NCBI GenBank assembly: GCA_003574685.1
Contig: QOCQ01000033.1
Span: 1 to 46,241 of the forward strand
Direction of reading: 5' to 3'
Origin: Rhodospirillaceae bacterium SYSU D60007
GTDB taxonomy: Bacteria > Pseudomonadota > Alphaproteobacteria > Reyranellales > Reyranellaceae
DNA length: 46,241 nt
Shown: positions 1 to 46,241 of the stretch, in pieces
Numbering within the stretch: position 1 is the stretch's first letter
How the letters are laid out: each line of letters starts with the position of its first letter
Program-made: the position numbers and the translations under genes
The notes under the pieces: model-generated
Databases searched by the model: none
Seen by the model: the letters and a program-made list of their open reading frames with translations, nothing else
What the model was told of the DNA's origin: nothing

Positions 1-40
1 CACGCACCCCCTTCACGATCACCCACCCCCACACCATCCC

Positions 41-117
<77 letters not shown>

Positions 118-124
118 CGTCGGC

Positions 125-166
125 CAAACCCCAGCAACTTGAGGCAGTTGCTGGGGTTTGCTTTTT
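125..166 (+). terminator. Rho-independent terminator of tRNA-fMet
   Basis: A perfect 15-bp stem (125-139 paired with 146-160) closes a 6-nt loop and is followed by CTTTTTG. It ends the tRNA transcript. It is the cleanest intrinsic terminator in the window. Confidence 0.93.
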
Positions 167-252
167 GCCCGAAGGCTAGTTGAGATCATCGCCTACCGCA
201 GCGATCTTCTGTTGAACTGGCGCTGGATCACGCCGCAAGAGTGACCCAGCGA

Positions 253-3090
253 CTAGGTTCGAGCGAGATCAGGCTCGTTGACATGCGCCAGCATTGCGCT
301 GCGGACACGGTCGCGCAACCGGACCGCGGCCGCGAAGTCGCCCCCATCCGGCCTGCTGACGTCGCCGATATGCACGGAGACATCGCCGCGCCGAGGTAGC
401 CATTGTCCTTCACGCAGCACCGATCGCGTGCCGCGAAGGGTGACCGGAACCACGCCGACCTGCCGGTCGACCGCAATGACGAACGCCCCGAGCCGGAACG
501 GCCGCAAGCCGTAGGCGCGGGTGAAGGTGCCTTCCGGGAAGAAGTAGAGGGTTTGGCCGGTCCGGGCCGCCGCGAGCGCCTTGCGCATGTCTTCGAGCCC
601 GCCTTCGAGATCCTCGCGCTCGACAAACATCGTACCAAGCGCCCGCAGGAAGGGGCCGGCCACAAGCTGGCCGTCCAGCTCTCGTTTGGCGATGAAGACC
701 GGTTGGCCCGGGACCACGGCGCCCAGGACCAGGCTGTCGAAATAGCTGCAATGATTGATTGCGACTATGCCTGCTTCCGGTCCCGGCCACGACCCTGTCA
801 CCTCGACTCGTATCGCCATGAGTCGAAGCAGCCAGCGCGCGGTGCGACGGACCATGGACCATCGGCGTGCCCGTCCCGGTATGACCACGGTCGCCGGCCA
901 CAGGATCGCCGAGCCCACCACCACGACGAACCACCACCATGCGCCGTAGGCGAGGCCCGAGACGCGACGTGTTGCGTGCAAGGCTCTCGCCTTCAGCGCC
1001 GCGACCGCCAGCCGGACGATCTGATGCGTGGCCGACCGGCGTCGGGCCCTCAGGCGACCATCGCGGAAGAGATCGCGCGTGGCGGCGCGCCGCAGCTTTC
1101 CGCTCGACGTCTTGGGCACGCTGCCGGGCGGCACCAGCAGGACCTCTTCGGGCGGCGCCTCCAGGAGCCGTCCCGCGGTCTCCGTGACTCGGTGGCGGAG
1201 CGTGGCCAAGGCGTCGGCCTCGGTGAGCCGCGTTTCGGCGACCACTACCAGCCGCTCGGTGCCTGCCCGCACATCGGTCGATCCGAAGACCGCTACGCAG
1301 CCCTTGCGGATGCCGTCAAGGTTGCCGACCGCGGTCTCGATCTCCTCCGGATAGATGTGCTGGCCGGCGCGGATAATGATGTCCTTGGAGCGACCGGTGA
1401 TGAAGATGTCGCCGCCTGCCGCGTAGGCGAGGTCGCCGCTGTTGAGCCAGGGACCGTCGAACAGCTCACGCGTCTTTTCCGGATTGTCGAGATAGCCCGA
1501 CGTCGCCGACGGCCCGCGGAACTGAAGATGGCCTTCGCGCCGTTCGCCGACTTCGCCGTTGGCGTCGACGATTCGGATCTGGTGCTGCGGCAACGGACGG
1601 CCACAGGCGACCATTTCGACGGCATCCGGGACATTGGCGTTGGTTTGCCTGGCGCGACTGTGCCGTGCCAGTTCCTTGCGCTCGATGCAGTCGATCACAG
1701 GGCGCCGGCCGAGCGGCGGAAAGGCAAGGCCGACTGCGTTCTCGGCCAGACCATAAACGGGCGCCATGGCTTCTGCTCGAAAGCCATATCTGCCGAAGCG
1801 CTCCGTGAACCGGTGCAGCGTATCGGGTACCACCGCCTCCGCTCCGTTCGCTACCATGCGCACTGAGCTGAGATCGAGGCCGGTGATCATCGGGTCCTCA
1901 ATCTTGCGCAGGCACAGCTCGAAGGCGAAGTTCGGTGCGGCCGACAGCGTCGCGCGATGGCGATGCAGTGCCCATAGCCAGGCCTCCGGCCGGACGAGGA
2001 AGGTGAGTGGCGACATCACGACCACAGGCGCGGCGAAATACAGGCTGCCCAACCAGGCTCCGATCAGGCCCATGTCATGGTAGAGCGGCAGCCAGCTAAC
2101 GAAGACGTCGCCGGGCCCGGCTTCCATGGCTTCGCCCATGGCGCGGATGTTGGCCAGGACGTTGGCATGGGTGAGAACCACCCCCTTCGGATCGCCGGTG
2201 CTTCCCGAAGTGTACTGCACGAGCGCCATGTCGTTCGCCTGCGGCATGTGTCGCAGCGGGCCCTGCGAGGAAACCGATGCGAGGTCGTCGACCGTATCGA
2301 GGCTGCGCAGGCTTTCGACCTGAAGGCGGAGCAAACGCGCGACGGCGGTGGCCTCCGTTGGCGCGATCAGCATTGCGGCTCGGGCGTTATCCAGGATGCC
2401 GGCCTGCCGGCGGAGATGCTCTTCAATGCGTGACAGACGCGCCGGTGGATAGATCGGGCAGGGGACGCCACCAGCGTAGAGGATGCCGAAGAAGGCTGCG
2501 AAGAAGGCTTCGCCTGTCGGCAGCATGATGGCAACGCGTTCGCCGGGCTGCAGGCCTCGGCGCTGCAGGCCGAGCGCCACGGCGCGCGACTGCTCGCTCA
2601 CCTGCCGGTAGCTCAGTGGGGTTTCGCGACCGTCGCCTTCCAGGACCACGACATGAACGCGCTCGCCGTGCTCTCGAACATGCCAGTCAAGTACGTCGGT
2701 CAGCGTCGCGGCCGAATCGGGTGCGGGTCGCGCCGCCTCCGGTGCGGGCGCGTGGTGGGGAGGGACCCGCGCAACGGGCGATAGCGCCTTTGCGCGCGAA
2801 AGAGCCTCCACGATATCGCGCAGCGACTCCGCCTCGCCCAGAAGCTGCTCGGGAAGATGTGTCGCATAGGCCCTCTCGATACGCAGAAGCAGCTCTGCGC
2901 GTGACAGGCTGTCGAACCCCCAATCCCGATCGAGCAGGCTGTCGAGTCCGGCGCGTTCTATCGCCTTTCGGCCGGGATGGATCTCGCGCGCCAGATCGCG
3001 CGCAATAGTCAGGATTGATTCCGCAGTGTCCGGCGCGTGGGACGGGACCCCTGGCGAGACGCGCTGGGTCGTATCCGGCATGACGCGCAC
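253..3090 (-). CDS. ACP / fatty-acyl-AMP ligase / PlsC-type acyltransferase fusion
   Basis: This 945-residue protein carries three activities. Residues about 25-100 are an acyl-carrier domain with the phosphopantetheine serine at S61 (GFDSL). Residues about 130-680 are a fatty-acyl-AMP ligase: ATP motif YTSGSTGDPKG at 293-303, the FAAL-typical WLPLYHDMGLIG at 333-344, SGDL near 551 and the catalytic lysine in PKTSSGKLRR at 659-668. A hydrophobic segment lies at about 712-738. Residues about 760-930 are a PlsC acyltransferase with NHCSYFD at 779-785 and FPEGT at 851-855. The family logic is activation of a fatty acid as acyl-AMP, loading onto the ACP arm, then transfer to a lysophospholipid or other acceptor at the membrane. 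The product is not known. Translation may start at the internal Met 9 nt downstream. It is encoded on the same strand as dnaE2, 125 nt downstream of it, but a functional link is unproven. Confidence 0.88.
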   Translation of the reverse strand: MRVMPDTTQRVSPGVPSHAPDTAESILTIARDLAREIHPGRKAIERAGLDSLLDRDWGFDSLSRAELLLRIERAYATHLPEQLLGEAESLRDIVEALSRAKALSPVARVPPHHAPAPEAARPAPDSAATLTDVLDWHVREHGERVHVVVLEGDGRETPLSYRQVSEQSRAVALGLQRRGLQPGERVAIMLPTGEAFFAAFFGILYAGGVPCPIYPPARLSRIEEHLRRQAGILDNARAAMLIAPTEATAVARLLRLQVESLRSLDTVDDLASVSSQGPLRHMPQANDMALVQYTSGSTGDPKGVVLTHANVLANIRAMGEAMEAGPGDVFVSWLPLYHDMGLIGAWLGSLYFAAPVVVMSPLTFLVRPEAWLWALHRHRATLSAAPNFAFELCLRKIEDPMITGLDLSSVRMVANGAEAVVPDTLHRFTERFGRYGFRAEAMAPVYGLAENAVGLAFPPLGRRPVIDCIERKELARHSRARQTNANVPDAVEMVACGRPLPQHQIRIVDANGEVGERREGHLQFRGPSATSGYLDNPEKTRELFDGPWLNSGDLAYAAGGDIFITGRSKDIIIRAGQHIYPEEIETAVGNLDGIRKGCVAVFGSTDVRAGTERLVVVAETRLTEADALATLRHRVTETAGRLLEAPPEEVLLVPPGSVPKTSSGKLRRAATRDLFRDGRLRARRRSATHQIVRLAVAALKARALHATRRVSGLAYGAWWWFVVVVGSAILWPATVVIPGRARRWSMVRRTARWLLRLMAIRVEVTGSWPGPEAGIVAINHCSYFDSLVLGAVVPGQPVFIAKRELDGQLVAGPFLRALGTMFVEREDLEGGLEDMRKALAAARTGQTLYFFPEGTFTRAYGLRPFRLGAFVIAVDRQVGVVPVTLRGTRSVLREGQWLPRRGDVSVHIGDVSRPDGGDFAAAVRLRDRVRSAMLAHVNEPDLART

Positions 3091-3147
3091 CTCCAGAAAC
3101 GGGCTTCGTAATGGTCCTCTATCGATTACGTCCTTTGATTTGGTGGT

Positions 3148-3163
3148 GTTCCTTTCAAGGAAC
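3148..3163. promoter_or_regulatory. short palindrome upstream of the FAAL fusion gene
   Basis: GTTCCTT and AAGGAAC form a perfect 7-bp inverted repeat with a 2-bp spacer. It lies about 60 bp upstream of the start of the acyl-AMP ligase fusion, in the only gap between that gene and dnaE2. This placement suits an operator, but no regulator is known for it and chance cannot be excluded. Confidence 0.35.
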
Positions 3164-3215
3164 TCCTTTATGCAGACAACCGGCGGCTTTCTCTTTTGCC
3201 CACGGCGCTGACCAG

Positions 3216-6200
3216 CTAATGAAAGTCGCGGGACGGGAAGATGGGCTGGCGAGAGCGCACCCGGCGTGCTGCTGCTTTCTCGCGCGAATCCACACCGGCA
3301 TGCTTCACATGGTCGGCATGGGCCAGCGGCGTGTCGATCTCGCCGCCGTCAGTCAGGCTATGCAGGTGCGCCGTCAGGTCGATGAGCCGGCCGGCCACGA
3401 TATGGGTCACGAGGCCCTCGCGCTGCAGCGTGCCTTCGACGCCCAGCAGCCGCGCCGTCATCAGGATCCGGCGATAGCGTTCGAAGACCCTTGGCCAGAC
3501 GATAATGTTGGCGACGCCGGTTTCGTCTTCCAGTGTCGCGAAGATGACGCCGCTGGCCGTGCCCGGACGCTGGCGCACCAGCACGATGCCGGCAAACCTG
3601 GCCGGCCGGTCATGGGCAATCTCCGCCAGCCCGGCCGAGGTGGCATATCCCAGCGCGCTCATCTCCTGGCGCAGCAGCGCCATCGGATGTGCCTTCAGCG
3701 AAAGCTGCAGCGCGCGGTAGTCCTCGATCACGTGCTCGCCGAGTTTCATCCTGGACAGGGCGACGGCCGGTTCTCCGTCGTGTTCCTCTTCACCTGCGGC
3801 GGCAAACAGCGGCAGCGGCGCCGATGGCAGGCCCTTGACGGCCCACAGCACTTCCCGGCGATCCAGCCCCATGGAGCGGAAGGCGTCGGCATTGGCCAGC
3901 GTTTCGAGCGCAGCACCGCCAAGGCCGCTGCGCCGCCACAGCGCCAGCGGATCGGGATAGCCATTGCCCCGTGCCTTCATCAGCCGTTCGGCGTCGGCTT
4001 CGGCAAAGCCCTTGACCTGCCGCAGGCCCAGACGAAGCGCGTGGCCATCGACGGCCGGTTCCAGCGTGCAATCCCAGTCGCTGCAATTGACGTCGACCGG
4101 CAGCACGGTGACGCCATGATCGCGGGCATCGCGCACGATCTGCGCCGGCGCATAAAAGCCCATCGGCTGGCTGTTCAGCAGCGCGCAGGCGAAGACGGCC
4201 GGGTAGTGATGCTTGATCCAGGCTGACACATAGACCAGCAGGGCGAAGCTGGCGGCGTGGCTCTCGGGAAAGCCATATTCGCCGAAACCCTCGATCTGGC
4301 TGAAGCAACGGGCGGCAAATTCGGACGTGTAGTTCCTGCGAACCATGCCGGCGATGAACTTGTCGCGGAACAGGTGGATCGTGCCGCTATGGCGAAAGGT
4401 CGCCATGGCCTTGCGCAGGCCGTTGGCCTCGTCCGGCGAGAAACCGGCCGCGGTGATGGCGATCTGCATGGCCTGTTCCTGGAACAGCGGAACGCCGAGC
4501 GTCCTTTCGAGAACGCCCCTCAATTCCTCCGAGGGAAAATTAACCGGGTCGATCTTGTCGCGCCGGCGCAGGTAGGGATGCACCATGTCGCCCTGGATCG
4601 GGCCGGGCCGGACAATGGCCACCTCGATGACCAGGTCGTAGAACTCTTTCGGCTTCAGCCGGGGCAGCATCGACATCTGCGCCCGGCTCTCGACCTGGAA
4701 CACGCCGATCGAATCGGCCCGTGACAGCATTTCGTAGACCGCCGGATCGGTCGGCGGCATGGCAAGCGACAGCGTCTTTCCGTAGTGCCGCTGGATCAGC
4801 TCGAAAGCCTTGCGGATGCAGGTCAGCATGCCCAGCGCCAGCACATCGACCTTCAGCAGGCCCAGCTCGTCGATGTCGTCCTTGTCCCACTCGATGATCG
4901 TGCGCTTCTCCATGGCGGCGTTGAGGATGGGCACGGTTTCGTCGAGCCGTTCGCGCGTCAGCACGAAGCCGCCGACATGCTGAGAGAGATGACGCGGGAA
5001 TCCGAGCAGGGTACGGGCAAGATCGACGGCCATTCGAAGCTGCGGGTTGCCGGGATCGAGCCCGGCCTCGCGGATATAGCGGTCGGGAATCTCCTCGCCG
5101 CCGCTGCCCCAGATGGTATTGGCCAGCGCCGCGGTCACATCCTCCTTCAGGCCCATCGCCTTGCCGACGTCGCGCACCGCCATGCGCGGACGGTAATGAA
5201 TCACCGTCGAGCAGATGGCCGCACGGTCGCGGCCGTAGCGTTCGTACAGGTACTGGATCACCTCCTCGCGCCGCTCGTGCTCGAAATCGACGTCGATATC
5301 CGGCGGCTCACGCCGCTCGGCGGAGAGGAAGCGCTCGAAGAGAACCTCGATCTCTTCGGGATTGACCGAGGTGATGCCCAGACAATAGCAGACCGCGCTG
5401 TTGGCGGCGGAACCGCGGCCCTGGCACAGGATTTCCAGGCTGCGGGCATGGCGGACGACATCGTAGACCGACAGGAAATAGCGGGCGTAGTCGAGCTGCC
5501 GGATCAGCGCCAGCTCCTTGCGCAACAGCCCCTGCACCTTCCCGGGAATACCGGCGGGGTAGCGTTCCGCCGCTTTTTCCCACGTAAGCGTCTCGAGATA
5601 CTCCTGCGGCGTCTGGCCAGGCGGCACCGGCTCCTCGGGATATTCATAGCGCAGAGCATCGAGCGAAAACCCGATGCGGGCGGCGATGGCAGAGGTGCGG
5701 GCCACGGCTTCGGGATAGCGGGCAAACAGGCGCGTCATCTCCTGGCCGCTCTTGAGATGGCGCTCGGCATTCGCCTGGAGGTGGAAGCCGGCCTCGGCAA
5801 TGGTGCATTTCTCGCGAATGCAGGTCAGCACGTCGGCCAATGGCTGCCGCTGCGGTTCGTGATAGAGCACGTCGTTCGTTGCCACCAGCGGCGCGGCAAC
5901 GGCATGTGCGAGCGCGGCGAGCTCTCCCAGCCGGCGGCGTTCGTCGCCGCGATAGAGGAAGCTTGCGCCCAGATGGACCCGGCCCGGCGCGATGGCAGTC
6001 AGTTGCGCGAGCCGGCCGGCGAACGCAGGGTCGGGTGAGAGGGGTGGCATGACGATGAAGATCTGGCCTTCCTGCGCGCCGCAAATCTCCTCGAACGACA
6101 GATGGCACTCGCCCTTGGGCGCACGCCGGTTACCGTCGGTCAGCAGCCGGCACAGCCGGGCATAGGCGGCCCGATCGGCCGGATAGCATACCGTCTCGAA

Positions 6201-6419
6201 GCCGTCGGTCGTGACCAGCCGGGAACCGACGAGGAGTTTGATGTTCTCCGTCTTCGCCTGCGCGTGGGCGCGCACGACGCCAGCCAGCGTATTGCGATCC
6301 GCAACGCCGATCGCGGCCAGCCCCAGCGATCCGGCGCGCATGACGATCTCCTGCGGATGCGAGGCGCCGCGACGGAACGAGAAGTTCGTGGCGGCGACCA
6401 GCTCGGCGAAGCCGTTCAT
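3216..6419 (-). CDS. dnaE2: error-prone DNA polymerase DnaE2 (ImuC)
   Basis: This is the C-family alpha-subunit paralogue that performs translesion synthesis and damage-induced mutagenesis together with ImuA and ImuB. The protein has 1067 residues, normal for DnaE2. It begins with a PHP domain (FSFRRGASHPQEIV near residue 14). It has the C-family active-site motifs GRGSAANS (about 334-341) and PDIDVDF (about 373-379, two catalytic aspartates). Near the C-terminus is an OB-fold (around GVIFATLEDETGVANIIVWP). I chose the ATG at 6419 because it gives the canonical PHP start and overlaps the imuB stop in an ATGA; a longer in-frame extension back to 6563 lies inside imuB and is not family-like. 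It is the third gene of the SOS operon. Confidence 0.96.
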   Translation of the reverse strand: MNGFAELVAATNFSFRRGASHPQEIVMRAGSLGLAAIGVADRNTLAGVVRAHAQAKTENIKLLVGSRLVTTDGFETVCYPADRAAYARLCRLLTDGNRRAPKGECHLSFEEICGAQEGQIFIVMPPLSPDPAFAGRLAQLTAIAPGRVHLGASFLYRGDERRRLGELAALAHAVAAPLVATNDVLYHEPQRQPLADVLTCIREKCTIAEAGFHLQANAERHLKSGQEMTRLFARYPEAVARTSAIAARIGFSLDALRYEYPEEPVPPGQTPQEYLETLTWEKAAERYPAGIPGKVQGLLRKELALIRQLDYARYFLSVYDVVRHARSLEILCQGRGSAANSAVCYCLGITSVNPEEIEVLFERFLSAERREPPDIDVDFEHERREEVIQYLYERYGRDRAAICSTVIHYRPRMAVRDVGKAMGLKEDVTAALANTIWGSGGEEIPDRYIREAGLDPGNPQLRMAVDLARTLLGFPRHLSQHVGGFVLTRERLDETVPILNAAMEKRTIIEWDKDDIDELGLLKVDVLALGMLTCIRKAFELIQRHYGKTLSLAMPPTDPAVYEMLSRADSIGVFQVESRAQMSMLPRLKPKEFYDLVIEVAIVRPGPIQGDMVHPYLRRRDKIDPVNFPSEELRGVLERTLGVPLFQEQAMQIAITAAGFSPDEANGLRKAMATFRHSGTIHLFRDKFIAGMVRRNYTSEFAARCFSQIEGFGEYGFPESHAASFALLVYVSAWIKHHYPAVFACALLNSQPMGFYAPAQIVRDARDHGVTVLPVDVNCSDWDCTLEPAVDGHALRLGLRQVKGFAEADAERLMKARGNGYPDPLALWRRSGLGGAALETLANADAFRSMGLDRREVLWAVKGLPSAPLPLFAAAGEEEHDGEPAVALSRMKLGEHVIEDYRALQLSLKAHPMALLRQEMSALGYATSAGLAEIAHDRPARFAGIVLVRQRPGTASGVIFATLEDETGVANIIVWPRVFERYRRILMTARLLGVEGTLQREGLVTHIVAGRLIDLTAHLHSLTDGGEIDTPLAHADHVKHAGVDSREKAAARRVRSRQPIFPSRDFH

Positions 6420-7999
6420 GGGAAGACCCCGTGCACATACCAGCGCGGCGCGCCCTGGACGGCGCCATAATGTCCTGCGCGGTAAAGCCAGAACCGGCGG
6501 CCGGCCGTGTCCTCGACCACGTAGTAGTCGCGTTCCGATTCGCGCGGACCCGGATGCCACCACTCCGGGGCGATGCGCTCCGGGCCTTCGGCATGGGCGA
6601 CCTCGTGCAGCACGCCGCGCCAGCGAAAGCGCCGCGGCGGTCCTTCAGGCACGGTCGCCATGATGTCGGCTGTCTCTTCCGGCGAAGCGAGCATCAGCGG
6701 TGGCCGGCTGCCGGCCGGTGTTTCGATCTGCCAGTCCGGCACCACATCTTCGTCCGCACGGCGCGCCACCACGGCGCGCTCGGGGATATGGCTTTGCCTG
6801 GGATAAAGCCGTTGCCCACTGCCGGGGCCCAGGCGGTGCTGAAGCCGGTCGATCAATGCCGCAAGATATTCCTGGTCGCCGGCCGCATCGGCGGTATCCA
6901 GCGAGGATTGCCGCGGCACGATACGCTCGGCGGCCATGACGTGAAGAGCGGCAGCCTCGAAGCCGAAATCCGCCTCCAGACCGGCCGGCAGCCGCTCCAG
7001 GCGCATGGCGAGCAGGCGGGCAATGTGCGCGGCATCGCGCGTCGGCGCGGCCAGCCCGATCTCCAGCGGCAGGACCTCTCCGTCAACGCGAAACAGCAGC
7101 AGGCGCAGCACGCGTATGCCGGCCGAGTCGCGTTCGAGATCCCGCATGAGGGGACGCATGAGGCGAACGGCCGCCTCGATCACATGCGCCTGCGTCATGA
7201 TGGCTTCGGCGAACGTGGCCTGTGCGCGATAGCAGGGCGGCGGCTGCAGCGGTGTCAGCGGCTCGGCGACGCGGCCCAGTGCCTGATCAAGACGCTCTAT
7301 CAACGAGGTACCGAATCGCGCCACAAGGGGCGCACGCGGCTGATGCATCAGTTCGCCAATACGGCGGAATCCCAGCCGGCAGAGCGTGTCGAGCGCTTCC
7401 GTATCGAGGCGCAGCGCCGCCAACGGCAACTCGCGCAATACGCGGTCCTGTCCGTCGGGCGGGATGATGCTGGTATCAGGTTCACGATGGAGATGGCGGG
7501 CGGCGGCCCAGGCGGCGCCGGCCGTATCAGCGACGGCCAGTCGCGGTTGCAATCCGAACCGGCGCAGGCGGGCGGCAAGATCGGCAAGGAGACGCGTTTC
7601 GCCGCCAAACAGATGCGCGCAGCCGGTGATGTCGAGAAACAGGCCGTCGGCGCCGCTGGCTGCATCCCAGGGCGCAACGATCGGCGTGTAGCGCAGGCAC
7701 CACAGGGCAAGCTGGCGCAGGGCCGCCTCGTCGGCGGCGGGGTCGGCGTCGCACGACTGAAGATCGAGAATTTTCGAGCGCGCATTGGAGAGCAGATCGC
7801 CGGGAGCAAGGCCGCTGCGCCAGGCCGCGGCGTTGAGGGCGACAAGCCGCGTGCCGCCGCTACCGGGCGACACCAGAACGAAGGGGCGCCGCGGATCGAT
7901 CGTTCCCGATCGCGCGGTTGACGGCCGGCGGCTGGCCCGGGCGCGGAGAAACCGCGCGATGGGCCACGATTTCAGCCAGACGGAAACGATGCGCGGCAT
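6416..7999 (-). CDS. imuB: ImuB, catalytically dead Y-family polymerase homologue
   Basis: ImuB is the hub of the ImuA-ImuB-DnaE2 mutasome: it binds the sliding clamp and recruits DnaE2. The 527-residue product starts at the ATG giving MPRIVSVWLKSW. It is Y-family-like, but the acidic catalytic residues are absent: the first motif reads VSVWLKSW and the second FLDITGC instead of the usual acidic pair. A possible clamp-binding-like stretch, PRQSSLD, lies in the C-terminal half but is weak. The gene overlaps imuA by 140 nt and ends in an ATGA overlap with dnaE2, so translation of the three is probably coupled. Confidence 0.93.
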   Translation of the reverse strand: MPRIVSVWLKSWPIARFLRARASRRPSTARSGTIDPRRPFVLVSPGSGGTRLVALNAAAWRSGLAPGDLLSNARSKILDLQSCDADPAADEAALRQLALWCLRYTPIVAPWDAASGADGLFLDITGCAHLFGGETRLLADLAARLRRFGLQPRLAVADTAGAAWAAARHLHREPDTSIIPPDGQDRVLRELPLAALRLDTEALDTLCRLGFRRIGELMHQPRAPLVARFGTSLIERLDQALGRVAEPLTPLQPPPCYRAQATFAEAIMTQAHVIEAAVRLMRPLMRDLERDSAGIRVLRLLLFRVDGEVLPLEIGLAAPTRDAAHIARLLAMRLERLPAGLEADFGFEAAALHVMAAERIVPRQSSLDTADAAGDQEYLAALIDRLQHRLGPGSGQRLYPRQSHIPERAVVARRADEDVVPDWQIETPAGSRPPLMLASPEETADIMATVPEGPPRRFRWRGVLHEVAHAEGPERIAPEWWHPGPRESERDYYVVEDTAGRRFWLYRAGHYGAVQGAPRWYVHGVFP

Positions 8000-8678
8000 G
8001 ATCCCACTCCAGCATCCATTGGCCGGCGCGCCCCTGACGGCAGCGTTCCAGCGCCACCTGCCATCGCCAGCCGGCGAAAGAGTCGAAATGATCGCGGGCA
8101 GCCGGTGCGGCGGCGACACGCCAGCGTGTGATGGCAGCACTCGTGCCTGTCGCCCCGGACGGGCGCAGCAGCACAAGCGGCGTGTTGCCGGAAGAAGCCG
8201 AGAGGCTCAGCCGGCGGCTCATGGTCAGGTCGATGTCGGTTTCGATCATGCCGGCGACAGCGGCCACACCACTGCCGGCGCGCAGGATTTCCTCCATCGC
8301 CCACAGCGCATCCTTGCCGGACCGTGTCTCCACCAGCAGCAGCCGTCCGACATCGAAGCCAAGCTGGCGCAACCCGTGGCCATAGGGCTTGCCGAAATCC
8401 GCCGCCTGACGCGAGAGAACGAGAAACGCCGGGCCGCCCCGCGCTTCAAGCGCACAGCTCATCAAGGCCAGGCTGAAACCGAACGAGGCCGGCGTATCGC
8501 CATGCGCTGCCGCCATCACTTCATGCAGGGCGCCACAGGGCAGGCCGGGGCCGGGAAGATGGCAGTGAATTTCCGGCAGACTGAGCGAGAAATATGTCTG
8601 CGGCCCGCCAGGCCCTGTCGCTTCAAGACGCCCTACAAGCTGGCGCAGGGTAGTGATCTGTCCGGTAGGTTTGAACAT
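7860..8678 (-). CDS. imuA: ImuA, RecA-like mutasome protein
   Basis: The 272-residue protein matches ImuA, a RecA-fold relative that interacts with RecA and ImuB in damage-induced mutagenesis. Visible traits are the N-terminal LPEIHCHLPGPGLPCGALHEV segment, which takes the place of a RecA-like ATP-binding region but lacks a full Walker A, and the FLVLSRQAADFGKPYGHGLRQLG region. It is the first gene of the cassette. Its start lies 13 nt from a LexA-type box, and its last 140 nt overlap the imuB reading frame. The basic C-terminal tail is divergent. Confidence 0.9.
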   Translation of the reverse strand: MFKPTGQITTLRQLVGRLEATGPGGPQTYFSLSLPEIHCHLPGPGLPCGALHEVMAAAHGDTPASFGFSLALMSCALEARGGPAFLVLSRQAADFGKPYGHGLRQLGFDVGRLLLVETRSGKDALWAMEEILRAGSGVAAVAGMIETDIDLTMSRRLSLSASSGNTPLVLLRPSGATGTSAAITRWRVAAAPAARDHFDSFAGWRWQVALERCRQGRAGQWMLEWDHAAHRFRLAEIVAHRAVSPRPGQPPAVNRAIGNDRSAAPLRSGVAR

Positions 8679-8691
8679 GAACGGTAAGTAA

Positions 8692-8706
8692 GAACAAAAT
8701 AAGAAC
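8692..8706 (-). promoter_or_regulatory. LexA (SOS) box controlling imuA-imuB-dnaE2
   Basis: GAAC, seven bases, GAAC occurs at 8692-8695 and 8703-8706. On the coding strand of imuA this reads GTTC-N7-GTTC, the direct-repeat LexA site known from alphaproteobacteria. It lies directly upstream of the imuA start in an AT-rich promoter-like stretch, so LexA bound here would block transcription until DNA damage. Confidence 0.85.
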
Positions 8707-8788
8707 TAGTCAATTATGACAAAATATTGTAGCCTTTGCGAGGGATTTCATCCATATCTTGTGTGACGCGGACGAGCTGACCTGACGT

Positions 8789-9823
8789 TCAGGCGCTGTC
8801 GCGCGCTACGACCTCAAAGCCGAGATCGACGATCGCATGCGACACCTCCTTGCCGGCGAGACGGGCTGTCAGCATGAGGGCTGCGCGCCGACCGATTTCG
8901 TAGCCGGAGATGCGCACGGTGGTGAGTGCCGGGGCAACGGCGGCCGCCACCTCGAAATCGCCGAAGCCTGCGATCGCCACACGGCCGGGCGTCGGCCAGC
9001 CGCGCCGCGTGCACTCCATGAGCGCGCCGGCCGCCATGGTGTCGTTGACGAAGAAGGCGGCATCGACCTTCGGATCACGCGCCAGCAGTTCGACGATCGC
9101 CTTTGCCCCGCTGCGCATGTCGCTGCCGTCGGTCATATGCAGCTCGACCAGTGCCGCGTGGCGCGCACCGGCGCGGAAGCCATCGCGTCTGGGCCGGGAG
9201 CGATCGTGCGCGCGAAGCGGTCCCGAGATGAAAGCGAGCCGGCGATAGCCCCGCGCAAGAAGGTACTCCGCCATCGCCCGCGCAGCACGGAAGTTCGAAA
9301 AGCCCACGATCATGTCGAGCGGCCTGCGGCCGATATCCCAAGTTTCAACCACGGGCAGCCCGGAAGCGGCGAGGATGCGGCGCGTCGCCGGCGCGTGCTG
9401 CACACCGGTCACGATCAGCCCGTCCGCGCGCCGGCCGATGAAAGCCTGGACAAGCGCGAGTTCCGCCCCGAGATCGTAGCCGTGCGCCCCGAGCAGAAGC
9501 TGATAGCCCTCGGCATGCACTGCGTCCGACATGCCCTGAACGGTATCAGCGAACATCGCGCCGGCGATCGTGGGTACAATGGCGCCGACGATACGGCTTC
9601 TGCGCGACGCGAGCGCACCGGCCACAAGGTCCGGGACGTAGCCGAGCCGTGCGATCGCCCGCAACACGGCACGGCGTGTTTCCTCCGCCACACGAGCGGG
9701 CTCGCGCAAGGCTCGCGACACGGTGATCGCGCTCACTCCCGCTGCTCTCGCTACGTCCTGAATCCGCGTTCGCCCGGTTTGTCGTATTCGCCCCAAAATG
9801 GCCGTCCCGTGATCGCTTGACAC
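8789..9823 (-). CDS. LacI-family transcriptional repressor
   Basis: The 344-residue protein has an N-terminal helix-turn-helix of the LacI type (TRIQDVARAAGVSAITVSRA, about residues 18-37) with the hinge region after it (GYVPDLVAGALASRRS). A periplasmic-binding-protein-like effector domain follows to the C-terminus (about 65-340). It probably senses a sugar or sugar-like ligand and represses the divergent ABC operon as well as itself. It starts with GTG at 9823, only 4 bp from a 16-bp palindrome in the shared promoter region. Confidence 0.93.
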   Translation of the reverse strand: MSSDHGTAILGRIRQTGRTRIQDVARAAGVSAITVSRALREPARVAEETRRAVLRAIARLGYVPDLVAGALASRRSRIVGAIVPTIAGAMFADTVQGMSDAVHAEGYQLLLGAHGYDLGAELALVQAFIGRRADGLIVTGVQHAPATRRILAASGLPVVETWDIGRRPLDMIVGFSNFRAARAMAEYLLARGYRRLAFISGPLRAHDRSRPRRDGFRAGARHAALVELHMTDGSDMRSGAKAIVELLARDPKVDAAFFVNDTMAAGALMECTRRGWPTPGRVAIAGFGDFEVAAAVAPALTTVRISGYEIGRRAALMLTARLAGKEVSHAIVDLGFEVVARDSA

Positions 9824-9846
9824 TCGAATGTTAGCGCTAACATACT
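9817..9846 (+). promoter_or_regulatory. promoter of the ABC operon with embedded LacI-type operator
   Basis: TTGACA at 9817-9822 is a perfect -35. CATACT at 9841-9846 is a fair -10, with an 18-bp spacer. The spacer contains the perfect 16-bp palindrome ATGTTAGCGCTAACAT (9828-9843) with the central CG step typical of LacI-family operators. A repressor on this site would exclude RNA polymerase. The site also lies next to the GTG start of the lacI-type gene, which implies autoregulation. Confidence 0.85.
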
Positions 9847-9915
9847 TTTACACAGGCGCCCGCGGAAGAGACGGGACACGGCGGAAAAGCGCATCGGCAC
9901 GGGAGGAGAGAGGCC

Positions 9916-11301
9916 ATGACCGAGTTCGATGGACCGCAGACGCGGCGGGACTTCCTGAAGAAGACCACGGCGCTCGCTGCGCTGGGGATCACGACGTCGC
10001 TCACCCCGGATCTTGTCTTCGCGCAGGCAAAGACCGACCTCAAGGGCGTGACGATCGACTACTGGAACATGATCGGCGTGCAGAACAGGCTGGTGCGCCA
10101 GCTTTCCGAGTCGGTCGTGAAGGCCTTCGAGCAGAAGACCGGCGCCAAGGTCAACGTCACCTGGAACAGCTATGGCGATATCATCGGGCCGAAATATCGC
10201 ACGAACTTCCAGGGCGGCGTGAAGCCGACCGTGTTCGATGCCTTCGACCGCTGGACCGGACAGCTCCGCCCGTTCCTGCGACCGATGAACGATTTCATCG
10301 AGAACAACCTCGACGCACAGACGCGCAAGGGCCTGCAATGGACCTTGCCGCTGGTGCAGGACCAGAACCGCGGCTTCAAGGACGCGAAGAACATCTGCGA
10401 CCTGCCCTTTGCGCTGATCCCCCAGGCGCCAGTGCTGGCACGCCGCGACCATTTCGAGAAGGCGGGGCTCGACTTCACCAAGGAGTTCCCGATCCGCGAC
10501 ACCGACCACTACATCGCCGTGTGCAAGGAGATCCAGGGCAAGGCGCGCATCCAGTATCCCACCGAGGTGTACGGCAAGATCTGGGATTTCGGCGACACCC
10601 AGCTCAACGGCTGGATCCGGTCGCTCGACATCGAAACCAGCGACTTCCTGGATGCCGACTGGACGAAGTCGAACGCCACGTCGGAAGCCTGGATCAAGGG
10701 CGTTCAGTTCTACGTGGACGTCTACCAGAAGCACAAGCTCAGCTCGCCCAACACGCCGCAGAGCACCGACGAGGAGGCGGTTGACCTGTTCATCCGCGGC
10801 CAGAAGAGCATCGTGCATTGCGACATCCTCAACCGCGGCACCCTGCTCGAGAAGATGAAGGGGCCGATGGAGGACGGTACGGTGCAGTGGGGACCGCATT
10901 TCCCGATCACCGGCGGCAAGTCCGGATCGAGTGTCTTCCTCGCCATGGCGACCTTCGAGATCGTCAGGCAGGAAGGTCCGGATGCGGCGCTGAAGGAGCG
11001 GGCAGCGTTCGAACTGATCAAGGAATGGCTGCTGCCGGAGAACCAGATCGCCTACGCGAGGACGGCCGGCCTGTGCGCGCGCGAAGATCTGTTCCCGAAG
11101 ATCGTGGGCGCTCCCGACCGCTACGGCGAGGTCGGCACGGCGATGCTGAAGGGCGCCGGCGTTTGGAACAACCATCCCCGCTCGGTCGACTTTCAGTACA
11201 ACCTGCTCGCGCCCCATGGACAGAAGGCACTGCAGGGCGCGTCGGTGGCCGACGAGCTCAAGGCTTACGCCGAAGAGGTCAACGCAGCGCTGAAGACCTG
11301 A
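9916..11301 (+). CDS. ABC transporter substrate-binding protein, Tat-exported
   Basis: The 461-residue protein is an extracellular solute-binding protein of the carbohydrate (family 1) type. Its N-terminus has a twin-arginine signal (TRRDFLKK at about residues 9-16), a hydrophobic stretch and an AQA-type cleavage region near residue 37. Tat export suggests the protein folds before secretion. It is the first gene of the operon, with the strong ribosome site GGAGGAGAGAGG before the ATG. Two permeases and an ATPase follow, so it should capture the substrate in the periplasm. The substrate cannot be read from the sequence. A sugar, polyol or glycerol-phosphate-like compound is typical of the family. 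Confidence 0.9.
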   Translation: MTEFDGPQTRRDFLKKTTALAALGITTSLTPDLVFAQAKTDLKGVTIDYWNMIGVQNRLVRQLSESVVKAFEQKTGAKVNVTWNSYGDIIGPKYRTNFQGGVKPTVFDAFDRWTGQLRPFLRPMNDFIENNLDAQTRKGLQWTLPLVQDQNRGFKDAKNICDLPFALIPQAPVLARRDHFEKAGLDFTKEFPIRDTDHYIAVCKEIQGKARIQYPTEVYGKIWDFGDTQLNGWIRSLDIETSDFLDADWTKSNATSEAWIKGVQFYVDVYQKHKLSSPNTPQSTDEEAVDLFIRGQKSIVHCDILNRGTLLEKMKGPMEDGTVQWGPHFPITGGKSGSSVFLAMATFEIVRQEGPDAALKERAAFELIKEWLLPENQIAYARTAGLCAREDLFPKIVGAPDRYGEVGTAMLKGAGVWNNHPRSVDFQYNLLAPHGQKALQGASVADELKAYAEEVNAALKT

Positions 11302-11376
11302 CCGAGAATGCTTTGTCGACGGGACACGGCAAGGCCGGTCCCGCTCGTCCTGTAACCCCTGCACGCGGCGGCCCGT

Positions 11377-12255
11377 ATGAAACGTTCGGAGGAGAGGTGG
11401 CTGATCATCCTGTTCCTCGCGCCCACGACGCTGTTCATGCTGCTGCTGCTGTGGGCTCCGTTCCTTCAGGGCATGTGGATGAGCCTGCACCGCTGGCCGT
11501 TCATGGGCGAACCGGTCTGGCTTGGCCTGCGGAACTACACCGACTTTCTCGGTGCCGCCTATTTCTGGGACGCCATCGAGGCGACTCTCATCTATTCACT
11601 TTCCACCTTGTTCCAGCTCGCCGTCGCGCTGGTCGCCGCGCTCGCCCTGCGCCAGCCCTTCGTGCGTTTCAAGGCCCTTTGGCGCGGCATCATGATCATC
11701 TCCTACGCCATGCCGCCGGTCGTGGTGGGAGCGATCTGGCTGTTCCTGCTCGATCCCGGACTCGGCATGATCACCCACTACCTGATGGCGTTCGGGATCA
11801 TCGAGCAGCCGATCTACTGGTTCGCGGAGAACACCTGGGCCAAGTGGATGATCACGCTTGTCGCGTCGTGGACATTCTGGCCGTTCATGTTCCTGATCAT
11901 CCTTTCGGCGCTGCAGGCGATTCCGCAATCACGCTACGAACTTGCCGAGATCTACGGCGCCAACCTGTGGCAGCGCTTTGTCGTGGTCACCTTGCCCGCG
12001 ATCAGGAACGCGATCCTGGTGGTTGTGATCCTGCGGCTTGCCTTCAACCTGGCGAAAATCGAACAGCCCTTCACGCTGACCGGGGGCGGCCCCGGCTATG
12101 AGACGAGCGTGCTCAGCATCCTGATGTACCGCTTCGCTTTCATGTCCGGCGATTTCGGCATGGCCTTCACGGTGGGCATGTTCCTGGTCGTCATGACCGC
12201 TGCACTGATCCTGCCTTTCGCCTGGCTGTTCCAGCGCCAGGTCGGGCGGGCGTGA
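11377..12255 (+). CDS. ABC transporter permease, MalF/UgpA type
   Basis: The 292-residue inner-membrane protein has about six predicted membrane segments, starting with LIILFLAPTTLFMLLLLW near residue 9. The EAA loop that docks on the ATPase is visible as ELAEIYGANLWQRF, followed by TLPAIRNAIL. The FNLAKIEQPFTLTGGGP stretch is typical of the MalF/UgpA side of carbohydrate importers. It lies 75 nt downstream of the binding-protein gene and 9 nt upstream of the second permease gene. Confidence 0.92.
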   Translation: MKRSEERWLIILFLAPTTLFMLLLLWAPFLQGMWMSLHRWPFMGEPVWLGLRNYTDFLGAAYFWDAIEATLIYSLSTLFQLAVALVAALALRQPFVRFKALWRGIMIISYAMPPVVVGAIWLFLLDPGLGMITHYLMAFGIIEQPIYWFAENTWAKWMITLVASWTFWPFMFLIILSALQAIPQSRYELAEIYGANLWQRFVVVTLPAIRNAILVVVILRLAFNLAKIEQPFTLTGGGPGYETSVLSILMYRFAFMSGDFGMAFTVGMFLVVMTAALILPFAWLFQRQVGRA

Positions 12256-12264
12256 GGAGTACCG

Positions 12265-13089
12265 ATGACTGACGACCGGTCCAGCCCCGGCCAGAAGGCG
12301 CTCGGCCACGGTGGACTGGCACTGGTTCTTGCGCTGGTGCTGATTCCCTACGTCTACGTGATCGTCACTGCGTTCAAGCCCGCCGAGGAGATCTACGATG
12401 CGACCTGGCTGCCGCAGCGCATCAGCTTCGACGCCTGGATCGAGGTATTCGAGGTCAACCGCTTCCATCTCTATCTGTGGAACAGCCTGGTCGCGGGCGC
12501 AGGATCCGCGGCCCTGGCGATTCTGATCGCGGTACCCGGGGCATATATTTTCGCGCGAAAGGAATTCCGCTTCCGCGAGCCCTTCTTCTACATGATCGTT
12601 GGCACGCTGATCTTTCCGTTCATCCTGCTGATCGTGCCGATCACGATCACCTGGATCCGCATCGGCCTGTTCGACACGTTCATCGGCCTGTGGCTCGCCT
12701 TCCAGATCTTCGCGGTTCCCTACTCGATGTGGATCCTGCGCGGCTATTTCGCCGGCCTGCCGAAGAACCTGGAAGAAGCGGCGATGGTTTACGGCTGCAC
12801 CCAGTTCCAGGCCTTCTACCGGGTCATGCTGCCGCTTGCGAAGCCGGTCATTGTCTCGGTTCTGTTTCTCGCCTTCCTCCAGGGCTGGAGCGACTTCCTG
12901 TTCTCCAACATGCTCACGACGGGGGACGGACCTCGCACGGCCTCGGTCGCGATCTACGCTTCGACCGCGGGCGGCGAGCGCGTGGACTGGCAGGTGCTGA
13001 TGGTGATGACGCTGCTCACCGGCGTCCCGCCGGTCGTGCTCTACATGCTGGCGCAGAAGCACCTCGCCAAAACCTTCGCCGCGACGTGA
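12265..13089 (+). CDS. ABC transporter permease, MalG/UgpE type
   Basis: The 274-residue protein has about six membrane segments, the first near residues 14-33 (LALVLALVLIPYVYVIVTAF). The EAA loop reads EEAAMVYGCTQFQAFYRV and continues into MLPLAKPVI. It forms the heterodimeric channel with the preceding permease. The 9-nt gap upstream carries GAGGAGT as ribosome site. The ATPase gene follows after 13 nt. Confidence 0.92.
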   Translation: MTDDRSSPGQKALGHGGLALVLALVLIPYVYVIVTAFKPAEEIYDATWLPQRISFDAWIEVFEVNRFHLYLWNSLVAGAGSAALAILIAVPGAYIFARKEFRFREPFFYMIVGTLIFPFILLIVPITITWIRIGLFDTFIGLWLAFQIFAVPYSMWILRGYFAGLPKNLEEAAMVYGCTQFQAFYRVMLPLAKPVIVSVLFLAFLQGWSDFLFSNMLTTGDGPRTASVAIYASTAGGERVDWQVLMVMTLLTGVPPVVLYMLAQKHLAKTFAAT

Positions 13090-13102
13090 GGGAGAGGACG
13101 AG

Positions 13103-14203
13103 ATGCACGGCACGGCGAGCGGTATCGAGGTCAGGAATCTGCGCAAGACCTTCGGCGGCGGCACGGTGGTGGCCTGCGACGATGTCAATCTCGATATCGG
13201 CTCGGGCGAGCTGCTGGTCCTGCTGGGGCCATCAGGTTGCGGCAAGACCACCACACTGCGCTGCATTGCGGGCCTCGAGAATCCCGACAACGACGATGCG
13301 ATCTGGGTGCGCGGGCGCAACATGACGCGGCTCGCCCCGCGCGACCGCAACCTCGCCTTCGTCTTCCAGGACACGGCGCTGTTCCCGAACCTGACCGTCA
13401 GGCGCAATATCTCGTTCGGTCTCGACATGCGCGGCAAGCTCTCCCGGGCCGAAATCGAGGCGCGTGTCACCGAGGCGGCCCGGCTGCTGCGGATCGAAGG
13501 GCTCCTCGACCGCTATCCCCGGCAGCTCTCCGGCGGCCAGGGCCAGCGTGTCGGCCTCGGCCGTGCCATCGTGATGGAGCCGGACGCCTTCCTGCTGGAC
13601 GAGCCGCTGGCGGCGCTCGACGCGGCCCTGCGGGTCGAGATGCGCACCGAGATCAAGCTGATCCAGCGCAAGCTGGCCACGACGATGATCTTCGTGACGC
13701 ACGACCAGGAGGAGGCTCTCACCATCGGCGACAAGATCGCCGTGATGAAGGACGGCCGCGTCCAGCAGGTCGACTCGCCGCAGGACATCTACCGCCGGCC
13801 GTCCAATCTGTTCGTCGCGACCTTCATCGGCTCGCCGCCGATCAACCAGTTCCGCTGTGAGCTTCGCCAGGAGGGCGGCGAGGTCAGGCTCGTCTCGCCG
13901 ATCTTTACGTTGTCGCTGCCGGCGGAGCTGGCGCGTCGGTTCGCCGCCGCGGACCGCGGGCTGATCCTGGGCCTGCGTCCCGAGTTTGTCGAAATCGGGC
14001 GCGAAGCGGGCGGCATCGAAGGCGTGGTCCGCCTCACCGAACTGCTCGGCAGCCGCACGCTGGTGCTGGTGGACGCCGGTGGAACCGAAATCCGCGTGCT
14101 GGTGCAGGGCGAGCCGGGCGTGCGCGAGGGTGATCGCGTGCGGCTCGTCCTGCAACTCGCGCGCGGTTTCTACTTCGACCTCGACGGCCGCAGTCTGTTG
14201 TGA
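13103..14203 (+). CDS. ABC transporter ATPase, MalK/UgpC type
   Basis: The 366-residue ATPase energises the importer. All motifs are intact: Walker A GPSGCGKTT, Q-loop FVFQDTALFPNL, signature LSGGQGQRV, Walker B FLLDEPLAALDA and switch histidine in FVTHDQEEA. The region from about residue 240 onward is the TOBE/OB regulatory extension usual in carbohydrate importers. It ends in TGA only 11 nt before the next gene, so the downstream enzymes belong to the same transcript. Confidence 0.94.
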   Translation: MHGTASGIEVRNLRKTFGGGTVVACDDVNLDIGSGELLVLLGPSGCGKTTTLRCIAGLENPDNDDAIWVRGRNMTRLAPRDRNLAFVFQDTALFPNLTVRRNISFGLDMRGKLSRAEIEARVTEAARLLRIEGLLDRYPRQLSGGQGQRVGLGRAIVMEPDAFLLDEPLAALDAALRVEMRTEIKLIQRKLATTMIFVTHDQEEALTIGDKIAVMKDGRVQQVDSPQDIYRRPSNLFVATFIGSPPINQFRCELRQEGGEVRLVSPIFTLSLPAELARRFAAADRGLILGLRPEFVEIGREAGGIEGVVRLTELLGSRTLVLVDAGGTEIRVLVQGEPGVREGDRVRLVLQLARGFYFDLDGRSLL

Positions 14204-14214
14204 GGATCGGCAGA

Positions 14215-15375
14215 ATGAAACGGAGCACGGATCGCATCCTGACCACGCATATGGGCAGTCTGCCGCGGCCGGACGTGCTGGCCGACCTTCTGGTGGCGCA
14301 GGCCGAGGGCAAACCTGTCGATGCCGCGCGGATCCCGGCGCTGGCCGACGAGGCGATGGACTACGTCGTGCGCCGCCAGCTCGAGAGCGGAATCGACGTC
14401 GGCAATGACGGCGAGATGCCGCGATCCAGCTTTTTCGGCTACATAACCGGGCGCATGTCCGGCTTCGGCGGTCGTTCGAACCGGCGACCGATCCTCGACA
14501 TGCAGCGCTTTCCCAAATGGTGGCGGAACTACCAGGCGCGCGGTGTGCGCCGGCTCAATGTGTATACTTTTCCCGCGGCAATCGGACCCGTCCGCTACGA
14601 GAGCCTCGATGGCGCAAGGGCCGAGCTCGACGCCTTTGCCGGTGCACTGAAGCGCCAGACACAGCATTTCACCGAAACATTCGTGACCGCCGTTTCGCCC
14701 GGCTTTGCCGCCTGCGCGTTGGAAAACCAGCACTATGACAGCCACGAGGCCTATGTCTTCGCACTCGCCCGTGAACTGAAGCAGGAGTACGACCACATTG
14801 TAGCGCAGGGCCATGTGCTGCAGATCGACTCGCCGGACATCGGAATCGAAAGCGCTGGTTACTTTCAGGACGAGCCGCTGCCGAAGTTCCTCGCCGCGAT
14901 GGAGATGCACGTCGCGGCGTTGAACGAGGCCATGGCCGATATCCCGGCCGATCGGGTGCGCTTCCACGCCTGCTGGGGCAACCGCGACAGCCCGCATGTG
15001 CACGATGTACCGGCATCGGAAGTACTGCCGGTCTGCTACCAGGTGAAAGCCGGCGGGCTCTGCCTGCCCTTCGCCAATCCGCGCCACAGCCACGAGATCG
15101 ACACGTTCAGCACGCACAAGCTGCCCGACGGCATGATCCTGGTCTGCGGCGTGATCGAGACGACGCACAATTACGTCGAGCACCCGATGGTGGTGGCCGA
15201 GCGGCTGGAGCGCGCCGTGCGTGCTGTCGGCGATCGTGAGCGGGTGATGGCCGGCACCGATTGCGGTTTTGGCACTGCCGTCGGAGACACCCAGGTGTCG
15301 GAGGACGTGGTCTGGGCCAAGCTGGAAGCGATGCGTGACGGCGCGGCGATCGCAAGCCGGCGGCTCTGGAACTGA
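14215..15375 (+). CDS. methionine synthase II (MetE C-terminal-like) zinc methyltransferase
   Basis: The 386-residue protein corresponds to the catalytic C-terminal half of cobalamin-independent methionine synthase, as a stand-alone domain. It starts with TTHMGSLPRP, typical of this family. The zinc ligands are all present: H251 and C253 (FHACWG) and C350 (TDCGFG). Members transfer alkyl groups to or from thiols; relatives include MetE core proteins and coenzyme M transferases. The context, an ABC importer before it and a PhyH oxygenase after it, suggests a catabolic alkyl transfer on the imported compound rather than methionine synthesis, but this is inference. The ATG at 14215 is preferred because GAGG lies 9 nt upstream; a GTG at 14200 overlapping the ATPase stop is the alternative. 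Confidence 0.86.
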   Translation: MKRSTDRILTTHMGSLPRPDVLADLLVAQAEGKPVDAARIPALADEAMDYVVRRQLESGIDVGNDGEMPRSSFFGYITGRMSGFGGRSNRRPILDMQRFPKWWRNYQARGVRRLNVYTFPAAIGPVRYESLDGARAELDAFAGALKRQTQHFTETFVTAVSPGFAACALENQHYDSHEAYVFALARELKQEYDHIVAQGHVLQIDSPDIGIESAGYFQDEPLPKFLAAMEMHVAALNEAMADIPADRVRFHACWGNRDSPHVHDVPASEVLPVCYQVKAGGLCLPFANPRHSHEIDTFSTHKLPDGMILVCGVIETTHNYVEHPMVVAERLERAVRAVGDRERVMAGTDCGFGTAVGDTQVSEDVVWAKLEAMRDGAAIASRRLWN

Positions 15376-15385
15376 GGAGGGAGCG

Positions 15386-16264
15386 ATGCTGACCAAGGCG
15401 CAGGTTGAGCAGTACCGCGAGGAAGGTTATCTGGTGGTCGAGGGCGTGCTCGACCGCGAGACGCTGGCCGAGGTGCGCGCCGAGGTCGACCGCATCGTTG
15501 CCGAGGCGGGCAAGGTCGCGGCCAACGACGACATCTACGACCTCGAGGACACGCACAGCCCGCGCAACCCGCGGGTGCGGCGCATCAAGTCGCCGCACAA
15601 GTTCTTCCCCCTCTTCGATGCGCTGGCCCGCAGCCCGGCGATCATCGGCCGGATCGCCCCCCTGATCGGGCCCGACATCCGCCTGCATGGCACCAAGCTC
15701 AACATGAAGGCGGCTGGCTATGGCTCGCCGGTGGAGTGGCACCAGGACTGGGCCTTCTATCCGCATACCAACGACGACGTCCTCGCGACCGGACTCTATC
15801 TTGACGATTGCGACGAGGCGAACGGCGCGCTGATGGTGGTTCCCGGTTCGCACAAGGGCCCGGTGTGGGACCACCATGCCGACGGCGCCTTCTGCGGCGC
15901 TATGGATCCCGAATCCTGTGCGGTGGATTTCGCCTCGGCCCGCCCGCTCACCGGTCCTGCAGGCTCGATGACCATACATCACGTGCGTGCGGTGCACGGC
16001 TCGGCGCTGAACCGCTCCAACCGGATGCGCCGGTTGCTGCTCCATGAGTACACCGCTGCCGATGCCTGGCCGCTGATCATGCGCGAGAGCTTCGAGGATT
16101 TCGTCGGTGCCCGCATGGTTGCCGGCAAACCCACCATCGAGCCGCGCGTGGTGCCTTGCCCGATCCGCATGCCGCTGCCGCCGGCGCCGAACCAGGGGTC
16201 GATCTACGAGAACCAGAAGAGCGCCAGGAGCCGCTTTTTCGAGGTCTACGCCGAAGCCCGTTGA
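15386..16264 (+). CDS. phytanoyl-CoA dioxygenase (PhyH) family Fe(II)/2-oxoglutarate oxygenase
   Basis: The 292-residue protein has the double-stranded beta-helix iron site: H119-x-D121 in WHQDW and a distal H204 in AVHGSALNRS. The arginine for 2-oxoglutarate lies shortly after (RSNRMRR). It should hydroxylate an aliphatic or otherwise unactivated C-H bond with O2 and 2-oxoglutarate. The start follows a strong GAGGAGGGA ribosome site, 10 nt after the methyltransferase stop. It is the last gene of the ABC operon. An in-frame extension back to 15269 runs inside the upstream gene and is rejected. The substrate is unknown. Confidence 0.88.
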   Translation: MLTKAQVEQYREEGYLVVEGVLDRETLAEVRAEVDRIVAEAGKVAANDDIYDLEDTHSPRNPRVRRIKSPHKFFPLFDALARSPAIIGRIAPLIGPDIRLHGTKLNMKAAGYGSPVEWHQDWAFYPHTNDDVLATGLYLDDCDEANGALMVVPGSHKGPVWDHHADGAFCGAMDPESCAVDFASARPLTGPAGSMTIHHVRAVHGSALNRSNRMRRLLLHEYTAADAWPLIMRESFEDFVGARMVAGKPTIEPRVVPCPIRMPLPPAPNQGSIYENQKSARSRFFEVYAEAR

Positions 16265-16334
16265 GCGGGATGTAGTGCCCGCCGCCGGGTAATGGGCGAT
16301 TGCGGTTTCCGCCTGACGGCGGCACAACCTCGAG

Positions 16335-18188
<1,854 letters not shown>

Positions 18189-18293
18189 CGATTCCACCAA
18201 CCAGTGGCACATGTCTGGCCAGCGCGGTATGCACATCGCGAGGCCCGTGCTGCCATTATCGTGTGCCGGCGCAATGCACAGGAGCGATCGCGA

Positions 18294-19514
18294 ATGAAAT
18301 TCGGCATCTTCTACGAGCTGCAGCTTCCGCGTCCGTGGCACGAGGGCGACGAGCACCGGCTCTATCTGAATGCGCTTGAGCAGATCGAGCTCGCCGATCG
18401 GTTGGGCTACGACCACGCGTGGCAGGTCGAGCACCATTTCCTCGAAGAGTACTCCCACTCGCCTTCGCCGGAATCCTTCCTTGCTGCCGCCAGTCAGCGC
18501 ACCCGGCAGATCCGGCTGGGTCACGGCATCCTCCAGCTCACCACCAATCATCCTGCCCGTATCGCCGAGCGCGTGGCCACGCTCGACCTGTTGTCGAGCG
18601 GCCGCTGCGAGTTCGGCATGGGCGAAAGCGCGTCAATCACCGAGCTGGAGCCGTTCGGCGTGTCCATGGAGAACAAGCGCGAGATCTTCGAAGAGGCGGT
18701 GCGCGCCATCATCCCGATGTTCAAGGATGGACCCAGTGAGCATCAGGGCAAGTACTTCAACATGCCGCTGCGCACCGTGGTGCCCAAGCCGCTGCAGAAA
18801 CCGCATCCGCCCTTGTGGGTGGCCTGCTCGCAACTTGAGACGCTCGCCAGGTGCGGCGAATGGGGGATGGGTGCGCTGGGCTTCCAGTTCGTCTCGGCCG
18901 ATGCCGCGCATGCCTGGGTGCATGCGTATTACAATGCCTTCGTGAAGCGGCAGAGGAAGCTTGCCGACTACCGGACGAATCCCAACATCGCGCTGGTTTC
19001 GTTCTTCATGTGCGCCAGGACCGACGAGGAGGCCCGCGAACGCGCCGAGGGCGACACGTTCTTTCAGTTCTCGCTGCGCTTCTACGGCCAGTCCGCGGAC
19101 CGGCGACGGCCGCCCGCCGGCACGGTCAATATGTGGGACGAGTACAACAAGTGGAAGAAGGCGAACCCGGAGGCGCATGCCGCGGCACTGCGCGGCGGCC
19201 TGATCGGTTCACCCGAGACGATCCGCAGGAAGCTGCGCAAGTTCCAGTCGTCCAACATCGACCAGGTCGTGCTGCTGAACCAGGCCGGCAAAAACACCCA
19301 TGAACACATCTGCGAATCGCTGGAGCTGTTCGCCAGGGAGGTGATGCCGGAATTCCAGGCGGCTCACCCCGAGCTGCTTCGCTGGAAAGAGCAGGTCCTG
19401 AACCGCGATATCGACCTCGAGGAAATCGACACCTCCGCCTTCACCGACCGCTACGGCGGCACGATGAAGGCTGTCGCACCATCGCCAGCGCAGCCGGTGC
19501 GGGCCGCGGAGTAG
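18294..19514 (+). CDS. LLM-class (luciferase-like) flavin-dependent oxidoreductase
   Basis: The 406-residue protein is a bacterial-luciferase-type TIM barrel (MKFGIFYELQLPRPW at the start, then LEQIELADRLGYDHAWQVEHHF). These enzymes use reduced FMN or F420 supplied by a partner, often as monooxygenases. The ITELEPFGVSMENKREIFEEA segment and the GSPETIRRKLRKFQ region near the C-terminus are typical. No flavin reductase gene is next to it. I chose the ATG at 18294 because it gives the conserved barrel start; an upstream in-frame ATG at 18204 adds 30 non-conserved residues. The substrate is unknown. Confidence 0.88.
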   Translation: MKFGIFYELQLPRPWHEGDEHRLYLNALEQIELADRLGYDHAWQVEHHFLEEYSHSPSPESFLAAASQRTRQIRLGHGILQLTTNHPARIAERVATLDLLSSGRCEFGMGESASITELEPFGVSMENKREIFEEAVRAIIPMFKDGPSEHQGKYFNMPLRTVVPKPLQKPHPPLWVACSQLETLARCGEWGMGALGFQFVSADAAHAWVHAYYNAFVKRQRKLADYRTNPNIALVSFFMCARTDEEARERAEGDTFFQFSLRFYGQSADRRRPPAGTVNMWDEYNKWKKANPEAHAAALRGGLIGSPETIRRKLRKFQSSNIDQVVLLNQAGKNTHEHICESLELFAREVMPEFQAAHPELLRWKEQVLNRDIDLEEIDTSAFTDRYGGTMKAVAPSPAQPVRAAE

Positions 19515-19515
19515 C

Positions 19516-19544
19516 CTTCATGGTGAGCCTGTCGAACCATGAAG
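19516..19544. repeat. CTTCATGGT...ACCATGAAG dispersed palindromic repeat, copy 1
   Basis: A 9-bp perfect inverted repeat (19516-19524 and 19536-19544) encloses GAGCCTGTCGA. It fills the gap between two convergent genes, so it could act as a transcription terminator or RNA-stabilising hairpin. The same unit recurs at 23898-24007. Spurious peptides containing FMVRQAHHE arise from it. Confidence 0.85.
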
Positions 19545-19566
19545 CGGTTGCGCCGGGGCGACTCGG

Positions 19567-20346
19567 TCAGCGTCCGGTCCAGCGTGGAGAGCGCTTTTCG
19601 AGGAAGGCGGACATGCCTTCGCGGAAATCGGCGCTGGTGTAGCACATCGCCACCAGATCATCGGCTTCAGCGGCCGACATGCTCGCGCGGATGCGCCGCA
19701 AGGCTTCCTTGGTGGCGCGCAGGGTGAGGGGCGCGTGGCTGGCCAGCATGGCCGCCAGCGCGTCGGCGCGTTGCATCAGCGCGGCATGATCAGGCAGCAC
19801 CTCGCCAACCAGGCCGATCGCCCGTGCTTCTTCTGCTTCCACCAGCCGCGCGGTGAAGATCACTTCGGTGGTGCGCGCCGGCCCGATCAGCGCCGCCAGC
19901 CGCGCATAGTTAGACATGGAGAGGCAATTGCCCAGCGTGCGCGCGATGGGAAAGCCGAAACGCGCGTTCGCCGCCGCGATACGCAGGTCGCAGGCCGCGG
20001 CGATGGCAGCACCACCGCCGGTACAGGCGCCGGCAATGGCGGCGATCGTGGGCACGCCGCAACGCTCCAGCGCATCGATGACGCGGTCCATCTTCGCCTC
20101 GTAGGCGAGACTGTCCTCAGCTGTGCGGAAGTCACGGAACTGCGAGATATCCGTCCCCGCCGCGAAGGCCTTGTCGCCGGCGCCGGTCAGCACCAGCGCC
20201 CTGACCTGACGCTGCGCGTCGATCTCGCCGCAGATTGCAGCGAGCCGTTCGTACATCGCGAAGGTGAGGGCGTTGCGCGCCTGCGGTCGGTTGAAGGTAA
20301 TCCGGCCGATGCCGTCCCGTACCTCGTAGAGCAGCTCGTCGGTCAT
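19567..20346 (-). CDS. crotonase (enoyl-CoA hydratase/isomerase) family protein
   Basis: The 259-residue protein has the crotonase fold with the oxyanion-hole motifs GDKAFAAGTDISQF (about 58-71) and the GACTGGGAA stretch (about 102-110). The two glutamates that act in classical enoyl-CoA hydratase are not seen: the first site reads GGGAAIAAACD and the second FGFPIARTLG. It is therefore more likely an isomerase, hydrolase, lyase or another acyl-CoA enzyme than a true hydratase. It is the last gene of the marR-TRAP operon. The ATG at 20346 has GGAGAG in front; a GTG at 20364 overlapping the upstream stop is possible. Confidence 0.85.
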   Translation of the reverse strand: MTDELLYEVRDGIGRITFNRPQARNALTFAMYERLAAICGEIDAQRQVRALVLTGAGDKAFAAGTDISQFRDFRTAEDSLAYEAKMDRVIDALERCGVPTIAAIAGACTGGGAAIAAACDLRIAAANARFGFPIARTLGNCLSMSNYARLAALIGPARTTEVIFTARLVEAEEARAIGLVGEVLPDHAALMQRADALAAMLASHAPLTLRATKEALRRIRASMSAAEADDLVAMCYTSADFREGMSAFLEKRSPRWTGR

Positions 20347-20360
20347 CTGCACTCTCCGGA

Positions 20361-21659
20361 TCACATGTGCGAGGGCAGGAAGGTGGCCAGCACCGGGAAG
20401 GCGATCAGCACCGCCAGCCGCAGGATGTCGGTGGCCACGAAGGGCAGTACGCCATAGAAGATCGTCGAGATCTTCACGTCCTTCACCACGCTCTTGATGA
20501 CGAACACGTTCATGCCGACGGGCGGGTGAATCAGCCCCAGCTCGACCGTCATGACGATGATCACGCCGAACCAGATCGGATCGAAGCCCAGCGCCTTGAT
20601 GACCGGAAACACGATCGGAATGGTGAGGATGATCATGGCCATGGCGTCCATGATGCAGCCCAGCAGCAGATACATCACCATGATCAGGATCAACACGCCA
20701 TATTTTCCCAGCCCAAGGCCGGTGAGAAAGCCGGTCACCTTCTGCGGCGTCTGGGTGATGGTGAGGAAATAGCCGAACAGCAGCGCGCCGATCAGGATGG
20801 TGAAGACGGCAGCCGTGGTCCGTACCGTCTCGACGCAGGATTGCCAGAACTTCTCACCTGTCAGGCGGCCGCGTACCAGCGCGATGATGAACGCGCCGGC
20901 GGCGCCGGCGCCGGCCGCTTCCGTGACGGTGAACAGGCCGCCATAGAGGCCGCCGATGATGAACAGGAAAAGCAGCGCGACGGCCCAGATGTCGCGCATC
21001 GCCGCACCGCGCTCGGCCCACGAGCTGCGTGCGCCCCGCGGCAGGAAGTCGGGACGCACGACGCCGATGATGTTGATCGTGACCACGTACATGCCTACGG
21101 CCACGAGGCCAGGGATGATGCCGGCGACGAACAGCTTGCCGATATCCTGCTCGGTGATCAGCCCGTAGATCGCCAGGACCGTCGACGGTGGAATCATGAT
21201 GCCAAGCGTGCCGCCGGCCGCCACGACGCCGGTGGCAAAGCTCTCGGGATACCCGTAGCGGCGCATTTCCGGGTAGGCGACGGAGGAGAACGTGGCGGCG
21301 GTGGCGACGGACGAACCGCAGATGGCGGCAAAGCCACCGCAGGCGGCAATGGTGGCAATGCCCAGACCACCCCTGAGATGACCCAGAAAGCTGTTGGCGG
21401 CGCGGAACAACTCGCGGCTCATGCCTGAACTCGATGCGAGCGCCCCCATCAGCAGGAACATCGGGATGACGGCGAACTCGCCCGATGTCGCCGTACGGAT
21501 CGGGGACTGCGCCAGCAGCTTCAGCGCCGGCTCGGGACCCGCCAGGTAGCCGAAGCCGACGAGCCCCACCAGTCCCATGGCGATTCCGACCGGCACGCGC
21601 AGCAGCATCAGCGCGAACAGCGCGACGAAGCCAACGACCGCAACGGTATCCGCACCCAT
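20361..21659 (-). CDS. TRAP transporter large permease (DctM-like), cluster 1
   Basis: The 432-residue protein is the 12-plus-segment channel subunit of a tripartite ATP-independent periplasmic transporter, driven by an ion gradient. Family traits are LLMGALASSSGMSRELF, GVVAAGGTLGIMIPPSTVLAIYG and the C-terminal LIHPPVGMNVFVIKS. I chose the ATG at 21659 (MGADTVAV), 7 nt after the DctQ stop. The reading frame continues 35 residues upstream but without family features. It works with the adjacent DctQ and DctP. Confidence 0.93.
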   Translation of the reverse strand: MGADTVAVVGFVALFALMLLRVPVGIAMGLVGLVGFGYLAGPEPALKLLAQSPIRTATSGEFAVIPMFLLMGALASSSGMSRELFRAANSFLGHLRGGLGIATIAACGGFAAICGSSVATAATFSSVAYPEMRRYGYPESFATGVVAAGGTLGIMIPPSTVLAIYGLITEQDIGKLFVAGIIPGLVAVGMYVVTINIIGVVRPDFLPRGARSSWAERGAAMRDIWAVALLFLFIIGGLYGGLFTVTEAAGAGAAGAFIIALVRGRLTGEKFWQSCVETVRTTAAVFTILIGALLFGYFLTITQTPQKVTGFLTGLGLGKYGVLILIMVMYLLLGCIMDAMAMIILTIPIVFPVIKALGFDPIWFGVIIVMTVELGLIHPPVGMNVFVIKSVVKDVKISTIFYGVLPFVATDILRLAVLIAFPVLATFLPSHM

Positions 21660-21666
21660 GCCGGCG

Positions 21667-22179
21667 CTACTCCGAATGCGGCGCCAGTGCTTGGCCGGGT
21701 GGACCGTTCCGCCCAAGGAGCATGCGCACCGTGCGTACCGCCAGCAGGAGGATCGCCGCGGCAAGCCCGATCCAGGCGGCGAAATGGAATATCCAGACCG
21801 GCATGCGCAGATCGAACGTCTGTAAATTGTCGTTGTAGGTGCTCAGCACCTTGGTCGCCATCATCCAGGTGAAGACGCCAAGGCAGGCCAGTGTCAGCAG
21901 GTCGGCGAAGACGTCCATGGCGCGCTGCAGGCGCCGCGGTGCCACGCTCCAGACCAGGTCGATCCGGATATGCTCGCCGCGATAGCTGGCTCCCGCGATG
22001 CCCCAGAAGATCAGCACCCCCAGCAGCAGGCTGCTCGCGTCATAGCTGTCGGGAATCTGCCACGCGAAGAAGTACCGCAGGATGACCGAGACGAAGGTGA
22101 TCGCCGTGACGGCAGCGAGAAGGCCCGCCGCCGCCAGCTCGATCATCGCCATCAGCCGGTCGACCGGACCTTGCGCCAT
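21667..22179 (-). CDS. TRAP transporter small permease (DctQ-like), cluster 1
   Basis: The 170-residue protein has four hydrophobic segments, the usual DctQ topology (first near residues 10-32, last near 138-158). The SLLLGVLIFWGIAGASYRGEHIRIDLV stretch matches the DctQ core. It joins the large permease in the membrane. It lies between the binding-protein gene (15-nt gap) and the DctM gene (7-nt gap). Confidence 0.9.
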   Translation of the reverse strand: MAQGPVDRLMAMIELAAAGLLAAVTAITFVSVILRYFFAWQIPDSYDASSLLLGVLIFWGIAGASYRGEHIRIDLVWSVAPRRLQRAMDVFADLLTLACLGVFTWMMATKVLSTYNDNLQTFDLRMPVWIFHFAAWIGLAAAILLLAVRTVRMLLGRNGPPGQALAPHSE

Positions 22180-22194
22180 GGGAGCGTCCGCGGG

Positions 22195-23217
22195 TCAGTA
22201 CGCGGCCTTGTATTTGGCCAGGCTGTCCTTCAGCTCCTTGAAGACTGCATCGGGATCGACCCGCGCCTTGCGGGCGCCATCGGCCCAGGTCTTGCGGACG
22301 GGCTCTGCCGCCTTTCGCCATTCGGCAAGCTGGGCAGGGCTGATCGCGTAGACCTCGCGGTCCGGCTCAGCCTTGAGCTTGTCGCGGCCGGCCGCCTCGA
22401 AGTCAGCCCACGGTGCCGCGACGCGCAGGGCCCATTCATTGGTGCAGTGGTCGCCGATCACCCGCTTCTGCGCCGCCGACATGGACTCGTATCGGGACTT
22501 GTTGATGACCCACGTAAAGGTACTGACATAGAGCGGTACGTCCATATGGTACTTGACCACCTTGTCGATGCCGAACAGCGGGATCGATCCCCACGGGAAG
22601 GTGACAGCATCGGCCACACCTTTCTCCAGCACGTCGCGGACTTCCGGGGCGCCCGCCTGCACGTTGGTGCCGCCAAGCTGCGTGACGAAGGCGGCGATGG
22701 TGGCCTGGGCCGGGCGGATCTTCATGCCCCGGATGTCCTCCGGCACCATCACCTTCTTCGTACGGGAATGGATCACGCCAGGGTCGTGGACGAAGGCGAG
22801 GCAGAACTTCACGTCCCGCATCTCGCGTTCCGCATACTTCCGGTACCAGGCATCGAGCGCCTGCGAACCGCCCTTGGCATTGGTCATCAGGAACGGCTGC
22901 TCGCCCGCGGCGATGATGGGAAAACGGCCGGGCTGATAGCCGGGATTGATATAGGTTACGTCGGCGATGCCGTCGCGCGCCATGTCGTAGTGGTCGAATG
23001 CCTTGCCGAGCTGCTGGGCGGGATAGATGGTCGCCTTGATGGTTCCGCCCGAGGCTTTGGCGATCGAGCCGCTCCAGTCCTCCAGCGCCTTCTGCAGGGG
23101 ATGCGTCGGCGGCACCCAGTGCGAGATGCGCAATTCGACCGGCTTGTCCTGGGCTGCCGCCATATCGCAGACGCCCAGGACGGCCAGGACGCCGAGTGCA
23201 AGGACGCGTGCTTTCAT
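22195..23217 (-). CDS. TRAP transporter substrate-binding protein (DctP-like), cluster 1
   Basis: The 340-residue protein starts with a Sec signal peptide (MKARVLALGVLAVLGVCDMAAA) and is a periplasmic DctP receptor. The arginine that usually binds the substrate carboxylate sits in RGMKIRPAQA. The substrate is probably an organic acid; together with the crotonase and MarR neighbours, an aromatic or branched acid entering CoA-linked breakdown is plausible but not shown. The start overlaps the marR stop in ATGA, so the two are translationally coupled. Confidence 0.92.
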   Translation of the reverse strand: MKARVLALGVLAVLGVCDMAAAQDKPVELRISHWVPPTHPLQKALEDWSGSIAKASGGTIKATIYPAQQLGKAFDHYDMARDGIADVTYINPGYQPGRFPIIAAGEQPFLMTNAKGGSQALDAWYRKYAEREMRDVKFCLAFVHDPGVIHSRTKKVMVPEDIRGMKIRPAQATIAAFVTQLGGTNVQAGAPEVRDVLEKGVADAVTFPWGSIPLFGIDKVVKYHMDVPLYVSTFTWVINKSRYESMSAAQKRVIGDHCTNEWALRVAAPWADFEAAGRDKLKAEPDREVYAISPAQLAEWRKAAEPVRKTWADGARKARVDPDAVFKELKDSLAKYKAAY

Positions 23218-23819
23218 GGTTCCCTCCCGTGCCGTTTCTGTCCGTTGTATGAACTGCGGTGGATTTTCGGGGCCGGCATCACGTCACTCCCGGCGTCATT
23301 GGCCAACTCCACGGCTATGCGACGCAGCAGGGCGATCAAGTCGGACTTGCGTTGAAGTCCAACGATCCGGTCAAGGCGGCGGTCATGTGCCCGGGCATGC
23401 CGCTCAAGCTTGGCGAGAACCAGCCCGCCAGCCCGCGTGAGGCTGAGCGCGTAGGTGCGCCGGTTCTCGGGCAGACGCTGGCGCAGGATCAGGCCGCGGC
23501 GCTCAAGGGCGGCGAGCGCCGGCGTGAGACTCGACTTGTCACGGCCATCAGCACGGCTGAGCGCCGTCTGGCTGATGCCGGGATTGTGCCGGATCAGAGT
23601 CAATAACGCGAATGTGCCGGGACTGAGGTCGGTCTGGCCGACGCGGCGCGCGAAGGCCTGGAAGGAGGCGTTCTGCGCCCGGCGCAAATGGAAGCCGATA
23701 AAATCCGCCAGCGGCCCCATGCGCACCATGTCGGCCGCGGGCACGGCGGCTATGCCGCGCGCTATATGTGCGACCTTGCCCGGCTTGCTGCGGCGCACCG
23801 CGCCGTTCACGCCCGCCAT
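23214..23819 (-). CDS. MarR-family transcriptional regulator
   Basis: The 201-residue protein has the MarR winged helix: a dimerisation helix (FIGFHLRRAQNASFQAFARRV), the recognition region GISQTALSRADGRDKSSLTPAL and the wing LERRGLILRQRLPENRRTYALSLT. It is the first gene of the operon and overlaps the dctP start by 4 nt, so it probably senses the transported acid or its CoA ester and controls the operon. The N-terminal 30 residues are not family-like. A start at 23729 (MVRMGPLADF) would give a more usual length. Confidence 0.9.
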   Translation of the reverse strand: MAGVNGAVRRSKPGKVAHIARGIAAVPAADMVRMGPLADFIGFHLRRAQNASFQAFARRVGQTDLSPGTFALLTLIRHNPGISQTALSRADGRDKSSLTPALAALERRGLILRQRLPENRRTYALSLTRAGGLVLAKLERHARAHDRRLDRIVGLQRKSDLIALLRRIAVELANDAGSDVMPAPKIHRSSYNGQKRHGREP

Positions 23820-23897
23820 CCCGCATCCCTCGTCAGGGCCTCACTGCGATTGTGGGGCTGAAAACAGTTTGCTGTCCAACAATAATGTCAAAAGGGT

Positions 23898-23952
23898 CTT
23901 CATGGTGAGCCCTGTCGAACAGTCTTCATGGTGGGCCTGTCGAACCATGAAG
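23898..23952. repeat. CTTCATGGT repeat, copies 2 (partial) and 3
   Basis: A partial unit (23898 to about 23923, lacking the second arm) is followed at once by a full unit at 23924-23952 with both 9-bp arms (CTTCATGGT and ACCATGAAG). Both have the same orientation as copy 1. They lie in the 221-nt gap downstream of the D-carbamoylase gene and upstream of marR. Confidence 0.85.
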
Positions 23953-23978
23953 GCGTCGCAGAGCGGCAGTGCGGCTCG

Positions 23979-24007
23979 CTTCATGGTTCGACAGGCTCAC
24001 CATGAAG
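23979..24007. repeat. CTTCATGGT repeat, copy 4 (inverted orientation)
   Basis: This full unit has the central sequence in reverse orientation (TCGACAGGCTC) relative to copy 3, so copies 3 and 4 can also pair with each other over their full length. It sits 33 nt after the end of the D-carbamoylase gene, where a terminator would be expected. Confidence 0.85.
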
Positions 24008-24040
24008 CTGCTTTTCTGCCGTCGGGACGTCTCAGCGGAG

Positions 24041-24976
24041 TCACGGCGGCGGCTCGGCGCCTTTGCGTTCGACGATGAGACGGTAGGCCTCGGGCCGGCG
24101 GTGGCGCGCGAAGTTGAAGGTGGTGGCGGTATAGCTCTTGCCGGCGTCGAGATCGCAGCGATACACGATCAGCTCGTCGCCGTCGCCGGCAGCCCGCGCC
24201 ACGACCTTGCCGGAAGGCGCCACGATCTGACTGTCGGCCAGGCTGGGAACGCGTTCTTCCGTCCCGCCCTTGGCGACACCGATCACCCACGTGCCGTTCT
24301 GGTAGGCGCCTGCCTGCATCGAGAGCTGGTTGTGAAACCCGCTATGCTCGTCGTGATCGGGTGCCGGCGGGTTGTGCAGCGGCGTGTTGTATCCCAGCAT
24401 CACCATCTCGACGCCCTGCAGGCCCATCACCCGGTAGGTCTCCGGCCAGCGCCGGTCGTTGCAGATGCACATGCCCATGATGCCGCCGAAGGCACGGAAC
24501 ACGGGGAAGCCGAGATTGCCCGGCTCGAAGTAGCGCTTCTCCAGGTGCTGGAACGGCCGCTGCGGCTCGTGCTCGGCATGACCGGGCAGATGGACCTTGC
24601 GGTACTTGCCGACGATGCGGCCGTCGCGTTCGACCAGGATCGAGGTGTTGAACCGTCTGGTGCGTCCATCCTCCTGCGCCAGTTCGGCATAGCCGAGGCA
24701 GAAGCCCAGCTCCAGCCGCTTCGCCTCGGTGAACAGGGGTGCCGTTTCATTGCCCGGCATCTCGCGTTCGAAAAAGCTGTCGATCTCCGCCTCGTCGGTC
24801 ATCCACCATCGTGGGAAGAACGTGGTCAGCGTCAGCTCGGGAAAGACCACCAGCTCGCAGCCCATGCGCCTCGCCTCACGCAAATGTGCGATGAGGCGCT
24901 CCACGACTTCCCTCCGGCTGTGGCTGCGCTGGATCGGCCCCATCTGGGCGGCGCCGACGGTGAGGTAACGCGGCAT
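24041..24976 (-). CDS. N-carbamoyl-D-amino-acid hydrolase (nitrilase superfamily)
   Basis: The 311-residue enzyme closely resembles Agrobacterium D-carbamoylase, which splits N-carbamoyl-D-amino acids into D-amino acid, CO2 and ammonia. The catalytic triad is at the same numbering as in that enzyme: E47 (FPELTLTTFFPRW), K127 (VGKYRKVHLPGH) and C172 (GMCICNDRRWPE). The conserved PFQHLEKRYFEPGNLGFPV and YNTPLHNPP stretches are also present. I chose the ATG at 24976, one base after the stop of the upstream L-carbamoylase; an extension to 25060 lies inside that gene. It forms a two-gene unit with the M20 hydrolase. Confidence 0.92.
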   Translation of the reverse strand: MPRYLTVGAAQMGPIQRSHSRREVVERLIAHLREARRMGCELVVFPELTLTTFFPRWWMTDEAEIDSFFEREMPGNETAPLFTEAKRLELGFCLGYAELAQEDGRTRRFNTSILVERDGRIVGKYRKVHLPGHAEHEPQRPFQHLEKRYFEPGNLGFPVFRAFGGIMGMCICNDRRWPETYRVMGLQGVEMVMLGYNTPLHNPPAPDHDEHSGFHNQLSMQAGAYQNGTWVIGVAKGGTEERVPSLADSQIVAPSGKVVARAAGDGDELIVYRCDLDAGKSYTATTFNFARHRRPEAYRLIVERKGAEPPP

Positions 24977-24977
24977 C

Positions 24978-26216
24978 TCATTCCTCCGCAAGTTCCAGCA
25001 GGACATCGAGCAGTACCGCCGCGCCCGCCTCGAGATCGGCGGGGGCGGTGTACTCCGCAACGTTGTGGCTGAGCCCCTTCGCGCTCGGCACGAAGATCAT
25101 GCCGGCAGGGCACAGCCGCGCCATCATCTGTGCGTCGTGACCCGCGCCGGAGGGCAGGCGCATGGTGGAACGGCCCTGCGCCTGCGCAATGCGCCCCACC
25201 CTGTCGATGATCGCGGGGTCGAATTCCACCGGCTCGAAGCGCGCCAGCCGGCGGCGGCTTACGGCGACGCCTTCGGCCGCGGCGGTCTCCTCGATGAACG
25301 CGAAAACGCGCCGCTCGGCCGCCTGCAGCAACTGCTCGTCGGTATTGCGCAGATCGACGCTGAAGCGGGCATGGTTGGCAATGACGTTGATCAGGTTGGG
25401 GCGCAGCTCGCAGACGCCGACCGTGCCGACTTGAGCGCCGCCCATCTCGTCAACGAGTTGCCGCACAAAGGCGGCGGATGCGGCGGCGACATAGCCCGCG
25501 TCGTGGCGCAGGCGCATGGGCGTGGTGCCGGCATGCGCAGAAACGCCCGTGACGACAAATTCATGCCAGGAGATGCCCTGAACGCCAGTCACGACACCGA
25601 TCGTCACGCCTGCTTCCTCGAGCACCGGTCCCTGCTCGATATGCAGCTCGACATAGGCGCGCGGCCTGATCGTGCCCGGCGCCGCGGGGCCGCGATAGCC
25701 GATGCGCACCAGCTCGTCGCCCAGACGCACACCTGCTGTGTCTGTCGCGGCCCAGCCTTCCTGCAGGGTGAGGCCGCCGGCGTGCACGAGGCTGCCCATC
25801 ATGTCCGGCTGGAAGCGGGCCCCCTCCTCGTTGGTGAAAAAGGCGACGCAAAGCGGATGGCGGGTCACGATGCCACCCGCGTCCAGCGCACGGCAGACCT
25901 CCAGCCCGGCGAGCACACCATAGTTGCCGTCGTACCGGCCGCCGGTGCGGACCGTGTCGATGTGCGAGCCCGTCATGACCGGCGGTCCTGCCTCCTTGCC
26001 GCGGCGCAGGCCAAACACGTTGCCGATAGAGTCGATGGTGACCTCCAGACCCAGCTCGCGCATCCAGCCCACCACCAGATCGCGGCCCGCCTTGTCCTCG
26101 TCCGTCAGCGCCAGGCGCGCGCAGCCGCCGCCTTCAATCGCGCCGATCCTGGCCAGCGCGGCCAGCCGCGCATGCAGCATCGCGGCATCAATGCAGGATT
26201 TCACGGTCATGGACAT
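24978..26216 (-). CDS. N-carbamoyl-L-amino-acid hydrolase / allantoate amidohydrolase (M20 family)
   Basis: The 412-residue metallo-hydrolase belongs to the Zn/Mn-dependent M20 group that includes L-carbamoylase, beta-ureidopropionase and allantoate amidohydrolase. Metal-site motifs are GSHIDTV (H85), GGRYDG (D96), TNEEGARF (E130/E131), VELHIEQGP and the C-terminal GLSHNVAEYT; GAGHDAQMM is also typical. Among family members the exact substrate cannot be decided from sequence, but the neighbouring D-carbamoylase favours N-carbamoyl amino acids. The next gene starts one base after its stop. It faces the second TRAP cluster across a 270-nt gap. A second ATG 6 nt in is an alternative start. Confidence 0.9.
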   Translation of the reverse strand: MSMTVKSCIDAAMLHARLAALARIGAIEGGGCARLALTDEDKAGRDLVVGWMRELGLEVTIDSIGNVFGLRRGKEAGPPVMTGSHIDTVRTGGRYDGNYGVLAGLEVCRALDAGGIVTRHPLCVAFFTNEEGARFQPDMMGSLVHAGGLTLQEGWAATDTAGVRLGDELVRIGYRGPAAPGTIRPRAYVELHIEQGPVLEEAGVTIGVVTGVQGISWHEFVVTGVSAHAGTTPMRLRHDAGYVAAASAAFVRQLVDEMGGAQVGTVGVCELRPNLINVIANHARFSVDLRNTDEQLLQAAERRVFAFIEETAAAEGVAVSRRRLARFEPVEFDPAIIDRVGRIAQAQGRSTMRLPSGAGHDAQMMARLCPAGMIFVPSAKGLSHNVAEYTAPADLEAGAAVLLDVLLELAEE

Positions 26217-26486
26217 CCGCCGACATGATACAGCGTGGCGACCGACAGCGGCAATTTGACAGGGCCGGAGCTTTTCGACACTCTGACATCAAATTGGAAT
26301 TGCGGCTGGTCAACGGCCGTATGCCGGCTCAACAACCGCCGGCGTCGCTCGGGAGGCGAGGCGTCGTGTTGCACAGAGAATCCGGGAAGCACGTATCATT
26401 CTGATTCCGGCGTGATACAGGCGCGGATTCCCTTGTGATCGCCTTCCCTGCGAATGGCCTTCGGGCTCAACGTAGGGAGGAATGAG
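26217..26486. promoter_or_regulatory. divergent control region between carbamoylases and TRAP cluster 2
   Basis: This 270-nt gap must hold the promoters for both directions. An inverted repeat GTATCA (26393-26398) and TGATAC (26413-26418) is separated by 14 bp, and a further TGATACAG occurs near 26225. The shared half-site suggests one regulator acting on both units. No regulator gene is adjacent, and no perfect promoter is evident. Confidence 0.35.
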
Positions 26487-27539
26487 ATGGGTTTCGGAAG
26501 GTACGCAGCGTGCGCTGTCCTGGCGGCGGCGGTGGCAACCGCGCCATTGGCCGCGGGGGCCCAGGACAAGAAGGTCCGGTTCAACGTCCAGTCCAGCTTT
26601 GCGTCGTCTCTCCAGATCCTGGGGCCGAACGCGAAGCATCTCGTCGATACAATGAAGACGATCAGCGGAGGCTCGATTGACGCGAGGTTTTTCGAGCCTG
26701 GCGCCATGGTTCCGCCGGGTCAGGCGTTCGATGCCGTGGCCTCCGGTTCGCTTGATGCGGCCTGGGCAACGCCGGGCTACTGGACGGGCAAGGACATCGC
26801 TTTTGCCGTCTATTCGACCGTGCCCTTCGGTCCCGACACCGGCGAGTACATGGCGTGGATGAAGTTCGGTGGCGGCGAGAAGATGCTGCAGGAGCTGTAC
26901 GCCAAGTACGGCATCCACTCGCTGATCTGCCATGTCATCGCGCCCGAAGCGTCAGGCTGGTTCCGCAGCGAGATCAAGACGCTTGAGGACCTGAAGGGCC
27001 TGAAGATGCGCTTCTTCGGGCTGGGCGCCAATGTCATGCAAAAGCTTGGCGTGGCCACGCAGCTCCTGCAAGCCGGCGAGATCTTTCAGGCGCTGCAGCT
27101 CGGGACGATTGATGCCACCGAGTTCTCCATGCCGGCAATGGACCTCAGCCTCGGCTTCTATCAGGTAGCCAAGTACTACTACTTCCCCGGCTGGCACCAG
27201 CAATCGACCTTCGGCGATCTGATCATCAACAAGGCCAAGTGGGATTCGTTCTCCGCCACCCAGAAGGCGCAGATCCAGGCGGCGTGCGACTCCACCACGC
27301 TGCGCGGCATCGGTCTTTCCGAGTACGCACAGGGCCAGGCCATGCAGGAACTGAAGGCCAAGGGCGTCAACTTCATGACGTGGAACAAGGAGTTCCTCGA
27401 CGCTTACAGGAAGGCCTGGCAAGAGGTTGCCAAGGAACAGGCCGACAAGAGCCCGGAATTCAAGAAGGCCTGGGACTCGCTGAATTCCTTCCGTCAGACC
27501 TATAGCCTCTGGCGCGAGCGCGGCTACCTGCGCGACTGA
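26487..27539 (+). CDS. TRAP transporter substrate-binding protein (DctP/TakP-like), cluster 2
   Basis: The 350-residue protein has a Sec signal peptide (about residues 1-24, cut after AAGA) and resembles the TakP branch of DctP receptors, some of which bind 2-oxo acids. Relevant stretches are VPFGPDTGEYMAWM, LKGLKMRFFGLGANVMQKLG, DATEFSMPAMDLSLGFY and YYYFPGWHQQ. The substrate-contacting arginine would be in KMRFFG. A very strong ribosome site (GGGAGGAATGAG) precedes the ATG at 26487; an upstream ATG at 26454 is less likely. It is the only binding protein for the two membrane pairs that follow. Confidence 0.92.
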   Translation: MGFGRYAACAVLAAAVATAPLAAGAQDKKVRFNVQSSFASSLQILGPNAKHLVDTMKTISGGSIDARFFEPGAMVPPGQAFDAVASGSLDAAWATPGYWTGKDIAFAVYSTVPFGPDTGEYMAWMKFGGGEKMLQELYAKYGIHSLICHVIAPEASGWFRSEIKTLEDLKGLKMRFFGLGANVMQKLGVATQLLQAGEIFQALQLGTIDATEFSMPAMDLSLGFYQVAKYYYFPGWHQQSTFGDLIINKAKWDSFSATQKAQIQAACDSTTLRGIGLSEYAQGQAMQELKAKGVNFMTWNKEFLDAYRKAWQEVAKEQADKSPEFKKAWDSLNSFRQTYSLWRERGYLRD

Positions 27540-27629
27540 CGCACCACAGCGAACGGAAGATGGCATGCGCGGCCACGGCAGAGGGGCCGCGCAGCCTTGT
27601 GTCGGGAACTGGCGGGGCAGGAGCTTCAA

Positions 27630-28190
27630 ATGAGTTCGTTGCTGGCATTCAGCGATTCGGTCGATCGCTGGCTTGAACGTATCGCGCGTGCCTTCGGGTG
27701 GCTGTTCGTCGCGCTGGTGGTGGTGATCTGCTGGGACGTGTTGACCCGCAAGATCGGCTTTCAGCTTCCGGGTTTCGGATCGACGCCGATCCAGGAGATG
27801 GAATGGCACCTGCATGGCGCGCTGTTCCTGTTCTGGCTGGGCTACGCCTATGTACGCAACGTGCACGTGCGCATTGACGTGTTCACCGGCCATCTGCCGG
27901 CGCGCCGGCAGGCCTGGCTAGAGGTGTTCGGCATCGTGCTGTTCGCCATCCCCTATTGCCTGGTCGCGACGTGGTTCGCGTTCTGGTACGCCGAGATCTC
28001 CTTCGTGCAGAACGAAAGCTCCGATGCACCCAACGGTCTGCCGTACCGCTGGATCATCAAGTCATGCCTGTTCCTTGGCCTGTTGCTGCTGTGCTTCGCG
28101 GTGGCATCGGTGCTGAGCCGGCGTCTGGTCTTTCTCTTCGGATCGCCGGAGCTGGCCGCCAGGGCCGCACCGCCAGGCGCCAGCCACTGA
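27630..28190 (+). CDS. TRAP small permease (DctQ-like), first of tandem pair
   Basis: The 186-residue protein has four membrane segments. Its core, QLPGFGSTPIQEMEWHLHGA, is closely echoed by the second DctQ of this cluster. AGGAG precedes the ATG at 27630. It lies 90 nt after the binding-protein gene and 16 nt before the first large permease. Confidence 0.9.
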   Translation: MSSLLAFSDSVDRWLERIARAFGWLFVALVVVICWDVLTRKIGFQLPGFGSTPIQEMEWHLHGALFLFWLGYAYVRNVHVRIDVFTGHLPARRQAWLEVFGIVLFAIPYCLVATWFAFWYAEISFVQNESSDAPNGLPYRWIIKSCLFLGLLLLCFAVASVLSRRLVFLFGSPELAARAAPPGASH

Positions 28191-28206
28191 AAGCGGGGGA
28201 ACGGCC

Positions 28207-29589
28207 ATGTACGACTGGATCGCCACCCATCTCGCCGTGCTGATGTTTCTGGTCCTCACGGTGATCATGTTCATCGGCTACCCGGTGGCCTTCGTGCTCG
28301 GCGGCGTGGCGCTGGGCTTCGGGGTGCTGGGTATTATCTTCGACGTCTTTCACCCCGCCCAGTTCCAGGCGCTGATCCCGCGCATCTGGGGCCAGGCCGT
28401 ACAGAACCAGGTCCTGATCGCGGTGCCCATGTTCGTGTTCATGGGCACGATCCTGGAGCGTAGTGGCGTGGCCGACGAGCTGCTCAAGGCGCTGCAGGTG
28501 CTGCTGCGGCGCATCCCCGGCGGCCTCGCCATGGCCGTCACGCTGATGGGCACCATCATGGCCGCGACCACCGGCATCGTCGGTGCGTCCGTGATCATGC
28601 TCACCCTGATTGCCCTGCCGACCATGCTGGAGCGCGGCTACTCCAAGGAGCTGAGCGTCGGCACCATCGCGTCGGCTGGCACGCTGGGCATCCTGATTCC
28701 GCCCAGCATCATGCTGGTGATCATGGGCGACCTGATGACCATCTCGGTCGGCACCCTCTTCACGGCGGCCGTGCTGCCCGGGTTGATCATGTCGGGCGTG
28801 TACGTCGTCTACATCGGCATCCTTGCCTTCCTGCGGCCTCAGATGGCGCCGCCGCTGGCCGCGCATGCGGGACCGCAGGGCACGGGCGAGTTCCTGAGCA
28901 TGGTCTTTCGCAGCTTCCTGCCGCCCTCGTTCCTCATCTTCGTCGTTCTCGGCTCGATCTTTGGCGGATTCGCCACGCCCACAGAAGCAGGCGGCGCCGG
29001 ATGCGCCGGCGCGCTGCTGCTGGCGTGGTGGAACAGGAGACTGAACCTGAAAATGATCAGGGAGGTCATCGAAAGCTCGGCGCTCACCAATGCGCTGGTC
29101 TTCTTCATCGTCTTTGGCGCGACCCTGTTCTCGTTCGTCTTCCGCGCCCTGGGTGGCGATGATGTCGTGGCCGAGCTGCTGGCCGCCGCCGGCATCGATA
29201 CCGGCTGGTCGATCCTGATCTTCGTGATGACGCTGGTGTTCATCATGGGCTTCTTCTTTGACTGGCTGGAGATCTGCCTGATCGTGCTGCCGATCTTTGC
29301 GCCTATCCTGGCAAAGGTCGATTTCACGCCGCACCTGGCGACGAACAAGGATTTCATGCTGTGGTTCGTGGTGCTGGTGGCGGTCAACCTGCAAACCGCG
29401 TTCCTCACGCCGCCCTTCGGCTTCGCGCTGTTCTACATGAAGGGGACGGTGCCGAAATCCGTCACCATGCGGCACATCTATCGCGGCATCATTCCATTCG
29501 TGCTGCTGCAGCTCATCGCCCTTGCGCTGGCGATCATCTTCCCCGACATCATCCTCGGCCTGCCGCGCTATTTCGGATTCCTCGACTAG
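28207..29589 (+). CDS. TRAP large permease (DctM-like), first of tandem pair
   Basis: The 460-residue channel protein shows the DctM motifs VPMFVFMGTILERSGVADELL, IASAGTLGILIPPSIMLVIMG and FLTPPFGFALFYMKGT. The FFFDWLEICLIVLPIFAPIL segment is typical of the TakM-like branch, matching the TakP-like receptor upstream. It is followed after 9 nt by a second DctQ. Confidence 0.93.
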   Translation: MYDWIATHLAVLMFLVLTVIMFIGYPVAFVLGGVALGFGVLGIIFDVFHPAQFQALIPRIWGQAVQNQVLIAVPMFVFMGTILERSGVADELLKALQVLLRRIPGGLAMAVTLMGTIMAATTGIVGASVIMLTLIALPTMLERGYSKELSVGTIASAGTLGILIPPSIMLVIMGDLMTISVGTLFTAAVLPGLIMSGVYVVYIGILAFLRPQMAPPLAAHAGPQGTGEFLSMVFRSFLPPSFLIFVVLGSIFGGFATPTEAGGAGCAGALLLAWWNRRLNLKMIREVIESSALTNALVFFIVFGATLFSFVFRALGGDDVVAELLAAAGIDTGWSILIFVMTLVFIMGFFFDWLEICLIVLPIFAPILAKVDFTPHLATNKDFMLWFVVLVAVNLQTAFLTPPFGFALFYMKGTVPKSVTMRHIYRGIIPFVLLQLIALALAIIFPDIILGLPRYFGFLD

Positions 29590-29598
29590 GGCGTAGGC

Positions 29599-30168
29599 AT
29601 GAAAACCCTGCTTGCGGCGGCCGATGCAGCCGAACGCCTTCTCGGCTGGATCGCCGAGGCGACGGGCTGGCTGATGCTCGTGCTGATGGGCGTGATCTGC
29701 ATTGATGTCGCCACACGCAAGGCCGGAATCCAGCTTCCGGAGCTTGGCTCGACGCGGCTGCAGGAGCTGGAATGGCACCTGCACACGGTGCTGTTCAGCG
29801 GCTGGCTGGGCTACTGCTACCTGCTCAATGCGCATCCGCGTGTCGACTCCGTGACGGAACGCCTGTCGTTCCGCAAGCGGGCCTGGATCGAACTGATCGG
29901 CTGCCTCGTCTTTGCCCTGCCGTACGGCTATGTCTGCGTGCACTACGGACTCGAATTCACCTGGGACTCCTGGAAGACCAGCGAGACATCCGAGGCCGTC
30001 ATCGGCATTCCCTGGCGGTGGTTCATCAAGGGCCTGTTCTCTGCCGGGCTCGTCCTGATGCTGGTCGCCACCCTTGCCATGACCGTGCGGCTGGTCGGCT
30101 ATCATCTCGGCTACACAAGGCGCGAGACCAGCGGTCTGCCGCTCGACAAGGCCATAGAGCCGATGTGA
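29599..30168 (+). CDS. TRAP small permease (DctQ-like), second of tandem pair
   Basis: The 189-residue protein has four membrane segments and is homologous to the first DctQ (QLPELGSTRLQELEWHLHTV against QLPGFGSTPIQEMEWHLHGA). It diverges further on, for example DSWKTSETSEAVIGIPWRW in the loop before the last segment. It is tightly linked to the first large permease (9-nt gap), but 221 nt that include a palindromic repeat separate it from its own large permease. Confidence 0.9.
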   Translation: MKTLLAAADAAERLLGWIAEATGWLMLVLMGVICIDVATRKAGIQLPELGSTRLQELEWHLHTVLFSGWLGYCYLLNAHPRVDSVTERLSFRKRAWIELIGCLVFALPYGYVCVHYGLEFTWDSWKTSETSEAVIGIPWRWFIKGLFSAGLVLMLVATLAMTVRLVGYHLGYTRRETSGLPLDKAIEPM

Positions 30169-30222
30169 GGGCCGCCAGTGGCTGAAAGCCGGGCATCGCA
30201 ATCGCAACCACTTGCCCATGAA

Positions 30223-30364
30223 CCTTCCCCCTCCGGAGGGGGAAGGTGGCGCGCAGCGCCGGAAGGGAGATGCCTCAGCAAGCACTACCTTCAAAGGCGA
30301 GAAGCCGAAGGTGTTGAGCCATCCCCCTTCCGCCCTTCGGGCACCTTCCCCCTCCGGGGAAAGG
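30223..30364. repeat. CCTTCCCCCTCCGGAGGG palindromic element, copy A, inside the TRAP operon
   Basis: The element begins with CCTTCCCCCTCCGG and ends with its near reverse complement. The arms are about 45 bp: on the left, GGGGGAAGGTGGCGC then CGCCGGAAGGG; on the right, the complement of GGTGCCCGAAGGGCGGAAGGGGGATG. About 45 bp lie between them. It could fold into a long hairpin and lies between dctQ2 and dctM2. A second copy is at 41538-41658. No open frame or transposase is present, so it is a non-autonomous repeat. Confidence 0.85.
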
Positions 30365-30389
30365 CAAGTGGGGGCGCTGCGGTGCCGGC

Positions 30390-31775
30390 ATGATCGAGTG
30401 GTTCGCCGATCACCTCGCGCTGATCATGTTCGTCACGATGTTCATCGTGATCTTCTGCGGCTATCCGGTTGCCTACGTGCTGGGCGGTACCGGGCTGATC
30501 TTTGCAGTGATCGCCTGGATGCTCGACCCCGGCTTCGCGCTGGTGAAGCTGAAGAGCATCGTCCTGCGCATCTGGGGCGGTGTCGCCGTTGATCCGGTGC
30601 TGGTGTCGCTGCCCATGTTCATTTTCATGGGCGCCATTCTCGAACGCAGCGGCATCGCCAAGGATATGCTCAATGCGACGCAGGTCCTGATGCGGCGCGT
30701 TCCGGGCGGGCTCGCCATCGCCGTCATGGTGATGGGCACGATTCTCGCGGCACCTATCGGCGTTGTCGGCGCCTCTGTCGTGATGCTTTCCCTGATCTCG
30801 CTGCCCGCCATGCTGGCCGGCGGCTACGACAAGCGGCTGTCGATCGGCACGGTGGCGTCGGCGGGAACGCTCGGCATCCTCATTCCGCCTTCCATCATGC
30901 TGGTGGTGATGGGCGAGATGCTGAGCACATCCGTAGGCTCGCTGTTTGCGGCGGCGGCCGTTCCGGGTTTCGTCCTTTCCGGCCTCTATCTCCTCTACAT
31001 CCTCGGCGTCGCCGTCCTCAAGCCGGCACGGGCGCCCCGCCTGTCGGCGGCGGCGCTGCCGCAATCGTATGGCGAGCTGCTGGGCATCGTCCTGCGAGGG
31101 ATGGTGCCGATGACCCTGCTGATGGTCGTGGTGCTGGGCTCGATCTTCGCCGGCTTCGCCACCTCGACCGAGAGCTCGGGCGTGGGCTGCCTGATCGCGC
31201 TGATCATCGCATGGATGAACGGCCGGCTGGATATGCCGATGCTGCGGGGCGCCATAAGCGACTCCTGCCGCGCCAACGGCCTGGTGTTCATGGTGATCCT
31301 TGGCGCCACCGGCTTCTCGCTGATCTTTCGCGAGCTGGGCGGTGACGATCTCATGCTCAGCACGCTCAGCCTGATGGGTATCGACACCAAGTGGGAAGTC
31401 CTGATCTTCGTGATGGTGCTGATCTTCCTGCTGGGCTTTCCCTTTGAATGGATCGAGATCTGCCTGATCGTGCTGCCGGTCTTTGCGCCGATTCTGGCAA
31501 GGCTCGATTTCGGTTCTCATCTTGGCAATGCAGCCTGGTTCATGCCGTGGTTTGCTACACTGGTCGCGGTGAACCTGCAGACGGCATTCATGTCACCGCC
31601 GTTCGGCGCCACGCTGTTCTACATGAAGGGTACGGTGCCGCCCGGCTGCACCATGGCCGACGTCTACGCCGGCATGTATCCGTTCCTGGTCCTGCAGGTG
31701 ATCGGGCTGGTGCTGTGCATCGCCTTTCCGGAGCTGTCGCTATGGCTGCCCCGGGTCACAGGCATGCTCGATTGA
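30390..31775 (+). CDS. TRAP large permease (DctM-like), second of tandem pair
   Basis: The 461-residue channel protein is a paralogue of the first DctM: LPMFIFMGAILERSGIAKDML, VASAGTLGILIPPSIMLVVMG and FMSPPFGATLFYMKGT correspond segment by segment. Its ATG at 30390 lies 25 nt after the palindromic element. No strong ribosome site is visible, so its translation may be affected by the element. Its stop is separated by a single base from the stop of the convergent peptidoglycan-binding gene. Confidence 0.92.
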   Translation: MIEWFADHLALIMFVTMFIVIFCGYPVAYVLGGTGLIFAVIAWMLDPGFALVKLKSIVLRIWGGVAVDPVLVSLPMFIFMGAILERSGIAKDMLNATQVLMRRVPGGLAIAVMVMGTILAAPIGVVGASVVMLSLISLPAMLAGGYDKRLSIGTVASAGTLGILIPPSIMLVVMGEMLSTSVGSLFAAAAVPGFVLSGLYLLYILGVAVLKPARAPRLSAAALPQSYGELLGIVLRGMVPMTLLMVVVLGSIFAGFATSTESSGVGCLIALIIAWMNGRLDMPMLRGAISDSCRANGLVFMVILGATGFSLIFRELGGDDLMLSTLSLMGIDTKWEVLIFVMVLIFLLGFPFEWIEICLIVLPVFAPILARLDFGSHLGNAAWFMPWFATLVAVNLQTAFMSPPFGATLFYMKGTVPPGCTMADVYAGMYPFLVLQVIGLVLCIAFPELSLWLPRVTGMLD

Positions 31776-31776
31776 T

Positions 31777-34116
31777 TCAGCGTGTGCCCGGCTTGCTCAT
31801 GGTTGCTGCCTGGATGAAGAGGACATCCTCCAGCAGTTTCGTATCGGCAACGCCGGTTACCGGAAATCCATGCGCTGCCTGGAACTCGCGTATGGCCGCG
31901 ATGGTACGCGGACCCACGACCCCATCGCTGCGGCCGGGGTTGAAGCCCAGCATTCTCAGGCGATCCTGAAGCTGCAAGACTTGCCGGTACGTTAGCGGTT
32001 CAGCCGGCGCCGTGGCGGTGGGACGCGGCGGCAATTCCGTTGTGGATGGCAGCGTCTGCGCTGGTGCCGCCGGAGACGGAGGCAGCGGCGGATCCGCGGC
32101 TGGCGGTGGCCCTCCTTGCGTTCCGGCGGGAATCGCCGCGGCCTGGGGCATTCCCGTCCTGGCCTCCGGGCCGGGAGACGCTGCCGGCCCTTGTAGTGCT
32201 GCCGGGACGGGGTCCTTCGGCCACAGCAAGGGCGACGTCGCCGCTAGCGCGCCGGCCAGCACGATGCCTGCAGCCAGTACAAGGCCGGTACGGTTGCCGC
32301 GCTGTACGGCCGAAAGAGGCGGCACGGAGCGCTGCGCCCGGATCGGCTCCGTGGTCCGCGACGCCGGTTGTGGCGGGTTGTTGATCCGGCGCGTGCGCAA
32401 CTGCCCGACTTGCCGCGTGGCGAGATCGCGCAGGCTGGCCAGTCCGCGCGCCAGTTGCGGTGCCATCGCGCCGTGGGCGCTGGCCCAGGACGCAACAACC
32501 GCCCGGCGAATGCCCGCCAGCGGCGATGGTCCTGGCGTCTTTGCGGTCGCTGCCGGCGGCGTGGCTGGTGCCGGTGACGCCGGCGCCGCCGTGATGTCGG
32601 GTGGCGTGGGTGAGGCGGGAGGTGTCGAAACCGGCCGCGGCCGGATCACCGGCCAGACAGCGATCTGATCCGGCGACAGCGGTTCTGCCCAGTGTGCCGC
32701 ACTGCCGTCAGCGGGACGCCCCGTGGCCGCGGGCGGGCTGTCGGCAACCCCTGCTCCTTGCCCCGAGAAGGGGAGCGGCTCTGCCCAGTGCTCGCGGCCG
32801 GCGGCCGTCGCACTGTCGGGCGGCCAGGGAATATCGGCGATGTCGATTGCGGGCGGCGGCTCCTCGGGTTCCGGAGGGGATGCCTCAAGAAGCGACAGCA
32901 GCCCCTCGCCCGGTGGCGGTTCCTCTGTTTCGCGATCGACGGGAGGCTTGCTCTCGCGCGCTTCGGCCGGTGTCGTAGGCGACGGAATATCAAGGGCGGC
33001 CGACTCCGCAGGAGCGGTTTCGACTGCGGGGGGCGGCAGAGGTGGCGGTGCGGCCGGGGCGGGCTGCGGTACCGCGCGCGCGATCGTCGTTACCGTGGTG
33101 GCCGGCGCGGGTTCGGGCGGCGGCAAGGCCGGCAATGAGGCGACATAGGCATCGAGCGCCGCGGCAAACGCCTCGCACTTTACGTGGCTGTCGAAGCGCC
33201 AGGCTTCATCGAACCCGTTCGGCAGCGTAGCCAGCAGCACGCCACCGCCATCATCAGTCTCCGGCCCGCCTGTCCGCTTCGCGCGTGTCGACACGAAGAG
33301 CTGGCGGATGTCGTGCGGCACCAGCGTGTCCCCGGCGCTCGCGACGGCCACGAACCAAGGGAAGATCAGGACATCGCGACCGCGAGGATGGTGCAGGTGC
33401 AGCGGTGTCACCGGACTCGCGATCATCGGGTCGCCCGACGATACGGCGTCTCCTGGTCGCGCCGGGCGCAGCACATCGAACCGCCGGGCGGCTTCGGCGA
33501 ACAGCTTCCGCGCCGCGTCATCGAGATGGAAGTTGGCTTCGACCACGGCGTCATCGAGTTGCCGCCGAAGCGAATCAACTTCCTCGATTTGTGCCGCAAG
33601 GCGGTCCTCGATTTCGTCGGGTCCGCTGCGGCGGAGCCAGTTCATCACCGGGCGCTCGCGCCGGGCGAGCGCCGCCTCGAGATTGGCGATGAGCCGTTCG
33701 TGGACTTCGACCGCGCGGCGCAGCTCCCGGCGGCGGGCCTGCACCTGCTGCATCTGCTGCGCCAGCTTCGCGAGGTCGAAGGCACGGCGTGGACCTGCCG
33801 GCGCGCGGCGTGGCGCGGCGGTGCGCTCTGCCGTCGGCGCAGACACCACAAGACGGGGCTGGGGCGGCTTTTCCGGTGCCGGTGCGGCTGCAGGTGCGAC
33901 CGCTGCGAGGCGGGCTGCTGCGGGCCGCTCGCCGGCCGACGGCCGCGGGCGTGCGGCAACGGCGGGCTCGGGCGGACCCAGATTCACGACCCGGCTGCGC
34001 TTGCCGGAGTCGGTCCTTGTCTCGCCCGCATTGCCCGCACTCGAGGTGCCGGCGGGGCCCAGACTGATCCGTGTGCGCGGAGGAGATGCTTGCCGACCGT
34101 CGGATCCCAGCGCCAT
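31777..34116 (-). CDS. proline-rich single-pass membrane protein with peptidoglycan-binding domain
   Basis: The predicted 779-residue protein has a disordered Ala/Pro/Arg-rich N-terminus (1-110), a long helical, coiled-coil-like region (about 113-215) and a compact domain (about 220-330; IFPWFVAVASAG, LLATLPNGFDEAWRFDS) that looks like a small PH-like fold. A proline-rich linker with two HWAEPL repeats (about 335-590), one membrane segment (about 605-624) and a C-terminal peptidoglycan-binding domain 1 (about 707-770; LQDRLRMLGFNPGRSDGVVG) follow. The topology implies a cytoplasmic N-terminus and a periplasmic wall-binding end. The function is unknown; a role in envelope organisation is inferred. 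I chose the ATG at 34116; a GTG at 34137 is also possible. Confidence 0.75.
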   Translation of the reverse strand: MALGSDGRQASPPRTRISLGPAGTSSAGNAGETRTDSGKRSRVVNLGPPEPAVAARPRPSAGERPAAARLAAVAPAAAPAPEKPPQPRLVVSAPTAERTAAPRRAPAGPRRAFDLAKLAQQMQQVQARRRELRRAVEVHERLIANLEAALARRERPVMNWLRRSGPDEIEDRLAAQIEEVDSLRRQLDDAVVEANFHLDDAARKLFAEAARRFDVLRPARPGDAVSSGDPMIASPVTPLHLHHPRGRDVLIFPWFVAVASAGDTLVPHDIRQLFVSTRAKRTGGPETDDGGGVLLATLPNGFDEAWRFDSHVKCEAFAAALDAYVASLPALPPPEPAPATTVTTIARAVPQPAPAAPPPLPPPAVETAPAESAALDIPSPTTPAEARESKPPVDRETEEPPPGEGLLSLLEASPPEPEEPPPAIDIADIPWPPDSATAAGREHWAEPLPFSGQGAGVADSPPAATGRPADGSAAHWAEPLSPDQIAVWPVIRPRPVSTPPASPTPPDITAAPASPAPATPPAATAKTPGPSPLAGIRRAVVASWASAHGAMAPQLARGLASLRDLATRQVGQLRTRRINNPPQPASRTTEPIRAQRSVPPLSAVQRGNRTGLVLAAGIVLAGALAATSPLLWPKDPVPAALQGPAASPGPEARTGMPQAAAIPAGTQGGPPPAADPPLPPSPAAPAQTLPSTTELPPRPTATAPAEPLTYRQVLQLQDRLRMLGFNPGRSDGVVGPRTIAAIREFQAAHGFPVTGVADTKLLEDVLFIQAATMSKPGTR

Positions 34117-34235
34117 CCCTTCGCCCCTGCAGCCCACTGGACAGGAGCGCGACCATGGCGCTCCCTTTCCTGCGGTGGACTGACATAACTAGCGCACCCG
34201 CGGGCGGTGTACCCGGGGTCTTTCTGTGTCAGGCG

Positions 34236-35105
34236 TCAGGCGGCTTGCCGCAGTCCTGCAAGCGGAATGAGGCGTTCGCCGGGCAACACCGCGCCGGTCG
34301 GGATCTCCGGCTGTTGCGCCAGCTCCGCGTAGAGCGAGGGGAAGTCCACCTGCGTGGCCTCGAAGAGCTGACGGAAGTCGTCGAGCACGAAATAGGTACG
34401 CTGCAGCTTGTCGATTTCGTAAGCGGTACGCATCACCCGGCGGGCATCGAAAGCGATGCGGGCCGGCACCGGCGAGCCGATCGCATACAGCGTCTCCTTC
34501 GCCGAGGAGATGATTCCGGCGCCGAATACCTTCAGCCCGGCATCGCTGCGGAAGAGGCCGAATTCGACGCTGTACCAGTAGAGCCGCGCCAGGCGATGGA
34601 CGTTGGCGGCACCCGCCTCCACGCCGCGCTGGCCGTAGGCCTGCATGTAGTCCGCGAACACCGGGTCGGCGAGCAGCGGCACGTGACCGAAGAAATCGTG
34701 GAACAGATCGGGCTCGACGAGATAGTCGAGCTCGTCGCGCCGGCGGATCCACACCGTCACAGGGAATCGCCGGTTGGCGAGATGCGCGTAAAACATGTCA
34801 TCCGGAATCAGCCCGGGCACACCGACGACGCGCCATCCGGTGCGGCGCGCAAGCACATCGCTGGCGCGCGCGAAGTCGGGAATGCGCTCATCAATGTCGA
34901 GCTGCGCGAGGCCGGTGAGGAACTGCGCGCAGGCGTGCTGTCGTGCCAATCGCGATTGGCGGCGCAGCAGCGTCCGCCAGATGTCCTGCTCTTCGCTGCT
35001 GTAGGCGCGCGGATCCTGCGGCACCGTCCAGTCGGACGCCATGCGGCTGTAGTCACCGCGCAGACCGGTGACGGGTGGAAGTGGCGAGGAATCGCGCTGG
35101 TTCAT
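34236..35105 (-). CDS. phhA: phenylalanine 4-hydroxylase
   Basis: The 289-residue enzyme converts phenylalanine to tyrosine with O2 and tetrahydropterin. The mononuclear iron ligands are H136 and H141 in LFHDFFGHVPLL and E181 in YWYSVEFGL. The length fits bacterial monofunctional PhhA. It diverges from an Lrp/AsnC regulator 76 nt away, a common arrangement for amino acid catabolic genes. The ATG at 35105 gives the family-like start; the frame is open upstream to 35303 but lies across the divergent gene. Confidence 0.95.
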   Translation of the reverse strand: MNQRDSSPLPPVTGLRGDYSRMASDWTVPQDPRAYSSEEQDIWRTLLRRQSRLARQHACAQFLTGLAQLDIDERIPDFARASDVLARRTGWRVVGVPGLIPDDMFYAHLANRRFPVTVWIRRRDELDYLVEPDLFHDFFGHVPLLADPVFADYMQAYGQRGVEAGAANVHRLARLYWYSVEFGLFRSDAGLKVFGAGIISSAKETLYAIGSPVPARIAFDARRVMRTAYEIDKLQRTYFVLDDFRQLFEATQVDFPSLYAELAQQPEIPTGAVLPGERLIPLAGLRQAA

Positions 35106-35181
35106 AGGCGCAAGGGTACACAACGATGCCCGAGTGAATCCCTGCGAATTGACCCTTGAATCTAGCCAGGCTTGAGCGAAT

Positions 35182-35709
35182 TTGCTACAAACGCACCCCG
35201 ATGTGAGCAAAAAGCTGCAATATCGGCCGCTGGACGATATCGACCGCCGAATCGTGGCCGAACTCCAGAACGATGGCCGCCTGCCGGTGGTGGAACTGGC
35301 CACTCGAGTCGGTCTGTCGCCGACGCCGTGCCTTCGGCGGCTGCAGCGGCTGGAGGCACGCGGCGTGATCGCGCGCTATGCCGCGCTGGTCGATCCCAAA
35401 ATGCTGGGGTTAGGCATTCAGGCCCTGGTCGAGGTGACACTGGAGGACCATTCGGAAGCGGTTGTCGAAACATTCGAGGCAGCCATCCGCCAGCAGCCTG
35501 AGGTCGTGGCGTGCTTTGCGATCACGGGCGAGATGGACTTCCTTCTGCTGGTGCAGGCGACAGATCTCGATGCCTACAGCGCGTTCGCCTTGCGCACCCT
35601 GCTGCGCATGCCCGGCGTCAAGGGCAGCCGCTCCAGCTTCATCATGCAGACCGTGAAGAGCGATCTCGCCTGGGCACCACAAGGTCCGACAGACATTCGT
35701 CGCCGCTGA
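35182..35709 (+). CDS. Lrp/AsnC-family transcriptional regulator
   Basis: The 175-residue protein has the Lrp-type helix-turn-helix (LDDIDRRIVAELQNDGRL then VELATRVGLSPTPCLRRLQRLE, about residues 17-57) and the RAM/AsnC ligand domain (EVVACFAITGEMDFLLLVQA). It probably senses an aromatic amino acid and controls the divergent phhA. The start is uncertain: TTG at 35182 or GTG at 35203, both poor, with no clear ribosome site. Confidence 0.9.
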   Translation: MLQTHPDVSKKLQYRPLDDIDRRIVAELQNDGRLPVVELATRVGLSPTPCLRRLQRLEARGVIARYAALVDPKMLGLGIQALVEVTLEDHSEAVVETFEAAIRQQPEVVACFAITGEMDFLLLVQATDLDAYSAFALRTLLRMPGVKGSRSSFIMQTVKSDLAWAPQGPTDIRRR

Positions 35710-35830
35710 TGCGCTGCATCGGGCGCGGTTGTGAATTGATTCGTTTGCTCGCGAGTGAATGAAGATGCGCTTGGAAGCTGCGCGGCGCAGATGATGTACT
35801 GCGCGCAAAGGAGTGGCTTTGAGGCTGATC

Positions 35831-37631
35831 ATGACATGGCCGTTGATGAACAGTGTTGGGGAGCTGCCACGTCATGCGTTCCGCCAGCGCCTCCTCGCGG
35901 CGAGGGCGCTGTCGGCGCTGGTGAGCTGGGGGGTGCTGGCATTCACGACGCCGGCGTATGCGCAGGTGCCGGACCGGCGGCCAGGTGGTGGCGGGCCAGG
36001 CCACGATCAAGGCGGGCAGCCGGCAGGTCACGGTCAACCAGAGCAGCAGCCGCGGCGTCATCGACTGGCGCAGCTTCTCGATCGGCCATGATTCGCGGGT
36101 GGATTTCAACCAACCCGGCGCCAGTTCCGTGACCCTCAACCGGGTGACCGGCCCCGACCCCTCGGTGATCGCGGGCCAACTCACGGCTAATGGCCAGATC
36201 GTGCTGGTGAACCAGTCGGGCGTGGTCTTCGCCAACGGCGCGCAGGTCAACGTCGGATCATTGGTGGCCTCGACCGCCAGCATCACCGACCCGCAGCGTT
36301 TCATGGCCGGCGGCAAGGTGACGTTCGACGCCGCTTCGCCCAACGCCAATGCCGCAATCAGCAACGCCGGCACCATCACCGTGCGCGAGGGCGGGCTGGT
36401 GGGGCTGGTGGGTCCCTCGGCCTCCAACAGCGGCACCATCAATGCCCGGCTGGGCCGGGTGACGATCGGCGGCGCCGAAACCTTCACGGTCGATCTGGCG
36501 GGCGACGGGCTGATCAACTTCCAGCTCGGCCAGCCGGTGAGCCGCCAGCCGGTGGACGCGCAGGGCAGGAAGGTGGCGCTGGCCTCGAACACGGGAAAGA
36601 TCAACGCCGATGGCGGCGTGGTGCAGATGACGGCCCGTGCGGCGGGCGACGTGGTCGACAGCGTGGTGAACGTGGGCGGCGCGATCCGGGCGCAGGCGGT
36701 GAGCCAGCAGGGCGGGGTGCTGATCCTCGATGGCGGCGAGGGCGGCACGGTGAACGTCACCGGCACGCTGGATGTGTCGGGCAAGGGCGCGGGCCAGCGC
36801 GGCGGCCAGGTGGTGGCGACCGCAAAGGGCGGTACGGTCAATGTCAAGTCGAACGCGGTAATCGCTTCCTCCGGCGTGATGGGCGGCGGCAAGGTCAATC
36901 TGGGCGGCAGCTACCAGGGCAAGGGCCCGATCGCCAACGCGCAGGACACCACCGTCGCCAAGGGGGCGACGATCAAGGCGGATGCGACGGGCAAGGGCGA
37001 CGGCGGCACGGTGATCGTGTGGGCCGACAACACCACGGTGTTCGGCGGCACGATCAGCGCCCGCGGCGGCCCGCAGGGCGGCGACGGCGGCTTCGCGGAG
37101 GTGTCGGGCAAGAGCCGCCTCGACTATCGCGGCACCGCCGACCTGCGCGCGCCGCTCGGCACCGTCGGAACGCTGCTGCTCGATCCGAGCAACATTGTCA
37201 TCCAAAACGCCGGACCAGATGATCCGCTGCAAGATCCCGATACCACCACCTTCGTCGGCAACGGCGGCGATTCTGTTCTGACCGTCGCCACGCTCCAAGC
37301 CGCGCTCGCCAATGCCAATGTCACTGTCGATGCAGATGGGGTGCGCCGTGACGAGCCGGTGGTGTTCGTGCAGACCTTCAACAACTGCGCCATCTCCAGC
37401 CAGGTCTGCGAGGAAGAGATCGAGATCCCGCCGGTGGTGCAACGGCCACCGGAGACATCGACCGTGCCCATGGGCACGCTGACGCCGATCCTGATCGACT
37501 TCGCGGTCGATCGCAGCAACCCCGTGCCCCTGAACCTGACGACGGTGATCCTGGTCAACCAGGGCAACGAATATCTCTTCAACGCCGACGAAGAGGAACG
37601 TAAACGCCGCGCCGCCCGCGGCGGACAATGA
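35831..37631 (+). pseudogene. filamentous haemagglutinin-type (TPS-domain) exoprotein, frameshifted
   Basis: The 5' part (35831-35971) encodes a long signal peptide ending in PAYAQVP. The frame then changes, and the rest (TGGQVVAGQATI onward, to 37631) encodes about 550 residues starting with a two-partner-secretion haemagglutination domain: DWRSFSIGHDSRVDFNQP, VTLNRVTGPDPSVIAG, GQIVLVNQSGVVFANG. Removing one G from GCCGGACC at 35971-35972 would restore a continuous protein (AQVP-TGGQVV). The usual NPNG motif reads NQSG here. The beta-helix is short for the family, and the C-terminal 110 residues are acidic/proline-rich. No TpsB transporter gene is in the window. It could be a pseudogene, a phase-variable gene or a sequencing error. 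Confidence 0.8.
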
Positions 37632-37643
37632 TCAACGTTATGT

Positions 37644-37671
37644 CCTTCTCCCCGCGCAGGCGGGGAGAAGG
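37644..37671. terminator. hairpin between convergent genes
   Basis: CCTTCTCCCCGC (37644-37655) pairs perfectly with GCGGGGAGAAGG (37660-37671) around a 4-nt loop. It lies 12 nt after the haemagglutinin-type gene and 19 nt from the end of the convergent DUF1328 gene. There is no U-tract, so it is either a bidirectional terminator-like hairpin or a dispersed repeat. Confidence 0.6.
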
Positions 37672-37690
37672 GAATTATCTGTGGGGATTG

Positions 37691-37864
37691 TCAGAACACC
37701 GCGTCACCGATGGCGAAGGCGATGAGCACCACGACAATCGCGATAATGAGGAACACGGCGAACAGGACCTTCGCGACCCGTCCGGCCACTTCCGAAATGC
37801 CGGTGAAGCCGAGCGCGCCGGCGATCAGCGAAATAACCAGCGCAATCAGCGCCCATTTGAGCAT
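37691..37864 (-). CDS. DUF1328 (YtjA-like) small membrane protein
   Basis: The 57-residue protein begins [20 protein letters not shown] and continues [20 protein letters not shown], the well-conserved DUF1328 pattern. Two hydrophobic helices (about 4-22 and 33-52) are joined by a short loop. It is found widely in proteobacteria, and its function is unknown. Its start lies 9 nt after the ku stop on the same strand, so it may be co-transcribed with ku. Confidence 0.92.
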
Positions 37865-37873
37865 GGCGACCTC

Positions 37874-38740
37874 CTAGGCTGCACGTCGCGTCCTGCGCGT
37901 CTTCGATGCCGGCTTCGAGGCGGCCCGCGGACGGCGGCCGGTCCTGGTGGCCCGGCCGTTCTGGCCCGGCGTGCTGTCCAGGCTCTTGCGCAGCATGTCC
38001 ATGAGATCGACCACCTTGGGCTCGGTGAAGCGCGGCTGGGTGGCCACCGGCTTGCCCTTCATCTTCTGCCGGATCAGTTCCTTGACGGCCTTCTCGTAGC
38101 GGTCGGTGAATTCCGAGGGATCGAAGCGCGCGGATTGCTGGTCGATGATCTTCTCGGCGATCTCCAGCATCTGCCGCTCGGCCTTGGGCAGCTTTACGCC
38201 GCCGGTCGCCGCGTCGGCATCGCGGATCTCGTCATGCGTGCGCAGCGTGGTCACCAGCATGCGCTCCTCGCGCGGTTCCACAGCTACGATGCGCTCGCGC
38301 TGGCTCAGCACCAGCCGCCCCAGCGCGACCTTCTCCTTCTCCTGCATGGCTGCGAGAATCACCGCGAAGGCCTCGGTTCCCGTCTTGCCGTTGGGCGCGA
38401 GATAGTAGGGCTCGTCCCAGTAGATGCGGTCGATGGCGCTGGCGTCGACGAAGTGCTCGATCTCCAGCACCCGCGTGCTTTCGAGCTTCAGCGCGTCGAG
38501 ATCCTCGGGCTCGATCAGCACGTACTGGTTCTTGTTGACCTGGTAGCCCTTCACCAGCTTCTTGCGATCGACCTCTTCGCCGGTCGTCGCGTCATGGGCG
38601 ACCATCCGGATGCGGCTTTTGGTTTCCGGATTGATGAGATTGAAGCTGACGCCGGCCTTCGGTTCGGTCGCCTTGTACAGCGCGACCGGACAGGTCACCA
38701 GCGACAGACGCAGATGTCCTTGCCACGTCGGCCGCGCCAT
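37874..38740 (-). CDS. ku: Ku protein, non-homologous end joining
   Basis: The 288-residue protein binds double-strand DNA ends as a ring-shaped homodimer and recruits a ligase (usually LigD). The Ku core spans about residues 1-245 (ARPTWQGHLRLSLVTCPVALY, VKGYQVNKNQYVLIEPEDLD, YYLAPNGKTGTEAFAVI). The lysine/arginine-rich tail (RTGRRPRAASKPASKTRR) is the usual bacterial extension. I chose the ATG at 38740, which follows an AGGAGGTGG ribosome site. No LigD gene is in this window. The DUF1328 gene follows on the same strand. Confidence 0.96.
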   Translation of the reverse strand: MARPTWQGHLRLSLVTCPVALYKATEPKAGVSFNLINPETKSRIRMVAHDATTGEEVDRKKLVKGYQVNKNQYVLIEPEDLDALKLESTRVLEIEHFVDASAIDRIYWDEPYYLAPNGKTGTEAFAVILAAMQEKEKVALGRLVLSQRERIVAVEPREERMLVTTLRTHDEIRDADAATGGVKLPKAERQMLEIAEKIIDQQSARFDPSEFTDRYEKAVKELIRQKMKGKPVATQPRFTEPKVVDLMDMLRKSLDSTPGQNGRATRTGRRPRAASKPASKTRRTRRAA

Positions 38741-38872
38741 CGAACCACCTCCTGGCTGTCGGGAGACAACGGCGGGAAGGCCACGGAAGTTGCAGATGGC
38801 TGTCCATGCCGGGAAACAGGCTTGCAGATGCCGCGGTAGCAATTGTCACATGTTCCGGGTTATTGCCCGCGC

Positions 38873-39649
38873 ATGCTGAATCCACATGCGACCAAGGCTC
38901 CATCGGCCCTGCCCAGGATCGTTTCCCTGGAGGGCTGCACGAATTTCCGCGATCTCGGCGGCTACCGGACAGTGGACGGACGGCGGGTGCGCCACGGCCT
39001 TGTCTTCCGTTCCGCGCATCTGGGCGGCCTGACGCAGGCTGACCGGCACGTGCTCGCCACCTTGGGGGTGCGTACGGTCGTTGACCTGCGGGGTGTGAGC
39101 GAGGCGGCCGAGACTCCGCACGCGCTTGACGGGCTCGGCGCCGAGATCATGGCCGCCGCCATCGAGCCCCGCGTCGGCGAACGGATCCGTGCGGCGCTGG
39201 CGAATGGCGGTGCGACCCCTGACGCGATTGCCGGCTTCATGATCGAGCACTATCGCGACTATCCGGGATATGGCGCCGCAGCCTTCCGGACCCTTTTCAC
39301 GGCCCTGCTGGACGGCGCGCGCCGGCCGCTGGTGTTCCACTGCACCGCCGGCAAGGACCGCACCGGCTTTGCCGCGGCCCTGCTGTTGTCGGTGCTGGGC
39401 GTGCCCTGGGCCGCCATTCTCGACGACTATCTCCATACCAATGCAGTATGGACCGGGCATGTCGGGCGATACCTGGAGCTCGACGCGGCGACGCGCGCGG
39501 CCTTGATCGAGGCGCGCGCCGCCTACCTGGAGGCGGCCTTTGCGGCGCTGCGCGAAACCCACGGCAGCGTCGAAGGCTTCTGTGCGGACGCGCTCGGCAT
39601 AAACAGCGTCTGCCGTGCCCGACTGCTCACGGAAATGCTGGAAGCGTAG
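38873..39649 (+). CDS. protein tyrosine/serine phosphatase (Y_phosphatase3-like)
   Basis: The 258-residue phosphatase has the CX5R signature FHCTAGKDRTGFAAAL with nucleophile C157 and R163. The family N-terminal motif is LEGCTNFRDLGGYRTVDG near residue 20, which places it with bacterial dual-specificity/atypical tyrosine phosphatases. The aspartate general acid is not obvious. It is transcribed divergently from ku. The ATG at 38873 is preferred; an in-frame start at 38843 adds ten unconserved residues. Confidence 0.9.
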   Translation: MLNPHATKAPSALPRIVSLEGCTNFRDLGGYRTVDGRRVRHGLVFRSAHLGGLTQADRHVLATLGVRTVVDLRGVSEAAETPHALDGLGAEIMAAAIEPRVGERIRAALANGGATPDAIAGFMIEHYRDYPGYGAAAFRTLFTALLDGARRPLVFHCTAGKDRTGFAAALLLSVLGVPWAAILDDYLHTNAVWTGHVGRYLELDAATRAALIEARAAYLEAAFAALRETHGSVEGFCADALGINSVCRARLLTEMLEA

Positions 39650-39653
39650 GCCC

Positions 39654-40148
39654 TCACGCGGCGTGTGGACGGGTGTCGGGTTCGGCGCCGTCGAAGCCCA
39701 GCCCCCGAAGCTGGGCGATGGTGCGCCCGGCTGAACGGTGGTGGATGAACGTGCCGCCGGCTGCCTCCCATGCGTCGCGCAAGGCTTCGCGGTCGTCCAC
39801 CAGCACATGGCCGGGCGCGGCAAAGCGGTGCTTCTCGCGGGACATGGTGGTGATGACCTCCACGTTGCGGCCCAGCATGTTGGCGACCCAGCGCCGCTTC
39901 TGCGGCGCCGCCCAGGTGCCGCGCGGCAGGCCGGTCAGGATCCGGGGACGATGCGGCCGGCAGAAATCCCACAGGATTTGTGCGTCGTGCATCATGTGCA
40001 GCGTGGCGAAGAACGCCGGCGCTTTCGCCAGCGCCGCCCACATGCGCCGGGCCGGGAGCTGATCCGGCCGCTTGCCCAGCAGCATCTCCACGCCGCGGTC
40101 GAAATCCGCCAGCACGCCATCGAGATCAAGAAAGAGCCGGCGCGCCAT
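39654..40148 (-). CDS. HAD-family 5'-nucleotidase-like phosphatase
   Basis: The 164-residue protein starts with the HAD motif I LFLDLDGVLADFDRGV (nucleophile aspartate near residue 8). It has the ILTGLPRG motif II region, and the HVLVDDREALRDAWEAAGG motif IV carries the paired aspartates. The DLDGVLADFD form and small size match the 5'(3')-deoxyribonucleotidase (NT5C) group, which dephosphorylates nucleoside monophosphates. The exact substrate is uncertain. It converges on the phosphatase gene with a 4-nt gap. Confidence 0.85.
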   Translation of the reverse strand: MARRLFLDLDGVLADFDRGVEMLLGKRPDQLPARRMWAALAKAPAFFATLHMMHDAQILWDFCRPHRPRILTGLPRGTWAAPQKRRWVANMLGRNVEVITTMSREKHRFAAPGHVLVDDREALRDAWEAAGGTFIHHRSAGRTIAQLRGLGFDGAEPDTRPHAA

Positions 40149-40170
40149 GACGAGTCTTGCCCCGCAACCG

Positions 40171-41151
40171 TCAATAGCCGCCGATGATGGGCAGGATTTC
40201 GCCGCTGATGTAGCTTGAGCAGGATGGCGCGGCGAGGAACACGAAGGCGGGGGCGATCTCCTCGGGCTGCGCGGGGCGGCCCATCGGCGTCTGCTGGCCG
40301 AACTTCGCGACCTTCTCCGCCCCCTTGTCGGCGGGATTGAGCGGCGTCCACACCGGACCGGGCGCCACCGCGTTCACCCGGATGCCGCGGTCCATCAGGT
40401 GTGCGGAGAGCGCGCGCGTGAAGGCGTGGATGCCGCCCTTGGTCAGCGAATAGTCGAGCAGCTCCTTGCTGCCGCGCAGCCCCGTCACCGAGCCGCAATT
40501 GAGGATCGAGCCGTCCTTCTGCAAATGCGGCACCGCGGCCTTCGCCATGTTGAAATAGCCGTAGAGATTGGTCTTCAGCGTGCGGTCGAACTGCTCGTCG
40601 CTCAGATCCTCGATGCGCGCCACGTGCTGCTGGAACGCTGCGTTGTTCACCAGGATGTCGAGCCGGCCGAACATCTTCACCGTGTCCTCGACTGCGCGGC
40701 GGCAGAAGGCCGGATCGGCGACGTCGCCCGCCATGGTCATGCAGGGCTGGCCCTCGGCCTCGACCGCTTGCTTGGTGATCGCGGCATCCTCGTGCTCGTC
40801 GAGATAGACGATAGCCACGCGCGCGCCCTCACGCGCGTAGAGCACGGCGATGGCGCGTCCGATACCGGAATCGCCGCCGGTGATCAGCGCCACCATGCCC
40901 TCGAGCTTGCTCGAGCCGCGATAGCCCGCGGCCTGAAAGCGCGGCGCCGGCTGGAGCTCCGTCTCGCGGCCGGGTTTGGCCTGGTGCTGCGGCGGCAAGG
41001 GCGGCGCGGGATAGGGCTGCGCGCCCGCCTGCATCGGCTTCTCCTTCGGCTTGTCGGCGCGGCGGTTGGCCGCGTCGGCCTCGCGCTGGATCTTGCGGCC
41101 CGCTTCTGCGGCCTGCCGGGACTGCTGCATGCCCGAGTTTCGCGTGCTCAT
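40171..41151 (-). CDS. SDR-family oxidoreductase with N-terminal extension
   Basis: The 326-residue enzyme is a short-chain dehydrogenase of the YghA-like group: NAD(P)-binding GGDSGIGRA, NNAAFQQ, catalytic YSLTKGG and PGPVWTPLNP. The first 85 residues are a Pro/Gln/Lys-rich, probably disordered extension before LEGMVALITGG. Such extensions are common in this subgroup, which is often annotated as a glucose or general stress protein. I chose the ATG at 41151 (MSTRNSGMQQ); the frame upstream of it is open but not family-like. The divergent neighbour is a lysine-rich DUF6496-like gene. Confidence 0.9.
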   Translation of the reverse strand: MSTRNSGMQQSRQAAEAGRKIQREADAANRRADKPKEKPMQAGAQPYPAPPLPPQHQAKPGRETELQPAPRFQAAGYRGSSKLEGMVALITGGDSGIGRAIAVLYAREGARVAIVYLDEHEDAAITKQAVEAEGQPCMTMAGDVADPAFCRRAVEDTVKMFGRLDILVNNAAFQQHVARIEDLSDEQFDRTLKTNLYGYFNMAKAAVPHLQKDGSILNCGSVTGLRGSKELLDYSLTKGGIHAFTRALSAHLMDRGIRVNAVAPGPVWTPLNPADKGAEKVAKFGQQTPMGRPAQPEEIAPAFVFLAAPSCSSYISGEILPIIGGY

Positions 41152-41284
41152 CGCTCTATCCCCGCTGCCAATCACGCATCGGCCCGCCAACGTACGGCCG
41201 GACTTTCGGTTCCGGACGGCAACTTTCGCCGTGCCCCGCACGTTCACGAAAGGCTTGCCCAACGCAACGCAGGAAGGAGGCAAC

Positions 41285-41518
41285 ATGGCACGCAGATATT
41301 CGCGCTCCGCGTCACGCGACGTGCAGCGGGCCATGCACAAGCGCAAGGCCGGCACGCTGCGCAAGAGCAAGGCTGGCCGCGGCGGCAAGGTGAAGAGCCG
41401 CAAGCAGGCCATCGCCATCGGCCTGTCCGAGGCCCGCCGCAAGGGCAAGAAGGTCCCCGCCCGCCGCAAATCCGCCTCCACCCGGCGGAAATCCACCGCG
41501 AGGAGGAAGGCGGCGTAG
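41285..41518 (+). CDS. lysine/arginine-rich small protein, DUF6496-like
   Basis: The 77-residue protein is extremely basic (MARRYSRSASRDVQRAMHKR at the start) and ends in histone-H1-like repeats of A, R, K and S (ARRKSASTRRKSTARRKAA). The middle SRKQAIAIGLSEARRKGKKV is the conserved part of this small-protein family. A nucleic-acid-binding or stress role is guessed from charge only. A strong AGGAGGCAAC ribosome site precedes the ATG. The open frame extends upstream to 41051 inside the SDR gene and is not used. Confidence 0.85.
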   Translation: MARRYSRSASRDVQRAMHKRKAGTLRKSKAGRGGKVKSRKQAIAIGLSEARRKGKKVPARRKSASTRRKSTARRKAA

Positions 41519-41537
41519 CCTTTGCGCAGTTCTTTCT

Positions 41538-41658
41538 CCTTCCCCCGGAGGGGGAAGGTGGCGCGAAGCGCCGGAAGGGGGATGCCGCCACAAGCACGGC
41601 GTGCGCGTTGAGAGATCCCCCTTCCGCCCTTCGGGCACCTTCCCCCTCCGGGGGAAGG
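41538..41658. repeat. CCTTCCCCC palindromic element, copy B
   Basis: This is the same element as at 30223-30364, but shorter (121 bp): CCTTCCCCCGGAGGGGGAAGG on the left, its complement on the right, and the GGTGGCGCGAAGCGCCGG / GGTGCCCGAAGGGCGG variants in the arms. It lies between convergent genes, where it could end transcription from both sides. Confidence 0.85.
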
Positions 41659-41678
41659 TTGTCCTCGCTCTCACTACC

Positions 41679-42404
41679 CTACGGCACCGCCAGCAGCTCC
41701 GCCACGACGAGGTCGGGTGCGGAGATGATGCAGTTGTGCCCCGCCGCGATCGGGCGGAAGCGCACCTCCGGCATGGCCTGCACCCGCTCGTGGCTGCCGG
41801 CGGACACGGGATAGCGCGGCTTGACGCAGGCGATATAGGTCATCGGCACGCCGTTGCCGGGCGCGTGGCGCAGCCGGATCGGCTCGGTGTAGCAGCGCAG
41901 CGGATGCGGCGTGAGCTGCCGGTGCGTCCAGCGCGCCAGGTCGGGGTCGTCGATGATCAGGCTGGTGACCGGTGCGAAGGGCAGCACCGGCACGCCGTTG
42001 ATCGCCTGCGCCAGCTTCTGCCGCTTGTCGGCGATCTCGCGCGGAATGCGCCCGAAGATCGACTGGCCATCGCGCGCGATGCCGCCGTCGATGATCACCA
42101 GATGCACCACGCGTTCGGGCATGCGGTCCACCACCAGCGCCGCGATCAGGCTGCCGAAGGAATGGCCGACCAGCACCACGTGGTGCAGGTCGTTCTCCAC
42201 CAGGCAGGCGATCGCGTCCTCGGCGCAACTCTCGTTGCCCGTCTCTGCCGACAGCTCATGCGCACGCTCCGCCAGCCCGCGGAAGGTGGGCGCAAACACG
42301 CGATGCCCCGCCGCGCGCAGGCGCTCGGCGACAAACGTCCACGCCCAGCCACCCATCCAGGCGCCGGCGAGACACACGAACGTGCGGGGGGCAGAAAATG
42401 GCAC
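41679..42404 (-). CDS. alpha/beta hydrolase, methylesterase-like
   Basis: The fold is an alpha/beta hydrolase: the oxyanion/start strand TFVCLAGAWMGGWAW, the nucleophile elbow VLVGHSFGS and a C-terminal histidine in IAAGHNCIISAPDLV. The pattern resembles salicylate methylesterase-type enzymes, which hydrolyse small esters. The start is uncertain: there is no ATG near the first strand, and the GTG at 42404 (VPFSAPRTF) gives 241 residues. The frame is open up to 42536. The upstream DNA is atypical, so the original 5' end may have been replaced. Confidence 0.78.
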   Translation of the reverse strand: MPFSAPRTFVCLAGAWMGGWAWTFVAERLRAAGHRVFAPTFRGLAERAHELSAETGNESCAEDAIACLVENDLHHVVLVGHSFGSLIAALVVDRMPERVVHLVIIDGGIARDGQSIFGRIPREIADKRQKLAQAINGVPVLPFAPVTSLIIDDPDLARWTHRQLTPHPLRCYTEPIRLRHAPGNGVPMTYIACVKPRYPVSAGSHERVQAMPEVRFRPIAAGHNCIISAPDLVVAELLAVP

Positions 42405-42755
42405 AGCAGAGTAAGCTAGCGTCTTGTTCCGCAACTTCGTAGCATATTTGCCGAGGTCGCTTGGTTGGGTACAACTTGGCTGCGAGTTCGAGCAGCTCCA
42501 GGGCGACCACCATGTTAACCCCGGCGAAGCCGACAATACTGACAGCCTTGCTCGCCCTTCAGATGGGCTTCCGGCCTTGGCAAGACACTGCCTGAGGCAG
42601 AGGCGGCGATGCTACTCGCATCTGCGCAAGACAGAGGGGCGTCGCCAGAGGATGAGACAGTGCCCGCGTAGCTACAGCACGACCATCAAGGACGGCGTAT
42701 ACCCCATCTTGAGGTGGGCTTGTCTTCACCTAGCTTGACTAGAATGGACTCGACT
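42405..42755. other. gap without a convincing gene
   Basis: This 351-nt stretch has a lower GC content and weaker codon bias than the flanks. A minus-strand frame starting at 42513 with MVVALELLELAAKLYPTKRP has a helical, protein-like start but runs out of frame into the alpha/beta hydrolase gene. It may be a gene remnant. I see no RNA gene, repeat or promoter that I can defend. Confidence 0.5.
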
Positions 42756-43016
42756 ATGTGGATCTTTCTGAACGACGCTTTCTTCTCCATCGTCGATACA
42801 GGCGCAGCAACCGACACCGGACGCGACTGGCTGCTGGTACGGGCGCGACACCGGGGACATCGAGAGGGTGTTCCCGAGCTACGAGGTCAAGGTCACGCCC
42901 GAAAGCGACTATCGGTTTCGGGCGGTGGTGCCGCGCAAGGCTTGCGTCACCTGTCAGCCGCGACCGGAAGCCCATGACGCCTCGCCACTTACCAAGATTT
43001 TGATGGTCTCTTCCTG
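42756..43016 (+). pseudogene. frameshifted small conserved gene (MWIFLNDAF-type)
   Basis: The ATG at 42756 gives MWIFLNDAFFSIVD and then DWLLVRARH, after which the frame breaks. The next frame continues with GDIERVFPSYEVKVTPESDY and RFRAVVPRKACVTC to a stop near 43016. I recognise this as a small conserved hypothetical family in which LLVRAR-x2-GDIE-xVFP is continuous. A 2-nt deletion or 1-nt insertion near 42850-42856 explains the break. The C-terminal end also differs from the family. The function is unknown. Confidence 0.65.
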
Positions 43017-43027
43017 AACCGTATCAG

Positions 43028-43258
43028 TCATAAAACACCCCGCGAAATCGGGTTTACGGAAGCCTTCTCTTTGGAAGTCTCAGGTGTCTGACGGAGAGGT
43101 TGTGATGATCGAGCCAGATCTTCGATTTTGGTTATTCCTTGCTTGGCCTTGAATTCCTCGATCTTCTGTCGTTGCTCCTCGGGAGAGAGGGGCTTGCTGT
43201 TTTTCCAGCGCTTGCTCCGCTCGAACCGCGCGACTTCATTGTCTGTATACTTCGACAT
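43028..43258 (-). CDS. small hypothetical protein
   Basis: The 76-residue product starts MSKYTDNEVARFERSKRWKN and is hydrophilic and helical (LSPEEQRQKIEEFKAKQGIT). It has GAGG at a suitable distance before the ATG. I do not recognise the family. The composition looks like a genuine protein rather than random frame: few Cys/Trp and regular charge patterns. It stands alone in the atypical patch. Confidence 0.5.
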   Translation of the reverse strand: MSKYTDNEVARFERSKRWKNSKPLSPEEQRQKIEEFKAKQGITKIEDLARSSQPLRQTPETSKEKASVNPISRGVL

Positions 43259-43435
43259 TGCATCCTCACTTGTTCCGAGATGCCGATGGGGGGTCAAGAG
43301 AAGCCCGCATCGTTCCCCGTTCCGTATCGCAGGCACGACGCGGAGCGCGCGCCGTGAGCTTAGTAGCGGTCCCTGGTAAGAGCTGGATCAGCCGTCGGCG
43401 TCTCCTGGCACGACCGACAGGGGCAACGGCATGCC

Positions 43436-43654
43436 CTAGTGCCACTCGAGCCGATACAAGCCCACAGGCGGGAATGCCGGATCAAGATCCCGATAGTCAT
43501 GCGAGCTGATGTGAGTCGGCGGCTTGCCCATGGCGGCACGGCGGAAAATCTCTACCCGCTCATCTTCGACCACGAACATGGTGACCCGGTTGTCGTACCA
43601 GCAGCTACCAATGCGGGCTAGGTACCCCGGCTCCACCAAGAACCTTTTCGACAT
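43436..43654 (-). CDS. small hypothetical protein
   Basis: The 72-residue product starts MSKRFLVEPGYLARIGSCWY and contains DNRVTMFVVEDERVEIFRRA and HDYRDLDPAFPPVGLYRLEW. Alternating hydrophobic and charged residues suggest a small beta-rich domain. I do not recognise a family, and no neighbour suggests a role. Confidence 0.45.
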   Translation of the reverse strand: MSKRFLVEPGYLARIGSCWYDNRVTMFVVEDERVEIFRRAAMGKPPTHISSHDYRDLDPAFPPVGLYRLEWH

Positions 43655-44011
43655 GGCGACTTGGGCTCCAACCACCGCTGCCGGTGCGCGACCGGCCCAC
43701 CCGCGACTGTTACGGGACCATCAGTGCGATACCGGGCGCAGGGTGATGTTGTCTCTCTATGTTGTGTCCGCAGTGGATCGAAAGCCGCAGGGTGCTGCTG
43801 CGTGCGATTAGTTTGGCGCCGATCTCTTCAGCAAGCATCTTCCTACGGCTGTGCCCTGTCCGGCCAGCTCAGAAGCCGCCGATACTGCCGCCGGGAAGGC
43901 GATCTAGAGCGCTAGCACGGCGCTGGATAAGGCGGAGTTGAGCGCCCGGATAGGGCGGGAATACGTCCGCCGCGAAGGCCAGATGAGCACGTGCGGCGGG
44001 CGCGGCCTGTC
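43655..44011. other. 357-nt gap without a gene
   Basis: No frame here has protein-like composition, and I see no RNA gene or clear hairpin. It forms the right edge of the atypical patch that begins near 42.4 kb. Confidence 0.5.
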
Positions 44012-44692
44012 TTACGCCGCGCGGCGGGCGGCGGTGCGGGGCAGCCGGGCGGTGTCGCGCGCGCGGCTGAGCGCGGCCACGAGCGTGTCGTAGGCGCTGC
44101 GGCGGGCGGGCTCGTCGCGCAGGCGCAGCACGTAGGAAGGATGGATGGTGATCACCACCCGCGGGCCTTCGGCCATCTCGTGCACGGTGGCGCCGTCGCG
44201 GGTGATGCTGACGGGGCGGCCCAGCAGGGCGCGGCCGGCGGTGGCGCCCAGCGCCACGATCACGCGGGGCTGGACGACATCGAGCTCCTTGTCGAGCCAC
44301 CAGCGGCAGCGGTCGATCTCGTAAGCATTGGGGCGCTTGTGCAGCCGGCGCTTGCCGCGCGGCTCGTTCTTGAAATGCTTGACGGCGTTGGTGACGAAGA
44401 GCTCGTCACGCGCGATGCCGGCATCGGCCAGCGCCTTGTCGAGGATCTGGCCGGCCGGTCCCACGAAGGGGCGTCCCGCGATGTCCTCGCGGTCGCCGGG
44501 CTGCTCGCCCACCAGCATGACGGCCGCATGCGAGGCGCCCTCGCCGGCGACGCCCTGGGTCGCGTTGCGGTAGAGCGGACAGCGGGTGCAGCCCTGCACG
44601 TCGTCCCAGATCGCCGCGATCGCGGGCTCGCGGCGCGGCTCCGGCATCCCCGGCTCCGCGCCATGCGCGCGGGCGCGGGAGCGGACGCCCAT
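44012..44692 (-). CDS. udgX: UdgX-type uracil-DNA glycosylase
   Basis: The 226-residue protein belongs to the iron-sulfur uracil-DNA glycosylases and carries the UdgX signatures. C35 and C38 (CTRC) and C129 are candidate cluster ligands, and the position of the remaining family-4 cysteine reads NAVKHFK (H106). The active-site motif is GEQPGDRED (62-70), the UdgX-specific loop is GKRRLHKRP with H118, and the late HPS motif is IHPSYVLRLR. In UdgX the loop histidine forms a covalent bond with the abasic sugar after removing uracil. It lies 9 nt downstream of a PRC-barrel gene. GAGG precedes the ATG; an internal Met at residue 16 is an alternative start. Confidence 0.9.
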   Translation of the reverse strand: MGVRSRARAHGAEPGMPEPRREPAIAAIWDDVQGCTRCPLYRNATQGVAGEGASHAAVMLVGEQPGDREDIAGRPFVGPAGQILDKALADAGIARDELFVTNAVKHFKNEPRGKRRLHKRPNAYEIDRCRWWLDKELDVVQPRVIVALGATAGRALLGRPVSITRDGATVHEMAEGPRVVITIHPSYVLRLRDEPARRSAYDTLVAALSRARDTARLPRTAARRAA

Positions 44693-44701
44693 CGTCGCGC
44701 C

Positions 44702-45076
44702 TCAGGTCCAGTAGGGCGGCGCGCGGTAGTAGCGGTCGACCGTGCGGCCGTATTCCGGCGTCCAGCGGAAATCCTCGATGCGCTCGAACCAGGGCGCGGC
44801 CTCCAGCAGCTTGCGGTCGAGGTCCACGACATAGCCGCCGGCGCGCTCGTCGTACTTCAGCGTCGACCAGGGCAGGGGATGGTACGCCTCGCCGATGCCG
44901 AGAAAGCCGCCGAACGACATCACGGCGTAGATGGTCTGGCCGCTGACCTTGTCGAGCATGAGGTGCTCGATGGTGCCGAGCTTCTCGCCGGCAGTGTTGA
45001 AGACGGGCGTGTCCACCAGCTTGTCGGCCGCGATCAGGCTGCCGGCGCCCACCGTGCGTGCCAGGTCGTCAGGCAT
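44702..45076 (-). CDS. PRC-barrel domain protein
   Basis: The 124-residue protein has a single PRC-barrel (about residues 12-85: LIAADKLVDTPVFNTAGEKL, GTIEHLMLDKVSGQTIYAVM, YHPLPWSTLKYDE). Stand-alone PRC-barrels are common in alphaproteobacteria and thought to mediate protein contacts in stress or envelope roles; no precise role is known. The tail RWTPEYGRTVDRYYRAPPYW is Tyr/Arg rich. It is the first gene of a likely two-gene unit with udgX. Confidence 0.88.
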   Translation of the reverse strand: MPDDLARTVGAGSLIAADKLVDTPVFNTAGEKLGTIEHLMLDKVSGQTIYAVMSFGGFLGIGEAYHPLPWSTLKYDERAGGYVVDLDRKLLEAAPWFERIEDFRWTPEYGRTVDRYYRAPPYWT

Positions 45077-45215
45077 GGGCCACCTCCGGTTTCCATCAGT
45101 GCAGCCAACGGCGCCTGTCCGGGGGAGTTCCCGACCTGCTTCCCCGGCATTCCATGGGCTCCGACGGTCGCCGAGGTGTCCAATTCTGATACCTGTGCAG
45201 GCTAGCTATAACTCC

Positions 45216-46166
45216 ATGCTCAACAGGTACATAGAGGAGGCCCGGACTGACGCATCGTTCGAACAGCTATGGTCTTGCGAGACCGACACGATGTTCCGGC
45301 CCTACGCGTCGGCCGCGCTTGCCTTTGCGCATGTGGCCGATCATGCGCGTGATGCGCGCCGCGCCCTTTACCGCGACATAGCGACGTCCAGCCGGTCCGT
45401 TCTTCTTGACCGCTTGTCGGGCCTGCGGGGCTGGAAAAGCCGGCTCAGGTTGCTGCCCAGGACCGACTACGCGCAATTCGATGAGGCGGACTGGCGTCTT
45501 CTGTTCGCCGCGACCGATCATGCCGTGACGCGCCGCACCTTGGGTCACCTGGCAGAAATCTCGCCGATGCTGCTGCGTCAGGTATCGCTGGTGCCGGAGC
45601 CGGTTCGCATCCCGGCCGTTGTTGCCGTCCTGAACACCCTCGATGTGTCGCCGGCTCACTGGTCGAAGCTGGCCGCAGCCTTGAGCGAAACGCCACGTCA
45701 GATGCTGCCGTCCCTGCTCGGTAAAGCGAAGCGCGTGAACTCGATCGGCTCGTTCTGGGACTACTTTTTCGAATGTGTCGACAAGCCGTGGAAGCCGTTC
45801 GGTCTTCCCGCCCAGTTCCTGCGCTCGCCCATGCTCAAGCCGCTACGGACCTGGAAGGAGCTCAGCCGGGAAGGCCGCAGGATGCAGAACTGCCTGGCCA
45901 GCAAGGTCTGCCGCGTTCGCACAGGGCGGCGGGCATACCTCCGATGGCAAGGGGGCGAATTCGCAACCGTCGAGTTTGTTCGCTCTGGTGGCTGGCGGAT
46001 GGGGAGCATTCTCGGGCGTCGGAACACACCGCTGCCGGTTGACGTGAAGGAAAGGATCAGCGCGTGGGCAAATCTCCTCCTGGCAGGGTTGCGCGAGGAG
46101 GGCACACCGCCCGATGACAACACTGGGTGCTGTCGCGGAAGTGGTTGGAATTTGAAGGAGGCGTAA
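45216..46166 (+). CDS. PcfJ-like domain protein
   Basis: The 316-residue protein starts MLNRYIEEARTDASFEQLWS. Residues about 1-210 are helical and unassigned. Residues about 220-290 look like a PcfJ domain: WKELSREGRRMQNCLASKV, then GRRAYLRWQGGEFATVEFVR and GWRMGSILGRRNTPLP, with the conserved NC and GxRN-like positions. PcfJ was first named on conjugative plasmids, but its function is unresolved. The gene diverges from the PRC-barrel/udgX pair across 139 nt. No conjugation genes are visible. I chose the ATG at 45216; the frame is open further upstream inside the opposite gene. Confidence 0.6.
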   Translation: MLNRYIEEARTDASFEQLWSCETDTMFRPYASAALAFAHVADHARDARRALYRDIATSSRSVLLDRLSGLRGWKSRLRLLPRTDYAQFDEADWRLLFAATDHAVTRRTLGHLAEISPMLLRQVSLVPEPVRIPAVVAVLNTLDVSPAHWSKLAAALSETPRQMLPSLLGKAKRVNSIGSFWDYFFECVDKPWKPFGLPAQFLRSPMLKPLRTWKELSREGRRMQNCLASKVCRVRTGRRAYLRWQGGEFATVEFVRSGGWRMGSILGRRNTPLPVDVKERISAWANLLLAGLREEGTPPDDNTGCCRGSGWNLKEA

Positions 46167-46224
46167 TCTCCGGCTTGGACCAACAAGCAACAACCGGCGT
46201 TAGCGCGCCGGCGGAGATCACGCC

Positions 46225-46241
46225 ATGACAACAGATAGCAC
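46225..46241 (+). CDS. possible start of a further gene (truncated by window end)
   Basis: ATGACAACAGATAGC starts 10 nt after GCGGAGATC, a plausible ribosome site. Only five codons are visible (MTTDS), so nothing can be said about the product. Confidence 0.3.

Follow-up and report, generated by a model that had tools for sequence, protein, structure and literature searches.

A single DctP-type receptor gene followed by two sets of membrane-subunit genes raises the question of whether one TRAP receptor can serve two channels. The locus lies within the window, by which we mean the whole stretch of 46,241 nucleotides analysed. It had been described in the first-pass annotation as DctP followed by dctQ-dctM-dctQ-dctM, and we found all five genes in these places and on the plus strand: P, a DctP-type receptor of the TakP-like subfamily (26487–27539; Pfam PF03480, 154.6 bits, cut-off 23.4); the small membrane subunit Q1 (27630–28190; PF04290, 62.4 bits as scored from the alternative start 27597, cut-off 28.3) and the large membrane (elevator) subunit M1 (28207–29589; PF06808, 231.4 bits, cut-off 23.8) of pair 1; and the corresponding subunits of pair 2, Q2 (29599–30168; PF04290, 37.4 bits, cut-off 28.3) and M2 (30390–31775; PF06808, 181.0 bits, cut-off 23.8). 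The start of P was set at 26487, after GGAGG, an ORF start at 26454 also being possible. All five genes exceed the Pfam cut-offs for DctP-type TRAP parts, and in place of the usual one receptor, one Q and one M there are one P, two Q and two M. When NCBIfam profiles were searched, the DctM model TIGR00786 (cut-off 268.45) was passed by M1 (292.9) and failed by M2 (248.6), and neither Q1 nor Q2 gave a match. The four membrane genes form one close-set row, in which 9 nt separate the stop codon of M1 from Q2. The window also contains a second, unrelated receptor gene at 22198.

Directly 3' of the P stop codon a GC-rich stem is predicted on the plus strand (27562–27596), and a stem was likewise predicted in the P-Q spacer of seven other loci. 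The fold in the window has a z score of −1.3, with 21 of 200 shuffles folding as well, and z fell below −2 at four of the eight loci. The stem is a possible 3' stabiliser or attenuator, which might give more P than QM.

When 75 genomes of the family were searched by BLAST with the window genes, the P-Q1-M1-Q2-M2 order was found in 11, P being cut by a contig end in two of them (G002 and G016); it also occurs at two loci outside the family. Because the genes recur in this order in 11 of 75 family genomes, we do not consider the arrangement to be due to chance; a frameshift or assembly artefact was also rejected, one of these genomes (G049) being a single contig. The two outside loci are those of Desertibaculum subflavum, where the pairs are preceded by two P genes, and of a metagenome-assembled genome (L165) in which P is cut by a contig end and lies 830 nt before Q1. 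The two receptors before two pairs in Desertibaculum count against a shared receptor, and an arrangement of one receptor per pair is therefore allowed. We did not count as tandem L113 (no P, Q1 truncated), L116 (Q2M2 without P), L154 (contig begins in M1) or L118 (pair 2 divergent from P-Q1-M1). The neighbourhoods compared were those of 36 of the best Q2 matches, from a longer list with many weak ones. Among plasmid records no tandem was seen; nine carried an M2 relative (E 1e-80 or better), each at a single place and all at less than 60% identity.

The same receptor lineage was found with pair 1 only, with pair 2 only or with both. This can be seen at a syntenic site flanked on one side by an amidase/AtzH-like/Amidohydro_2 block and on the other by an SBP_bac_5 gene, where P is accompanied by both pairs in L106, L111 and L115, by pair 1 only in L125, L127, L128 and L129, and by pair 2 only in L114 and in L110, which has the upstream block and shows no SBP_bac_5 match within its 3.1 kb downstream. 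In the wider comparison L130, which stops at a contig end and is of uncertain state, was scored as pair 1 only. On a quick tree of 58 labelled receptors, in which some forks are weak and the window receptor at 22198 was left out, there were at least 15 changes of partner state, five of them within 24 family rows. Among family loci with at least 6 kb of downstream sequence, nine have pair 1 with no pair 2 behind it, as do seven of the eight other-family genomes having an M1-type subunit; judged from gene content pair 2 is dispensable, a point against the shared-receptor reading. Conversely, in two family genomes (G062 and G020) a receptor 72–76% identical to P adjoins Q2M2, and no M1-type subunit was found in either. 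Since receptors of one kind are found next to either pair by itself, one receptor probably supplies two channels.

The two pairs had been called clearly paralogous on the strength of two quoted peptides, both of which are present, and the alignments agree: M1 and M2 are 56% identical over 461 residues, and Q1 and Q2 are 42% identical over 181 residues or 48% over 145. In a tree of 83 M rows, made after removal of near-identical and partial rows, M1 sequences formed a clade of 26 rows (SH-aLRT 99) and M2 sequences a clade of 33 rows (SH-aLRT 100, stem 0.88). Given the 56% identity and the separate clades, we rejected a recent duplication of pair 1 as the origin of pair 2. Nor is pair 2 a dead copy, as it is intact in the window, conserved, and has a low dN/dS in relatives (0.04–0.12 for M2 in the eight closest pairs, a set that is not independent because genomes are shared between pairs); on these ratios, pair 2 is under purifying selection in the relatives.

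We then compared the residues expected to hold substrate and sodium. Both large subunits can be aligned almost end to end with the solved M domains of the sialic acid systems HiSiaQM and PpSiaQM, and, like these, they keep the Gly and Pro positions of Na1 and a hydroxyl at the Na2 Thr369 position, which is Thr in M1 and either Thr or Ser in M2. Also conserved in both is the HP2 Gly of Na2. The Gly366 position is mostly Ala or Ser in both subunits, the Ser103 position is Ala in both, and the Ser106 position is Thr in M1 and Ile in M2. Most ligands at TRAP Na+ sites are backbone carbonyls. Most Na+-site positions are kept in both subunits, yet the hairpin tips differ in a fixed way, so that the two pairs may or may not differ in ion coupling, as had been suggested in the first-pass annotation: 32 positions were fixed but different between 34 M1 and 51 M2 rows (related rows, not independent ones), several of them at the substrate/Na+ hairpins, and the HP1 tip reads TTGIV in M1 and PIGVV in M2, against MSGSA in PpSiaM. 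An AlphaFold2 model of M2 built on a 12-row alignment had a mean pLDDT of 47.8 and was set aside.

The nearest solved chains to P are 4yzz, 4yic and 2hzk/2hzl, the last being TakP of the alpha-keto acid system TakPQM of Rhodobacter sphaeroides, with which P aligns over nearly its whole length. TakP Arg177 and Glu214 correspond to R175 and E212 in P and are identical in every row with a residue there; in comparison with TakP, Gln156 and Glu240 are exchanged (E154 and Q238) and Trp215 is replaced by Phe (F213), so that at the cation site two ligands have swapped places and a third, a backbone ligand, is changed. Nearly all receptors have E, R, E, F and Q at the positions of TakP Q156, R177, E214, W215 and E240, whatever the adjacent pair. 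As the pocket residues are independent of the partner, the evidence from the receptor disfavours the suggestion that the two pairs differ in substrate. When 18 receptors with pair 1 only were set against 25 with pair 2 only, no column of P was fixed differently at a 90% threshold. Within the family, three receptors with pair 2 alone and 10 with pair 1 alone were fixed differently at three conservative columns (residues 41, 69 and 74), a number reached in none of 300 shuffles, and some adaptation of the receptor to its partner may therefore exist. On the membrane side M1 and M2 agree in the main docking residues. The docking Glu (PpSiaM 237) is present in 34 of 34 M1 and 48 of 49 M2 sequences, and an Arg next to Pp 292 in 33 of 33 and 49 of 49. 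Asn354 of HiSiaQM, a weaker docking residue, is variable in M1 as well as in M2. These docking comparisons are confined to M, because searches of solved structures with Q1 and Q2 gave just weak matches to unrelated proteins, on which the docking Arg of Q could not be placed.

On balance we favour a model, based on these sequence comparisons, in which one TakP-like receptor feeds two diverged QM elevators with the same kind of carboxylate. P would capture the carboxylate in the periplasm and hand it to either elevator, both pairs probably being made from the same message. The pairs are old paralogues: pair 1 is the more conservative of the two, and pair 2 is derived, with residues changed at both of the hairpin tips where substrate and Na+ are held. 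P would dock on both pairs, which would both carry the same substrate class and be driven by Na+; they would share their receptor and differ instead in rate, affinity or coupling. Of the possibilities left by the first-pass annotation, one receptor serving two channels is best supported, as the receptor lineage stands beside either or both pairs and no second receptor at least 60% identical to P was found in the 11 tandem family genomes, several of which are incomplete drafts and two of which have P cut by a contig end.

Another explanation would be that the tandem is a redundant duplication, kept for dosage or drifting to loss, in which either pair suffices. At the syntenic site some relatives indeed lack one pair or the other. 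Among the tandem genomes, Q2 is interrupted in G031, and the M2 of G071 lacks about 37 residues. The window Q2 is 52–60% identical to five family Q2 proteins (omega 0.36–0.54), which are 69–89% identical among themselves, and from these comparisons Q2 is evolving fast in the lineage of the window genome. Q2 and M2 are parted by 221 nt, a gap that is widened by a copy of a palindromic repeat dispersed genome-wide (about 145 bp at 30223–30364, no strand assigned), a feature on which the first-pass annotation is silent. The fast Q2 and the widened gap also count against the favoured model. This repeat gave 97 matches at about 40 places in its own genome (40 of 295 first-look candidates were scored), and the RNA fold of the whole spacer is −136 kcal/mol (z −7.1). 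However, simple redundancy does not predict the 32 fixed differences between related M1 and M2 rows, and it sits poorly with the low dN/dS of M2 and with retention of the tandem in 11 family genomes and at two outside loci. We therefore regard redundancy as rather unlikely.

Pair 2 might instead be fed by a receptor encoded elsewhere, its place behind P being a relic of duplication. The window genome has 23 DctP matches, among them orphans on contigs C58, C2 and C56 with no Q or M in the surrounding 18–20 kb, and in Vineibacter terrae and Bradyrhizobium Q2M2 adjoins a receptor about 50% identical to P, the nearest counterpart of which in the window genome is on C25. However, the C25 receptor, next after P at 48–49% identity, already has its own M and Q, and the orphans are merely 35–37% identical to P. 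Each of the 11 tandem genomes has one receptor at least 60% identical to P, a count in which P is contig-end-cut in G002 and G016 and several genomes are incomplete drafts; the next-best receptors are either 48–51% identical with their own QM or at most 37% identical, the latter being the case in the single-contig G049. The P-like receptors that adjoin Q2M2 in G062 and G020 also speak against a separate receptor. No second receptor gene for pair 2, which would have refuted the first-pass reading, came to light in the window genome by these comparisons, and we consider this explanation improbable.

About as doubtful is a bolder form of the shared-receptor model, in which one receptor with one ligand would serve two mechanistically different elevators, the energetics of pair 2 being changed through Na1/HP1 and the HP2 tip, perhaps in a Q-to-Q hetero-assembly. 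That Q1M1 and Q2M2 join via Q into one hetero-assembly, with a dimeric receptor to load it, is highly improbable: the four membrane genes are close-set, HiSiaQM can dimerise via Q (PMC10942642) and TakP is a helix-swapped dimer (PMC1839085), but each pair is found alone in relatives and can therefore do without the other, the parallel dimer interface has been put at just ~100 square angstroms (PMC10942642), and a TakP dimer modelled on QM has its second monomer pointing upwards, off the interface (PMC9352664).

The neighbouring genes bear on the ligand. On the minus strand upstream of P lie an M20-family amidohydrolase of the allantoate/N-carbamoyl-amino-acid amidohydrolase type (24978–26216; NCBIfam NF006769, 464.6 bits, cut-off 452) and a carbon-nitrogen hydrolase of the nitrilase superfamily (24041–25060; Pfam PF00795, 161.8 bits), both of which are shared by L103 and L118. 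Carbon-nitrogen hydrolases of several unrelated families lie near the locus, both in the window and in Reyranella, and suggest that the ligand is an acid bearing an amide, ureido or carbamoyl group. Other kinds of gene are found in L155, L199, L168, L158 and L202, so that the neighbours do not name one substrate.

The tandem two-pair arrangement is a variation on known TRAP systems. TakP has been described with a single TakQ and a single TakM (PMC1839085), and the SiaPQM systems, unlike the locus in the window, each combine one receptor with one QM. The reverse case is seen at loci where several DctP genes accompany a single QM, in which receptor and membrane part are likewise not one to one; examples are contig C55 of the window genome (two P, one Q and M), L204 and L208. 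Cells of Paracoccus denitrificans have two zinc ABC systems, ZnuABC and AztABCD, whose permeases are related and serve the same kind of substrate, each with its own receptor in a pairing reported to be highly specific (PMC7731109). TRAP receptors can also be strict, which counts against a shared receptor: PpSiaP failed with HiSiaQM, with which AaSiaP worked (PMC10942642). We found no description of one TRAP receptor with two tandem QM pairs among the titles and abstract openings that searches of the open PMC library brought up, nor in passages of PMC5812351, PMC8276074, PMC11574862 and PMC11668362.

If the two-mechanism form of the model were true, the receptor would be an exchangeable part rather than a dedicated partner. 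The strictness of the match between TRAP receptor and membrane part has so far been probed by swaps between species (for example, PMC10942642). Here there is a natural case, with two diverged channels behind one receptor and close relatives that keep one or the other at the same site, and the locus would provide ready material on what docking needs, and on whether changes at the hairpin tips affect ion coupling when receptor and substrate are held constant.

The gene for the TakP-like receptor P (26487-27539) is followed on the plus strand by two DctQ-DctM pairs, pair 1 comprising Q1 (27630-28190) and M1 (28207-29589), and pair 2 comprising Q2 (29599-30168) and M2 (30390-31775). All five products scored over the Pfam cut-off, and M2 reached 248.6 with the NCBIfam DctM model, below its cut-off of 268.45; M1 and M2 share 56% identity. 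The successive intergenic gaps are 90, 16, 9 and 221 nt, and the 9-nt gap between M1 and Q2 argues for a single message. A GC-rich stem is predicted 3' of the P stop codon (27562-27596), and a stem was predicted after the receptor stop in all eight P-Q spacers folded (the window and seven loci), with z < -2 in four; perhaps it sets an excess of receptor. A second full TRAP system lies on the minus strand (20373-23217; DctP 22195-23217, DctQ 21667-22179, DctM about 20373-21653), approximately 3.3 kb from this operon and adjoined by a MarR-type regulator gene. The genome as a whole gave 23 DctP matches, 21 DctQ matches and 26 DctM genes (from 28 matches, two genes each being matched in two pieces).

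The first-pass annotation had proposed a search for this order elsewhere. Using Q2 as query against the 75 genomes of the family, and inspecting the neighbourhoods of 36 of its best matches, we found P-Q1-M1-Q2-M2 in 11 of them (G000, G002, G005, G016, G021, G031, G043, G049, G054, G064 and G071); P runs off a contig end in G002 and G016, G031 has an interrupted Q2, and the M2 of G071 is about 37 residues too short. Genome G014 has a truncated Q1 followed by M1-Q2-M2, with P absent at the site, and in G004 (L118:7775-13470) pair 2 is transcribed divergently from P-Q1-M1; directly downstream of the latter locus lie genes related to the M20 hydrolase and the C-N hydrolase of the window. A wider contig scan (47 loci, many identical to contigs of family loci) added Desertibaculum subflavum with P-P-Q1-M1-Q2-M2, a partial case (L154) and a metagenome-assembled genome (L165) with the tandem, in which P is truncated by the end of the contig and lies 830 nt ahead of Q1. 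Other arrangements seen were more distantly related Q-M-Q-M tandems for which no DctP turned up in the surrounding 20 kb (L137:9638-14033, L138:5952-10347), a P-M-Q-Q-M locus in which a third kind of pair, in M-Q order, precedes a pair-2 type QM (L177:417-6550), and two tandem receptors ahead of one or two QM pairs (L204:10154-12331, L208:5478-7651, L155:4203-6324). Runs of four or five consecutive DctP-like matches in family genomes (G005:C73:19273-25222, G031:C139:1337-7322, G014:C2:18748-23513) are the reverse case, with many receptors together.

Judged from substitution patterns, pair 2 appears to be alive in relatives. The dN/dS of M2 was 0.041-0.115 over the eight closest pairs of relatives (which share genomes) and was below that of M1 in seven, the exception being L111-L113 (0.115 versus 0.108); at L104 and L106 the Q2 stop and M2 start overlap by one base. 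In the window itself, a fast Q2 and a repeat in the Q2-M2 gap are two warning signs for pair 2. Identity between its Q2 and five family Q2s is 52-60% (omega 0.36-0.54), against 69-89% among those five; M2 is less accelerated, at 76-79% against 83-96% among the five. The gap holds a copy (30223-30364) of a dispersed palindromic repeat of about 145 bp, and the spacer RNA has a predicted fold of -136 kcal/mol. The repeat was found at about 40 places (with 40 of 295 candidates scored), with a further copy at 41538-41658. The Q2-M2 junction of G014 carries an insert of some 200 nt, which shows no similarity to this repeat.

Each pair also occurs without the other. P-Q1-M1 lacks pair 2 at nine family loci with at least 6 kb downstream (L122, L123, L125-L129, L131, L135) and at seven in other families (L197-L199, L202-L204 and L206, where M1 is cut), and P-Q2-M2 lacks pair 1 at L110, L112 and L114. 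In G048, P-Q1-M1 (L135) and a pair-2 type Q-M (L116:10507-12475) are on different contigs. In records from Bradyrhizobium, betaproteobacteria and Hyphomicrobiaceae, pair 2 stands alone beside receptors that are more distant. M1-type subunits of at least 69% identity were present in 24 of the 76 genomes of the order search, and a class search (385 genomes) found them in eight genomes outside the family, with M2 alongside in one (Desertibaculum, G167). Receptor-less pair-2 type Q-M in the DNA examined were L116, L162 and L164, and a minus-strand Q-M pair without its own DctP (G000:C37:8905-10728) lies about 2 kb from a complete plus-strand P-Q-M.

At the Reyranella operon site, an upstream block (an RND pump assigned by eye, with amidase, AtzH-like and Amidohydro_2 genes by Pfam) forms one flank and an SBP_bac_5 gene lies downstream. 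The same flanks enclose both pairs at L106 (with a weaker SBP_bac_5 match, 52%, on the opposite strand), L111 and L115, pair 2 only at L114, and pair 1 only at L125, L127, L128 and L129. L110 carries pair 2 alone and shares the upstream block; its 3.1 kb downstream flank gave no SBP_bac_5 match. The site is a natural deletion series in which the receptor is the constant element.

M1-type and M2-type subunits form a supported clade (97), with M2 a single clade (33 rows, support 100) whose stem is long, at 0.88 changes per column, and M1 a single clade (26 rows, support 99), two more M1-like rows being unresolved at the base. In the P tree, 18 receptors that have pair 1, 25 that have pair 2 and 15 that have both are interleaved; partner state changes no fewer than 15 times across these 58 receptors, and five times across 24 family rows. 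Both trees are quick, with SH-aLRT support only, and weak forks may inflate these counts. A simple account is that QM was duplicated in tandem behind one P, that pair 2 diverged, and that one pair was lost repeatedly; alternatively, two operons could have been brought together.

It had been suggested either that one receptor serves two channels or that pair 2 has lost its receptor or uses a distant one. When 17 genomes were searched with P, all 11 family genomes with the tandem yielded a single receptor at or above 60% identity; in G002 and G016 a contig end truncates it, and the drafts, 74-100% complete, may miss genes. The next-best receptors are 48-51% identical and accompanied by a QM of their own in G000, G016 and G021, and at most 37% identical elsewhere; the shared receptor is the best-supported reading. 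In Desertibaculum two receptors, 65% and 67% identical, lie next to each other.

The solved chains closest to P are 4yzz, 4yic and TakP (2hzk). Among the TakP reference residues given in part of PMC1839085, Arg177 and Glu214 are retained as R175 and E212, Tyr100 is Y98 (almost all relatives have Y or F), and Gln156, Trp215 and Glu240 are replaced by E154, F213 and Q238, the Glu/Gln exchange leaving the acid count of the cation site unchanged relative to TakP. The mapped residues are alike in nearly all receptors regardless of which pair, or both, adjoins them, so the class of ligand should be independent of the adjoining pair. No receptor column was fixed differently at 90% between 18 pair-1-only and 25 pair-2-only receptors. 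Counting against partner independence, three conservative columns split three family pair-2-only receptors from ten pair-1-only receptors and 0 of 300 shuffles reached three, in a test that ignores relatedness and has n=3 in the pair-2-only group.

The first-pass annotation had also wanted the receptor-docking faces compared, and most of the M docking residues examined are alike in the two pairs. At residues assayed in HiSiaPQM (part of PMC9352664; PpSiaM numbering), Glu237 is present in 34/34 M1 and 48/49 M2, and Ser164 in 30/34 M1 and 43/49 M2; an Arg lies one residue away from the Arg292 position in 33/33 M1 and 49/49 M2, and the weaker Asn162 varies in both. An alignment of 34 M1 and 51 M2 rows (fixed meaning at least 93%) has 106 columns invariant and identical and 32 fixed but different between M1 and M2. 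Of the PpSiaM site residues mapped (from parts of PMC9971032 and PMC10942642), the Na1 Gly and Pro and the second-hairpin Na2 Gly are retained in both types. The Na2 Thr corresponds to T401 in M1 and, in the window, to S402 in M2, and at Na2 Gly366 most rows of either type carry Ala or Ser. At the Na1 residue Ser106, M1 has Thr (33/33) and M2 has Ile (48/49), a change that is no proof of altered ion binding because Na+ is coordinated via the Ser106 backbone; the Ser108 position is Ile or Val. Phe350/Asp352 in hairpin HP2 of M1 become Pro/Glu in M2, the Asp position being one that touches substrate in FnSiaQM (part of PMC11801797), and L400, F406 and A407 of M1 become M, A and T.

In the best-supported mechanism, for which we infer docking and transport, a single receptor would deliver the same class of carboxylate to either of two diverged elevators. 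We conclude that the system runs like an ordinary TRAP transporter, from which it differs in that its membrane part is doubled and diversified.
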